Part shown: positions 1 through 44,537 of the stretch, one piece after another
Position numbering within the stretch: position 1 is the stretch's first letter
Layout: every line of letters starts with the position of its first letter
From: an uncultured Flavobacteriales bacterium
GTDB lineage: Bacteria > Bacteroidota > Bacteroidia > Flavobacteriales_C > GCA-002722245
Direction of reading: 5' to 3'
DNA: 44,537 bases
Assembly (NCBI GenBank): GCA_905182585.1
Contig: CAJJCC010000012.1
Span: 1 to 44,537 of the forward strand
Made by a program: the position numbers and the translations under genes
Notes under the pieces: generated by a model
Told to the model about the DNA's origin: nothing
Databases searched by the model: none
The model's input: the letters and a program-made list of their open reading frames with translations, nothing else

Positions 1-240
1 GAGGAAACTTTAAGTAAATACTTAAAGGTACCACGCTGCGCTCTGAATGACGGAAATTAACAATAAAACAACACACATCATTCAGAAGGAGGTACGACTG
101 AGGAAACTTTAAGCAAATACTTAAAGATCCCAAACTGCGCTCTGGATGACGGAAATCAACAATAAAACAACACACGTCATTCAGAAAGACGTACGACTGA
201 GGAAACTTTAAGTAAATACTTAAGGATACAATGCTGTGAA
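1..240. repeat. Tandem ~99-bp foldback repeat (two full periods plus a partial third; likely continues left of the window)
   Basis: GAGGAAACTTTAAG(T/C)AAATACTTAA(A)G starts at 1, 100 and 199 (period 99). Spacer CGGAAAT(T/C)AACAATAAAACAACACAC is conserved twice. Inverted arms TCATTCAGA...TCT(G/A)(G/A)ATGA flank a CTTTAAGTA/TACTTAAAG hairpin. Confidence 0.9.
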
Positions 241-255
241 CTCTTACTAAATTTA

Positions 256-278
256 TTCAACCGCTTCGCGGTGTTGAA
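256..278. repeat. Short hairpin TTCAACCGC-TTC-GCGGtgTTGAA
   Basis: Direct inspection: stem TTCAA/TTGAA plus CCGC/GCGG with a 2-nt bulge, between the repeat array and the 326-1291 gene. Confidence 0.6.
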
Positions 279-325
279 ACACACCCACTGGAACTCCCCG
301 CCTGATACAAATACTTAAAATATAA

Positions 326-1291
326 TTACTTAAAAATTGAATGCTGAATTGCCAACATGAAATCCTTATATTGATGATGTGCAGGTTTACGCTCGTCCGC
401 CATTAAAAGTCCAGCATCAAAATACAGTTGGTTCACCACATTAAACAATGCAATCCCAGTTTCTTTAACCAAACCCGCAATTGGATCCGTTGTTAAGAAT
501 TGCTTCTTTGCTTGAATTTCACCCCAGATACGATCTGCTAATTCCTTCAATTCATTGGATTTATCTTCAATCAAAACCCTTAATTTCTCTAATGAAACTT
601 CCGCAGCTGACTTTAAAGTTTCACCCTTTAACTGTTCTATAATGCCATCCGATAAACCCAAAGCTGCTGCAGTCATACAAAACTGAGCAAACACCTCAAA
701 AGGCAATTGATGAATTCCGTAAGACACCGGTTGATTTGAACCATTTATTTTAAACACATAATCATTTGGAACAAATGCTTCATTTACCGAAAACCCAAAG
801 GACGAAGAGCTTTTCATTCCTGATAAGTTCCAATCTTTGTAAACGTGGACATCTTTTGAATCGAGCGTTAAACTCACCGTTTCTCCAGAAGGTAATTTTC
901 CATTACAGGTAAAGTAAGTAGCCTGATCTGTTCCTGTGGCTTTACCCCATTTTCCGGACACTAAAAATCCACCTTCAACTTCTTTAACCTCAGTAGCTAA
1001 TCCGCCACTTCCTGCTAAAACACATTTTGGATCGGAGAATATTTTATTGGCTCCAGCTTCTGAATAAAAACCAGAGAAATAGTTAGCGCCTGCACCTAAA
1101 TTGATACACCAACCAAAACTTCCGTTCAACTTGCTACACGATTGAATAATTTGTAAACCTTCTGCTAAAGTAGCTTCTAATCCACCCCATTTGTTTAAAA
1201 CAAATGCCTTAAACCATTTGTTTTGGTAAGCCTGATCTAACAATTCAGGTGATAAACTTTTCAATTCTATTTCAGGAACGGTTGAATGCAT
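326..1291 (-). CDS. Acyl-CoA dehydrogenase-like flavoprotein (321 aa)
   Basis: ORF; motifs such as GGLATEVKEVEGGFLVSGKWGKATGTDQATYF and a C-terminal helical region resemble acyl-CoA dehydrogenase/flavin monooxygenase relatives. Confidence 0.65.
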   Translation of the reverse strand: MHSTVPEIELKSLSPELLDQAYQNKWFKAFVLNKWGGLEATLAEGLQIIQSCSKLNGSFGWCINLGAGANYFSGFYSEAGANKIFSDPKCVLAGSGGLATEVKEVEGGFLVSGKWGKATGTDQATYFTCNGKLPSGETVSLTLDSKDVHVYKDWNLSGMKSSSSFGFSVNEAFVPNDYVFKINGSNQPVSYGIHQLPFEVFAQFCMTAAALGLSDGIIEQLKGETLKSAAEVSLEKLRVLIEDKSNELKELADRIWGEIQAKKQFLTTDPIAGLVKETGIALFNVVNQLYFDAGLLMADERKPAHHQYKDFMLAIQHSIFK

Positions 1292-2058
1292 TATAATCCA
1301 AAAAGTTCAGTTGCGTTTTTAGTTGTTACTTCACCAACTATTTCAAGTGTTTCTCCTTTTACATCCGCCAATTTCTCAGCAATTTGAAGCAAGTAAGCCG
1401 ACTCGTTTCTTTTTCCTCTTTTTGGTGTTGGTGCTAAATATGGCGCATCAGTTTCAAGTATTAATTCGGATAACGGAACTTGTTCAATCACATGATCTAA
1501 TCCTGATTTTTTAAACGTTAGAACTCCGCCAATACCCATTTTAAAACCACCATAACTCATAATTTTTTGAGCTTCCTCAATTCCACCAGTAAAACAATGT
1601 AAAACACCTGTTAAGGCTTCATCATTCTCTTCATCTAAGAGGTCAAAAATCTCCTGGAAACTTTCCCTTGCATGAATTGCTATTGGTTTTCCGAGTTCTT
1701 TCGCCCAACGAATTTGTTGCCTGAAAGCATCTTGTTGAATCCCAAGCGTTGTTTTATCCCAATGTAAATCAATTCCAATTTCGCCAACAGCACAATAATC
1801 TCGTTGATCAAACCACGCTTTACAGGTATCCAATTGTTTTTGATAATCCTCCTTAACGTAACAAGGGTGTACTCCCATCATGCTTTTAAAAAAGTCTGCG
1901 TTTGCATCTTCTAGTAAATGCATTCGCTCAATTGATTCTACGTCTACATTAGGCATTAAAACCTGTTGTACGCCATTATCTTTACAACGTTTAATACAAT
2001 CATTTAAATCGTCGTTAAACTCCTTAGAATAAAAATGAGAATGAGTATCGATTAGCAT
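1291..2058 (-). CDS. TatD family metal-dependent hydrolase
   Basis: MLIDTHSHFY, GEIGIDLHW, IAIHAR, LHCFTGG, LETDAPYLAP motifs characteristic of TatD DNases. Confidence 0.95.
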   Translation of the reverse strand: MLIDTHSHFYSKEFNDDLNDCIKRCKDNGVQQVLMPNVDVESIERMHLLEDANADFFKSMMGVHPCYVKEDYQKQLDTCKAWFDQRDYCAVGEIGIDLHWDKTTLGIQQDAFRQQIRWAKELGKPIAIHARESFQEIFDLLDEENDEALTGVLHCFTGGIEEAQKIMSYGGFKMGIGGVLTFKKSGLDHVIEQVPLSELILETDAPYLAPTPKRGKRNESAYLLQIAEKLADVKGETLEIVGEVTTKNATELFGL

Positions 2059-2146
2059 GGTGCAAAGGTAATTAACTGTATTATTTATTCAGGGTTTTAT
2101 TGAGTAAAACCAGGTTGTTTTGTGTTTAAAACACAAAAACTTACTC

Positions 2147-4651
2147 CTACTCTTGGAAATACACGCGTTTAACGCGGGATGAAATACCAGTTAGGGCTTC
2201 GTACGTTATAGTGTCCATTAACTTGGCTAATTTTTGAATGGGTAATCCTTTTCCAAAAACCAACACTTCATCACCTTCTTCCGCATCAATATCGGTAACG
2301 TCCAACATGCACATATCCATACATACATTTCCTACAATTGGTGCTTTTTCACCTTTAATTAACATATACCCTTTTCGCTTACCTAAACTTCGACGCAAAC
2401 CGTCGGCGTAACCAATTGGCACTGTTGCTATTGTGATTTCTTTTGTGGGCATTTCCATTCGAGAATAGCCTACCGAATCGTGTGCTGCAATGTGTTTTAT
2501 TTGAGAAATGGTTGTTTTTAATTCGCTAACAGGTTCCAGTTTAGATTGGTGTGCTGGGAATGGACTTATTCCATACATTCCGATCCCTAATCTTACCATA
2601 TCAAACTGAGCCTCAGGAAAACTAACTGCGCCTGCCGAATTTACAATATGTCGGATTATATTCCCGCCTAAATTATCTACTACTTTTTGACTTAGTTCAT
2701 CAAACAACGTGATTTGTTGCTTTGTAAACGCCTTATGTAAAAGATCGTCTGCAGTTGCTAAATGACTAAAAACACTTTTTACACTAAGGAGTTTATTGTT
2801 TTTAATGTGAATAATCAATTTATGTAAATCAGACTGATCAAAACCTAAACGATGCATCCCAGTATCCAACTTAATGTGTACTGGGTAACCACTAATTTCA
2901 TTATATCCACTTCTTTTTAAAGCTTGAATAAACAATTCGAATACTTTGAAGCTATAAATCTCTGGCTCTAATCGATTTTGAATCATGATATCATAACCAT
3001 GTTGCTCGGGATTCATTACCATAATTGGAATCGTAATCCCAGCTTTTCTTAATTCAACTCCTTCATCAGCGTAAGCAACCGCTAAATAATCTACTAAATT
3101 ATATTGTAAAACATTCGCAATCTCAAACGAGCCACTTCCATAAGAAAAAGCCTTAACCATTGCCATTACTTTGGTTTTTGATTTGAGTTGAGTTTTAAAA
3201 TAATTGAGATTATGTATTACAGAATTAAGGTTGATTTCCAGTACCGTTTCATGAACACGCTTTTGGAAAAGCACACTAATTTGCTCAAAACCAAACGGCC
3301 TTGCTCCTTTTAACAAAATAGTTTCATTTTTAAATTGAGAAACATCTACTGCTTGAACAAACGTACTTGTTGAGTCATAAAACTTAGCATTACCTGGGAA
3401 AAAATCCTTTTGTAAACTGATGTTTTTCCCAATTCCTATGATTTTTTTTATTCCCTTAGAAGCCAGTAAATTTGCAACCGCTTTATACAATTCATCATCT
3501 GATTTACCGGATTGTAATATATCAGACAAGATTATGGTTTTATTTGGCTGTTGCTTTTGCTGCACCATAAAATCAAGGGCAATCTCTAAACTTCCAAAAT
3601 CTGAATTGTAATAATCGTTGATTACTGAGCAGTGATTTAACCCCTCTTTTAGCTCTAATCGCATTGCGATTGGTGCCAACGACTTCATTCGTTTATTTAC
3701 CCAATCATTGGTGTAGCCTAAATGTAAAAGTGTTGCCCAACAAGTGATACAGTTTTCAATACTTGCGTCATCAATAAAAGGAATCGTGATCTTAATGAAA
3801 TCGTTTTTATAAACGGCTTGAATTATAGTATCTACTTCACCTTTATCTAATTTGCCAACCATTAAATCGGCTGGTAATTTTTTACTCCACGAAAAAGTAT
3901 TGAGTTGCTGGTAATGGGTTTTCTTGGTTAACGCATTTTGAAGGGGTAAAAAATCTCTACAATAAATAAGGTCTTGGGCGTTTTCAAATAATCTTAATTT
4001 TTCTTTTGCTTTTTCATCCCAATTTTTAAACCCCTCATCATGCGCTCCTCCTAAATTGGTGATAATTCCAATAGTTGGTTGAATCATAAACTCCAAAGCG
4101 CCCATTTCACCAGGTTTGGAAACCCCTGCTTCGAAAATTCCAAAATTATGTGAGTTGTCAATGTTCCATAAACTTAACGGAACACCTACTTGGGAATTAT
4201 AGCTTTTAGGACTTCGTACTATATTATATTCTTCTTTTAGTAATTGATAAAGCCACTCTTTTACAATCGTTTTTCCGTTACTTCCCGTAATTCCTATTGT
4301 TGGGAATGTGTATGATTTTCGATGTTTATGAGCTAATAACTGAAGCGTATTAAGAGTGTTGGGTACTTTAAGTACCCATGAACCGTTAACACTGCTCAAA
4401 TTTATTTCTTCATCAACAATAAATGCTCTGATTCCTTTTTGATAGGCCTCATTTAAAAAATGATGCCCGTTATGACGATCTCCTTTTACGGCTATAAATA
4501 CCGACTCCTTAGGGTTAGAAACTCGTCTGCTGTCAATTAACAACGTTTTTATCGCTACAGAGTCAGCTCCTTTTTGAAGCAAATCACCTTCGCTTAAATT
4601 AACAATATCCTGCATTAAATAGGGAAGATCCATTACAGCAAAAATAATCAT
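2147..4651 (-). CDS. Bifunctional UDP-N-acetylmuramoyl-tripeptide:D-Ala-D-Ala ligase / alanine racemase (MurF-Alr fusion)
   Basis: N-terminal Mur ligase (GITGSNGKTIVKEWL, EAGVSKPGEM); C-terminal alanine racemase (VMAMVKAFSYGSG PLP-lysine region, HIKLDTGMHRLGF, VNSAGA, GYADGLRR). The start may be M7 or M13. Confidence 0.95.
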   Translation of the reverse strand: MIIFAVMDLPYLMQDIVNLSEGDLLQKGADSVAIKTLLIDSRRVSNPKESVFIAVKGDRHNGHHFLNEAYQKGIRAFIVDEEINLSSVNGSWVLKVPNTLNTLQLLAHKHRKSYTFPTIGITGSNGKTIVKEWLYQLLKEEYNIVRSPKSYNSQVGVPLSLWNIDNSHNFGIFEAGVSKPGEMGALEFMIQPTIGIITNLGGAHDEGFKNWDEKAKEKLRLFENAQDLIYCRDFLPLQNALTKKTHYQQLNTFSWSKKLPADLMVGKLDKGEVDTIIQAVYKNDFIKITIPFIDDASIENCITCWATLLHLGYTNDWVNKRMKSLAPIAMRLELKEGLNHCSVINDYYNSDFGSLEIALDFMVQQKQQPNKTIILSDILQSGKSDDELYKAVANLLASKGIKKIIGIGKNISLQKDFFPGNAKFYDSTSTFVQAVDVSQFKNETILLKGARPFGFEQISVLFQKRVHETVLEINLNSVIHNLNYFKTQLKSKTKVMAMVKAFSYGSGSFEIANVLQYNLVDYLAVAYADEGVELRKAGITIPIMVMNPEQHGYDIMIQNRLEPEIYSFKVFELFIQALKRSGYNEISGYPVHIKLDTGMHRLGFDQSDLHKLIIHIKNNKLLSVKSVFSHLATADDLLHKAFTKQQITLFDELSQKVVDNLGGNIIRHIVNSAGAVSFPEAQFDMVRLGIGMYGISPFPAHQSKLEPVSELKTTISQIKHIAAHDSVGYSRMEMPTKEITIATVPIGYADGLRRSLGKRKGYMLIKGEKAPIVGNVCMDMCMLDVTDIDAEEGDEVLVFGKGLPIQKLAKLMDTITYEALTGISSRVKRVYFQE

Positions 4652-4943
4652 TTATTATATTCCTATTTTTATAGTTGATTTTTAATTTGAAAAATAAACA
4701 TCAATAACTTTTACTTTCACACTTAATTATGAATACGATACTTTTTTCTGACTTTCAATTTTTCAAATCATAATCTGCTCTGAATAGCATTAAGGATCAA
4801 TACTAAGGAATCAAAAATTTTCTTATGAACTATAAATCGAATGAATAGAACTCCACAAGCCTACTTATTGGAATATTTAAGAAAATATGCTTCTGGTTAA
4901 AGTAAATCATATTGGTTAAAAAAACAGGCGAAATATGGCGCAC

Positions 4944-4976
4944 AAAAAAACCCGCTCAATAAAAGTGAACGGGTTT
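4944..4976 (-). terminator. Rho-independent terminator downstream of sdhB
   Basis: AAACCCGcTCA-ataaaag-TGAaCGGGTTT stem, A-run on + strand (U-tract on - strand transcript), 35 bp after the sdhB stop. Confidence 0.75.
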
Positions 4977-5010
4977 GATATTTTATAAATACGAATTAAA
5001 TCGCAGTTAA

Positions 5011-5766
5011 TTACTTTTCCTCGGAAATGATAGATGCTTTTAAGAAGTCACTATTCATTCTCGCTATATTATCTAAAGAAATCCCTTTAGGACATTCAAC
5101 CTCACAAGCTCCAGTATTCGTGCAGTTACCAAAACCAAGCTCATCCATTTTTCCAACCATATTTAAGGCACGTCTGTCGGCCTCAACTTTACCTTGAGGT
5201 AATAATGAGAATTGAGAAACTTTTGCTGAAACGAATAACATTGCTGATCCATTTTTACAAGTAGCAACACATGCTCCACAACCAATACAAGTAGCTGCAT
5301 CAAAAGCCATATCTGCATCCCTTTTCGGAATCGGTATTGCATTCGCATCTTGGGTATTACCTGAAGTGTTTACAGACACATAACCCCCTGCTTGCTGAAT
5401 TTTATCAAATGCGCTTCTATCAACAACTAAATCTTTTACTACTGGAAAACCAGCTGACCTGAAAGGTTCGATCGTAATCGTATCGCCATCCTTAAACATT
5501 CTCATGTGTAACTGACAAGTTGTTACTTTTCTATCAGGGCCGTGCGCTTCACCATTAATATACAAAGAACACATTCCGCAAATCCCCTCTCTACAATCAT
5601 GATCGAAAGCAACAGGCACAATTCCCTTTAAAACTAAACTTTCGTTCAATACATCTAACATTTCAAGGAAAGATGAATCAGGACTAATATCACTTATTGG
5701 ATAAGTTTCAACAGCTCCTTTCGCTTTTGAATCTTTTTGTCTCCAGATTTTCAGTGTTAAATTCAT
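5011..5766 (-). CDS. sdhB: Succinate dehydrogenase/fumarate reductase iron-sulfur subunit
   Basis: [12 protein letters not shown] [2Fe-2S] motif; [11 protein letters not shown] and [12 protein letters not shown] Fe-S motifs; adjacent to sdhA. Confidence 0.97.
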
Positions 5767-5792
5767 AACGCTTATCTCTTTATGGCCTTGGC

Positions 5793-7808
5793 CTATTTGT
5801 AACTTCTTTGTTTTAATTCAATATCGTTAAACTCTAAAGCTTCTTTATGAAGTACCGCATCACTTGGTTCTCCTTTGTATTCCCAAGCTGCAACGTATCT
5901 ATAATTAACATCATCTCTTAAAGCTTCTCCATCTTGTTCTCCTCCTACCTCAACAGACTCTTCACGGAAGTGACCTCCACATGATTCGTTCCTGTCTAAA
6001 GCATCTTTAGCAAACAATTCTCCTAGTTCTAAGAAATCAGCAACTCTACCAGCTTTTTCTAATTCAGGATTCAAACTGTCGGCAGTTCCAAGAACCCTAA
6101 CGTCTTTATAAAATTCTTCGCGAATTTGTTTAATTTCAGCAATTGCTTCATTTAAACCTTTCGCGTTTCTAGACATTCCAACTTTATCCCACATTACTTT
6201 TCCTAAACGTCTGTGGAAATGATCAACAGTTTTTGTTCCGTTGTTATTAATAAAGAAATCTATTTGTTTCTTTACAGCAGCCTCAGCTTCAGCAAATTCA
6301 GGAAGTTCAGTTGGTATTTCACCAGTTCTAATTTCTTTCGCTAAATAATTACCAATTGTATAAGGCAATACAAAATATCCATCCGCTAAGCCTTGCATTA
6401 AAGCAGAAGCTCCTAGTCTATTTGCTCCATGCTCTGAAAAGTTTGCTTCACCAGCAGCATAACAACCTTCAACAGTAGTCATTAAGTTATAATCAACCCA
6501 AACACCACCCATTGTGTAATGAACAGCTGGATAAATTTTCATTGGTAAAACATATGGATTCTCATCTGTAATCTTCTCATACATTTGAAACAAGTTCCCA
6601 TATTTTGATTCGATAACTGCTGTTCCCAATTTGATAACTAACGCCTCATCTTCAGTGTTTAAACCGTTGATACTTGCTTCAGTTTTACCATATCTTTGAA
6701 TTGCTGCTGCAAAATCTAAATATACAGCTTCACCAGTGTTGTTCACTCCAAAACCAGCATCACATCTCTCTTTAGCAGCTCTTGACGCAACGTCACGAGG
6801 TACTAAGTTTCCAAATGCAGGATATCTTCTTTCTAAATAGTAATCTCTATCCTCTTCAGGAAGGTCTATTGCTTTTTTCTTTCCTTCTCTAATTGCTATT
6901 GCATCCTCTTTTATTCCAGGAACCCAAATACGACCATCGTTACGCAGTGACTCAGACATTAGCGTTAATTTAGCTTGGTCATCACCTGAACGTGGAATAC
7001 ATGTTGGATGAATTTGAGTGTAACAAGGATTCGCAAAGAAAGCTCCTTTTTTATGTATTTTCCAAGCTGCTGAAACGTTAGATCCCATTGCGTTAGTAGA
7101 CAAAAAGAATACGTTACCGTAACCTCCTGTTGCAATAACTACAGCGTGAGCGGAATGTCTTTCTATTTCTCCTGTTACTAGGTTTCTAGCAATAATTCCT
7201 CTTGCTTTACCATCAACCTTAACCAGATCCATCATTTCATGACGGTTATGCATCCTGATTTTTCCTTTGTTAATTTGGCGGTTCATTGCAGAATACGCAC
7301 CTAACAATAATTGTTGCCCTGTTTGTCCTTTAGCGTAAAACGTACGTGAAACTAAAACACCACCGAATGAACGGTTATCTAAAAGCCCACCATAATCTCG
7401 TGCGAAAGGAACACCTTGTGCAACACATTGATCAATAATATTTGCGGAAACCTCTGCTAAACGATAAACGTTTGCTTCTCTACTTCTATAATCACCACCT
7501 TTTACGGTGTCATAAAACAAACGGTAAGTTGAATCACCATCATTTTGATAGTTTTTCGCAGCATTAATTCCTCCTTGTGCAGCTATTGAGTGCGCACGTC
7601 TTGGGGAATCTTGGTAACAAAATGCTTTTACATTGTATCCCATTTCAGCTAAAGATGCAGCAGCAGAACCTCCTGCCAAACCAGTACCAACAACAATAAC
7701 GTCAATTAAACGCTTATTTGCTGGGTTTACAACATCAATATTATTTTTATGATTAGTCCACTTATCCTTAATTGGACCTTCTGGTACTTTTGAATCTAAA
7801 ACTGACAT
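5793..7808 (-). CDS. sdhA: Succinate dehydrogenase flavoprotein subunit
   Basis: [26 protein letters not shown]-binding site, [41 protein letters not shown]. Confidence 0.97.
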
Positions 7809-7823
7809 ATCTATAAATCTTTT

Positions 7824-8525
7824 TTAGTGTGCTGAAACTAATGCATGAAACCAAACTATCAGAGCAAATAACAATGGTACTATTACCGAGTATGCCTTTC
7901 CAATTTTAACTAAAGTTGGTGTATACTTTCCGTGACGAAATCCAACAGACTGAAACGTAGAAGCAAATCCATGCGCTAAATGCAATCCTAAAAAGGTAAA
8001 TGCAATGGTGTAAACAGAAGCTTTAACAATTCCCCTTGTTCCTGAAAACTTCCCTACAAGTTCGTGATGATATCTAAAACCTTCAATTCCATCCTCTAAT
8101 CCTGACCAATCTTGATTAATAAATTTTGTTACTACTTCTGGTATCCAAAAATCAATGAAGTGCACTACTAAAAATGCTAAAATCGTTAAACCAGTAAAAA
8201 TCATATTCCTACTAATCCATGTTGAATTTGCTTTTTGATTATCTACTATGTAAGCAATTGGACGCGCTTTTTTATTTTGAATGGTTAAAACAATACCCAT
8301 TATGTAATGGATTACAATACCACCAATTAAAATCGGCTGCATTGCAAATTGAATGATACCATTTGTTCCCATAAAATGGGAAACTTCATTAAATGAAGTA
8401 GGGCTAATTACTGATAATAAATTAATTATTAAATGTTGGAGTAAGAATACCAAAAGAAATAATCCAGAAAGTGCCATAACAAGCTTTCTACCTATTGATG
8501 ATTTTACCAAGCCAGAATTACTCAT
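7824..8525 (-). CDS. sdhC: Succinate dehydrogenase cytochrome b subunit (B-type)
   Basis: Membrane protein with conserved histidines (LLQHLIINL, HYIMGIV, HFIDFW, HHELVG, HLAHGFAS) directly upstream of sdhA. Confidence 0.9.
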   Translation of the reverse strand: MSNSGLVKSSIGRKLVMALSGLFLLVFLLQHLIINLLSVISPTSFNEVSHFMGTNGIIQFAMQPILIGGIVIHYIMGIVLTIQNKKARPIAYIVDNQKANSTWISRNMIFTGLTILAFLVVHFIDFWIPEVVTKFINQDWSGLEDGIEGFRYHHELVGKFSGTRGIVKASVYTIAFTFLGLHLAHGFASTFQSVGFRHGKYTPTLVKIGKAYSVIVPLLFALIVWFHALVSAH

Positions 8526-8725
8526 AAGTTTACGATTTTGAAATATTATTCACATTACAAATTTACAACCTTTGAATTACAAAACCTTATTCGTCTTATT
8601 ACAGTATAAAAATTCCACCATATTATTAGGGCCCTTATCCTATTTAAATGTTTCTAAAAAGCCTATATTTAGGTAGACTAGAGCACATTTCAGCTATTTT
8701 AAAAGCTGTAAAAAAGAAGGCTTAA

Positions 8726-8742
8726 TTTAGATGCAATCTAAA
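8726..8742. promoter_or_regulatory. Perfect inverted repeat TTTAGAT-gca-ATCTAAA 10 bp upstream of the peptidase start
   Basis: Direct inspection of the 5' region of the 8753-10042 gene. Confidence 0.4.
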
Positions 8743-8752
8743 CAAGGTTAAA

Positions 8753-10042
8753 ATGACTGTAAAATACGATAAAATCAACACAAATTTATTTATTCTTAAC
8801 AGAGATAAGCTCTGTAAAGAACTAAAGAACAATTCTCTTGCGATTTTTCATTCAAATGATGAAATGTCTAGAAACGGTGATTGTTTCTTCCCATTCAGAC
8901 AAAATTCTGATTTGTTTTATTTGTCAGGTGTTGATCAAGAACACACTATTCTAATAGTTTTTCCTGATTGTCCGGATCCTGCTTACAGAGAAGTTCTTTT
9001 TGTTCGTAAAACAAACGAACACATTAAGATTTGGGAAGGTCACAAATACACAAAAAAAGAAACCACGGAAATTTCAGGAATTAAATCTGTTTTTTGGATA
9101 GAGAACTTTGACAGTATCTTCAAAATGCTCGTAAACTGGACTGGCAATATTTATGTTAATGAAAACGACAGAGCCAATTCAGATGTTGACTCAAGAGATT
9201 TAAGATTTACGAAAAAAATAAAAGAGCAATTTGCTGCTCATAATTTAGAAAGGGCTGGCCCTATTTTAACAAAACTTAGAGCGCTGAAATCAGAAATTGA
9301 AATAGATCTTATAAAACATGCATGCTCCATTACAGAAAAAACCTTTAGAAGAGTTTTAGGGTTTATCAAACCAAATGTTTGGGAATATGAAATTGAAGCT
9401 GAGATAACACATGAATTTATTCGAAATAGAGCAAACGGACATGCTTACACGCCAATTGTTGCATCTGGATCGAACGCTTGCTGTTTACATTATATAAATA
9501 ACAATACACAGTGTAAAAAAGGAGAGCTGATTTTAATGGACTTTGGGGCAGAGTACGCAAATTACGCATCAGATTTAACGAGAACAGTTCCTGTTTCAGG
9601 AAGTTTTTCTCCACGGCAAAAAGAAGTATATCAAGCAGTGTTAAGGGTAATGAAAGCTGCAACTCAATTATTAGTTGTAGGTAATGTTTTAGACTCTTAC
9701 CATAAAAAAGTTGGAGTTTTAATGGAAAAAGAGCTGATTAAGCTTGGTTTATTAAAAGCCACTGATGTAAAAAAACAAGATCCGCTACAACCTTTGTACA
9801 AGAGATATTTTATGCATGGAACTTCACACTTTATGGGGTTAGATGTTCATGATGTTGGAAATAGGCGTGAAACATTTAAATCAGGAATGGTTTTTACTTG
9901 TGAACCTGGAATATATATCAAAGAAGAGAATTTAGGGATAAGAATAGAAAACGACTATTTAATAACTGAAAATGGACCTATAGATTTAATGGCTAATATT
10001 CCAATTGAAGTTGATGAAATTGAAGCTTTAATGAACGTTTAA
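8753..10042 (+). CDS. Xaa-Pro aminopeptidase (M24B, aminopeptidase P family)
   Basis: LMDFGAEYANYASDLTRTVPVSG, HGTSHFMGLDVHDVG, GMVFTCEPGIYI, GIRIENDYLIT motifs. Confidence 0.95.
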   Translation: MTVKYDKINTNLFILNRDKLCKELKNNSLAIFHSNDEMSRNGDCFFPFRQNSDLFYLSGVDQEHTILIVFPDCPDPAYREVLFVRKTNEHIKIWEGHKYTKKETTEISGIKSVFWIENFDSIFKMLVNWTGNIYVNENDRANSDVDSRDLRFTKKIKEQFAAHNLERAGPILTKLRALKSEIEIDLIKHACSITEKTFRRVLGFIKPNVWEYEIEAEITHEFIRNRANGHAYTPIVASGSNACCLHYINNNTQCKKGELILMDFGAEYANYASDLTRTVPVSGSFSPRQKEVYQAVLRVMKAATQLLVVGNVLDSYHKKVGVLMEKELIKLGLLKATDVKKQDPLQPLYKRYFMHGTSHFMGLDVHDVGNRRETFKSGMVFTCEPGIYIKEENLGIRIENDYLITENGPIDLMANIPIEVDEIEALMNV

Positions 10043-10057
10043 TTCAATTAAGACTTG

Positions 10058-10111
10058 TTAAATCAAAAAAAAGCTAGACGGTATTTACCATCTAGCTTTT
10101 TTTTGATTTAA
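10058..10111. terminator. Bidirectional intrinsic terminator, perfect 21-bp stem
   Basis: TTAAATCAAAAAAAAGCTAGA (10058-10078), 12-nt loop, TCTAGCTTTTTTTTGATTTAA (10091-10111); lies between convergent genes. Confidence 0.93.
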
Positions 10112-10135
10112 AGGCCTGGAGTTGATTTTAATATC

Positions 10136-11215
10136 TTACTTGTGCAAAGCATACCCCATAGACAATCCGAACAACCAACCATTGTTATCAGGAATCGCAT
10201 ATAAATTAACTGGAATATTCATATTACCGGCTTTAAAGCTTTTTCCTACTGCCCAAACCCAACCGGCTTGTAACAAATACTTCCCTCTATCATCTAACCT
10301 TCTAACAAATTTCCCTTCAAAGCTTGACGCGTCTGATTTTAACACCCATTCACCATCTACCATAGCACCAAGCGCCGCTTTTTTAAATCTGAATATCGGA
10401 CCAAAGCCTACTTCGATTCCATATTTCGAACTTCTAAAACCATTCAAGAATGATGCTGCTGGAATTGCCATTTGTTGATCTAATCCTGTTAAAGAGAAAT
10501 TTATTTGCATTACTGCTTGAACTGCTCCGGTATATAAATATGATTTTTCATATTGGTATCCAATCACAGTCATAAAGGCCTCTTTTCCAAAACCTCCTGC
10601 TTCGCTACTTGTTAAAACTTCTTTATTTACACCCGTTACATAAGATCCACCAAACCTTGGTCCTGATAAGTTATAAGGCTTAATTCTTGGCCCTTCTAAT
10701 TCGGCGTTTTTAGCGATATCAAAATCAAATACTGCCTTATCATCTATTCGTATTTTTTTTGAAAACAATCCTTTAACGGACATCTCCATGAACTTCCAGA
10801 TGTACTCACCGTCATGTAGGTATTCTGAATAATCACTATCAACGACTTTTGCAGTTTTTGGGTCAATTAATCTTAAGTGAATTGACAGTTTTTCTCCTGT
10901 TAGTTCAGCGGAACCAGACAATACATAATCAACCTCTAAACCTAACCCTATTTCTGATAAACACTTTACTCCAAAACACTTGTTTTCAGCACTTACTTTT
11001 GATTGGGTTAATTCTGCAACGGTGTATTTATCAACTACAACTAATGTATCCAGTTTTCTAATTTCCGAGGTTACCATCGATAAATATTGCGCTTCTTTAT
11101 AATTTGAGCCAATAACATCAAAGTTTACAATGGCGATTGTTTCTTTTGCCATTAAACCAATTTGAACTAAACATAAACAAACTACTATCCCCAATTTACT
11201 TCTTAACTTTTTCAT
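10136..11215 (-). CDS. Secreted protein with TolB/CsgG-like N-terminal fold, hypothetical
   Basis: ORF extends to 11287 but an internal Met gives the signal peptide MKKLRSKLGIVVCLCLVQIGLMA. TIAIVNFDVIGSNYKEAQYLSMVTSEIRKLDTLVVVDKYTVAEL resembles the TolB-N/CsgG type; the C-terminal half is beta-rich. Confidence 0.7.
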   Translation of the reverse strand: MKKLRSKLGIVVCLCLVQIGLMAKETIAIVNFDVIGSNYKEAQYLSMVTSEIRKLDTLVVVDKYTVAELTQSKVSAENKCFGVKCLSEIGLGLEVDYVLSGSAELTGEKLSIHLRLIDPKTAKVVDSDYSEYLHDGEYIWKFMEMSVKGLFSKKIRIDDKAVFDFDIAKNAELEGPRIKPYNLSGPRFGGSYVTGVNKEVLTSSEAGGFGKEAFMTVIGYQYEKSYLYTGAVQAVMQINFSLTGLDQQMAIPAASFLNGFRSSKYGIEVGFGPIFRFKKAALGAMVDGEWVLKSDASSFEGKFVRRLDDRGKYLLQAGWVWAVGKSFKAGNMNIPVNLYAIPDNNGWLFGLSMGYALHK

Positions 11216-11341
11216 ATCTATTGATTTTAAGTATAGATCAAAGTTGGGACTATTGTGAAGTAAAAAGTAATTGAATTTCGAAATCAAAAAACTGAAATTT
11301 GCAAAAAATGCAAATCAATAAGACGATTTTAAAAAAGAAAT

Positions 11342-12499
11342 TTATTTTGTAATACAGCCGATATACTTAGAAATAATAATCCGCTGAATTTCCGAGGTTC
11401 CTTCACCTATTTGTAACATTCGTTGGTCTCTATAAAACCTTTCAATAGGGTACTCCTTAATTAAACCATATCCGCCATGGATTTGAACCGCCTCGTCCGC
11501 AACCTCTTTGGCTATTTCAGAGCTGTATAATTTGCACATTGCTGCTTCGATTGAGAATCTCTGATTATTGTCTTTTAACCAGCAAGCTTTATAAAGCATC
11601 GTTCTGGCTAACTCAATTTTCATATGCATGTCTGCAAGTTTAAAAGAAATCACTTGATGATTGGAAATTGACTTGCCAAATTGCTTACGATTTTTCGCAT
11701 AATTTAAAGCCATTTCATAAGCTCCTTGTGCCAAACCTACTCCAATTGCCGATATTCCAAGTTTTCCCGAATCCAAAGATTTAAGCATGATTTTTGATCC
11801 ATTTCCTTTAGTGCCCAAAATGTTTTCTTTTGGTACTAGGCAATCATTAAAATAAAGTTGTGATGTATTTGTTGCTCTCCACATCATTTTATCATGAATT
11901 GTTTCTGCAGAAAACCCCTTTGTTCCTTTTTCTACAATAATTGTTGAAAATTCTTTTTTACCGTTATTTATTCCAGTAACTGTTTGCAGTGTTACCCCCC
12001 GAGTGATTGAAGTGTTTCCATTTGTTATAAATGTTTTGGACCCATTTATTTTCCAGTATTTCCCCGCATCTTCAGCCTTCGTTATGCTGTTTCTTGAATC
12101 AGAACCAGAGTTCGGTTCCGTTAAGGCAAAGGCCCAAATTTGATTTCCTGAACACAAATCAGATAAATATTTTTCTTTCTGTTCTTGAGTTCCGTGGTGA
12201 AATATTGGATCAATTCCAAGTGAATTATGGACCGACAAAATTCCAGCCTGAGAGCTATCAACTCTTGCAATTTCCTCTAGAGCTATAATAAAAGACAGAG
12301 AATCTAACCCTTGCCCACCGTACTCTTGAGGAATACACATCCCAAACAAGCCCATTTCTCCCATCCTCTTAGTTAAGTAAGGAGAAAACTTTTCGTCCCG
12401 ATCAAGCTGATAAGCCTGCGGCGCAATTTCTTTCTCGGCAAATTCACGAATAGATTGTCTGATTAATTCATGTTCATTATTTAAAAATGGATTTTTCAT
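11342..12499 (-). CDS. Acyl-CoA dehydrogenase
   Basis: IWAFALTEPNSGSDSRN, RKQFGKSISNHQVISFKLADMH, VQIHGGYGLIKEYPIERFYRDQRMLQIGEGTSEIQRIIIS: canonical ACAD signatures. Confidence 0.97.
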   Translation of the reverse strand: MKNPFLNNEHELIRQSIREFAEKEIAPQAYQLDRDEKFSPYLTKRMGEMGLFGMCIPQEYGGQGLDSLSFIIALEEIARVDSSQAGILSVHNSLGIDPIFHHGTQEQKEKYLSDLCSGNQIWAFALTEPNSGSDSRNSITKAEDAGKYWKINGSKTFITNGNTSITRGVTLQTVTGINNGKKEFSTIIVEKGTKGFSAETIHDKMMWRATNTSQLYFNDCLVPKENILGTKGNGSKIMLKSLDSGKLGISAIGVGLAQGAYEMALNYAKNRKQFGKSISNHQVISFKLADMHMKIELARTMLYKACWLKDNNQRFSIEAAMCKLYSSEIAKEVADEAVQIHGGYGLIKEYPIERFYRDQRMLQIGEGTSEIQRIIISKYIGCITK

Positions 12500-12502
12500 A
12501 AA

Positions 12503-13813
12503 TTATATTTTTTTTAAAAACGGAATTATGGGTCCATACAAATGGTGAAAACCCAACTTCATAACGGAATTAACATCCTTATCATGAAAGGCTATACCAT
12601 CAGCAACTAAGTCTTTTCCAATTTTATTACAAACCTTTAAATATTCAACGGCAATTTTTGCTGCCACACCATTAGATTTAGACAAATCAACAAAATGATT
12701 AGATAATATGGCATCCATATTCTTTGCCCCTCTTAATTCTCTCCATGTTAAATTTACGAGTTCATCAAAATTTAATTGATTAAAATTGCTGTAATTTATA
12801 CCATTAAACACACCTACGATTTCACCTAATTCATATTTAAAATTTCCATTTTTTACTTTACCGTTGTTGTCCTGACCTCCAATAATGTTTTGTTCTAATA
12901 AATGCTTTAATAAAGCGTTATTAAAGTGCTCGTTTTTAAAATCATTTTCCATAATATCCATTATAGATTTACAGACATTTATACCTACGTAATCAACAAC
13001 TTCAAAAATACCCATAGGTCTGATAAGTAATTTCTTCGTAATTTCATTTACCAAAAAAACAGCATTTATCAAACCTTTTTCAAGCGCTAAACTTTCCACT
13101 AGTCCAATGGCATAGGAGACTTCCCTAATAAAAACACCGTTTCCTATAAAACCGGTGAAATCTGGAGCGTTTACAACGGTTTTATTTAAGCTTTTTGCCA
13201 ATTCCTGAGCAATTAATTCAAGCTCTTTTAGACAATTATCCGTTTTAATTATCTCTAATAGTTTTTGAACGGGAGGTGGGTTGTAAAAGTGGAATCCTAT
13301 TACCCTTCCTTTAACATTGGCTTTTTGCTCAATACTCTTTATAGGAATAGATGAAGTATTCGTAAAATAAAAAGGGTTTACAGTTGTTATTGCCTCTATT
13401 TTACACATCAATTCCGCCTTTAAGTCAATGCTTTCTGCAACAGCTTCAAAAATTAATGCTGCTTCTTTTGCCGACTCAATAGAAGTACTTGTTTTAATAC
13501 ATTTTAAAACATCCTCAGTGTATTTTTTGAAATAAACTTCCTTTGAGCCTTCGTCAGGTTCTCCAGAATATATTTCGATTATCTGAGAAAAATTCTTTTC
13601 GGAAAACTTTGCTAACTGTACTTCTAAGTAACTTATCATGTTTTTTAATCCCGTCTCAGATACGTCTATAGCGAGCAATTCAAACTTAATTCCTTTTTTA
13701 AAGTTAAGCTTGAAAAAATATTGAGCCATTAAAAATACAATCCCTCTCCCCATTTTTCCTGAAGCGCCTAAAACACATATGTTTTTAAATTCACTTAAAG
13801 TTTTACCGCTCAT
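12503..13813 (-). CDS. 3-hydroxyacyl-CoA dehydrogenase family protein
   Basis: VLGASGKMGRGIVFLMAQ Rossmann loop, FEAVAESIDLKAEL, TNTSSIPI, VIGFHFYNPPPVQKLLEII, FTGFIGNGV; 3 bp upstream of the ACAD gene. Confidence 0.9.
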   Translation of the reverse strand: MSGKTLSEFKNICVLGASGKMGRGIVFLMAQYFFKLNFKKGIKFELLAIDVSETGLKNMISYLEVQLAKFSEKNFSQIIEIYSGEPDEGSKEVYFKKYTEDVLKCIKTSTSIESAKEAALIFEAVAESIDLKAELMCKIEAITTVNPFYFTNTSSIPIKSIEQKANVKGRVIGFHFYNPPPVQKLLEIIKTDNCLKELELIAQELAKSLNKTVVNAPDFTGFIGNGVFIREVSYAIGLVESLALEKGLINAVFLVNEITKKLLIRPMGIFEVVDYVGINVCKSIMDIMENDFKNEHFNNALLKHLLEQNIIGGQDNNGKVKNGNFKYELGEIVGVFNGINYSNFNQLNFDELVNLTWRELRGAKNMDAILSNHFVDLSKSNGVAAKIAVEYLKVCNKIGKDLVADGIAFHDKDVNSVMKLGFHHLYGPIIPFLKKI

Positions 13814-13858
13814 AAGCCAGGTGATTATATACTTTGATTACGCAAAAACACGTACTTA

Positions 13859-13947
13859 GTTATCCTATAACATTGATTCAAGGACGTTATTGGAAACAAG
13901 ATTGACTTTTTTTACGTTATTTATAACAGTTTAGTAATAGCCATAAC
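13859..13947. promoter_or_regulatory. Cluster of GTTAT/ATAAC half-sites in the divergent promoter region
   Basis: GTTAT-CCT-ATAAC (13859-13871), GTTAT (13886-13890), GTTAT-TT-ATAAC (13916-13927), ATAAC (13943-13947). Confidence 0.45.
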
Positions 13948-13956
13948 ACCCAAAAA

Positions 13957-14835
13957 ATGCTAGTAAAAGAATTAAGAGCGCAATTCAAAAGGAAAATCCT
14001 TTCAAATGGAGTACTTCTTCCGGGGGCTTACAATGCTTTAACCGCAATGCAAATTGAACAAACCGGTTTTGAAGGCGCTTACATCTCAGGCGCAGCACTA
14101 TCTGCTAGTGCAGGACTTCCTGACATAGGGCTACTTACGCTGAGTGAATTTTCTTTTTTTATTAAATATATAACGCAAGCTGTAAAAATCCCTTGCATTG
14201 CAGATTGCGACACTGGGTTTGGTGATGTGATTAACGTTTCTAGAACCGTTAAAGAAATGGAGAGCATTGGTGTTTGTGGAATTCATATAGAAGATCAAAT
14301 GATGCCTAAAAGATGTGGTCATTTAGAAGGAAAAAAATTAATTTCTTCGGATGAAATGATCCAAAAAATACAAGCAGCTTGTATAAGTAGAGAAGATGAT
14401 AATTTTTTAATTATCGCAAGAACAGATGCAAGGTCGGTTCATGGAATTGACGAAGCTATCAATAGAGCCAATTTATATATTGAGGCTGGAGCAGATGCAA
14501 TCTTTCCTGAAGCATTGAAATCTAAAGAAGAATTTGAGTTGTTTGCCCAAAAAGTAAATTTCCCACTGCTTGCAAATATGACAGAGTTTGGTGTTTCTCC
14601 TTTATTTAATGCTGAAGAACTATTTTCGATGGGCTACAAAATAATTATTTATCCTGTAACTGCTCTGAGGGTTACCATGAAAAACACACAATCATTATTT
14701 GAAGAAATTAAAAAAAATGGGAGTCAATTAGAATACTTAAACAAGATGCAAACTAGAAACGAACTTTATGATTTACTCAAATATGATTCATATGCAGAAC
14801 TTGACAGTAAAGTAGCTAATTATAAAATTAAATAG
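13957..14835 (+). CDS. prpB: Methylisocitrate lyase
   Basis: PGAYNALTAMQIEQTGFEGAYISGAALSAS, IADCDTGFGDVINVSRTVKEME, GIHIEDQMMPKRCGHLEGKKLI; followed by prpC and prpD. Confidence 0.95.
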   Translation: MLVKELRAQFKRKILSNGVLLPGAYNALTAMQIEQTGFEGAYISGAALSASAGLPDIGLLTLSEFSFFIKYITQAVKIPCIADCDTGFGDVINVSRTVKEMESIGVCGIHIEDQMMPKRCGHLEGKKLISSDEMIQKIQAACISREDDNFLIIARTDARSVHGIDEAINRANLYIEAGADAIFPEALKSKEEFELFAQKVNFPLLANMTEFGVSPLFNAEELFSMGYKIIIYPVTALRVTMKNTQSLFEEIKKNGSQLEYLNKMQTRNELYDLLKYDSYAELDSKVANYKIK

Positions 14836-14836
14836 T

Positions 14837-15964
14837 ATGAGAGCAAATAAAGGTTTAGCAGGTTTAATTGCTGGTGATACGGCAATTTCTAAAGTTGATG
14901 TCTCAACAAGCAGTTTATGGTACAGAGGTTACGATATAAATGAATTATGCGAAAAAACCTCCTTTTTAGAAGTCGCCTATTTACTACTGCACAACGACTT
15001 ACCAAATATAGCACAACTTAAAAGTTTTGAAGAATTCGAAAAAGAAAATAGAGACATTCCTGATATACTCTACGACTTATTTAAAAGCGCCCCAAAATAT
15101 GGGCATCCGATGGACCTATTAAACCAAAGTGTCTCAATTTTAGGAACTGTTGATGAAAAAAATATTTTAGGAACTAATTCACAAGAAGAAAATCTGATTA
15201 AATCGATGCTTCTTATCTCTAAAATGCCAACTGTTGTTGCTAATAGTTATAGATTATCGCAAGGCTTAAAGGCTGTTAAACCGGATAAAAACCTTTCCTA
15301 TTCGGAAAACTTTCTTTCAATGATTCTCGGAAAAGAAGTTAAGGATAGTTTGTCCGTTAAAACATTTGACACATCAATGATCTTATATGCTGAGCATGGT
15401 TACAACGCCTCCACTTTTTCTGCTCGAGTAACTGCCGCAACACTTAGCGACCTTTACAGTGCTGTCTCTACAGCTATTGGCACGCTCAAAGGACCTCTGC
15501 ACGGGGGTGCAAACGAACAAGTTATGTATATGCTTAAAGAGATAGGTTCTGCGGATAGGGCGGAAAAAATTACGCTAGAAAAAATTAGAAATAAAGAAAA
15601 AATTATGGGGTTTGGCCACCGATTATACAGAACGGGAGATTCCAGAACTGGCGTTATGAAAAGACTTGGAAAAGAACTTGCTACTAAATTTGATGTTTCT
15701 ATTTGGCATGATATATCAGATATAATGGAGAAAACAATGATTGAAAAAAAAGATATTTACCCTAATCTCGACTTTCCTGCCGCTTCAGCATACTACCTTC
15801 TTGGTATTCCTATTGAACTTTATACTCCAATATTCGCGGCATCAAGAGTAACGGGGTGGGCAGCCCATATAATTGAGCAACATAATGACAATAGATTAAT
15901 AAGGCCTAGTTGTGACTACGTAGGGCCGAGCGCTAGAAATGTTCAATCTATTCTAAAAAGATAA
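14837..15964 (+). CDS. prpC: 2-methylcitrate synthase
   Basis: [61 protein letters not shown] citrate-synthase-family signatures. Confidence 0.95.
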
Positions 15965-15969
15965 TTATA

Positions 15970-17376
15970 ATGCAAGACAAAACGGATAAAATAATTAGAG
16001 AAATTGCGGACTATGTACTTAATTCAAAAATTGAAAGTGATGAGGCATATAAAATTGCTCATTATAATGTTTTAGATGCATTAGGTTGCGGAATATTCGC
16101 TTTACAGTTTCCTGCCTGTACTAAACTTCTCGGGCCTATTGTTCCGAATATTAAAATTGAAAATGGTGCGCGTGTTCCAGGTACTGATTATATCTTAGAT
16201 CCAGTCACTGCTGCTTTTAATATTGGATGCACAATAAGATGGTTAGATTATAATGATACATGGTTAGCGGAGGAATGGGGTCACCCATCAGATAATTTTG
16301 GTGGGATTTTAGCGCTTGCAGATTACATTTCTCAACAAAACGAACGTTCTTTCACGATGAAAGAAGTCTTAACATTAATGATAAAAGCGCATGAAATCCA
16401 AGGCATTTTAGCGCTTAGTAATAGTTTTAATAGGGTGGGAATAGACCATGTTATTTTAGTTAAAATTGCGACAACTGCTGTTGCCACAAAAATGCTAGGA
16501 GGTACAGATAAACAAATTATGAATGCGATCTCAAATGCATGGATAGATGGACACAGCTTAAGAACTTATCGTCACGCACCCAACACTGGTTCTAGAAAAT
16601 CTTGGGCTGCAGGTGATGCAACAAGCCGCGGAGTTTATCTTGCCCTAATGGCTATGAAAGGTGAAATGGGTTATGAAACCGCTCTTTCTGCACCAAAATG
16701 GGGATTTGAAGATGTTTTGTTTAAATCAAACAAAATCACACTGGAACGTCCGCTCACATCATACGTAATGGAAAACATACTTTTTAAAATCTCTTTCCCG
16801 GCAGAATTCCACGCGCAATCTGCAGTTGAAGCGGCTATAATATTAAATAAAAAACATTGTAGTGCATTGAGTGAGGTAGAAAAGATTGTTATTTACACCC
16901 AAGAACCAGCAATAAGAATAATAGATAAAAAAGGACCTTTAAAAAACCCAGCAGACAGAGACCACTGTTTACAATATATGGTCGCTGCGTCCTTGCTGAA
17001 AGGCGATTTAAAAGCAGAATATTATGAAGATGATTTTGCAGAAAACCCTTTAATTGATTCGCTAAGAGAAAAGATGGTCGTTCTTGAAGATAAAGCATAC
17101 AGTAAATCATATTTGGACCCTAACGAAAGGTCAATCGCCAATGCTGTACAATTAATTTTTAAAGATTATAAATCAGAAAAAGTAGAAGTTTTATATCCTA
17201 TTGGTCACAAAAATAGGCGCAATGAAGGGATTCCGGAATTAATCAAAAAATATAACACGAACATAAAACGTCATTATCAAGGAGAAAAACTAAAAAACAT
17301 TCTTGATCTTATTCAATCATACGATCAATTTTCAAAAATGAGTATAACGGACTTTATGCAACTTGTTGCTTCTTAA
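15970..17376 (+). CDS. prpD: 2-methylcitrate dehydratase
   Basis: [76 protein letters not shown]: PrpD family. Confidence 0.95.
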
Positions 17377-17379
17377 CTA

Positions 17380-17784
17380 TTAAGTAAAAACCAATAAAAT
17401 AATTATTGTTATCAAAACACTCACAACAAGTAATTGAGTAATGATTCCTAGCGATCTTAAAATGGGGATATTCCTTAATAATTTTTGAAATTCGTCAATA
17501 CCTGTAGGGCTTGGGGTAATGTCTCGCATTGGCACTAGCTCATGCACGGCAAGCAGTACATATGCGTCATAAGCTTGAGATTTTTTCGTAAACAACCTAA
17601 CACCTCCATTGGTTCCAATATTCGCCATTAATGCAACTCCTTCATTAAAACGCGCAGAATAAGAGTTGTTCAAATGGGCAAAAAAACCATTTTCTTCAAG
17701 CAATATCTTAGCTTGTTCAGCTTTGATGTCGGTATTGAAAGTCCATAATAACGAAAAACCTTTATCTTCCGAATCAAGCGACAT
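17380..17784 (-). CDS. Small membrane protein with DUF2007-like N-terminus
   Basis: ORF; TDIKAEQAKILLEENGFFAHLNN... pattern and a C-terminal TM helix (LLVVSVLITIIILLVF). Confidence 0.65.
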   Translation of the reverse strand: MSLDSEDKGFSLLWTFNTDIKAEQAKILLEENGFFAHLNNSYSARFNEGVALMANIGTNGGVRLFTKKSQAYDAYVLLAVHELVPMRDITPSPTGIDEFQKLLRNIPILRSLGIITQLLVVSVLITIIILLVFT

Positions 17785-17786
17785 AA

Positions 17787-19055
17787 TTAACCTATTGGTG
17801 TATCTGGATATAAGAAATTATTATACGGGTAACGTTTAATGTGAAGATCTCTAATTTTTTGATAAAGTGTATTTTTAAATTCATCCCAGTTGGTTTTCTT
17901 ACCAGCCGAAATAAACAAACAAGTGACATTATCATCTTTCGCCATCCATGTTTGTTTTAATTCTTCAAGTGAATAGTTTTCGTGGACTTTGGGTGTTAAA
18001 TCATCCGCTTCTTTCTCAACGTAATTATAAGCGTCAATTTTATTAAAAACCAACAAAGTAGGCTTATCTGTTGAATCAATCTCACCAATCGTTTGATTAA
18101 CAACATTTACTTGATCTTCAAAATTTGGATGCGCAATGTCAACAACATGAATCAATAAATCAGATTCTCTTACCTCATCCAACGTAGATTTAAAAGACTC
18201 AACTAATCCATGTGGTAGTTTTCGGATAAACCCAACAGTATCCGACAACAAAAACGGCAAATTCCCAACCACGACTTTTCTAACAGTAGTATCCAAAGTA
18301 GCAAACAATTTATTTTCTGCCAGTACATCACTTTTCCCGAGGGCATTCATAATAGTAGACTTACCAACATTGGTGTACCCTACTAATGAAGCACGAATCA
18401 TTTGTTCACGATTTCCCCTTTGCGTAGCTTTTTGTTTGTCAATTTTCTCTAATCGCTTCTTTAATAAAGCCATTCGATCACGTGCAATACGTCTATCTGT
18501 TTCAATTTCCGTTTCACCTGGACCACGCATACCAACCCCTCCTTTTTGACGGGAAAGGTGCGTCCATAAATTGGTTAATCGTGGTAATAAATATTGATAT
18601 TGTGCAAGTTCAACTTGTGTTTTTGCATGTGCTGTTTGTGCACGACGAGCAAAAATATCAAGTATTAAATTATTTCTATCTAATACTTTAACCTCTAATA
18701 ATTCTTCAATGTTCCTTAATTGAGATGGACTAAGTTCATCGTCAAAAATCACTGTCGTTATTTCATTTGCATCTACATAAATCTTCACCTCCTCCAACTT
18801 CCCTTTCCCAACAAAGGTTTTAGGGTGTGGATGCTCTAATTTTTGAACAAAACGAGTATTTACCACAACACCTGCAGTATCGGCTAAAAAAGCCAACTCG
18901 TCCAAATACTCATGTACCTGAACTTCAGATTGATTTTGTGAAATCACACCAACTAAAACAGCTAATTCAAGCTCCTTACTGGATAAATCATAAATCTTTT
19001 GTGGCCCTTTCTTTTCTCCCATTTTGCTTTTATTCAAGAGGTTTTTAAAGGACAA
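17787..19055 (-). CDS. hflX: GTPase HflX
   Basis: GPGETEIETDRR, SLVGYTNVGKSTIMNAL, DTVGFIRKLPHGLVESFKSTLDEV, NKIDAY. Confidence 0.97.
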   Translation of the reverse strand: MSFKNLLNKSKMGEKKGPQKIYDLSSKELELAVLVGVISQNQSEVQVHEYLDELAFLADTAGVVVNTRFVQKLEHPHPKTFVGKGKLEEVKIYVDANEITTVIFDDELSPSQLRNIEELLEVKVLDRNNLILDIFARRAQTAHAKTQVELAQYQYLLPRLTNLWTHLSRQKGGVGMRGPGETEIETDRRIARDRMALLKKRLEKIDKQKATQRGNREQMIRASLVGYTNVGKSTIMNALGKSDVLAENKLFATLDTTVRKVVVGNLPFLLSDTVGFIRKLPHGLVESFKSTLDEVRESDLLIHVVDIAHPNFEDQVNVVNQTIGEIDSTDKPTLLVFNKIDAYNYVEKEADDLTPKVHENYSLEELKQTWMAKDDNVTCLFISAGKKTNWDEFKNTLYQKIRDLHIKRYPYNNFLYPDTPIG

Positions 19056-19075
19056 AAAATGTTTTGCCCCTACTG

Positions 19076-19690
19076 TTACTTAGATTTTAACGTTAGTGCA
19101 TAATCACCAATCGCCTTTACCTCAACACTATCTAATGTTTTATAAGCATTCATGCTTTCTAAACCATCTGTAATAATATACCCTATTTGTAGAGCGGTCA
19201 TTTCAGTTGCCGTAAGATTCGCTGCTTTTCCTAATTGTTTTGCTCCACCAACACCGTGACATGTTGCACAGTTAGCTTCGTATAACGCTTTTCCGTAATT
19301 AGGATCTGTAGCAGGAATATCAACGTGAACTTCCTTCATGTTGTTTCCACTTTTTAAAGCCAATCCAATGGTTATAATAAATAAGACAGCACTTAGTAAC
19401 CCTAAAATTTTATTTTTCTTTTTAAATCCAATAATTGCTAAAGGAATAGCCGCTGCCATTGCCGTTAGCTTAATATGGAAGAAATAGTGTAAACCACCAC
19501 CCCTCATCGAAATCATAATAATACCAGTTACTAAAAACAACATCGTAATCACCATTTCCGGCACTTTTGTCTTTTTTCTATATCCATCAAATTTATCGCT
19601 ATTCGCAATTAACAAAATGGCTTTTATAAGCACTGAAATTACAAAAAGTGAGATCAATAAAATGTGTAAATGTTTTAATCCGGAATACAT
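19076..19690 (-). CDS. SirB2-like membrane domain fused to a c-type cytochrome domain
   Basis: Four predicted TM segments at the N-terminus (KHLHILLISLFVISVLIKAILL, HYFFHIKLTAMAAAIPLAI) then CATCHG heme motif and MNAY candidate Met ligand. Confidence 0.8.
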   Translation of the reverse strand: MYSGLKHLHILLISLFVISVLIKAILLIANSDKFDGYRKKTKVPEMVITMLFLVTGIIMISMRGGGLHYFFHIKLTAMAAAIPLAIIGFKKKNKILGLLSAVLFIITIGLALKSGNNMKEVHVDIPATDPNYGKALYEANCATCHGVGGAKQLGKAANLTATEMTALQIGYIITDGLESMNAYKTLDSVEVKAIGDYALTLKSK

Positions 19691-19819
19691 AAGTTGTCGA
19701 TTTTAATTCAAATTTATGAAAAAGGTTCGAGGGACTTGTTACAACTTACTATAAGTTGATATAAATAAAACAAATTAGCGTTTATCGCGAACCTCTTACT
19801 ATTGGGTAACTAAAGTGAT

Positions 19820-19827
19820 TATCTTTG
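19820..19827 (+). promoter_or_regulatory. TATCTTTG (-7 element of Bacteroidota type TANNTTTG) ahead of recJ
   Basis: TATCTTTG ends 4 bp before ATG 19832; upstream TTG at 19802-19804 with 15-bp spacing. Confidence 0.45.
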
Positions 19828-19831
19828 CTTC

Positions 19832-21535
19832 ATGCTCGAAAAGAAGTGGATATTAAAGCCCGAACCAACAGTTGAAGAAATCAATAACCTTCAGTCTAGT
19901 TTAGGTATTCACCCTAGTTTATGCACACTTTTAGTTCAAAGAGGAATTAAAACATTTGATGAAGCCAAACGGTTTTTTCGCCCTGATAAAAATCTCATTC
20001 ACGATCCATTTTTAATGAAAGGAATGACGGAAGCTGTTGCTCGAATTGGAGAAGCTTTTGGAAATGGTGAACGAATCATGATTTATGGGGATTACGATGT
20101 TGATGGAACTACTGCTGTAGCAATGGTATATTCCTTCTTTCTTGATTTTTCTGACAACCTCGTTTATTACGTTCCCGACAGATACGAAGAAGGGTATGGA
20201 ATATCTTTTAAAAGTATTGATCACGCAAAAGAAGAAGGTATCACCTTAATTATCGCTTTAGATTGCGGAATTAAAGCCGTTAAAAAAGTAGAATACGCCA
20301 AAGAAAAAGGAATCGATTATATTATTTGTGATCATCATTTACCTGGAGAAACTGTTCCTGATGGAATTATTCTTAACCCTAAACAGGTTGATTGTAATTA
20401 TCCTTTTAAAGAGCTGTCTGGTGCCGGAGTTGGGTTTAAACTATTGCAAGGGTTTTGTAAACGAAACGATATCGACATTCAAAAAGCCAATGAATATTTA
20501 GATTTGTTGGCAATTTCTATTGGTGCCGATATGGTTCCTATCCAAAATGAAAACAGAGTGCTTGCTAAGTATGGAATGGAAAAATTGAATGAGCAGCCTA
20601 CTTTAGGAATTAAGGCTATTCTTAATCATGCAAAAATTGATCGAACCGTAAATATGCGAGACATTGGTTTTGCGATCGGACCGAGAATTAACGCTGCGGG
20701 GAGAATTGCTCATGCCTCTAAAGCGGTTGAATTATTAATTACTTCTGATTTTGCAGACGCAGAAGAAGGAAGTGAAGATGTAAGTTTAGATAATGCTGAA
20801 CGAAAAATTTTAGATGCTGAAACGACGAAAGAAGCACTTTCATTTTTACACTCTGATACTGCGCATCAAAATAAAAAATCGACTTTAATCTTTAATGAAC
20901 ATTGGCACAAAGGGATTCTGGGTATCGTTTGTAACCGAATTCAGGAACATTATTATCGCCCAACTATTGTGCTAAGTAAAAGCGGTGAATTTTACACTGG
21001 ATCAGCTCGATCCGTAAAAGGCTATCATCTATACAATGCTATTAATGAATGCTCCGATATATTAGAAAGTTTTGGAGGGCACGCATTCGCGGCGGGATTA
21101 ACGATTAAGCCTGAGAATCTTGATGCATTTGCTAAACGATTCGAAAAAATTGTAAACGATTCTATTTCTGACGACTTGCTAATTCCAACTGTTGAAGTTG
21201 ATTTAAATTTACCTTTAAATGAAGTTCAGGCAGGGTTTTTCAAGGTTTTAAATCAATTTGAGCCGTTCGGTGTCGGTAATGACCAACCTATCTTTAGATG
21301 TGACCAGGTAAAGGCTTTGCCTAATTTAAGAGTTGTTGGAAAAGATCATTTAAAAATGGACATTGTTGATGCTGATAATCCATCTGTTAGGATTCCTGCA
21401 ATCGCATTTAATCAAATAAAACATTTTGATCATATTTCCCGAGGTAAACCATTCAAGGTTTGTTATTCTTTAGAAATTAATGAGTGGAAAGGGAATAAAA
21501 CCTTACAAGCGAATATTCGAGACATAAAGGTTTAA
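19832..21535 (+). CDS. recJ: Single-stranded-DNA-specific exonuclease RecJ
   Basis: IYGDYDVDGTTAVAM, ALDCGIK, CDHHLPG, IGPRINAAGRI, ESFGGHAFAAGLTI. Confidence 0.97.
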   Translation: MLEKKWILKPEPTVEEINNLQSSLGIHPSLCTLLVQRGIKTFDEAKRFFRPDKNLIHDPFLMKGMTEAVARIGEAFGNGERIMIYGDYDVDGTTAVAMVYSFFLDFSDNLVYYVPDRYEEGYGISFKSIDHAKEEGITLIIALDCGIKAVKKVEYAKEKGIDYIICDHHLPGETVPDGIILNPKQVDCNYPFKELSGAGVGFKLLQGFCKRNDIDIQKANEYLDLLAISIGADMVPIQNENRVLAKYGMEKLNEQPTLGIKAILNHAKIDRTVNMRDIGFAIGPRINAAGRIAHASKAVELLITSDFADAEEGSEDVSLDNAERKILDAETTKEALSFLHSDTAHQNKKSTLIFNEHWHKGILGIVCNRIQEHYYRPTIVLSKSGEFYTGSARSVKGYHLYNAINECSDILESFGGHAFAAGLTIKPENLDAFAKRFEKIVNDSISDDLLIPTVEVDLNLPLNEVQAGFFKVLNQFEPFGVGNDQPIFRCDQVKALPNLRVVGKDHLKMDIVDADNPSVRIPAIAFNQIKHFDHISRGKPFKVCYSLEINEWKGNKTLQANIRDIKV

Positions 21536-21536
21536 A

Positions 21537-22310
21537 TTAATTTCTATTTATAGAATTAAGAATCGTTAATTGATTTTGAAGGAACCTTGTCTTAACTAAT
21601 TCAAGATTTGCGAGTACCGAACTTAGGGGTAAAAAATGGGTCATTCTTTCAACCCAACCAGAAATAACTGCTGGGTCATAAGAATACGACACATTACGTA
21701 AATCCTCAACCAACAAGAACTGAGTAGACCCCATTATTTTCACTCCTAAATTATTTAGCTTTTCTAATCTTACGGTTAAATGCTTAGCGTGATCCTTATC
21801 ATAAGAGAAATAAGTTGCGGCAACATCCATATTATCTTTTCCCAATGGGATATCCATATCGTCTACACCGCCAGTATAATCCACTAATCGCTTTTTATCC
21901 TCATCAATTAAATCACAAAGTTCATGTACTAATTTAGAATATTCAACTACATCCACATTAGCGCTAACATTAAATAATTTAGCATTTTCAGCCATTTGAT
22001 TATTAATACTATTCGTGCCTTGATCCAACATTGCAAATGCATTTAACACATCTCTAGTATTGCCGATTGCAAAAGTAAACACACCATGCGTCATTACAAA
22101 AAAGAAAAAGTAAACATAGTATGTCGTAATCTTAACTTCGCTCTTCTTTCTAAATCTCGCTATGAAATAAAATAACATTCCAAAAACTGACAATGTGATT
22201 CCAAAAACCAATCCTACTGTTGCTCCAGGCCAATGCATGGATTTAAAAATCACTCCAAAAAAGACTAAAATATTCGTAATGATTAAAAGGACATTCGCAA
22301 CTTTTCTCAT
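21537..22310 (-). CDS. GldL-like N-terminal membrane domain with GldM-like segment, hypothetical
   Basis: FGVIFKSMHWPGATVGLVFGITLSVFGMLFYFI (GldL-N-like two-TM unit) followed by a third TM and TRDVLNAFAMLDQGTNSINNQMAEN, resembling GldM N-termini. Confidence 0.6.
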   Translation of the reverse strand: MRKVANVLLIITNILVFFGVIFKSMHWPGATVGLVFGITLSVFGMLFYFIARFRKKSEVKITTYYVYFFFFVMTHGVFTFAIGNTRDVLNAFAMLDQGTNSINNQMAENAKLFNVSANVDVVEYSKLVHELCDLIDEDKKRLVDYTGGVDDMDIPLGKDNMDVAATYFSYDKDHAKHLTVRLEKLNNLGVKIMGSTQFLLVEDLRNVSYSYDPAVISGWVERMTHFLPLSSVLANLELVKTRFLQNQLTILNSINRN

Positions 22311-22537
22311 GCGTCTAAGATTGAATCGTTTCTTTTGCTGAATTTCTCTTCTTCAACTTCCTCTTTTTTATGCTGTCTGATTTTATAAATCAACATCAAT
22401 AAACCTGCTATTCCAGCCCAAAGATATCCACCAATTTGTAAAACCTGCCCTCCTGGCCAATGTTGAATTTTAAACAAAATTCCAAAAGCCATTAATAAGA
22501 ACGCAAGAAATGAAATGATATAAACGGCTAGTCTCAT
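22307..22537 (-). CDS. Small two-TM protein, GldL-N-like (76 aa)
   Basis: FGILFKIQHWPGGQVLQIGGYLWAGIAGLLMLIYKI; 4-nt overlap with the downstream gene. Confidence 0.7.
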   Translation of the reverse strand: MRLAVYIISFLAFLLMAFGILFKIQHWPGGQVLQIGGYLWAGIAGLLMLIYKIRQHKKEEVEEEKFSKRNDSILDA

Positions 22538-22542
22538 AAAGT

Positions 22543-24678
22543 TTACTTTTTATAAATAATTTCAGAGATTCCTTCAATTTTACCAATAATTCTAAACTCG
22601 GTTCTACGGTTCATTTGACGACCTTCTGGATTATCAGATCCATCTGCATTCTTATTCGGTGCAATTGGTTCTTTTTCTCCGTATCCTTTTGCCTGTAATC
22701 GCTTACGTGCTATTCCTTTTCCTATTAAATAGTCAACTACTGATTGCGCTCTCTTTTGGGATAGTTTATCATTGTAAGCATCACTTCCAATTGCATCTGT
22801 ATGAGAACCAATTTCAATAACTATATCTGGGTTATCCATTAAAATTTTAAACATCGTCGTATCAATTACGGTTTTTGAGCTATCTAACAAAGCAAACTTA
22901 TCATACTCATAATAGATGTTTTTTACAACGATAGGCTGAACGGAAAACTTCTTCATGTAAAAGTTTTTGATTATGGTATCCGACTCAACAATTCCTTCAG
23001 TAGATATTTCGAAGCTTTGGTTAAAATAGTTTTCTCCGTTTGCTTGTAAATTATATTCTTTTCCTTTTTCTAATTTAAAAAAGTAGTCACCACTATCCTC
23101 AGGTAAAACAGATTTGATTACCATTTCTCCACCCTCAATTGAGTCATCCAGCAAAACCAATGAAAGCGTAACAAATTTACTAGGGACAGTATCTATTAAA
23201 TCTTTATTCTCAACGATTTCAAACATCTTTCCCTGTACTCCGATATGAATGTAATGAAGCTCCTTGAAATTATAAATATCATCACAACAAGTTGGATTTT
23301 TTAAAGAAACCGATCCTACCCTATTAGAAACAAAATAACCCTCATCTCCATTCTTTGTTAATGAGTAATAAAGCTCATCTACGCTTGTGTTAATAGGAAA
23401 GCCAATGTTTTTAGGCACTGTCCAGTCCTTTAATTCACCAATCGTTTTAAAAACATCCAACCCTCCAAGCCCAGGCCAACCTGCCGAACTAAAGTGCAAT
23501 GTTTTGTTGTCTATATTGTAATTAGGAGAAAACTCGTCCAATTTTGTATTTAATTTACTTCCTCCATTTTTAGGCTTTTTCCATAGTTCCTTTTTTGGGT
23601 TAAACTCCGAATACCAAATATCCCAACCACCTCTACCACCTTCAATTCGGTTAGAGATAAAATATAATACAGGCACATCTTTTTGAAAATACCAACCTAA
23701 AGTTGGTTGAGTAGAGTGAAATCCTTTAACGTTAATTTCTTCATTCATTTTAACTGGCTCCATCCAGCCTTTTTCGTCTTCTTCTTTATCTGCATAATAA
23801 AGGTGAAACACTAATTTTCCTTTAATATTTCTTATTCCCCTTGAAAAATAAAATCTAGAACTGTCTTCATTAAAACAACCATTCCCGTTTTCGGTGTCCT
23901 CAAAATTAAACCAACCTTCTGCGTATTCGTTTTGCATTACCCAAGTTGAATCATTCATCTTTTGAGCAACATAGAACTTTCTATGGGGTACAACGGAATT
24001 TGAATCTTCAGCGTTTACATATACAATACTATCTGATCGTAAAGACGAATACAATAACATTGAATCATTTAAAGGTAAAGGTGAAAGTTCAACATGAGCT
24101 TTATTAATAGAGGTGTCAGGGTGGTAAATCCTTACATCCAACGTGTCTTCTAAAACAACAGGGGCAGCGTCACAACTTGCAACATATAATTTCACCCAAG
24201 ACCTGTATGTTCCTGAATCAGCAGCGTCTCTATAAACCTTTTTAAAAGCTAAAAAATTCTCCTTTGCTTTTTTATATTTCCCATTCATTAACTGCATATG
24301 AGCTAAATAAAATTGTGCTTTGGGGTATTTATCTGGCTTTTCCTCAAAAACAGCACTGTAAACTTTCTCAGCCTTATGATAATCACGAGATAACCTTAAA
24401 GCGTTAGCCATTTTATATTGATACTTCAATTTTAAAACTTGATACCTACCTGACAGAAAACCGCCCTTAGCAATAAGCTCATCGTTATCTTTTAAGAACT
24501 TTTTATAATAAGATAATGATCCAAAAAAATCTCCATTCTTAAAAGCTTTATCTCCTGCTTTACGAATTACTTTAGTTTTCGAATTGTAAATTTCTTCATC
24601 GACTTGGGCAGTCGCGAAAACGCTAAAAAATATAGCAAAAAGACAGGTAATCTTTTTAATATCTATCACAAGGAACAT
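22543..24678 (-). CDS. OmpA family protein with TPR and PD40/WD40-like repeats (PorE-like)
   Basis: C-terminal IVIEIGSHTDAIGSDAYNDKLSQKRAQSVVDYLIGKGI OmpA peptidoglycan-binding motif; KLDEFSPNYNIDNKTLHFSSAGWPGLGGLDVFKT PD40-like repeats; TPR-like N-terminus. ORF extends to 24729; M18 gives a better signal peptide. Confidence 0.9.
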   Translation of the reverse strand: MFLVIDIKKITCLFAIFFSVFATAQVDEEIYNSKTKVIRKAGDKAFKNGDFFGSLSYYKKFLKDNDELIAKGGFLSGRYQVLKLKYQYKMANALRLSRDYHKAEKVYSAVFEEKPDKYPKAQFYLAHMQLMNGKYKKAKENFLAFKKVYRDAADSGTYRSWVKLYVASCDAAPVVLEDTLDVRIYHPDTSINKAHVELSPLPLNDSMLLYSSLRSDSIVYVNAEDSNSVVPHRKFYVAQKMNDSTWVMQNEYAEGWFNFEDTENGNGCFNEDSSRFYFSRGIRNIKGKLVFHLYYADKEEDEKGWMEPVKMNEEINVKGFHSTQPTLGWYFQKDVPVLYFISNRIEGGRGGWDIWYSEFNPKKELWKKPKNGGSKLNTKLDEFSPNYNIDNKTLHFSSAGWPGLGGLDVFKTIGELKDWTVPKNIGFPINTSVDELYYSLTKNGDEGYFVSNRVGSVSLKNPTCCDDIYNFKELHYIHIGVQGKMFEIVENKDLIDTVPSKFVTLSLVLLDDSIEGGEMVIKSVLPEDSGDYFFKLEKGKEYNLQANGENYFNQSFEISTEGIVESDTIIKNFYMKKFSVQPIVVKNIYYEYDKFALLDSSKTVIDTTMFKILMDNPDIVIEIGSHTDAIGSDAYNDKLSQKRAQSVVDYLIGKGIARKRLQAKGYGEKEPIAPNKNADGSDNPEGRQMNRRTEFRIIGKIEGISEIIYKK

Positions 24679-25669
24679 TGTATATTGATGGTTCAGAACT
24701 TTGAGCAATATATATAACTGATAATTCAAACGCTCCTCTATAATGAGTTACCGATGATAATCCAGAAACATTAATATCATAACTTATACCTACCTGCCAT
24801 TCTTGACGAACTGCACCGACGATTAAGTTAGCTGCATCATAATTTCTTTTGTATCCATCTCGGAAATTCATTCCAACAAAAACCTCATCGATCTTGGCTT
24901 TGTTAACATCCATTCTCATTTTTCCAATAACACCCAAAACTAAATCTTGTGCCTTATTTTGATACATGTACATTACGTTTGGTGAAATAGTATAACGATC
25001 ATTTAGTTTGTAATTAAACTTCGCGTTATAAACCTGTCTCAACGAAAAGGTTTCCGAATCATTAAAAAAACTTTCTGACGGTTTGTTAAGATGATACCAG
25101 GCTAAACCAACTTCTGGAAATAATTTATCTCCAATCTGACGCGCCCAACCTACTCCTAGGTTTAAATCAAAAGAGTAATCATTTGTTTTTGAAAAATTCT
25201 CCATGTTACTCAAACTATTGTTCGAAAACTCACCTTGGTCGACATCCCATTGAACGGGGTAGTTGTATGCGTTCGGATCTACTCCTTTATGCAATAAACC
25301 TATTTGAATTCCACCACTTAAATAGTTTCCTTTTACCAATTTATTATAACCCCCGGATAACATTAACTTATTTTGTGTCAAGTTTCCAATCGAAGAACGA
25401 TCGTTATCAAATTGTAAACCAGCACTAAAATCTTGTCCGTATGCAGAAAACACGCGGTCATAACTCATCCCTAGTGTTTTATATTGTTTTCCCATTGTTG
25501 CACCCCACTGAGAACGAAAATTCCCAACAATTCTATAATCTCCTTCAAACCTTCCTGTTTCTCCGGGATTAAGATTTAACGGCGAAAACATCCACTGCGT
25601 AAAGTGAATATCTTGAGCCTTTAGGCCCGTAGCGGCAATAAACAATATAAAAATTAACTTTTTTACCAT
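24656..25669 (-). CDS. Type IX secretion system membrane protein PorP/SprF family
   Basis: AQDIHFTQWMFSPLNLNPGETGRFEGDYRIVGNFRSQWGA is the typical PorP/SprF N-terminus; beta-barrel-like remainder. Confidence 0.93.
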   Translation of the reverse strand: MVKKLIFILFIAATGLKAQDIHFTQWMFSPLNLNPGETGRFEGDYRIVGNFRSQWGATMGKQYKTLGMSYDRVFSAYGQDFSAGLQFDNDRSSIGNLTQNKLMLSGGYNKLVKGNYLSGGIQIGLLHKGVDPNAYNYPVQWDVDQGEFSNNSLSNMENFSKTNDYSFDLNLGVGWARQIGDKLFPEVGLAWYHLNKPSESFFNDSETFSLRQVYNAKFNYKLNDRYTISPNVMYMYQNKAQDLVLGVIGKMRMDVNKAKIDEVFVGMNFRDGYKRNYDAANLIVGAVRQEWQVGISYDINVSGLSSVTHYRGAFELSVIYIAQSSEPSIYNVPCDRY

Positions 25670-26466
25670 AAGTAACTTCTCCCCGTTTTCATTATGCTTA
25701 ACATTCTATCCAATTGCCCTCTAGAAAAGTGATAATTACAAGGTTGATTATTGTAATAACTCATTATGTTACAAACAGGGGGCTCAAACATTAAATTCGT
25801 TTGAGGGTCATTAACTTGTGGATCTAAATGACATCCTGTATTAGATCCATTTGGATCTGCTTGTGTATCGCAAATTAAATCTCCTGCAGTGGCGCAATTC
25901 GAACCGTCGGCAAACTCTTCACCATTTGCAACGGATTCAAAAGTGTGATACAATCCAAAATAATGTCCTATCTCATGAAGCAATACACTTGCAGTAAATT
26001 CAGACTTTTTAAGGAAAATAGCGTCTCTTTGGTTATCATCATTAGGAATAGTAGTTGAACCAAGTGGGGCATATCCAGCCGGATTAGCTCCTGGGTTCGG
26101 ATTAATAATTTCCGTTGCAAAATATAAATTAATTACATTCTTTTTTCTATATAAAGCCGCAATCTCCTCATCATGAAGGCCTTTCTCAATAGTGTCTTGA
26201 CGATGATTAGGAAGTGTATCAAAAGAACATAATTTAAAATCTACACAAATGCCTTTAAACTTTTGATTGAGTGAATCAATGGCTACGAGTACTTGTGATA
26301 AATCAAGAGGAGCAATCGAATTTGTAGTGTCTGTTAACACCCAGGCAGCAATTGAGAACGTTTTGCCGTAACACTCCTCTGTAGAGCCAAAATTTTCGTT
26401 GTACTGAGCACAACAAATTTTGGTGGTAAATAACACTAGAAATATTAACGAAATAAATTTTGTCAT
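25663..26466 (-). CDS. Secreted zinc metallopeptidase, M43 (pappalysin-like)
   Basis: HEIGHYFGLYHTF (HExxHxxGxxH), Met-turn NIMSYYNN, signal peptide; 7-nt overlap with the porP-like gene. Confidence 0.92.
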   Translation of the reverse strand: MTKFISLIFLVLFTTKICCAQYNENFGSTEECYGKTFSIAAWVLTDTTNSIAPLDLSQVLVAIDSLNQKFKGICVDFKLCSFDTLPNHRQDTIEKGLHDEEIAALYRKKNVINLYFATEIINPNPGANPAGYAPLGSTTIPNDDNQRDAIFLKKSEFTASVLLHEIGHYFGLYHTFESVANGEEFADGSNCATAGDLICDTQADPNGSNTGCHLDPQVNDPQTNLMFEPPVCNIMSYYNNQPCNYHFSRGQLDRMLSIMKTGRSYLW

Positions 26467-26570
26467 AGCTTAAAATCAACTCAAATATAAAATTTTATCC
26501 AGAATCTCCACCGAAAACTTACGTAATTGACTAAAAATGTTACTTTTGTTTTAGATAAATCTCTCTTATT

Positions 26571-29500
26571 TTGAAGAAAATTATAATTTTAATTTTTGTT
26601 TTTCTTGTCCAAAGTCAAACAATTTTTGGTCAAATAACCGCAAATAAAACAAGTGGCTGCGCACCTTTAACCGGTGTTCAGTTTTCTAGTCCAACAACTG
26701 GAGATTGGGACTTTGGAAACGGCGCAAGTGCAACCGCGCAGTTAGGAGGAACGAATATCTCGACTATTTACGCTGACCATGGTGTTTATACGGTTACTTT
26801 TGATGACGGCTCTGGTCCCATTACTGAAACAATTACCGTTTATGGAAATCCAACACCAGCCTTCTTAATAGACGGACCAGAGAGTGGGTGTGTTCCATTT
26901 TCTACTTCTTTTGGAGACTCTTCTGAAGCACAAGGATCCTCAAGTATTGTGGGTTGGCAATGGGCTTTTGGAGACGGCGCAGCGAGTACTTTTAAAAACC
27001 CAAATCACACATATACAATTTTAGGAACTTACACCGTTTCATTAATTGTAACCGATAATAATGGTTGTGATTCAACTGCTGTGAAAACCGATTATGTTTC
27101 CGTTCAAAACGCTCCAACTGCCAGCTTTACGGCATCTCCAACATCCTCATGTACCGCCCCACTAAATGTGACATTAAATAACAACTCAGTAAATAGTTCA
27201 AGTACAACATCAGACTTGACTTATGAATGGGATTTTGGCGATACTCAAACATCAAACGATGAAAATCCAGCACCACATAACTATTCTTCACCTGGTGTTT
27301 TTGCTTTAAAATTGACGGTTACGGAAGATGGAGGCTGTTCAAGATCTCAAACAAAAATTGTAAGTATAGGAAATCCTATTGCAGCTATTAATGTTGCCGA
27401 CACTGTTTGTTTAAGCAGCAACGTTAACTACTTTAACGGCTCAACAGGTGGTTCTAGTTTTTCTTGGGTTTTTGACGATGGCGGAACGTCTAACTTAGAA
27501 AACCCCCTTCACATATTCAACACTCCTGGTAATCATGATGTTACCTTGACTATATCTGATGGATCTTGCGCTGACACTGTAACCGAATCAGTATTTGTTC
27601 AGGAAGTTATTCCAACACTCTTATCTACTCCTACTTACCTTTGTGAAAAACCATACTGTATTGATTTCACAGCAAATGGAACAGACATTGTAAATTGGTC
27701 TTATGACTTTGGTGACGGGAACGGATCAAATACCCAAAACCCAGAACATTGCTACAATATTGGAGGAGATGAATATACCGTATATTATTATGGAGGATAT
27801 CACTATGAAGCACGAGTAACAGCAACGAACAGTTATGGTTGTTCTGGATCAGCAACGGTTATAGATACTATTTTTCCATTAAGCGCAAATTTTGCTCCAA
27901 ATATTACGCAAGGTTGTGCACCATTAACGATAAACTTTGAAGACTCTTCAGCCTCAGGTTCTTCAATTGTTTCTTACGAATATGATTTTGGTGATGGAAA
28001 CTCTGCAAGTACAGAAAATGCAACTCATACTTTTAATACAGCAGGAGAATACGAAGTTCTTTTAACCTTAGAAAATGCAAATGGATGTAGAGATACTTCT
28101 TTCCCAATTCAAATACAAGTTGGAGATACAATTGATGTTGACTTAAACATCTCCCCGTCAACGGTTTGTATAGGTGATACTGTTACAATAACTGACGCTT
28201 CAAGTGATTCTCGTATTGACTATTACCATTTCTCTACTGATGAAAATAGAGGCTCAGAATCTTGTCCAGACTCACCAACCCAGCAGTGGTCTTACTTTCA
28301 CGAAGCAGGACAACATGATGTAACTTTTTATGCTAATTATAATGGTTGTATTAGCGAAAAAGTATTTACAGGCGCTGTCACCGTTAATGGTCCTTCATCA
28401 TACTTTAAATGGTCGGGACTATGTGCCAGCCCAACTGAAATAAATCTTACTGCCACTGTTGATCAAGTTGATAGTCTTTATTGGTACTTTGGTGACGGAG
28501 ATACTTTAAAATCAAATAATTTAGCAGACACGGCAATAACTCATGTATATGATACCTCAGGAAATTATACGGTTTACTTAATTTCCACAAATTCCACTAC
28601 GGGATGTCAAAACGATACAGATTCAATGGTTGTAACGGTTAGAATGTTAGAAGCTGTCATTGATCAGGACTCCCTGATTTGCTCTGGAGGGTTTACTCCT
28701 TCTGGTGAACTTTCAATTGATGTTAACGGTAATTGTGACAATTCATATCGTTGGGATTACGGTGACGGATCTAACATGTACTTATCTGATGATCCAAATT
28801 GGCCAACTGCAATTACAGATACCGGAACATACACAATTCGATTAATGGTATATGATGTTAACGGCTGTAGGGATACTACAGAAAAAACAATAACCATAAC
28901 AGACATTTATGCTGGTTTTATGTCCGACACAACAACCGGTTGTTTACCATTAACCATAAACCTAACAGATACCTCAAAGAGCGTCTCTCCGATTGCTTCG
29001 TGGTCTTGGAATTATGATGATGGAAACACTGGAACTGGCGAAACTTCATCACACACTTTTACAGAAGTAACTTCATTTTTTGATATCGAACTTACGGTAA
29101 CAGACACACTAGGGTGTGTTGATACAGAGAAATTAAGAATAAACGCAATAATTCCTGATTCAAACTTTACAGTAAACGACCGTACTATTTGTGTAGGGGA
29201 TGAAGTAACATTTAATTTAAATAACGAAAACTCAATGAGCTCAGCAGTTTGGAGTTTCGGGAATCAAGGCACGGCAAACGATCTTAATCCAACATTCCAA
29301 TTTGACACCTCTGGAGATTACACAATTAACGTTCAACTTACAGATACTAATGGTTGTATAGCTGAAAGAACTATAACTAATTATGTTTTTGTTGACGACT
29401 ACCCTATTGTTGGGTTCACTTCTGTAATTACCGACAACGGCGATACAATTAATAACGAGAGTGTTATTTGCTATCCTGAGCAAGTAACATTTACCGACAC

Positions 29501-30974
29501 TTCTATTTCAACATTTGGGGTTACTTCATTTGGGTCGAGAACCTGGGATCTTGGTGTATCAAGCCCTATTGTTCCTTCAGAATCTGTTTCTTGGAACTAC
29601 AACAAACCAGGGGATTACTATATAACTTTAATTGAAGAAACTTCAAATGGCTGTAGGGATACAGTTTTGGACACAATTAGTGTTGTAGGGCCTGTTGCCA
29701 ATTTTTCATTGAGTGAAACTTTAATTTGTGTTGGTGATGAAATTACTTTTGATATCATTGACTCAACAGACGTCTTTGCTTATCAGTGGGATTTCGGTAA
29801 CGGTGCAGGAACTGACACTATTCTAACAAATGATGTTTTAAGTTCAGAGGTGTCTAATCAATATTTTGAAGTCCCTTTAGGAGGAAATACCGTAGCGACA
29901 CTGATAATTTGGAGTAAAGATTTTGTTTGTGATTATCCTGTTAAAAACAACATCTCTGTTCACAATGTTGAGGCTAAATTTGAATTTGAAGACTCAACAG
30001 TATGTTTAAATGATGAGGTTGTTTTTAACGATAGCTCTTTAACAACAGGCTCAACAAATTATTTTTGGGATATCGGGGATGGTAATACATCCACGTCTAC
30101 TGAACCATTCAGTCAATCATACGAAAACTCTGGTACAGGCACATATTCTGTTGTATTAATTCTAAACGATCCAATAACAGGCTGTAAAGACACAATGATT
30201 AAAACATTAGAAATTCTTCCACGTCCAGTTGTTTCAGCAACAGATGGAGAGATGTGTTTTGGTGATTCAGCATTAATTACCGCCTCAGGTGCTTTATCTT
30301 ATTCTTGGAATGATCCAATTGAAATTTTATATCCAGATTCAAGCGCTAGTTATGCGCTAGCTGATCAAACGATTACCTATACTGTAACAGGAACGGATAC
30401 AAATGGCTGTGTAGAGACTGCTCAATCAACTGTCACGGTCGTTGAAGAGCAAGATTTAATTGAAGAAAGAGAATGTATTATAATTGGCGAAAATGCAACT
30501 ATTGGATTTGATTACGGACCTGGCTTCACATATGACTGGACAACTGGTCCTACTGATTTTTTAGTTTGTAAAGACTGTGCGGTTCAAACAATAACAATTA
30601 CAGAAGAGGTCGATTCAATAGAATACGAGGTTACCTACAGCGATCGATTAGGATGTTTTCCTAAAGTTGATAAATATACTGTTTGTGTTGAAGATAAATA
30701 TACTTTTGATGTCCCCTCAGCGTTTACACCTAATGGAACTGGAGAGAATAACGTTGTATATATAAAAGGTCATGGAGTTCAAGAGTTGATTTACTTCCGA
30801 ATCTATAATAGATGGGGTGAAATGGTTTTTGAAACAAACGATATTAATCAAGGTTGGGATGGTACTTATAAAGGAAATGCTCAAGACATGGAGACTTTTG
30901 TATATCAAGCTAAGGTGCAATTTTACAATGACAAGTTTGGTGAAAAGGGTGGAGAAATCACTCTAATTAGATAA
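26571..30974 (+). CDS. Large PKD-repeat surface protein with gliding-motility-associated (T9SS type B) C-terminal domain
   Basis: TTG start plus signal peptide MKKIIILIFVFLVQSQTIFG; about 14 PKD-like blocks (e.g. WQWAFGDGAASTFKNPNHTY); C-terminus DVPSAFTPNGTGENNVVYIKG...FRIYNRWGEMVFETNDINQGWDGTYKG...FVYQAKVQF. Confidence 0.95.
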   Translation: MKKIIILIFVFLVQSQTIFGQITANKTSGCAPLTGVQFSSPTTGDWDFGNGASATAQLGGTNISTIYADHGVYTVTFDDGSGPITETITVYGNPTPAFLIDGPESGCVPFSTSFGDSSEAQGSSSIVGWQWAFGDGAASTFKNPNHTYTILGTYTVSLIVTDNNGCDSTAVKTDYVSVQNAPTASFTASPTSSCTAPLNVTLNNNSVNSSSTTSDLTYEWDFGDTQTSNDENPAPHNYSSPGVFALKLTVTEDGGCSRSQTKIVSIGNPIAAINVADTVCLSSNVNYFNGSTGGSSFSWVFDDGGTSNLENPLHIFNTPGNHDVTLTISDGSCADTVTESVFVQEVIPTLLSTPTYLCEKPYCIDFTANGTDIVNWSYDFGDGNGSNTQNPEHCYNIGGDEYTVYYYGGYHYEARVTATNSYGCSGSATVIDTIFPLSANFAPNITQGCAPLTINFEDSSASGSSIVSYEYDFGDGNSASTENATHTFNTAGEYEVLLTLENANGCRDTSFPIQIQVGDTIDVDLNISPSTVCIGDTVTITDASSDSRIDYYHFSTDENRGSESCPDSPTQQWSYFHEAGQHDVTFYANYNGCISEKVFTGAVTVNGPSSYFKWSGLCASPTEINLTATVDQVDSLYWYFGDGDTLKSNNLADTAITHVYDTSGNYTVYLISTNSTTGCQNDTDSMVVTVRMLEAVIDQDSLICSGGFTPSGELSIDVNGNCDNSYRWDYGDGSNMYLSDDPNWPTAITDTGTYTIRLMVYDVNGCRDTTEKTITITDIYAGFMSDTTTGCLPLTINLTDTSKSVSPIASWSWNYDDGNTGTGETSSHTFTEVTSFFDIELTVTDTLGCVDTEKLRINAIIPDSNFTVNDRTICVGDEVTFNLNNENSMSSAVWSFGNQGTANDLNPTFQFDTSGDYTINVQLTDTNGCIAERTITNYVFVDDYPIVGFTSVITDNGDTINNESVICYPEQVTFTDTSISTFGVTSFGSRTWDLGVSSPIVPSESVSWNYNKPGDYYITLIEETSNGCRDTVLDTISVVGPVANFSLSETLICVGDEITFDIIDSTDVFAYQWDFGNGAGTDTILTNDVLSSEVSNQYFEVPLGGNTVATLIIWSKDFVCDYPVKNNISVHNVEAKFEFEDSTVCLNDEVVFNDSSLTTGSTNYFWDIGDGNTSTSTEPFSQSYENSGTGTYSVVLILNDPITGCKDTMIKTLEILPRPVVSATDGEMCFGDSALITASGALSYSWNDPIEILYPDSSASYALADQTITYTVTGTDTNGCVETAQSTVTVVEEQDLIEERECIIIGENATIGFDYGPGFTYDWTTGPTDFLVCKDCAVQTITITEEVDSIEYEVTYSDRLGCFPKVDKYTVCVEDKYTFDVPSAFTPNGTGENNVVYIKGHGVQELIYFRIYNRWGEMVFETNDINQGWDGTYKGNAQDMETFVYQAKVQFYNDKFGEKGGEITLIR

Positions 30975-31051
30975 AAAACTGTGCATAAGTTTAATTTTAA
31001 TAAAAGAACAGGTAGCCTCTAGTTTGATGTCCGCCATATAAAAAACTTATT

Positions 31052-31462
31052 ATGAAAAAATTGAAAATAATTGCTTCATTCTTAATTACTGGAGCTTTTT
31101 TTACTGCCTGTAAAGAAGAAATTACGGAGTGCGATATTGACGGTGCGATTTGCACTGAACTGTTCAAGGTTGTTAGTGTTGAAGTTAAAGACGAAAGTGA
31201 TCAACCTATCCTTTTGGATAGTATATCTGTTGTAAAAAGTGGAACTTCTGAGGTATTGTTCACAGAAAATACAACAAGCACAAATGGTGTTTACAAATTG
31301 ATTTCTGACACAGAAATAAACGATATCGTAAAAGAAGGAACTGATGTTACTTTTTACGGTTATTCAAATGATTCACAAATTATATCCGAGAACTACAAAG
31401 TAGGTCACGATTGTTGCCACGTTGTTTTCCTCAGTGGAGTTCAAGTTTTAATTTTAGAATAA
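31052..31462 (+). CDS. Hypothetical lipoprotein
   Basis: ORF with lipobox-like ITGAFFTACKEE; downstream of the PKD gene. Confidence 0.7.
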   Translation: MKKLKIIASFLITGAFFTACKEEITECDIDGAICTELFKVVSVEVKDESDQPILLDSISVVKSGTSEVLFTENTTSTNGVYKLISDTEINDIVKEGTDVTFYGYSNDSQIISENYKVGHDCCHVVFLSGVQVLILE

Positions 31463-31463
31463 A

Positions 31464-31670
31464 TTATCTATCCTCTAGAGGATTCAAATCGTAGTCTGCA
31501 TTTTTAGCTAAAACTTTTCGTGTTATTCCAAACACAGCCGCAAGCAAATAAATTAAACACTTAGACGCTTGTACTTTTGGAGGTCTTATCTTTTTTGGGG
31601 AAATAATTTCCAGTTTCTGCGCTGTGTCAAAAACCAAACACCCCGTCTCTAATCTAATTAATTTATACAC
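31464..31670 (-). CDS. Small hypothetical protein (68 aa, GTG start)
   Basis: Only ORF in this interval; convergent with the lipoprotein gene; one hydrophobic stretch. No recognised family. Confidence 0.35.
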   Translation of the reverse strand: MYKLIRLETGCLVFDTAQKLEIISPKKIRPPKVQASKCLIYLLAAVFGITRKVLAKNADYDLNPLEDR

Positions 31671-31830
31671 TTGCTCTATAAAAATATAGCTTCAATTAGT
31701 GTTTTCCTTAGATTGTTTAATAAAAACAATGAAAAGTTAACGCACGGTGGATTTCTTAAACATATTTGTAAATTTACTTTGCGCATAATGAAGTTTTTGA
31801 GGAGACTTTAAAATTTGCAAAACCACTACT

Positions 31831-33582
31831 ATGGCAAACAAGATTCTTGATATAAACAACCTTGTTACTGAGTTCATCAGCGACAACAATAGCGTTAAAG
31901 CTGTAAACAATGTTTCATTTTCGATTCATGAAAATGAAATTGTTGGGATTGTAGGAGAATCAGGATCGGGGAAGTCGGTCACTAGCCTAAGCGCAATGGG
32001 ATTGATCCCGTCGCCCCCGGGGAAAATCACAAACGGGGAAATTCTTTTTACTAAAAAAAACGGCGAAACAGTTAATATACTTAATCTAAGCCCTAAGGAG
32101 TTAAGAAATATTAGAGGAAAGGAAATGAGTATGATTTTCCAAGAACCAATGACTTCTTTAAATCCTGTTTTCACTTGTGGAAACCAAGTGACAGAAGCCT
32201 TGATTTTGCATGAAAAACTATCCAAGTCTGAAGCGAAAATAAAAGCGATTGAACTTTTCAAACAAGTTGAATTACCACGTCCTGAAAAAATATTCAAGCA
32301 ATACCCTCATCAGATTTCAGGAGGACAAAAACAGCGAGTGATGATTGCTATGGCAATAAGCTGTAATCCACGGTTATTAATTGCAGATGAACCAACAACG
32401 GCTTTAGATGTTACTGTTCAAAAAACGATTTTAAACCTCATGAAGTCTATTCAAGAGGAAACTAAAATGGGAATCTTATTTATTACACACGACCTAGGAG
32501 TTATTGCGGAACTAGCAGACAAAATAGTGGTGATGTATAAAGGAGAAGTAGTTGAACAAGGGTTTGTAAAAGACATTTTTAACAACCCTCAGCACCCTTA
32601 TACAAAAGGATTACTAGCTTGCAGACCTCCTTTGACAGTTCGGTATTCAAAATTACCGACAGTTCCTGATTTTATGGAAACACTGGAAAATGGAGAAATA
32701 GTATCTAAACAGGCCGACGTTAAGGAATACGTTAAAAGCTTAGTATTACCGAATTCGATACGCGTAAGTAACCATAAAAAACTATATGACCAGAAACCTG
32801 TTTTGGAAATTAAAAACCTTAAAACGTATTACTCCCTTCAAAAAAATATTTGGGGAAAAACAACTAGTTACGTAAAAGCCGTTGACGACGTGAGTTTTGA
32901 TGTGTTCCCAGGTGAAACGTTAGGCTTAATTGGAGAATCGGGGTGTGGGAAAACGACAACAGGGAAGTCCATTATTCAACTGAACGAGATTCATGATGGA
33001 GAAATATTTTACAAAGGGAAAGATGTTCTGAAAATGAACAAAAAAGAACTTATGCTCTTTAGGAGAGAGGTTCAAATTATCTTTCAAGACCCATATTCTT
33101 CTTTAAACCCAAGAATAACAATCGGTAACGCTATCATGGAGCCCATGAAAGTGCATCGGATTTTAGCTGATGACGTAGATCGTAAAAAAAGAGTTATCGA
33201 ACTTTTAAAAACCGTAAATCTCCTACCCGAACATTTTAATAATTATCCACATCAATTTAGTGGCGGACAAAGACAGCGTGTTTGTATTGCGCGTACTTTA
33301 GCCATGGAGCCTAAATTTATTATCTGTGACGAAAGTGTAAGCGCGCTTGACGTTTCTGTTCAAGCTCAAGTATTAAACCTCTTAAACGACCTTAAAAAAG
33401 ATTTTGGGTTAACCTATATTTTTATCTCTCATGATTTATCTGTGATCAAATACATGTGTGATAGAATGGTTGTAATGAATCAAAAAGGTAAAATTGAACA
33501 AATAGGCGAATGCGACGAAATTTACAAAAACCCACAAACAGCATACACCCAAAGCCTTATCGACGCGATTCCAAAGGTTTAA
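31831..33582 (+). CDS. ABC transporter ATP-binding protein, fused DppD-DppF (oligopeptide/nickel type)
   Basis: Two NBDs: GESGSGKS / SGGQKQRVMIAMA / LLIADEPTTALD and GESGCGKTTTGK / SGGQRQRVCIART / IICDESVSALD. Confidence 0.95.
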   Translation: MANKILDINNLVTEFISDNNSVKAVNNVSFSIHENEIVGIVGESGSGKSVTSLSAMGLIPSPPGKITNGEILFTKKNGETVNILNLSPKELRNIRGKEMSMIFQEPMTSLNPVFTCGNQVTEALILHEKLSKSEAKIKAIELFKQVELPRPEKIFKQYPHQISGGQKQRVMIAMAISCNPRLLIADEPTTALDVTVQKTILNLMKSIQEETKMGILFITHDLGVIAELADKIVVMYKGEVVEQGFVKDIFNNPQHPYTKGLLACRPPLTVRYSKLPTVPDFMETLENGEIVSKQADVKEYVKSLVLPNSIRVSNHKKLYDQKPVLEIKNLKTYYSLQKNIWGKTTSYVKAVDDVSFDVFPGETLGLIGESGCGKTTTGKSIIQLNEIHDGEIFYKGKDVLKMNKKELMLFRREVQIIFQDPYSSLNPRITIGNAIMEPMKVHRILADDVDRKKRVIELLKTVNLLPEHFNNYPHQFSGGQRQRVCIARTLAMEPKFIICDESVSALDVSVQAQVLNLLNDLKKDFGLTYIFISHDLSVIKYMCDRMVVMNQKGKIEQIGECDEIYKNPQTAYTQSLIDAIPKV

Positions 33583-33645
33583 TCATTCACCTGATACTTG
33601 AACCGCTTGATGTAAGCTTAAGGTTAAAAAAACAAGATTATACCT

Positions 33646-36045
33646 TTAAAAATTAAAATAAACCGAAGCCATTAAATTCCTTCCTGGGGAGCTTATTCCT
33701 GACGCAAAAGTTTTATAATGCGCATCTAATAAGTTTTCCGCTGCAACTTGGATTTTTAAATCTTTATATAAATACATAAAAGCGGAAATATTTAAAGTAG
33801 CCCAAGCTGGAGAGCCGTAACCATAAACGGCTTCGTCTGGATTATCGTTCAAAACATTAAAGTCTCTCCAGTCTTTTTTTCCGTTAAACCTTGTATACAC
33901 TGAAAACTTTAAGCGCTTTAACTTATAATTTAAGCTGGTTTTTCCATAAAACGGAGGAATGTGTGGGACATTCTCATTTTCTCCTTTAAAATGTGCTTTA
34001 GTTACGGTTGCTGTTGAATGCCAGTTTAACGTGTTTGATAGTTTCAACCTTAATGCTATAAACCCGCCATAAACATTTGCTACCCCATCATTTTGTACGC
34101 TTACCAGATTTACATTATCACCATTTAAATCAACAGTCGAAACACCATCTATATTCGTTGGTAATTTTGTCATCAAATCAACTACTTGAGTGTAAAAAAA
34201 AGCCACATCTATATCAAAATATCGATTCATGTAATTGCTTCCAACTTCTCCATTTATAGATGTTTCAGGTTTTAGGTTTGGATTAGGAATTGTTAAAACT
34301 CCCTTTTTTTCAAAAATTTTACTAAAATCATCCACATTAGGCGCTTTAAACGCTGAAGATATAGAGCTATAAAATTTATAATTAGCCTTATGGTAAACAT
34401 AACCCGCAGAAGATGTTAAGGCTTGGTTTATCAAGCTCTTTTTTTGAATGCCTATTAGATCAATAATTTCATTTGATTCAAAATCCGATAAAATACTAGA
34501 TGTAGAATATCGTAGCCCCCCCTTAAAAAGATGTCTCTTTACCTTTTTTTGCAACGCCAAATAAATTGCCCCAGAAAAAAACTTAGACCCCATACCTGGA
34601 TACCTCGTTGATAAAAAACCCCGTTCTTTTGTGGTAATATTTTGGGTGTAGGCTTCAGAGTTAACTTGATTGTGTAATAACTCAATACCGTAATTTAATT
34701 TTAAACTTTGTGTTGAATCCAAGTATTTAATAAAATCAGAATTTAAGGAGTAAACACTTACGTCTTCCTCATTAAATTCTTTTATAGAAGATTGATACTG
34801 TCTGCTTATTCTATCTTCTTCAATAAATTGATATGCAAGAATATTGTTATTATAATCAAACAACTTTGTCTTTTTATCTATTTCTGTAGAAAAAGACATA
34901 AGCGTTCTATTTTGCGGACCGTAATACCATTCTCCGTACCTCAAAACGCCATCACGATATTCATTCAACTTATCAACTCTTGGTACATCCGAAGAAGTTG
35001 AATGCTGGAAGTTCAGCTTATATTTAAGATTCAATGTTGGTTGATAGAGTCCTTTCCATAACAAATCGGTTTGACTATAACCTGATCCAACTACAGTGTT
35101 TTCATCAGTATTTACAACCATACTATCCTTTCCTCCTGATTGAGTAATAAAGTGCTTAATTTTCCCAAACTCATCAAAGCCATGAAGCCTTGTTTTTCCC
35201 ATTGTTAAATCATTAAACTTACTTTGAGTTATACCAACAATATAACCTAGCCTTTTAGAACCTGTGTTATAAGATAAATGCGCAACCTTAGCATCTAAAG
35301 CTGATTGATATCGAATGGCTCCAGTAATTTCATCCACCTTAATAGAATCTACCGTTTTTAATTTTGGATCCCTCGTTTTAAAATGAATTACCCCACCCAG
35401 CGCGTCACTTCCATAAATCAAAGAGTTGGGTCCAAATATAACTTCGGTCCCTTCTAACATATTTGGATCTATCGAAATTGCATTTTGCAAATGACCGCCT
35501 CGGTAAATAGCATTATTCATTCGAACTCCATCCACAACCAATAAAATTCTATTTGCTTCAAACCCTCTTATTATTGGACTACCTCCTCCTAATTGACTTT
35601 TTTGAATCAAAACCTGTCCTGTATTTGCCAACATATCCGCACTATTTACAGGCGCTTGCTGTTGGATGTTTTCTTTTGAAATAGATTTTGTTTGTGTTAT
35701 CAATTCATAGGTTGTCTCTTTTGTTTTGGATAAAACAGTTACCTTAACCTGGTCTATAATATTTACTAGCTTTTCTAAGTAAATATTACCTTGCTCAACA
35801 AATACGTATTTAGGAAGCACTACTGTCTGGAAGGACTGATGAATTATTTGCAAAAGCTCTTCTTTATCTTGAAATATGGTTAAATCGACCCTCCCTTCTT
35901 TATCAGAAAATACAGACTCATCCATTGTTATATTAGCAACTAATACATTTTTTATAGGAGTAGAGTCTTGTTTATAGAAGTATACAGACTGTGCCTGACT
36001 TGTAAAAAGTACAATAATAAATACACGCAATAACAAATACCTCAT
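33646..36045 (-). CDS. TonB-dependent outer-membrane receptor
   Basis: Plug domain (ADMLANTGQVLIQKSQLGGGSPIIRGFEANRILLVVDGVRMNNAIYRGGHLQNAISIDPNMLEGTEVIFGPNSLIYGSDALGGVIHFKT); barrel ends ENLLDAHYKTFASGISSPGRNLMASVYFNF. Confidence 0.95.
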   Translation of the reverse strand: MRYLLLRVFIIVLFTSQAQSVYFYKQDSTPIKNVLVANITMDESVFSDKEGRVDLTIFQDKEELLQIIHQSFQTVVLPKYVFVEQGNIYLEKLVNIIDQVKVTVLSKTKETTYELITQTKSISKENIQQQAPVNSADMLANTGQVLIQKSQLGGGSPIIRGFEANRILLVVDGVRMNNAIYRGGHLQNAISIDPNMLEGTEVIFGPNSLIYGSDALGGVIHFKTRDPKLKTVDSIKVDEITGAIRYQSALDAKVAHLSYNTGSKRLGYIVGITQSKFNDLTMGKTRLHGFDEFGKIKHFITQSGGKDSMVVNTDENTVVGSGYSQTDLLWKGLYQPTLNLKYKLNFQHSTSSDVPRVDKLNEYRDGVLRYGEWYYGPQNRTLMSFSTEIDKKTKLFDYNNNILAYQFIEEDRISRQYQSSIKEFNEEDVSVYSLNSDFIKYLDSTQSLKLNYGIELLHNQVNSEAYTQNITTKERGFLSTRYPGMGSKFFSGAIYLALQKKVKRHLFKGGLRYSTSSILSDFESNEIIDLIGIQKKSLINQALTSSAGYVYHKANYKFYSSISSAFKAPNVDDFSKIFEKKGVLTIPNPNLKPETSINGEVGSNYMNRYFDIDVAFFYTQVVDLMTKLPTNIDGVSTVDLNGDNVNLVSVQNDGVANVYGGFIALRLKLSNTLNWHSTATVTKAHFKGENENVPHIPPFYGKTSLNYKLKRLKFSVYTRFNGKKDWRDFNVLNDNPDEAVYGYGSPAWATLNISAFMYLYKDLKIQVAAENLLDAHYKTFASGISSPGRNLMASVYFNF

Positions 36046-36761
36046 CAGCTAAATACTTCCTCTAAAATAGTTAATGATTTTGGCTTTCTAAATCCGGGAA
36101 CATGAAATGTATAGTACTTAATTATACTATTTAACAACTTTCTTCTTTGAATTCCTGTTAATTTAATACGACCAATATCACTCCCGTTGCACCGCAAAAA
36201 CTGTGCGAGAATTTGAGTTTCGGAAGAAGACAAATAATAAGGGTGATTGGGCGTTCCGGTTAAAAACAAACCTTCTTTCAAATCAAAGAAGTTATTTCGT
36301 TCTTTATTTAGTGTAGGCTGTATTCCTAACCACTTACTTATTTTTAATAAAAATGATAAATGATAGTTTATTTTTCCGTCTTCAATCTCGTTAAATATTT
36401 TAATAGAATTACAAACAAAGTCATATAGCCCATCTTCCTGATCGTTTGGTAAAACCATTTGTAAAAAATCAGCTAAAAACAACGCTATAGTGCTCTTATA
36501 AATATCCATTTGAATATTTAATAAAGGTGTTTCAATATTTGCCTCCTTTAACTTAGGGATCGATGTGTTTTTATTGTTAGAGTATACAACCTGGCAAATA
36601 CTTAAGGGTTGTAGAACGGCATTTCTTGCAGATTTTTTTTTAGTTCCTGCCGCTAAATAAACGGAAACAAGACCATAATCATGGGTAAACATTTTAACAA
36701 TATTATTGTTGTTCTTTACCTCAATAGTTCCCAGAATTATAGCTGAATCAGCAACTTCCAT
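36045..36761 (-). CDS. recO: DNA repair protein RecO
   Basis: AIILGTIEVKNNNNIVKMFTHDYGLVSVYLAAGTKKKSARNAVLQPLSICQVVY N-terminal OB-like pattern and overall length fit Bacteroidota RecO. Confidence 0.88.
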   Translation of the reverse strand: MEVADSAIILGTIEVKNNNNIVKMFTHDYGLVSVYLAAGTKKKSARNAVLQPLSICQVVYSNNKNTSIPKLKEANIETPLLNIQMDIYKSTIALFLADFLQMVLPNDQEDGLYDFVCNSIKIFNEIEDGKINYHLSFLLKISKWLGIQPTLNKERNNFFDLKEGLFLTGTPNHPYYLSSSETQILAQFLRCNGSDIGRIKLTGIQRRKLLNSIIKYYTFHVPGFRKPKSLTILEEVFS

Positions 36762-36801
36762 TTAAGCTTAATTGATAAAATAAACCGGTTGTTTACAAAA
36801 A

Positions 36802-36840
36802 AACCACCTCATAGTGTAAAAATAACATCTTGAAGTGGTT
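36802..36840 (-). terminator. Rho-independent terminator of the DUF389 gene
   Basis: - strand: AACCACTTCA...TGAGGTGGTT followed by TTTTTTT. Confidence 0.75.
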
Positions 36841-36866
36841 AAAAGTCTTGATTGTGTAAGTTTATC

Positions 36867-36915
36867 TGAATTGAATTTCTATAATGATTTTCACTCATTA
36901 AAGAAATTCAATTCA
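36867..36915 (-). repeat. Long stem-loop immediately after the DUF389 stop codon
   Basis: TGAATTGAATTTCTaTAATGA (36867-36887) / TCATTAaAGAAATTCAATTCA (36895-36915), 21-nt arms with one mismatch and a 7-nt loop. Confidence 0.8.
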
Positions 36916-36916
36916 A

Positions 36917-38377
36917 CTAATAACTAATCAGTCTAACTTCCTCAATCTGAAGACGTTCTTTTAACCAAGCCGATAATTTTTTCTCCTGAATTATAGTTGA
37001 GTTATTTCTTCGTTTCCACTTAATATGAAATGTTGGAACATCCTTTTTTATTTTTTCAAAATTAGTAACCTGATAAACGCCATATTCAAACTCTAAAATA
37101 TTAGAATACAAACTTTTCAATTCTCGCGAAATCTGAACAAATGGAATTGTATCTTTTTTAATTTCGTCTATTCGAAATGCTAATGAATCATGTCTTCTCT
37201 GAAGTAATTTAATTTGCTGTAAATTAACACTATACATGTCTTCAAAAAACTTTGGTCCTTCAAATTTTTGATTGTTAATTTTATCTAAAACTTCATCAAT
37301 TCGCTTGTCTTCCAAAATTCTTAAATCAATTTCTTCGGGTCGTAAGTCAAAATCATTTAGTGCAATTTGATAATCTTCTTTATCCCACTTTGCCTTCCCT
37401 ATTAAACTGATTTCAATCAACGGAAGTCCATTGTTATAACTGATTTCGGAATTGTGCATTTCTCTTGGTTTAAAATGCTTTTTTACAAATTCCCCTGCAT
37501 TTTTTTCAAAATGATTCTGCTTATAAGATTCCCATAAAGTATAAATACTTGGTACAATCAATAACAATGAAAACACTAAAATGTACCGCTTAAATTTTCG
37601 ATCTTTTACCTGATCTAAAAAGTGAACCAAAGGAAATTTTAAATATCTAATTACAATAAACGAGGTTAAAGCAATATATACACTGTTAATTAAAAATAAA
37701 TAGAATGCTCCTGAAAAATAGCCCCAATTTCCTGATGCAATTCCATAGCCTGCAGTACATAACGGCGGCATTAAAGCTGTGGCAATAGCAACACCTGGTA
37801 TTACATTTGTTACCTTATTGCGTGTATTTGCCATAATCCCAGCTAATCCACCAAAAATGGCAATAAACACATCTCTTAATTCAGGGCTAGTTCTACCTAA
37901 TAACTCATCACCAGCTTCACCAAAAGGTGTAATTAAAAAGTATAAAGTACTTGTTACTAAACTTACTGCAACTGTAATTATTAATGCTCGAAAAGATTTA
38001 AGAAGCGTACTCCAATCATTTGTTCCCAATGATAAACCTATTCCCATTATTGGTCCCATTAATGGTGAAATAAGCATAGCTCCTATAATTACAGCTGTTG
38101 AGTTGGTGTTTAAACCAATACTTGCAATAATAATGGAAAATATTAAAATCCAGATATTGAATCCTTTAAACTGAATTTGATTTTTAATCATTTTTACAGT
38201 GGCTTCTTTATCCACTTCATCCGCAAAACTTAATGTACTTTTTAAAAAATTGATAAGCTTTGATATAAAATCCTTAAAACTATCTGCTAAATTCAAGTCA
38301 GACCCCTCTAATAACTTACCTTTCACGACTGAATCTAGTTTACTAACTTGTTCTTCGTTATTTTTATCTTCTTCCAT
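36917..38377 (-). CDS. DUF389 domain-containing membrane protein
   Basis: FNIWILIFSIIIASIGLNTNSTAVIIGAMLISPLMGPIMGIGLSLGTND and VIPGVAIATALMPPLCTAGYGIASG: DUF389 signatures. Confidence 0.93.
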   Translation of the reverse strand: MEEDKNNEEQVSKLDSVVKGKLLEGSDLNLADSFKDFISKLINFLKSTLSFADEVDKEATVKMIKNQIQFKGFNIWILIFSIIIASIGLNTNSTAVIIGAMLISPLMGPIMGIGLSLGTNDWSTLLKSFRALIITVAVSLVTSTLYFLITPFGEAGDELLGRTSPELRDVFIAIFGGLAGIMANTRNKVTNVIPGVAIATALMPPLCTAGYGIASGNWGYFSGAFYLFLINSVYIALTSFIVIRYLKFPLVHFLDQVKDRKFKRYILVFSLLLIVPSIYTLWESYKQNHFEKNAGEFVKKHFKPREMHNSEISYNNGLPLIEISLIGKAKWDKEDYQIALNDFDLRPEEIDLRILEDKRIDEVLDKINNQKFEGPKFFEDMYSVNLQQIKLLQRRHDSLAFRIDEIKKDTIPFVQISRELKSLYSNILEFEYGVYQVTNFEKIKKDVPTFHIKWKRRNNSTIIQEKKLSAWLKERLQIEEVRLISY

Positions 38378-38892
38378 TACTTAATAAACTTTCCCTCTAT
38401 TCGATAATTCGACTCAAACGCAAATTTAACACTCTGATTGCACTCAATTAAAAATCCATTTTCATTTAACTCTAAGTGATACTTAAATTCGTAAAACATA
38501 TTTTTCTTTTCCACGTTGATATTAACATGTAAACCTCCATTACAGCTATCAAATTGCAACTTTTTAACACTTTGTTTAAAATCGGTTGTTTGTAATGTTT
38601 TTTCACAGCCACCATTTACAGTTGTAATTTTATATAAACTTGAATTGTTCTTTGAAATATCTGATTCGAGAAAAAGCTTTAATTCTTTTTCCCAATTAAC
38701 ACTGTCTACATATAAAGTATCCCTTTTATCTTCCTTAATAAGGTACTTTATTAACTTTAAGTCATTGGATTTAAAGTCCTGAATAAGAGAATTATATTTA
38801 CTGTTCAATATATACCCTTTATCAGCGGATGTTGGCTGATTACATCCTATAAATATTAGAATTATTATTGTAAAAAAAATGGAATACTTCAC
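38377..38892 (-). CDS. Hypothetical lipoprotein (171 aa)
   Basis: ORF with MKYSIFFTIIILIFIGCNQ lipoprotein signal; 1-nt overlap with the DUF389 gene. Confidence 0.65.
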   Translation of the reverse strand: MKYSIFFTIIILIFIGCNQPTSADKGYILNSKYNSLIQDFKSNDLKLIKYLIKEDKRDTLYVDSVNWEKELKLFLESDISKNNSSLYKITTVNGGCEKTLQTTDFKQSVKKLQFDSCNGGLHVNINVEKKNMFYEFKYHLELNENGFLIECNQSVKFAFESNYRIEGKFIK

Positions 38893-39361
38893 GTTATCAA
38901 CAGTGTTAAAACCAAAATGTTAATTAAATCACAATTTCTTAGAAATCAGATCGTTTACAAAGGTAGTTATGAACAGTTAAATTGTTAATAACAGTTTTAA
39001 ATCGTTAATTAAATTAATAAGTTTTTCTAGGTATTAATAGTAATAATGTTCATATCACCTAAAAATCGAATTTTCCAAACTAAATTTGTAGTTATTTATC
39101 AAAAGCTATTAACACATAATTCACTGTTATGAACAGATGATAATTTAAGTTTTTAATTAACAATAGTGGTTATTAACACAAATGTTAGTAACCTCATAAA
39201 CAACTATATTTCAATTAATTAATTATAATAATCATTGTGTACAACCCGTTATTAATTTGATGTTTTTGATAAAAAAAGAATTTTAATATAAAGTAATCCG
39301 ACTTATTAACCGACTATAAATAATACCATATTTTATTTAAATAAAAAGAATATATATATAT
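38893..39361. other. Candidate chromosomal replication origin (oriC): DnaA-box-like cluster plus AT-rich stretch
   Basis: Exact TTATNNACA matches at 38894-38902(+), 38967-38975(+), 38983-38991(-), 39127-39135(+), 39170-39178(+); one-mismatch copies at 39047-39055(-), 39096-39104(+), 39106-39114(+), 39183-39191(-), 39236-39244(-), 39303-39311(+); very AT-rich 39200-39361; no ORF. Confidence 0.65.
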
Positions 39362-40363
39362 ATGTTTAATCAAGAAGTAGAAAAAGAATTAAAGGAAAAA
39401 GGGTTTTTGGAAAGAGAAATCGATGCTTCTTTAGATTTGTTTGAAGAAATTGAAAAATTGAAGAAAGAAAAGAATGCTGTTATTCTTGCTCACTACTACC
39501 AGGAAGGCGACATTCAAGACATTGCAGATTTTGTAGGTGATAGTTTAGCTTTAGCGCAGAAAGCGGCTAAAACAGAGGCTGACATCATTCTTTTTGCAGG
39601 GGTTGAATTTATGGCTGAAACAGCAAAAATTTTAAGTCCTGATAAAAAAGTTTTGCTTCCGGACTTAAAAGCTGGTTGTTCACTTGCTGAAAGTTGTCCG
39701 GCTGATGAATTTGCAAAATTTAAAGCTGATCGTCCGGATCATATTGTAATTTCATACGTAAATTGTTCAGCAGATGTTAAGGCTTTAACGGATATAGTTT
39801 GTACTTCAACTAATGCAGTTCAAATAATTGAAAGCTTGCCGAAAGAGCAAAAAATTATATTTGGACCTGATCGAAATTTGGGCGCATATTTAGAAAAAAA
39901 GACAGGTCGTGAAATGGCTATATGGGATGGAAGCTGCATGGTTCATGAAATATTCTCTCTTGAAAAAATAATAACACTTAAAGCTCAAAATCCTGGAAGT
40001 GAAATTATTGCGCATCCAGAATGTGAAGCCGAATTATTAGATCATTCTACCTTTATAGGGTCCACTGCAGCATTATTAAGATACTCAAAGTCAAGTGATT
40101 GTGATACATTTATTGTAGCTACAGAAAGTGGTATTTTGCATCAAATGGCGAAGGAATCACCAAATAAAACCTTTATCCCTGCTCCACCAACAAATACTTG
40201 TGCTTGTAATGATTGTCCGCATATGCGACTAAATACACTCGAAAAATTATATAATTGTTTAAAATTTGAAATTCCAGAATTAACGCTAGACGAAAGTTTA
40301 ATTGAAAATGCCAAGAAGCCAATTATAAAAATGTTAGAAATTAGTGAACGTTTAGGTTTATAA
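39362..40363 (+). CDS. nadA: Quinolinate synthase
   Basis: [97 protein letters not shown]. Confidence 0.97.
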
Positions 40364-40371
40364 ATAAAACA

Positions 40372-41949
40372 TTGATAAATAGTAAGTTAAATAATTATTT
40401 AAGTTGTAATGCTCGATTTTTATCGGCCATTATTGTGATGCTTTTTGTTCAAATTTCCTTATTTTCTCAAGTTCGAAACGGTTATAATGAATTTAAATAT
40501 GATAATGGAAAGATTTCAAGTGAAGGTTTTATTGAAAATGGTAAACCAAATGGATATTGGAAGACCTATCATGAGAACGGTAACCTTAAATCAGAGGGTA
40601 ATAGGGTTAATTACGAGCTTGACAGCCTTTGGAGGTTCTTTTCGGTATATGGCTTTGTAAATTTAGAAATAAGCTATCAAAACGGCTTAAAACAAGGCTT
40701 TAGAAAATCCTATAATAACGACGCAATTTTACTTAAAAAAGAAGAATTTATAAGGGATACCATTCAGTATGTTTACGAATATTTTCAGTCTGGTCAATTG
40801 CAATTTGAAATACCATTTGAAGAAGGTGTAAAAAATGGAACTGGTTTCGAATACGATACTTTAGGTCTGAAAATTTCAATTCTTAAATATAAAAGTGGAA
40901 TCTTAAAAAAGAGCGAAATAAATCGTAAAGATAAATTAGGAGGAAAGCGTGGAAAATGGATTGATTTCGATGGTAAATTTATTATTAGAGAAACTAATTA
41001 CTCTTTTAATTTAAAAAATGGCATTGAAAAAATATATAATCAAGAAGGAAAACTTATATCAGTTTTAAAGTATAAAAATGGTTTTTTAATAAAAGACTTT
41101 AAAGAAGTTAAAATATTTAAAGTTAAAAAGGAATTTTATTCAGATGGTACAATTGGTAAAACAGGAGGATATAACAATAAAGGTTTACCGAATGGAGTTC
41201 ATCGAGAATACAATTCAGATGGGAAAGTTATTTCTTCAAAATTATATAATAATGGAACTTTAGAAGGTGAGGGTATCGTTCAAAAAAACGGATTAAGAGA
41301 TGGTAAATGGAGCAGATATTATAAATCGGGTGAAATATTAAGTAAAGGAAATTATAGTAAAGGAATTAAAATCGGTAATTGGAAATTTTTTTATAAAAAC
41401 GGACATTTAGAAGAGGAAGGTAATTACAATAATAAAGGCGAAGAAAATGGTATTTGGAATTTGTATTACGAAACTGGAGATACAATGAGAATTGTCGAAT
41501 ACTTGGGTGGGTTGTATAATGGAAAGTATGTTTTTTATAATGATTCTGGATTAGCTATTTCGTCTGGAATTTATAAAGAAGGTTACGAAGAAGGAGAATG
41601 GTTTTATATTAATGGAAATAATAGGCAATTTGGTTCATATCTTAATGGGGAAAAAATTGGTGAATGGCGATCTTATTATAATAGGAAACAAATTGTATTT
41701 AAAGGAAAATATGAAAATGGTTTACCAACTGGTAAGCATATGTTTTGGTATCAAAACGGTGCGTTAAGAAGGTTTGGTGATTATAGAATAGGAAGAAAAA
41801 ATGGAGATTGGTATTTTTATTCTAAAGGAGGAAGATTATTAATGATATCAACTTTTAAAGATGGATTACAGAAAACGTTAAACGGGTTTAAAATTAATCC
41901 TGAACATGATTCTGATGATTACGTAGAATACGAACAAACAGGTTATTAA
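40372..41949 (+). CDS. MORN-like repeat (YwqK-family) exported protein
   Basis: Repeated GxWKxYyenGxlksEGny blocks; TTG start, hydrophobic signal segment FLSAIIVMLFVQISLFSQ; 8 bp after nadA. Confidence 0.88.
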   Translation: MINSKLNNYLSCNARFLSAIIVMLFVQISLFSQVRNGYNEFKYDNGKISSEGFIENGKPNGYWKTYHENGNLKSEGNRVNYELDSLWRFFSVYGFVNLEISYQNGLKQGFRKSYNNDAILLKKEEFIRDTIQYVYEYFQSGQLQFEIPFEEGVKNGTGFEYDTLGLKISILKYKSGILKKSEINRKDKLGGKRGKWIDFDGKFIIRETNYSFNLKNGIEKIYNQEGKLISVLKYKNGFLIKDFKEVKIFKVKKEFYSDGTIGKTGGYNNKGLPNGVHREYNSDGKVISSKLYNNGTLEGEGIVQKNGLRDGKWSRYYKSGEILSKGNYSKGIKIGNWKFFYKNGHLEEEGNYNNKGEENGIWNLYYETGDTMRIVEYLGGLYNGKYVFYNDSGLAISSGIYKEGYEEGEWFYINGNNRQFGSYLNGEKIGEWRSYYNRKQIVFKGKYENGLPTGKHMFWYQNGALRRFGDYRIGRKNGDWYFYSKGGRLLMISTFKDGLQKTLNGFKINPEHDSDDYVEYEQTGY

Positions 41950-41983
41950 AAAAAACCATTCATTAATTTGAATGGCTTTTTTT
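41948..41983. terminator. Bidirectional intrinsic terminator
   Basis: AAAAAAAA-CCATTCA-ttaatt-TGAATGG-CTTTTTTT between convergent genes. Confidence 0.88.
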
Positions 41984-41996
41984 AATAACAAGTTGG

Positions 41997-43334
41997 CTAT
42001 TTTAAAATTACTTTAGCAACATAGTTTATTGCATTAATTGTATAGATACCTTTTGATAGTAGTGCTGTATTTATGGATGTAATATCTTCCGTTATTAACT
42101 GTGTTAAAACAATACGACCATTTAAATCTGTTAAGTTGACTATCTGACCAATTATTTTTTCAGACTCAATATTTAAAATTCCTGTTGTTGGATTTGGATA
42201 GACACTAAGATTTTTAATTTCAACAAATTTAATGGAATTAGCATTATCATAATTGTCATAAACGTCATTAAATGCCTGTGCAAAACTATAAGAACCTCCA
42301 CAAGCATCAGCATCGTTGTTCGCACTCCAAGTCATAAAACCTCGTAATTCTGGATAGCTTTTTGATAATGTGTAAGTTCCAGGTTTAGATCCTACACCTA
42401 GTAGATATTTTGCAGCGGCTTTTAGTGTTGATGTTGCTATATAACCAGATCCAGCTGAACAAGAGCTTGCAGGTAATGCGATTACAATTTTGCTTGCAGG
42501 TAGTCCAGAATAAGTACCAGTTGTTTTATTTCCTTGGTTTTTAAATCCTTCTATTGCTGCTTCTACTTGTGTAATTATATAATCGGCTGTTCCTTGATTA
42601 TAAAGCTTACTATTGGCTGGCCAAGCTTCATAACCAGGTAATGAATAATTTTCTGAAGAATTGTAAAGTTGAATCATAAGTAGGTCTATTTCATTTCTTA
42701 ATGATTCTATGATAGGTAACCATGAACCATTACAATCATTCCATGGAGATAAACCACCAGTAGTATACTTCACTTCTGGCGCCATTGTTAAGATCATTTT
42801 TTTGCTATACTTATCTTTAAACCATGTTTGAAGTTCTTTTACAGCATCAATTATATAATCCCATTGTGGGGCTGGATTTGTTATCGTTTGGTTTACTGAG
42901 GGACACATATAAACTGATCTTTCTAGATCTAGGTCTATACCATCTACTTTATAATTTATTATAAAGTCTTTTATTTTTGTAACAAATATATTTTTATCAG
43001 AGATAGAATTTAACTTAAAAGATCCATTAGCTCCACCTATACTTACAATAACCTTTTTTCCTTCTGCCTTAACTGTTGTAATATCCTGTTTTAGAGTTAT
43101 TGAATTTTTAGGTGTAAATTCTAAATCAGATACTTTGTTATCATCTTGTAAATTATTTTTATCAGCTTCTAAAAATGATAAAACTAAAACATTGTAAGAA
43201 TCATTAATATCTTTTAACCTAAGCGTTTCCCAATTGTGCCAATATCCTACTAAAACTTCTTTAGGTAACTGTGCTTGGGAAATAATACTAATAACTATGC
43301 CTAGTGCTAATAATCTCAATTTTAAATTATTCAT
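41997..43334 (-). CDS. Glycoside hydrolase family 18 chitinase with T9SS type A sorting domain
   Basis: KVIVSIGGANGSF, DGIDLDLE (GH18 DxxDxDxE-type), MIQLYNS; C-terminal LSVYPNPTTGILNIESEK...LSKGIYTINAI. ORF extends to 43364 but M11 gives the signal peptide. Confidence 0.93.
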   Translation of the reverse strand: MNNLKLRLLALGIVISIISQAQLPKEVLVGYWHNWETLRLKDINDSYNVLVLSFLEADKNNLQDDNKVSDLEFTPKNSITLKQDITTVKAEGKKVIVSIGGANGSFKLNSISDKNIFVTKIKDFIINYKVDGIDLDLERSVYMCPSVNQTITNPAPQWDYIIDAVKELQTWFKDKYSKKMILTMAPEVKYTTGGLSPWNDCNGSWLPIIESLRNEIDLLMIQLYNSSENYSLPGYEAWPANSKLYNQGTADYIITQVEAAIEGFKNQGNKTTGTYSGLPASKIVIALPASSCSAGSGYIATSTLKAAAKYLLGVGSKPGTYTLSKSYPELRGFMTWSANNDADACGGSYSFAQAFNDVYDNYDNANSIKFVEIKNLSVYPNPTTGILNIESEKIIGQIVNLTDLNGRIVLTQLITEDITSINTALLSKGIYTINAINYVAKVILK

Positions 43335-43407
43335 TTGTCGGTAGTTTGGGTTTATGAGTAACAATTTACTTATTATTGTTGTTATTTGAAAATGGTTTTA
43401 TTGCCTT

Positions 43408-44537
43408 ATGCGGGAAAAAGTTTCAGAACATATTCAAAGTATTCTTAGCACATTACCAAATAATCCTGGTGTTTATCGTTATTATAACGACAAAGGAGAA
43501 ATTTTATACGTTGGAAAAGCAAAGAATTTAAAAAACCGTGTGAAAAGTTACTTTACAGGCAGTGTATTTGGTAAGACTAAAGTACTTGTAAAAAAAATTG
43601 CTGATATTAAGTTAATTATTGTTCCCACTGAGCAAGATGCTCTATTACTCGAAAATAATTTAATAAAGAAATATCGTCCTCCTTATAATATTCTTTTAAA
43701 GGATGATAAAACATATCCTTGGATTTGTATAAAAAAAGAGGCCTTTCCGCGTGTGTTTAGTACACGAAAAGTAATAAAAGATGGCTCAGTATATTTTGGA
43801 CCTTATACGTCCGTTAAAATGGTTAATACGCTGTTAAAATTAATTAATGGTCTATTTAAGTTAAGAACGTGTAACTATTTATTAGATGAAAACAACATCA
43901 AAAAAGGAAAATTCAAAGTTTGTCTTGAATTTCATATAGGTAATTGTCTTGGAGGTTGTGAAAGTCATGAATTAAGAGAAGATTATGATAAAAAGATAAA
44001 TCAAATAAAAAATATTTTAAGGGGAAATATTAAGCAGGTAAAAGATTTTCTTATTGTACAAATGAATGATTTTTCAGATAAGTTAGAATTTGAAGATGCT
44101 CAATTAATGAAGGATTCTTTATTACAAATTGAAGACTATCAGAATAAATCAACGGTTGTTTCCAATACAATTAACAATGTTGATGTCTTTGGTCTATATT
44201 CTGATGATCAGCGTTATTTTGTCAATTTTTTTAAAGTTATTGACGGTGCTATTATTCAAAGCCACACTGCGGAGGTAAAGGCTAAATTAGATGAAACGAA
44301 AAGTGATATATTAATTTATTATATCCTTAGTTTAAGGGAAGAATTTAATTCTAATAGTAAAGACGTTATTATTCCGTTTGATTTGGATGTTAAATTAGAT
44401 GGTATTAAATTCCAAATACCAAAGGTTGGGGATAAGAAAAAATTAATAGATTTATCAGTAAGGAATGCCAAGTTTTATTGTTTAGAAAAGAAGAAATCTG
44501 ATATTACTCCACAGATTCCGAATGAGCGTATTTTGAG
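43408..44537 (+). CDS. uvrC: Excinuclease ABC subunit C, 3'-truncated by window end
   Basis: Manual translation MREKVSEHIQSILSTLPNNPGVYRYYNDKGEILYVGKAKNLKNRVKSYF...VPTEQDALLLENNLIKKYRPPYNILLKDDKTYPWICI...FGPY...CLEFHIGNCLGGC; no stop before the window end. Confidence 0.96.
   Translation, partial: MREKVSEHIQSILSTLPNNPGVYRYYNDKGEILYVGKAKNLKNRVKSYFTGSVFGKTKVLVKKIADIKLIIVPTEQDALLLENNLIKKYRPPYNILLKDDKTYPWICIKKEAFPRVFSTRKVIKDGSVYFGPYTSVKMVNTLLKLINGLFKLRTCNYLLDENNIKKGKFKVCLEFHIGNCLGGCESHELREDYDKKINQIKNILRGNIKQVKDFLIVQMNDFSDKLEFEDAQLMKDSLLQIEDYQNKSTVVSNTINNVDVFGLYSDDQRYFVNFFKVIDGAIIQSHTAEVKAKLDETKSDILIYYILSLREEFNSNSKDVIIPFDLDVKLDGIKFQIPKVGDKKKLIDLSVRNAKFYCLEKKKSDITPQIPNERIL

Follow-up and report, generated by a model that had tools for sequence, protein, structure and literature searches.

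The window analysed here, a stretch of 44,537 nucleotides from an uncultured Flavobacteriales bacterium, contains a pair of short overlapping genes whose larger product, P0001, had been read in a preliminary description as a fused "mini-GldLM", that is, as parts of both T9SS motor subunits joined in one chain. The locus therefore raises the question of whether such a fusion is real, whether it could work as a motor and, if not, what use the motor parts might serve.

Homology and domain layout of P0001

We found that the GldL and GldM homologies of P0001 are both real. A phmmer search against 177,635 PDB sequences returned only two matches, GldM (residues 121–257) and GldL (residues 15–58), both of which belong to one GldLM structure, 7SAU. 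Non-circular HMMs, built from canonical GldM only (68 rows) or from GldL genes adjoining gldM only (33 rows), also recognized P0001: the GldM-only HMM gave 45.0 bits (E = 6.1e-11, Z = 1e5) against 6.8 bits for the best of 1000 shuffles, and the GldL-only HMM gave 26.7 bits (E = 2.1e-5, Z = 1e5) against a best shuffle, again of 1000, of 4.9 bits. P0001 shares 31% sequence identity with the second GldM of the same genome (BLASTP, E = 3e-15 for a single comparison), and matches to GldM proteins of the same family reach E = 1.5e-14 per genome. In Pfam the protein is sub-threshold for both GldL_N (20.7 of 24 bits) and GldM_1st (18.2 of 25 bits), and it falls below the TIGR03513 equivalog (14.3 bits, cut-off 68.3), while its orthologue in a congeneric genome (G200) clears the GldM_1st cut-off with 34.4 of 25 bits. 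On this sequence evidence, P0001 is almost certainly a GldL-type hairpin, a third TM and a GldM D1 domain in one protein (Table 1).

Table 1. Positions of the gene pair, its predicted domains and the inserted segment in the window
Feature	Position	Strand	Evidence
P0001: GldL hairpin, GldM TM and GldM D1 in a single chain, 257 aa, ATG start	21537..22310	-	ORF, homology, AF2
GldL-type two-TM hairpin, P0001 residues 1–54 (predicted helices 2–24 and 30–54)	22149..22310	-	GldL-only HMM, 7SAU_C residues 15–58, AF2
FKSMHWPG motif, P0001 residues 22–29	22224..22247	-	Alignment
Third TM of P0001, about residues 62–84, positioned as the GldM TM helix	22059..22127	-	Hydropathy, AF2 helix 62–115, alignment
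GldM D1-type periplasmic domain, P0001 about residues 85–257	21540..22058	-	GldM-only HMM, 7SAU_A residues 121–257, Foldseek
P0002: GldL-type single-hairpin protein, 76 aa, upstream, 4-nt overlap with the P0001 start	22307..22537	-	
Lineage-specific segment of ~1 kb that holds the pair, flanked by recJ and the OmpA gene	21547..22552	.	blastn and tblastn synteny with G056, G198, G199 and G200

The hairpin region includes VIFKSMHWPGATVGLVFGITLSVFGMLFYFI (residues ~20–50), in which the Lys and His of the TM1 FKxxH motif are kept, as first described. The segment after the third TM, which had been likened to GldM, does align with it: TRDVLNAFAMLDQGTNSINNQ (residues 85–105) pairs with SKDLLNAFIFLEDGIDVTTKN of the same genome's second GldM. 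The chain ends at the D1 boundary, and D2-D4 and the GldL cytoplasmic tail are both missing; the term mini-GldLM holds for the fusion itself, but its GldM part is narrowed to TM and D1. The GldM TM motif (PRQ..MYLVLLAMLAMN, N-terminal in GldM) is poorly kept in P0001, which makes joint assembly with GldL uncertain.

A Foldseek comparison had been proposed in the preliminary description, and the first 17 PDB matches of the AF2 model of P0001 (pLDDT 80, pTM 0.66, expected helices present) are all GldM/PorM; the model of a three-hairpin relative, L145 (pLDDT 80.7, pTM 0.48), has three helices at its N-terminus and matches 7SAU GldM with a target TM of 0.85. Because GldM relatives were present in the first alignment and AF2 was presumably trained on GldM, these predicted folds serve as consistency checks and not as independent proof.

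The motor glutamate

The D2-D4 domains of GldM form the remaining periplasmic shaft toward the GldK/N ring. In GldL, E49 of TMH2 is strictly conserved and is required for SprB secretion (PMC8986121). The alignment places a hydrophobic residue at the E49 position in TM2 of P0001, and the Glu is missing in its orthologue too, bearing out the earlier reading. Indeed, an acid occupies this position in none of 159 fusion hairpins (both window hairpins included), all 159 of which retain both the FKxxH His and the Lys (or Arg in its place); eight carry an acid elsewhere in TM2, in five cases about one turn earlier. In 27 of the canonical GldL genes picked by adjacency to gldM (n = 31) the Glu lies at the expected offset; the other four have it displaced by a longer loop. 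The missing motor Glu agrees with the earlier view that P0001 is not a standard motor, and the joint loss of E49 and D2-D4 makes torque generation, or its transmission to the GldK/N ring, unlikely.

The gene pair and its location

The genome designated G200 carries a corresponding pair, encoding proteins of 92 and 254 aa with an identical overlap. Its larger protein is 41% identical to P0001, with the motifs FKxMHWPG, IPLxKxNxDxAAxYF and C-terminal LP..VL..L kept between the two, and the C-terminal tail of P0002 (...ILDA) recurs in its smaller protein. A similar tail, DNILD, is found in a third genome, G198, where the pair is a broken copy with stops. The searches of G056 and G199 (same genus) and of six genomes of the family's other genus turned up no P0001 orthologue. 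Two apparent short GldM orthologues were rejected, G158:C48 being a truncated GldM frame and G094:C16 a signal-peptide D1 protein without hairpins. Among the five genomes searched in the genus, the pair is therefore intact in two and decayed in one, and this sporadic distribution, together with fast evolution, suggests that it may be dispensable or heading to decay.

The pair shares its strand with the M43-PorP-OmpA genes and follows them directly, 5 nt past the OmpA gene, with T9SS-type genes nearby; a partnership with the OmpA/PorP operon was implied in the preliminary description. The recJ gene and the M43-PorP-OmpA block are syntenic in G056, G198, G199 and G200, yet the pair is absent from the site in all four. 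In G056, whose OmpA is 94% identical to that of the window, the recJ-OmpA gap is ~78 bp; the intact pair of G200 and the decayed copy of G198 each sit at a different site. The pair is thus a lineage-specific addition of ~1 kb that came to lie by the PorP/OmpA operon only recently, and its location beside OmpA accordingly says little on function. Synteny in these four genomes rejects the pair as an ancestral part of the operon. A recent foreign origin is unsupported by G+C content (33.5% for the pair, 33.5% for OmpA and 33.9% for the window). The equivalent slot in G200 (L226:3604-4482, minus strand) instead holds a reading frame that by eye looks like an SGNH-type hydrolase and may end in a T9SS sorting tail (again by eye), which suggests that the site after the OmpA gene takes variable insertions. 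The OmpA-like protein of the window (22543-24678, minus strand) scores best against the CHU_0125 and PorE families, far under both cut-offs.

Origin of the window fusion

To place the D1 domain we used a careful tree of 42 rows, in which the window and G200 proteins fall among family-f1 GldM and relatives, in a clade of 14 rows (100/100). A tree that forces them together with the PadR-linked and tandem fusions described below has a likelihood lower by 45.5 and can be rejected (p-AU 0.0002); a larger quick D1 tree agrees with the unforced placement. The branches of both proteins are long and their grouping as sisters is weak (59/92). The AU test also rejects the window protein as a reduced PadR-type fusion (p 0.0002, with the long branches as a caveat). 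Judged by these trees, the window fusion is independent in origin of the PadR type, and its D1 descends from the lineage's own T9SS GldM.

Full-length GldM is encoded twice in the genome (G000:C18:61749-62312, L001, and C29, L002). The GldM on C29 sits in a gldKLMN-type operon, while that on C18 has no adjacent GldL in the stretch read; this second type occurs in nine family-f1 genomes. Two further proteins inside the f1 GldM clade, encoded at L042:1102-2019 and L047:1447-2745 (both minus strand), combine a probable signal peptide at the N-terminus with a domain resembling GldM D1 and have no hairpins.

A wider family of GldL-GldM fusions

A single-protein query of the genome contigs returned no relative, but an alignment query did. 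In the class genomes and genome contigs searched, at least 74 distinct Bacteroidota proteins combine GldL-type hairpins with a GldM-type D1, a lower bound because the phylum-wide search scored the best five candidates per genome and these were mostly canonical GldM. At E ≤ 0.001, GldL_N matches 73 of the 74 and GldM_1st matches 61, several of them far over the curated cut-offs (for example, L023 with GldM_1st at 6.6e-27). The majority carry a pair of hairpins behind a helical N-terminal prefix that bears an LxDHxCC motif, and their genes directly follow a PadR gene, as is so for 47 of the 49 prefix-type fusions with enough upstream sequence. The prefix matches the permease-prefix/HAAS-like model NF038403 (perm_prefix_1) in 14 of the 74 members at E ≤ 0.05 (best 1e-7). 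Two-hairpin members that lack the prefix form a group whose position differs between the trees: with the PadR types in the careful one (88/83), nearer GldM in the quick one. Our literature search on GldL/GldM fusions, paralogues and homologues found no report of such a family among the papers covered.

The fusion architecture in general is thus widespread and unlinked to T9SS genes, most fusions lying behind a PadR gene, a pattern that the preliminary description would have counted against its reading; this does not extend to the window lineage, given the ancestry of its D1. Because GldM_1st is present in 188 of 198 class genomes, co-occurrence with the T9SS is uninformative. Among side observations, L149:2660-3592 (minus strand) encodes a two-hairpin GldL_N-like protein divergent from a fusion gene that is followed by a TPR/SpoIIE gene, and L146 (F. 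caeni), L139 and L170 are PadR-linked two-hairpin proteins of Flavobacterium whose C-terminal domain neither HMM recognized as D1.

Some fusion genes occur in tandem. The first gene (A) has three hairpins and the second (B) two, each with one TM and a D1, in 15 of 15 cases. The L126 and L172 tandems also fit this 3+2 pattern, with second D1 domains that were missed by the first HMM (that of L172 is weak). Three-hairpin genes without a partner occur at L138 and L176. The A genes and the B genes each form one clade (100/99 in the careful tree), which probably reflects a single origin with a conserved hairpin count and not repeated invention. Offset 16, roughly one turn of helix ahead of the E49 position, is occupied by Glu in the middle (second) hairpin of the tandem-A proteins L126, L129 and L130.

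Proposed function and alternatives

We give roughly even weight, for and against, to the reading that P0001 and P0002 form a non-energised pseudo-motor made from T9SS motor parts, which would act passively at the inner membrane in regulation or sensing. A GldM TM and D1 would have been copied from the lineage's own gldM to a position behind one GldL-like hairpin, and with the TM2 Glu and the D2-D4 shaft lost, torque would be neither made nor passed on. P0001 and P0002 would most likely assemble into a GldLM-like membrane ring, in which GldL-type hairpins surround a dimer of GldM-type TM helices and a D1 dimer forms the cap. Such a pseudo-motor would most plausibly mix with, or compete for, GldL/GldM, or else sense the envelope. 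The regulatory role raised in the preliminary description fits P0001; here we infer that role, a 5:2-like assembly, proton tightness with no proton flow, and contact with the real motor. The mechanism as a whole is at best evenly balanced and perhaps somewhat doubtful.

Alternatively, the pair could be a stand-alone envelope sensor that makes no contact with the T9SS motor and reports the periplasmic or membrane state as the PadR-linked fusions might, their HAAS-like cytoplasmic prefix relaying the signal to PadR. The PadR genes upstream of the prefix-type fusions and the perm_prefix_1 matches favor this, as does PMC11237479, which puts forward the HAAS-PadR dyad as an alternative to two-component systems. 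The window pair, however, has neither prefix nor PadR gene and its D1 lies outside the PadR-type clade, so that a PadR-type function is not simply transferable to it, and we regard this explanation as unlikely, if by no means negligible.

The position of the pair immediately behind M43-PorP-OmpA, among T9SS-type genes, would suit an inner-membrane docking partner for the PorP/OmpA/PKD-protein operon that helps to secrete or anchor the 1467-aa surface protein. Such a role is improbable given that four congeners have the operon without the pair, the G200 slot being filled by the unrelated hydrolase frame and G200's own pair sitting elsewhere. Equally improbable is a functionless, decaying relic in which a partial gldM duplicate was fused by chance beside a GldL-like hairpin: it would account for the sporadic distribution, the long branch and the decayed copy in G198, but the frames are intact and full-length, the overlap is conserved in two genomes at 41% identity with motifs kept, and the fusion architecture arose more than once.

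Returning to the pseudo-motor, these results suggest that evolution has repeatedly put motor parts to uses other than motion, the PadR-type fusions being independent and much commoner. More tentatively, and with rather less than even confidence, we propose that Bacteroidota repeatedly made out of the GldLM rotary motor a 5:2 complex that is covalently linked and proton-dead, with the PadR tandems as a sensor bearing a HAAS-like prefix and the window pair as an independent, minimal reinvention from its own GldM. If so, a motor scaffold became a sensor or regulator more than once, and fusions that form a Glu-less 5:2 ring would be natural uncoupled controls for the GldLM mechanism. The constant 3+2 hairpin count of the tandems provides structure-independent genetic support for 5:2 as the functional unit, and, through the PadR-linked members, the idea can be put to the test in Bacteroidota that grow in culture.

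Comparison with known systems

Like the HAAS-PadR dyad (PMC11237479), the wider fusion family places a standalone PadR gene beside a membrane protein with an N-terminal helical prefix that may be HAAS-like, and a GldLM-like sensor is not among the HAAS fusions described in the passages covered. The window protein differs from the dyad in having neither prefix nor PadR, its neighbors being OmpA and recJ.

P0001 shares with GldL/PorL (TIGR03513, PF22827) the two-TM hairpin and FKxxHWPG in TM1, but it lacks a TM2 Glu49 equivalent and the cytoplasmic tail, is fused to the GldM TM and D1, and scores under the GldL cut-offs. With GldM/PorM (TIGR03517, PF12081) it shares a TM followed by the D1 helical domain, and its predicted fold matches 7SAU, 7SAX and 6EY0; it differs in lacking D2-D4 and the N-terminal PRQ..MYLVLLAMLAMN motif and in the GldL hairpin added in front.

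Finally, the rotary motor has the composition GldL5:GldM2 according to a review (PMC9389320), which in the passages covered describes no fused form of these 5:2 motors. Compared with that composition, the PadR-type tandems supply 3+2 hairpins and two TM+D1 units, the same 5:2 parts list with 12 TM, whereas their outer and inner subunits are covalently joined and the proton Glu is missing.

What the first reader, a model, noticed from the sequence alone, without database searches (positions are those of the whole stretch)
38893..39361. Probable oriC in an ORF-free AT-rich gap without dnaA next to it
Five exact matches to TTATNNACA (TTATCAACA, TTATGAACA x2, TTATTAACA x2) plus at least six one-mismatch copies lie in 469 bp. 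With roughly 72% AT assumed, I would expect well under one exact match by chance. They are followed by a very AT-rich stretch (39200-39361, ending in a TA run) that could be the unwinding element. Two boxes sit in wider dyads (e.g. CTGTT-atg-AACAG at 39125-39137). The box variants have A rather than C at the sixth position (TTATNAACA), which may be lineage-specific.
Basis: partly seen in the sequence, partly recalled or inferred. Interest (0 to 1): 0.75.

Follow-up and report, generated by a model that had tools for sequence, protein, structure and literature searches.

The report
Chromosome replication origin beside nadA gene
This gene-free, AT-rich gap is almost certainly the place where this bacterium starts copying its chromosome, and the same place next to the gene nadA seems to serve that purpose in many other Bacteroidota; it is an ordinary kind of element in a conserved location that I did not find described.

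Summary
All five TTATNAACA words of the 44.5-kb window lie in the 469-bp gap 38893-39361 (79.5% AT). In 20,000 dinucleotide shuffles of the gap, none reached five. The gap also holds ten one-mismatch copies and, at its nadA end, the least stable 60 bp and 100 bp of the window.

The oriC reading is well supported. The cumulative GC-skew minimum falls in this gap in the window and in the matching gap in two genus mates. In one mate the sign flips for genes of both orientations. The gap upstream of nadA is rich in DnaA boxes across Bacteroidota (2.75 per kb against 0.15 in nadA and downstream; none in 11 cyanobacterial controls). In the one complete relative sampled, the skew minimum lies at nadA, its maximum opposite, and dnaA 0.78 Mb away.

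dnaA being elsewhere is ordinary for this phylum and already published. Two points I did not find described: the conserved origin-nadA linkage, and a box-plus-triplet element next to nadA resembling the basal unwinding system. The A at box position 6 goes with Ala at DnaA position 435 (E. coli numbering), but that residue changed only once on the tree, so the link is a hypothesis. DnaA binding and origin activity were not tested.

The parts
38893..39361 (.). putative oriC: ORF-free AT-rich gap between a lipoprotein-like gene (minus strand) and nadA (plus strand)
   Evidence: contig GC-skew minimum falls inside it
38894..38902 (+). DnaA-box-like TTATCAACA
   Evidence: exact match; TATCAACA or a variant of it in all 5 genus members
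38967..38975 (+). DnaA-box-like TTATGAACA, left half of a convergent pair
   Evidence: exact match; convergent pair TTATNAACA-N7-TGTTNATAA also upstream of nadA in G003, G028, G038, G196, G334, G354 and others
38983..38991 (-). DnaA-box-like TTATTAACA, right half of the convergent pair (spacer 7 bp)
   Evidence: exact match
39106..39114 (+). one-mismatch box CTATTAACA; TATTAACA is identical in all five genus members
39127..39135 (+). DnaA-box-like TTATGAACA, inside the dyad CTGTTATGAACAG (39124-39136)
39170..39178 (+). DnaA-box-like TTATTAACA
39303..39311 (+). one-mismatch box TTATTAACC next to the unwinding region; conserved as TT[AT]T[CT]AAC in 5 of 5 genus members
39312..39328 (+). GA spacer then triplets CTA-TAA-ATA-ATA-CCA: position of the BUS-like (DnaA-trio-like) element; triplets are more regular in genus mates (ATA-ATA-ATA-ACA-ACA in G004)
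39314..39361 (.). probable DNA unwinding element; 39314-39373 is the least stable 60 bp of the window
39362..40363 (+). nadA, quinolinate synthase (flanking gene, conserved neighbour of the origin)
   Evidence: Pfam NadA, E 8.5e-121
38377..38892 (-). lipoprotein-like gene, GTG start, no Pfam match (flanking gene; in several other families this place is rpiB)

Best explanation
The gap 38893-39361 is the chromosomal origin of replication (oriC) of this Bacteroidota bacterium. Proposed mechanism: DnaA binds the array of TTATNAACA boxes at 38894-39202. It is anchored at the box TTATTAACC (39303-39311) and loads onto one strand of the following triplet-like, very AT-rich stretch (39312-39361), which melts and admits the helicase. 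Forks then leave in both directions, nadA being on the leading strand of the right-hand fork. Shown: the box cluster, the weakest duplex, the strand-composition switch at this spot, and conservation of the place across the phylum. Inferred: DnaA binding, unwinding and initiation.
For: Box cluster far above chance and unique in the window. Least stable DNA of the window at 39314-39373, directly after a box. All-base cumulative G-C minimum in the gap in the window (39247, 39327-39347), in G004 (138967; gap about 138948-139700) and in G001 (109686; gap 109272-109720). In G004, fourfold-site skew is negative in all four 20-kb pieces to the left and positive in the piece to the right, for genes of both orientations. 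nadA-upstream boxes across Bacteroidota: 127 in 46.2 kb, 51 of 66 loci, against 0.15 per kb in nadA and downstream and 0 in 11 cyanobacterial loci. Complete Chitinophaga sp. E66: skew turns from negative to positive between 5.51 and 5.67 Mb (nadA 5.617) and back between 2.53 and 2.68 Mb (antipode 2.474); dnaA is at 0.109 Mb. G396 turns between 2.43 and 2.67 Mb (nadA 2.527). G398 turns between 1.69 and 1.83 Mb (nadA 1.775). Box, short spacer and NTA triplets just upstream of nadA: 22 of 66 loci against 0.2 expected, never on the other strand.
Against: The genome is a 74%-complete MAG in 63 contigs without dnaA, so whole-chromosome skew and the local DnaA could not be examined. The two flanking genes diverge, which by itself bends the all-base skew; the control for this is G004, since the window has few fourfold sites to the right (89). 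In G001 the fourfold-site curve has no minimum at the gap, only the all-base curve has. In G397 the skew turns about 100-150 kb from nadA. G354 shows no clear local turn. Exact boxes are absent from the gap in genus mates G002 and G001, which keep degenerate ones. The window copy of the triplet element is interrupted (CTA-TAA-ATA-ATA).
Confidence: 0.92

Rival explanations
1. The cluster is a DnaA-binding site that is not the origin: a DnaA-titrating or regulatory site (like datA or DARS in E. coli) or DnaA control of nadA.
For: Box clusters outside oriC exist in known systems (own knowledge); convergent box pairs also occur away from nadA in some related genomes (G106, G222, G071); the boxes sit in the nadA promoter region.
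Against: The strand-composition switch coincides with the site in the window, in G004 and in a complete distant relative; the weakest duplex follows the last box; such sites are not expected at the skew minimum.
Confidence: 0.05
2. The words are operators of another transcription factor for the divergent pair lipoprotein gene / nadA, resembling DnaA boxes by chance.
For: Divergent genes; several words lie in dyads (TGTTAATAACA, CTGTTATGAACAG).
Against: In relatives with a different left neighbour (rpiB or a sulfate permease) the boxes persist, and in Chitinophaga relatives they are mostly of the form TTATNCACA, often canonical TTATCCACA; boxes also stand singly and in both orientations rather than as one fixed dyad; the skew switch is not explained.
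Confidence: 0.02
3. Chance enrichment in AT-rich DNA, with skew change produced only by gene direction.
For: 79.5% AT gap between divergent genes; the all-base skew is sensitive to gene direction.
Against: 0 of 20,000 composition-matched shuffles; first of 280 permuted words; conservation in the genus and across the phylum; fourfold sites of genes on both strands switch sign in G004.
Confidence: 0.01

Closest known systems
Predicted oriCs of Bacteroidetes in DoriC / Ori-Finder (Prevotella intermedia OMA14, PMC4755523; Elizabethkingia meningoseptica, PMC8994065)
   Same: DnaA-box cluster with AT-rich stretch at the skew turn, far from dnaA; PMC4755523 states that this is common in the phylum
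   Different: Those predictions used TTATCCACA-type boxes; the passages read do not name nadA as neighbour; here the boxes are TTATNAACA
Basal unwinding system (BUS) of Bacillus subtilis oriC: DnaA boxes, short spacer, DnaA-trios (PMC8287927)
   Same: Box, 2-4 bp spacer, then 3-bp periodic AT-rich repeats, e.g. TTCACA-CCC-CTA-ATA-GTA-GTG upstream of Chitinophaga nadA and ATA-ATA-ATA-ACA-ACA in G004
   Different: In the window the triplets are interrupted and some have C in place of T in the middle, so the published rule (middle A on the other strand, three in a row) is not met there
TTATTAACA DnaA boxes of Mycoplasma hominis and relatives (PMC2751442)
   Same: Same box word, including A at position 6
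   Different: Upstream of dnaA in a mollicute; unrelated lineage and context

Membership tests
bacterial chromosomal oriC (DnaA-type) | cluster of DnaA boxes above chance in a non-coding region | tested here: met
   5 exact and 10 one-mismatch TTATNAACA; none of 20,000 shuffles reach 5
bacterial chromosomal oriC (DnaA-type) | AT-rich DNA unwinding element next to the boxes | tested here: met
   lowest nearest-neighbour stability of the 44.5-kb window at 39314-39373
bacterial chromosomal oriC (DnaA-type) | GC-skew minimum at the site | tested here: met
   on contigs of three genus members, and at nadA of one complete chromosome of a distant relative; the window's own chromosome is not closed
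bacterial chromosomal oriC (DnaA-type) | next to dnaA or dnaN (usual in many bacteria, not a defining feature in Bacteroidetes) | tested here: not met
   no dnaA in the window or assembly; in relatives dnaA lies about 0.8 Mb away. PMC4755523 reports that this is common in Bacteroidetes
bacterial chromosomal oriC (DnaA-type) | DnaA binding, unwinding, initiation in vivo | not testable with these tools
   needs binding assay, marker-frequency sequencing, plasmid replication test
BUS (DnaA boxes plus DnaA-trios) | three or more consecutive triplets with middle A (on the 3'-5' strand) within 16 bp of a box | tested here: inconclusive
   met in genus mates G002 and G004 and in many relatives (22 of 66 loci by a strict pattern); window copy CTA-TAA-ATA-ATA-CCA is interrupted

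The most novel reading that the evidence does not exclude
Across most of Bacteroidota the chromosomal origin has stayed fixed beside nadA rather than dnaA, with a BUS-like unwinding element at the nadA side, and in one branch DnaA and its boxes changed together: DnaA residue 435 (E. coli numbering) became Ala (with Lys at 432 in nearly all) while box position 6 shifted from C towards A.
Probability: 0.5. Interest if true: 0.5.

Novelty: new member of a known kind. Interest (0 to 1): 0.36.

Why it matters
A fixed neighbour gene (nadA) gives a simple way to locate replication origins in draft Bacteroidota genomes and MAGs, where dnaA is no guide. That helps growth-rate estimates from coverage, closing of genomes, and comparison of origin architecture. 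If the change of box and DnaA recognition residue is real, it is a natural case of an initiator and its binding site evolving together.

Tried and rejected
Looked for dnaA in the own assembly: absent. A 400-genome search for the convergent box pair found it in 52 of 395 genomes of the class, in several of them upstream of nadA, but it is not general. The covariation of DnaA residue 435 with box position 6: 17 genomes with more A6 than C6 against 1 the other way where the residue is Ala, 4 against 13 where it is Thr. The association survives stratifying by G+C (Mantel-Haenszel odds ratio 5.1, p 0.001), but the residue changed only once on the DnaA tree and only one independent pair exists, so it stays a hypothesis. 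Rfam: nothing.

Full report
OBSERVATION. The gap 38893-39361 lies between a minus-strand lipoprotein-like gene (38377-38892, GTG start) and nadA (39362-40363). It holds all five TTATNAACA of the window, at 38894+, 38967+, 38983-, 39127+ and 39170+, and ten one-mismatch copies, the last being TTATTAACC at 39303. The whole assembly has 179 such words in 1.52 Mb. Composition-matched shuffles of the gap give 0.215 on average and never 5 in 20,000. The word ranks first of 280 permutations of its letters, and no other intergenic gap in the window holds more than one TTATNNACA. The gap has no ORF over 28 aa and no RNA family. The weakest duplex of the window is 39314-39373 (60 bp) or 39270-39369 (100 bp), at the TTATTAACC box and after it.

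STRAND COMPOSITION. The window's cumulative G-C count reaches its minimum at 39247 and again at 39327-39347, both inside the gap. Because the flanking genes diverge, this was checked in genus mates and with fourfold-degenerate sites split by gene direction. In G004 (186-kb contig) the skew is negative in four successive 20-kb pieces left of the gap and positive just right of it, for genes on both strands. The all-base minimum lies at 138967, at the edge of the homologous gap, and the fourfold minimum at 138206, in nadA. In G001 the all-base minimum is at 109686, in the gap, but the fourfold curve keeps falling beyond it; this is weaker support.

RELATIVES. nadA of 40 relatives and of 80 loci from GTDB genomes was sought or collected. 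The region upstream of nadA holds DnaA boxes across Bacteroidota: 127 TTATN[AC]ACA in 46.2 kb (51 of 66 loci), 2.75 per kb, against 0.15 per kb in nadA and downstream. Permuted words average 9.8 (maximum 63), and cyanobacterial nadA upstreams have none in 11 loci. The left neighbour varies (lipoprotein-like gene in the window, rpiB in several families, sulfate permease in another), so the boxes go with the place, not with one gene pair. In complete Chitinophaga sp. E66 (CP079103.1, 6.29 Mb) 40 sampled pieces give a skew minimum at 5.51-5.67 Mb, where nadA lies (5.617), and a maximum at 2.53-2.68 Mb, opposite; dnaA is 0.78 Mb away. G396 and G398 also turn at nadA. G397 turns 100-150 kb away and G354 gives no clear local turn.

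FINE ANATOMY. Across five genus members the gap aligns with several box positions kept in exact or degenerate form; TATTAACA at 39107-39114 is identical in all. At the nadA end a box is followed by a short spacer and three-base repeats: TTATCAACC-GA-ATA-ATA-ATA-ACA-ACA in G004, TTCACA-CCC-CTA-ATA-GTA-GTG in Chitinophaga, CAACAC-G-CTA-TTA-TTA-CTA-CTA in L014. A strict form of this pattern occurs in 22 of 66 Bacteroidota loci on the nadA strand, 0 on the other, with 0.2 expected from shuffles. The pattern was written after looking at these sequences, so the count describes how widespread it is and is not an independent test. This is the layout of the basal unwinding system, in which DnaA bound at boxes extends onto DnaA-trios (PMC8287927). 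In the window the triplets read CTA-TAA-ATA-ATA-CCA and do not meet the published rule, so membership there is inconclusive.

BOX VARIANT. E. coli DnaA inserts helix 434-451 into the major groove and reads the 3' part TnCACA of the box; T435M is defective in box binding (PMC5742627). DnaA of the window's genus mates and of many relatives has KDHAT where Chitinophaga and its relatives have RDHTT and Pedobacter and its relatives RDHST. Genomes with Ala at 435 have mostly A at box position 6 (49 to 12), those with Thr mostly C (17 to 39). The trend holds within G+C strata, but the residue changed once on the tree, so common descent alone could explain it. The window's own DnaA is missing from the MAG, so its residue is inferred from G001, G003 and G004.

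WHAT IS KNOWN. That oriC lies far from dnaA in Bacteroidetes is published (PMC4755523; an example in PMC8994065). TTATTAACA boxes are published for Mycoplasma hominis (PMC2751442). No held paper was found that names nadA as the origin's neighbour, but the Ori-Finder table of lineage indicator genes could not be read.

VERDICT. The site is oriC with high confidence (0.92), a new member of a known kind. DnaA binding and initiation are inferred, not shown. Interest is moderate, because of the phylum-wide origin-nadA linkage and the BUS-like element.

Noticed in passing
G257 contig C5 (dnaA 42726-42929, nadA 50198-51094): In this member of the class dnaA lies only about 7 kb from nadA, unlike the relatives in which dnaA is about 0.8 Mb away; possibly a trace of an ancestral dnaA-origin linkage or a secondary move.
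   Followed up: no
G395 (CP079103.1) 108782-109266: dnaA of the complete Chitinophaga sp. E66 chromosome is split into two frames with an internal stop; possibly a sequencing error.
   Followed up: no
L042 / G400 (CAMCUO010000060.1): The MAG is titled Chitinophaga pinensis, but its DnaA and origin group with G028 and G399, not with Chitinophaga; probably mislabelled.
   Followed up: partly
G396, G428, G433, G434, G038, G446 and others: Several relatives encode a second protein with a DnaA C-terminal (box-binding) domain, mostly short (about 100-240 aa open frames).
   Followed up: no
G222, G071, G106, G138 and related genomes (family f20): Further convergent TTATNAACA pairs (spacer mostly 6-7 bp) lie on other contigs than, or away from, the nadA-linked pair; possible DnaA-regulated promoters or titration sites.
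   Followed up: no
window 41997-43364: Glycosyl hydrolase family 18 protein with a Por secretion (type IX) C-terminal sorting domain.
   Followed up: no
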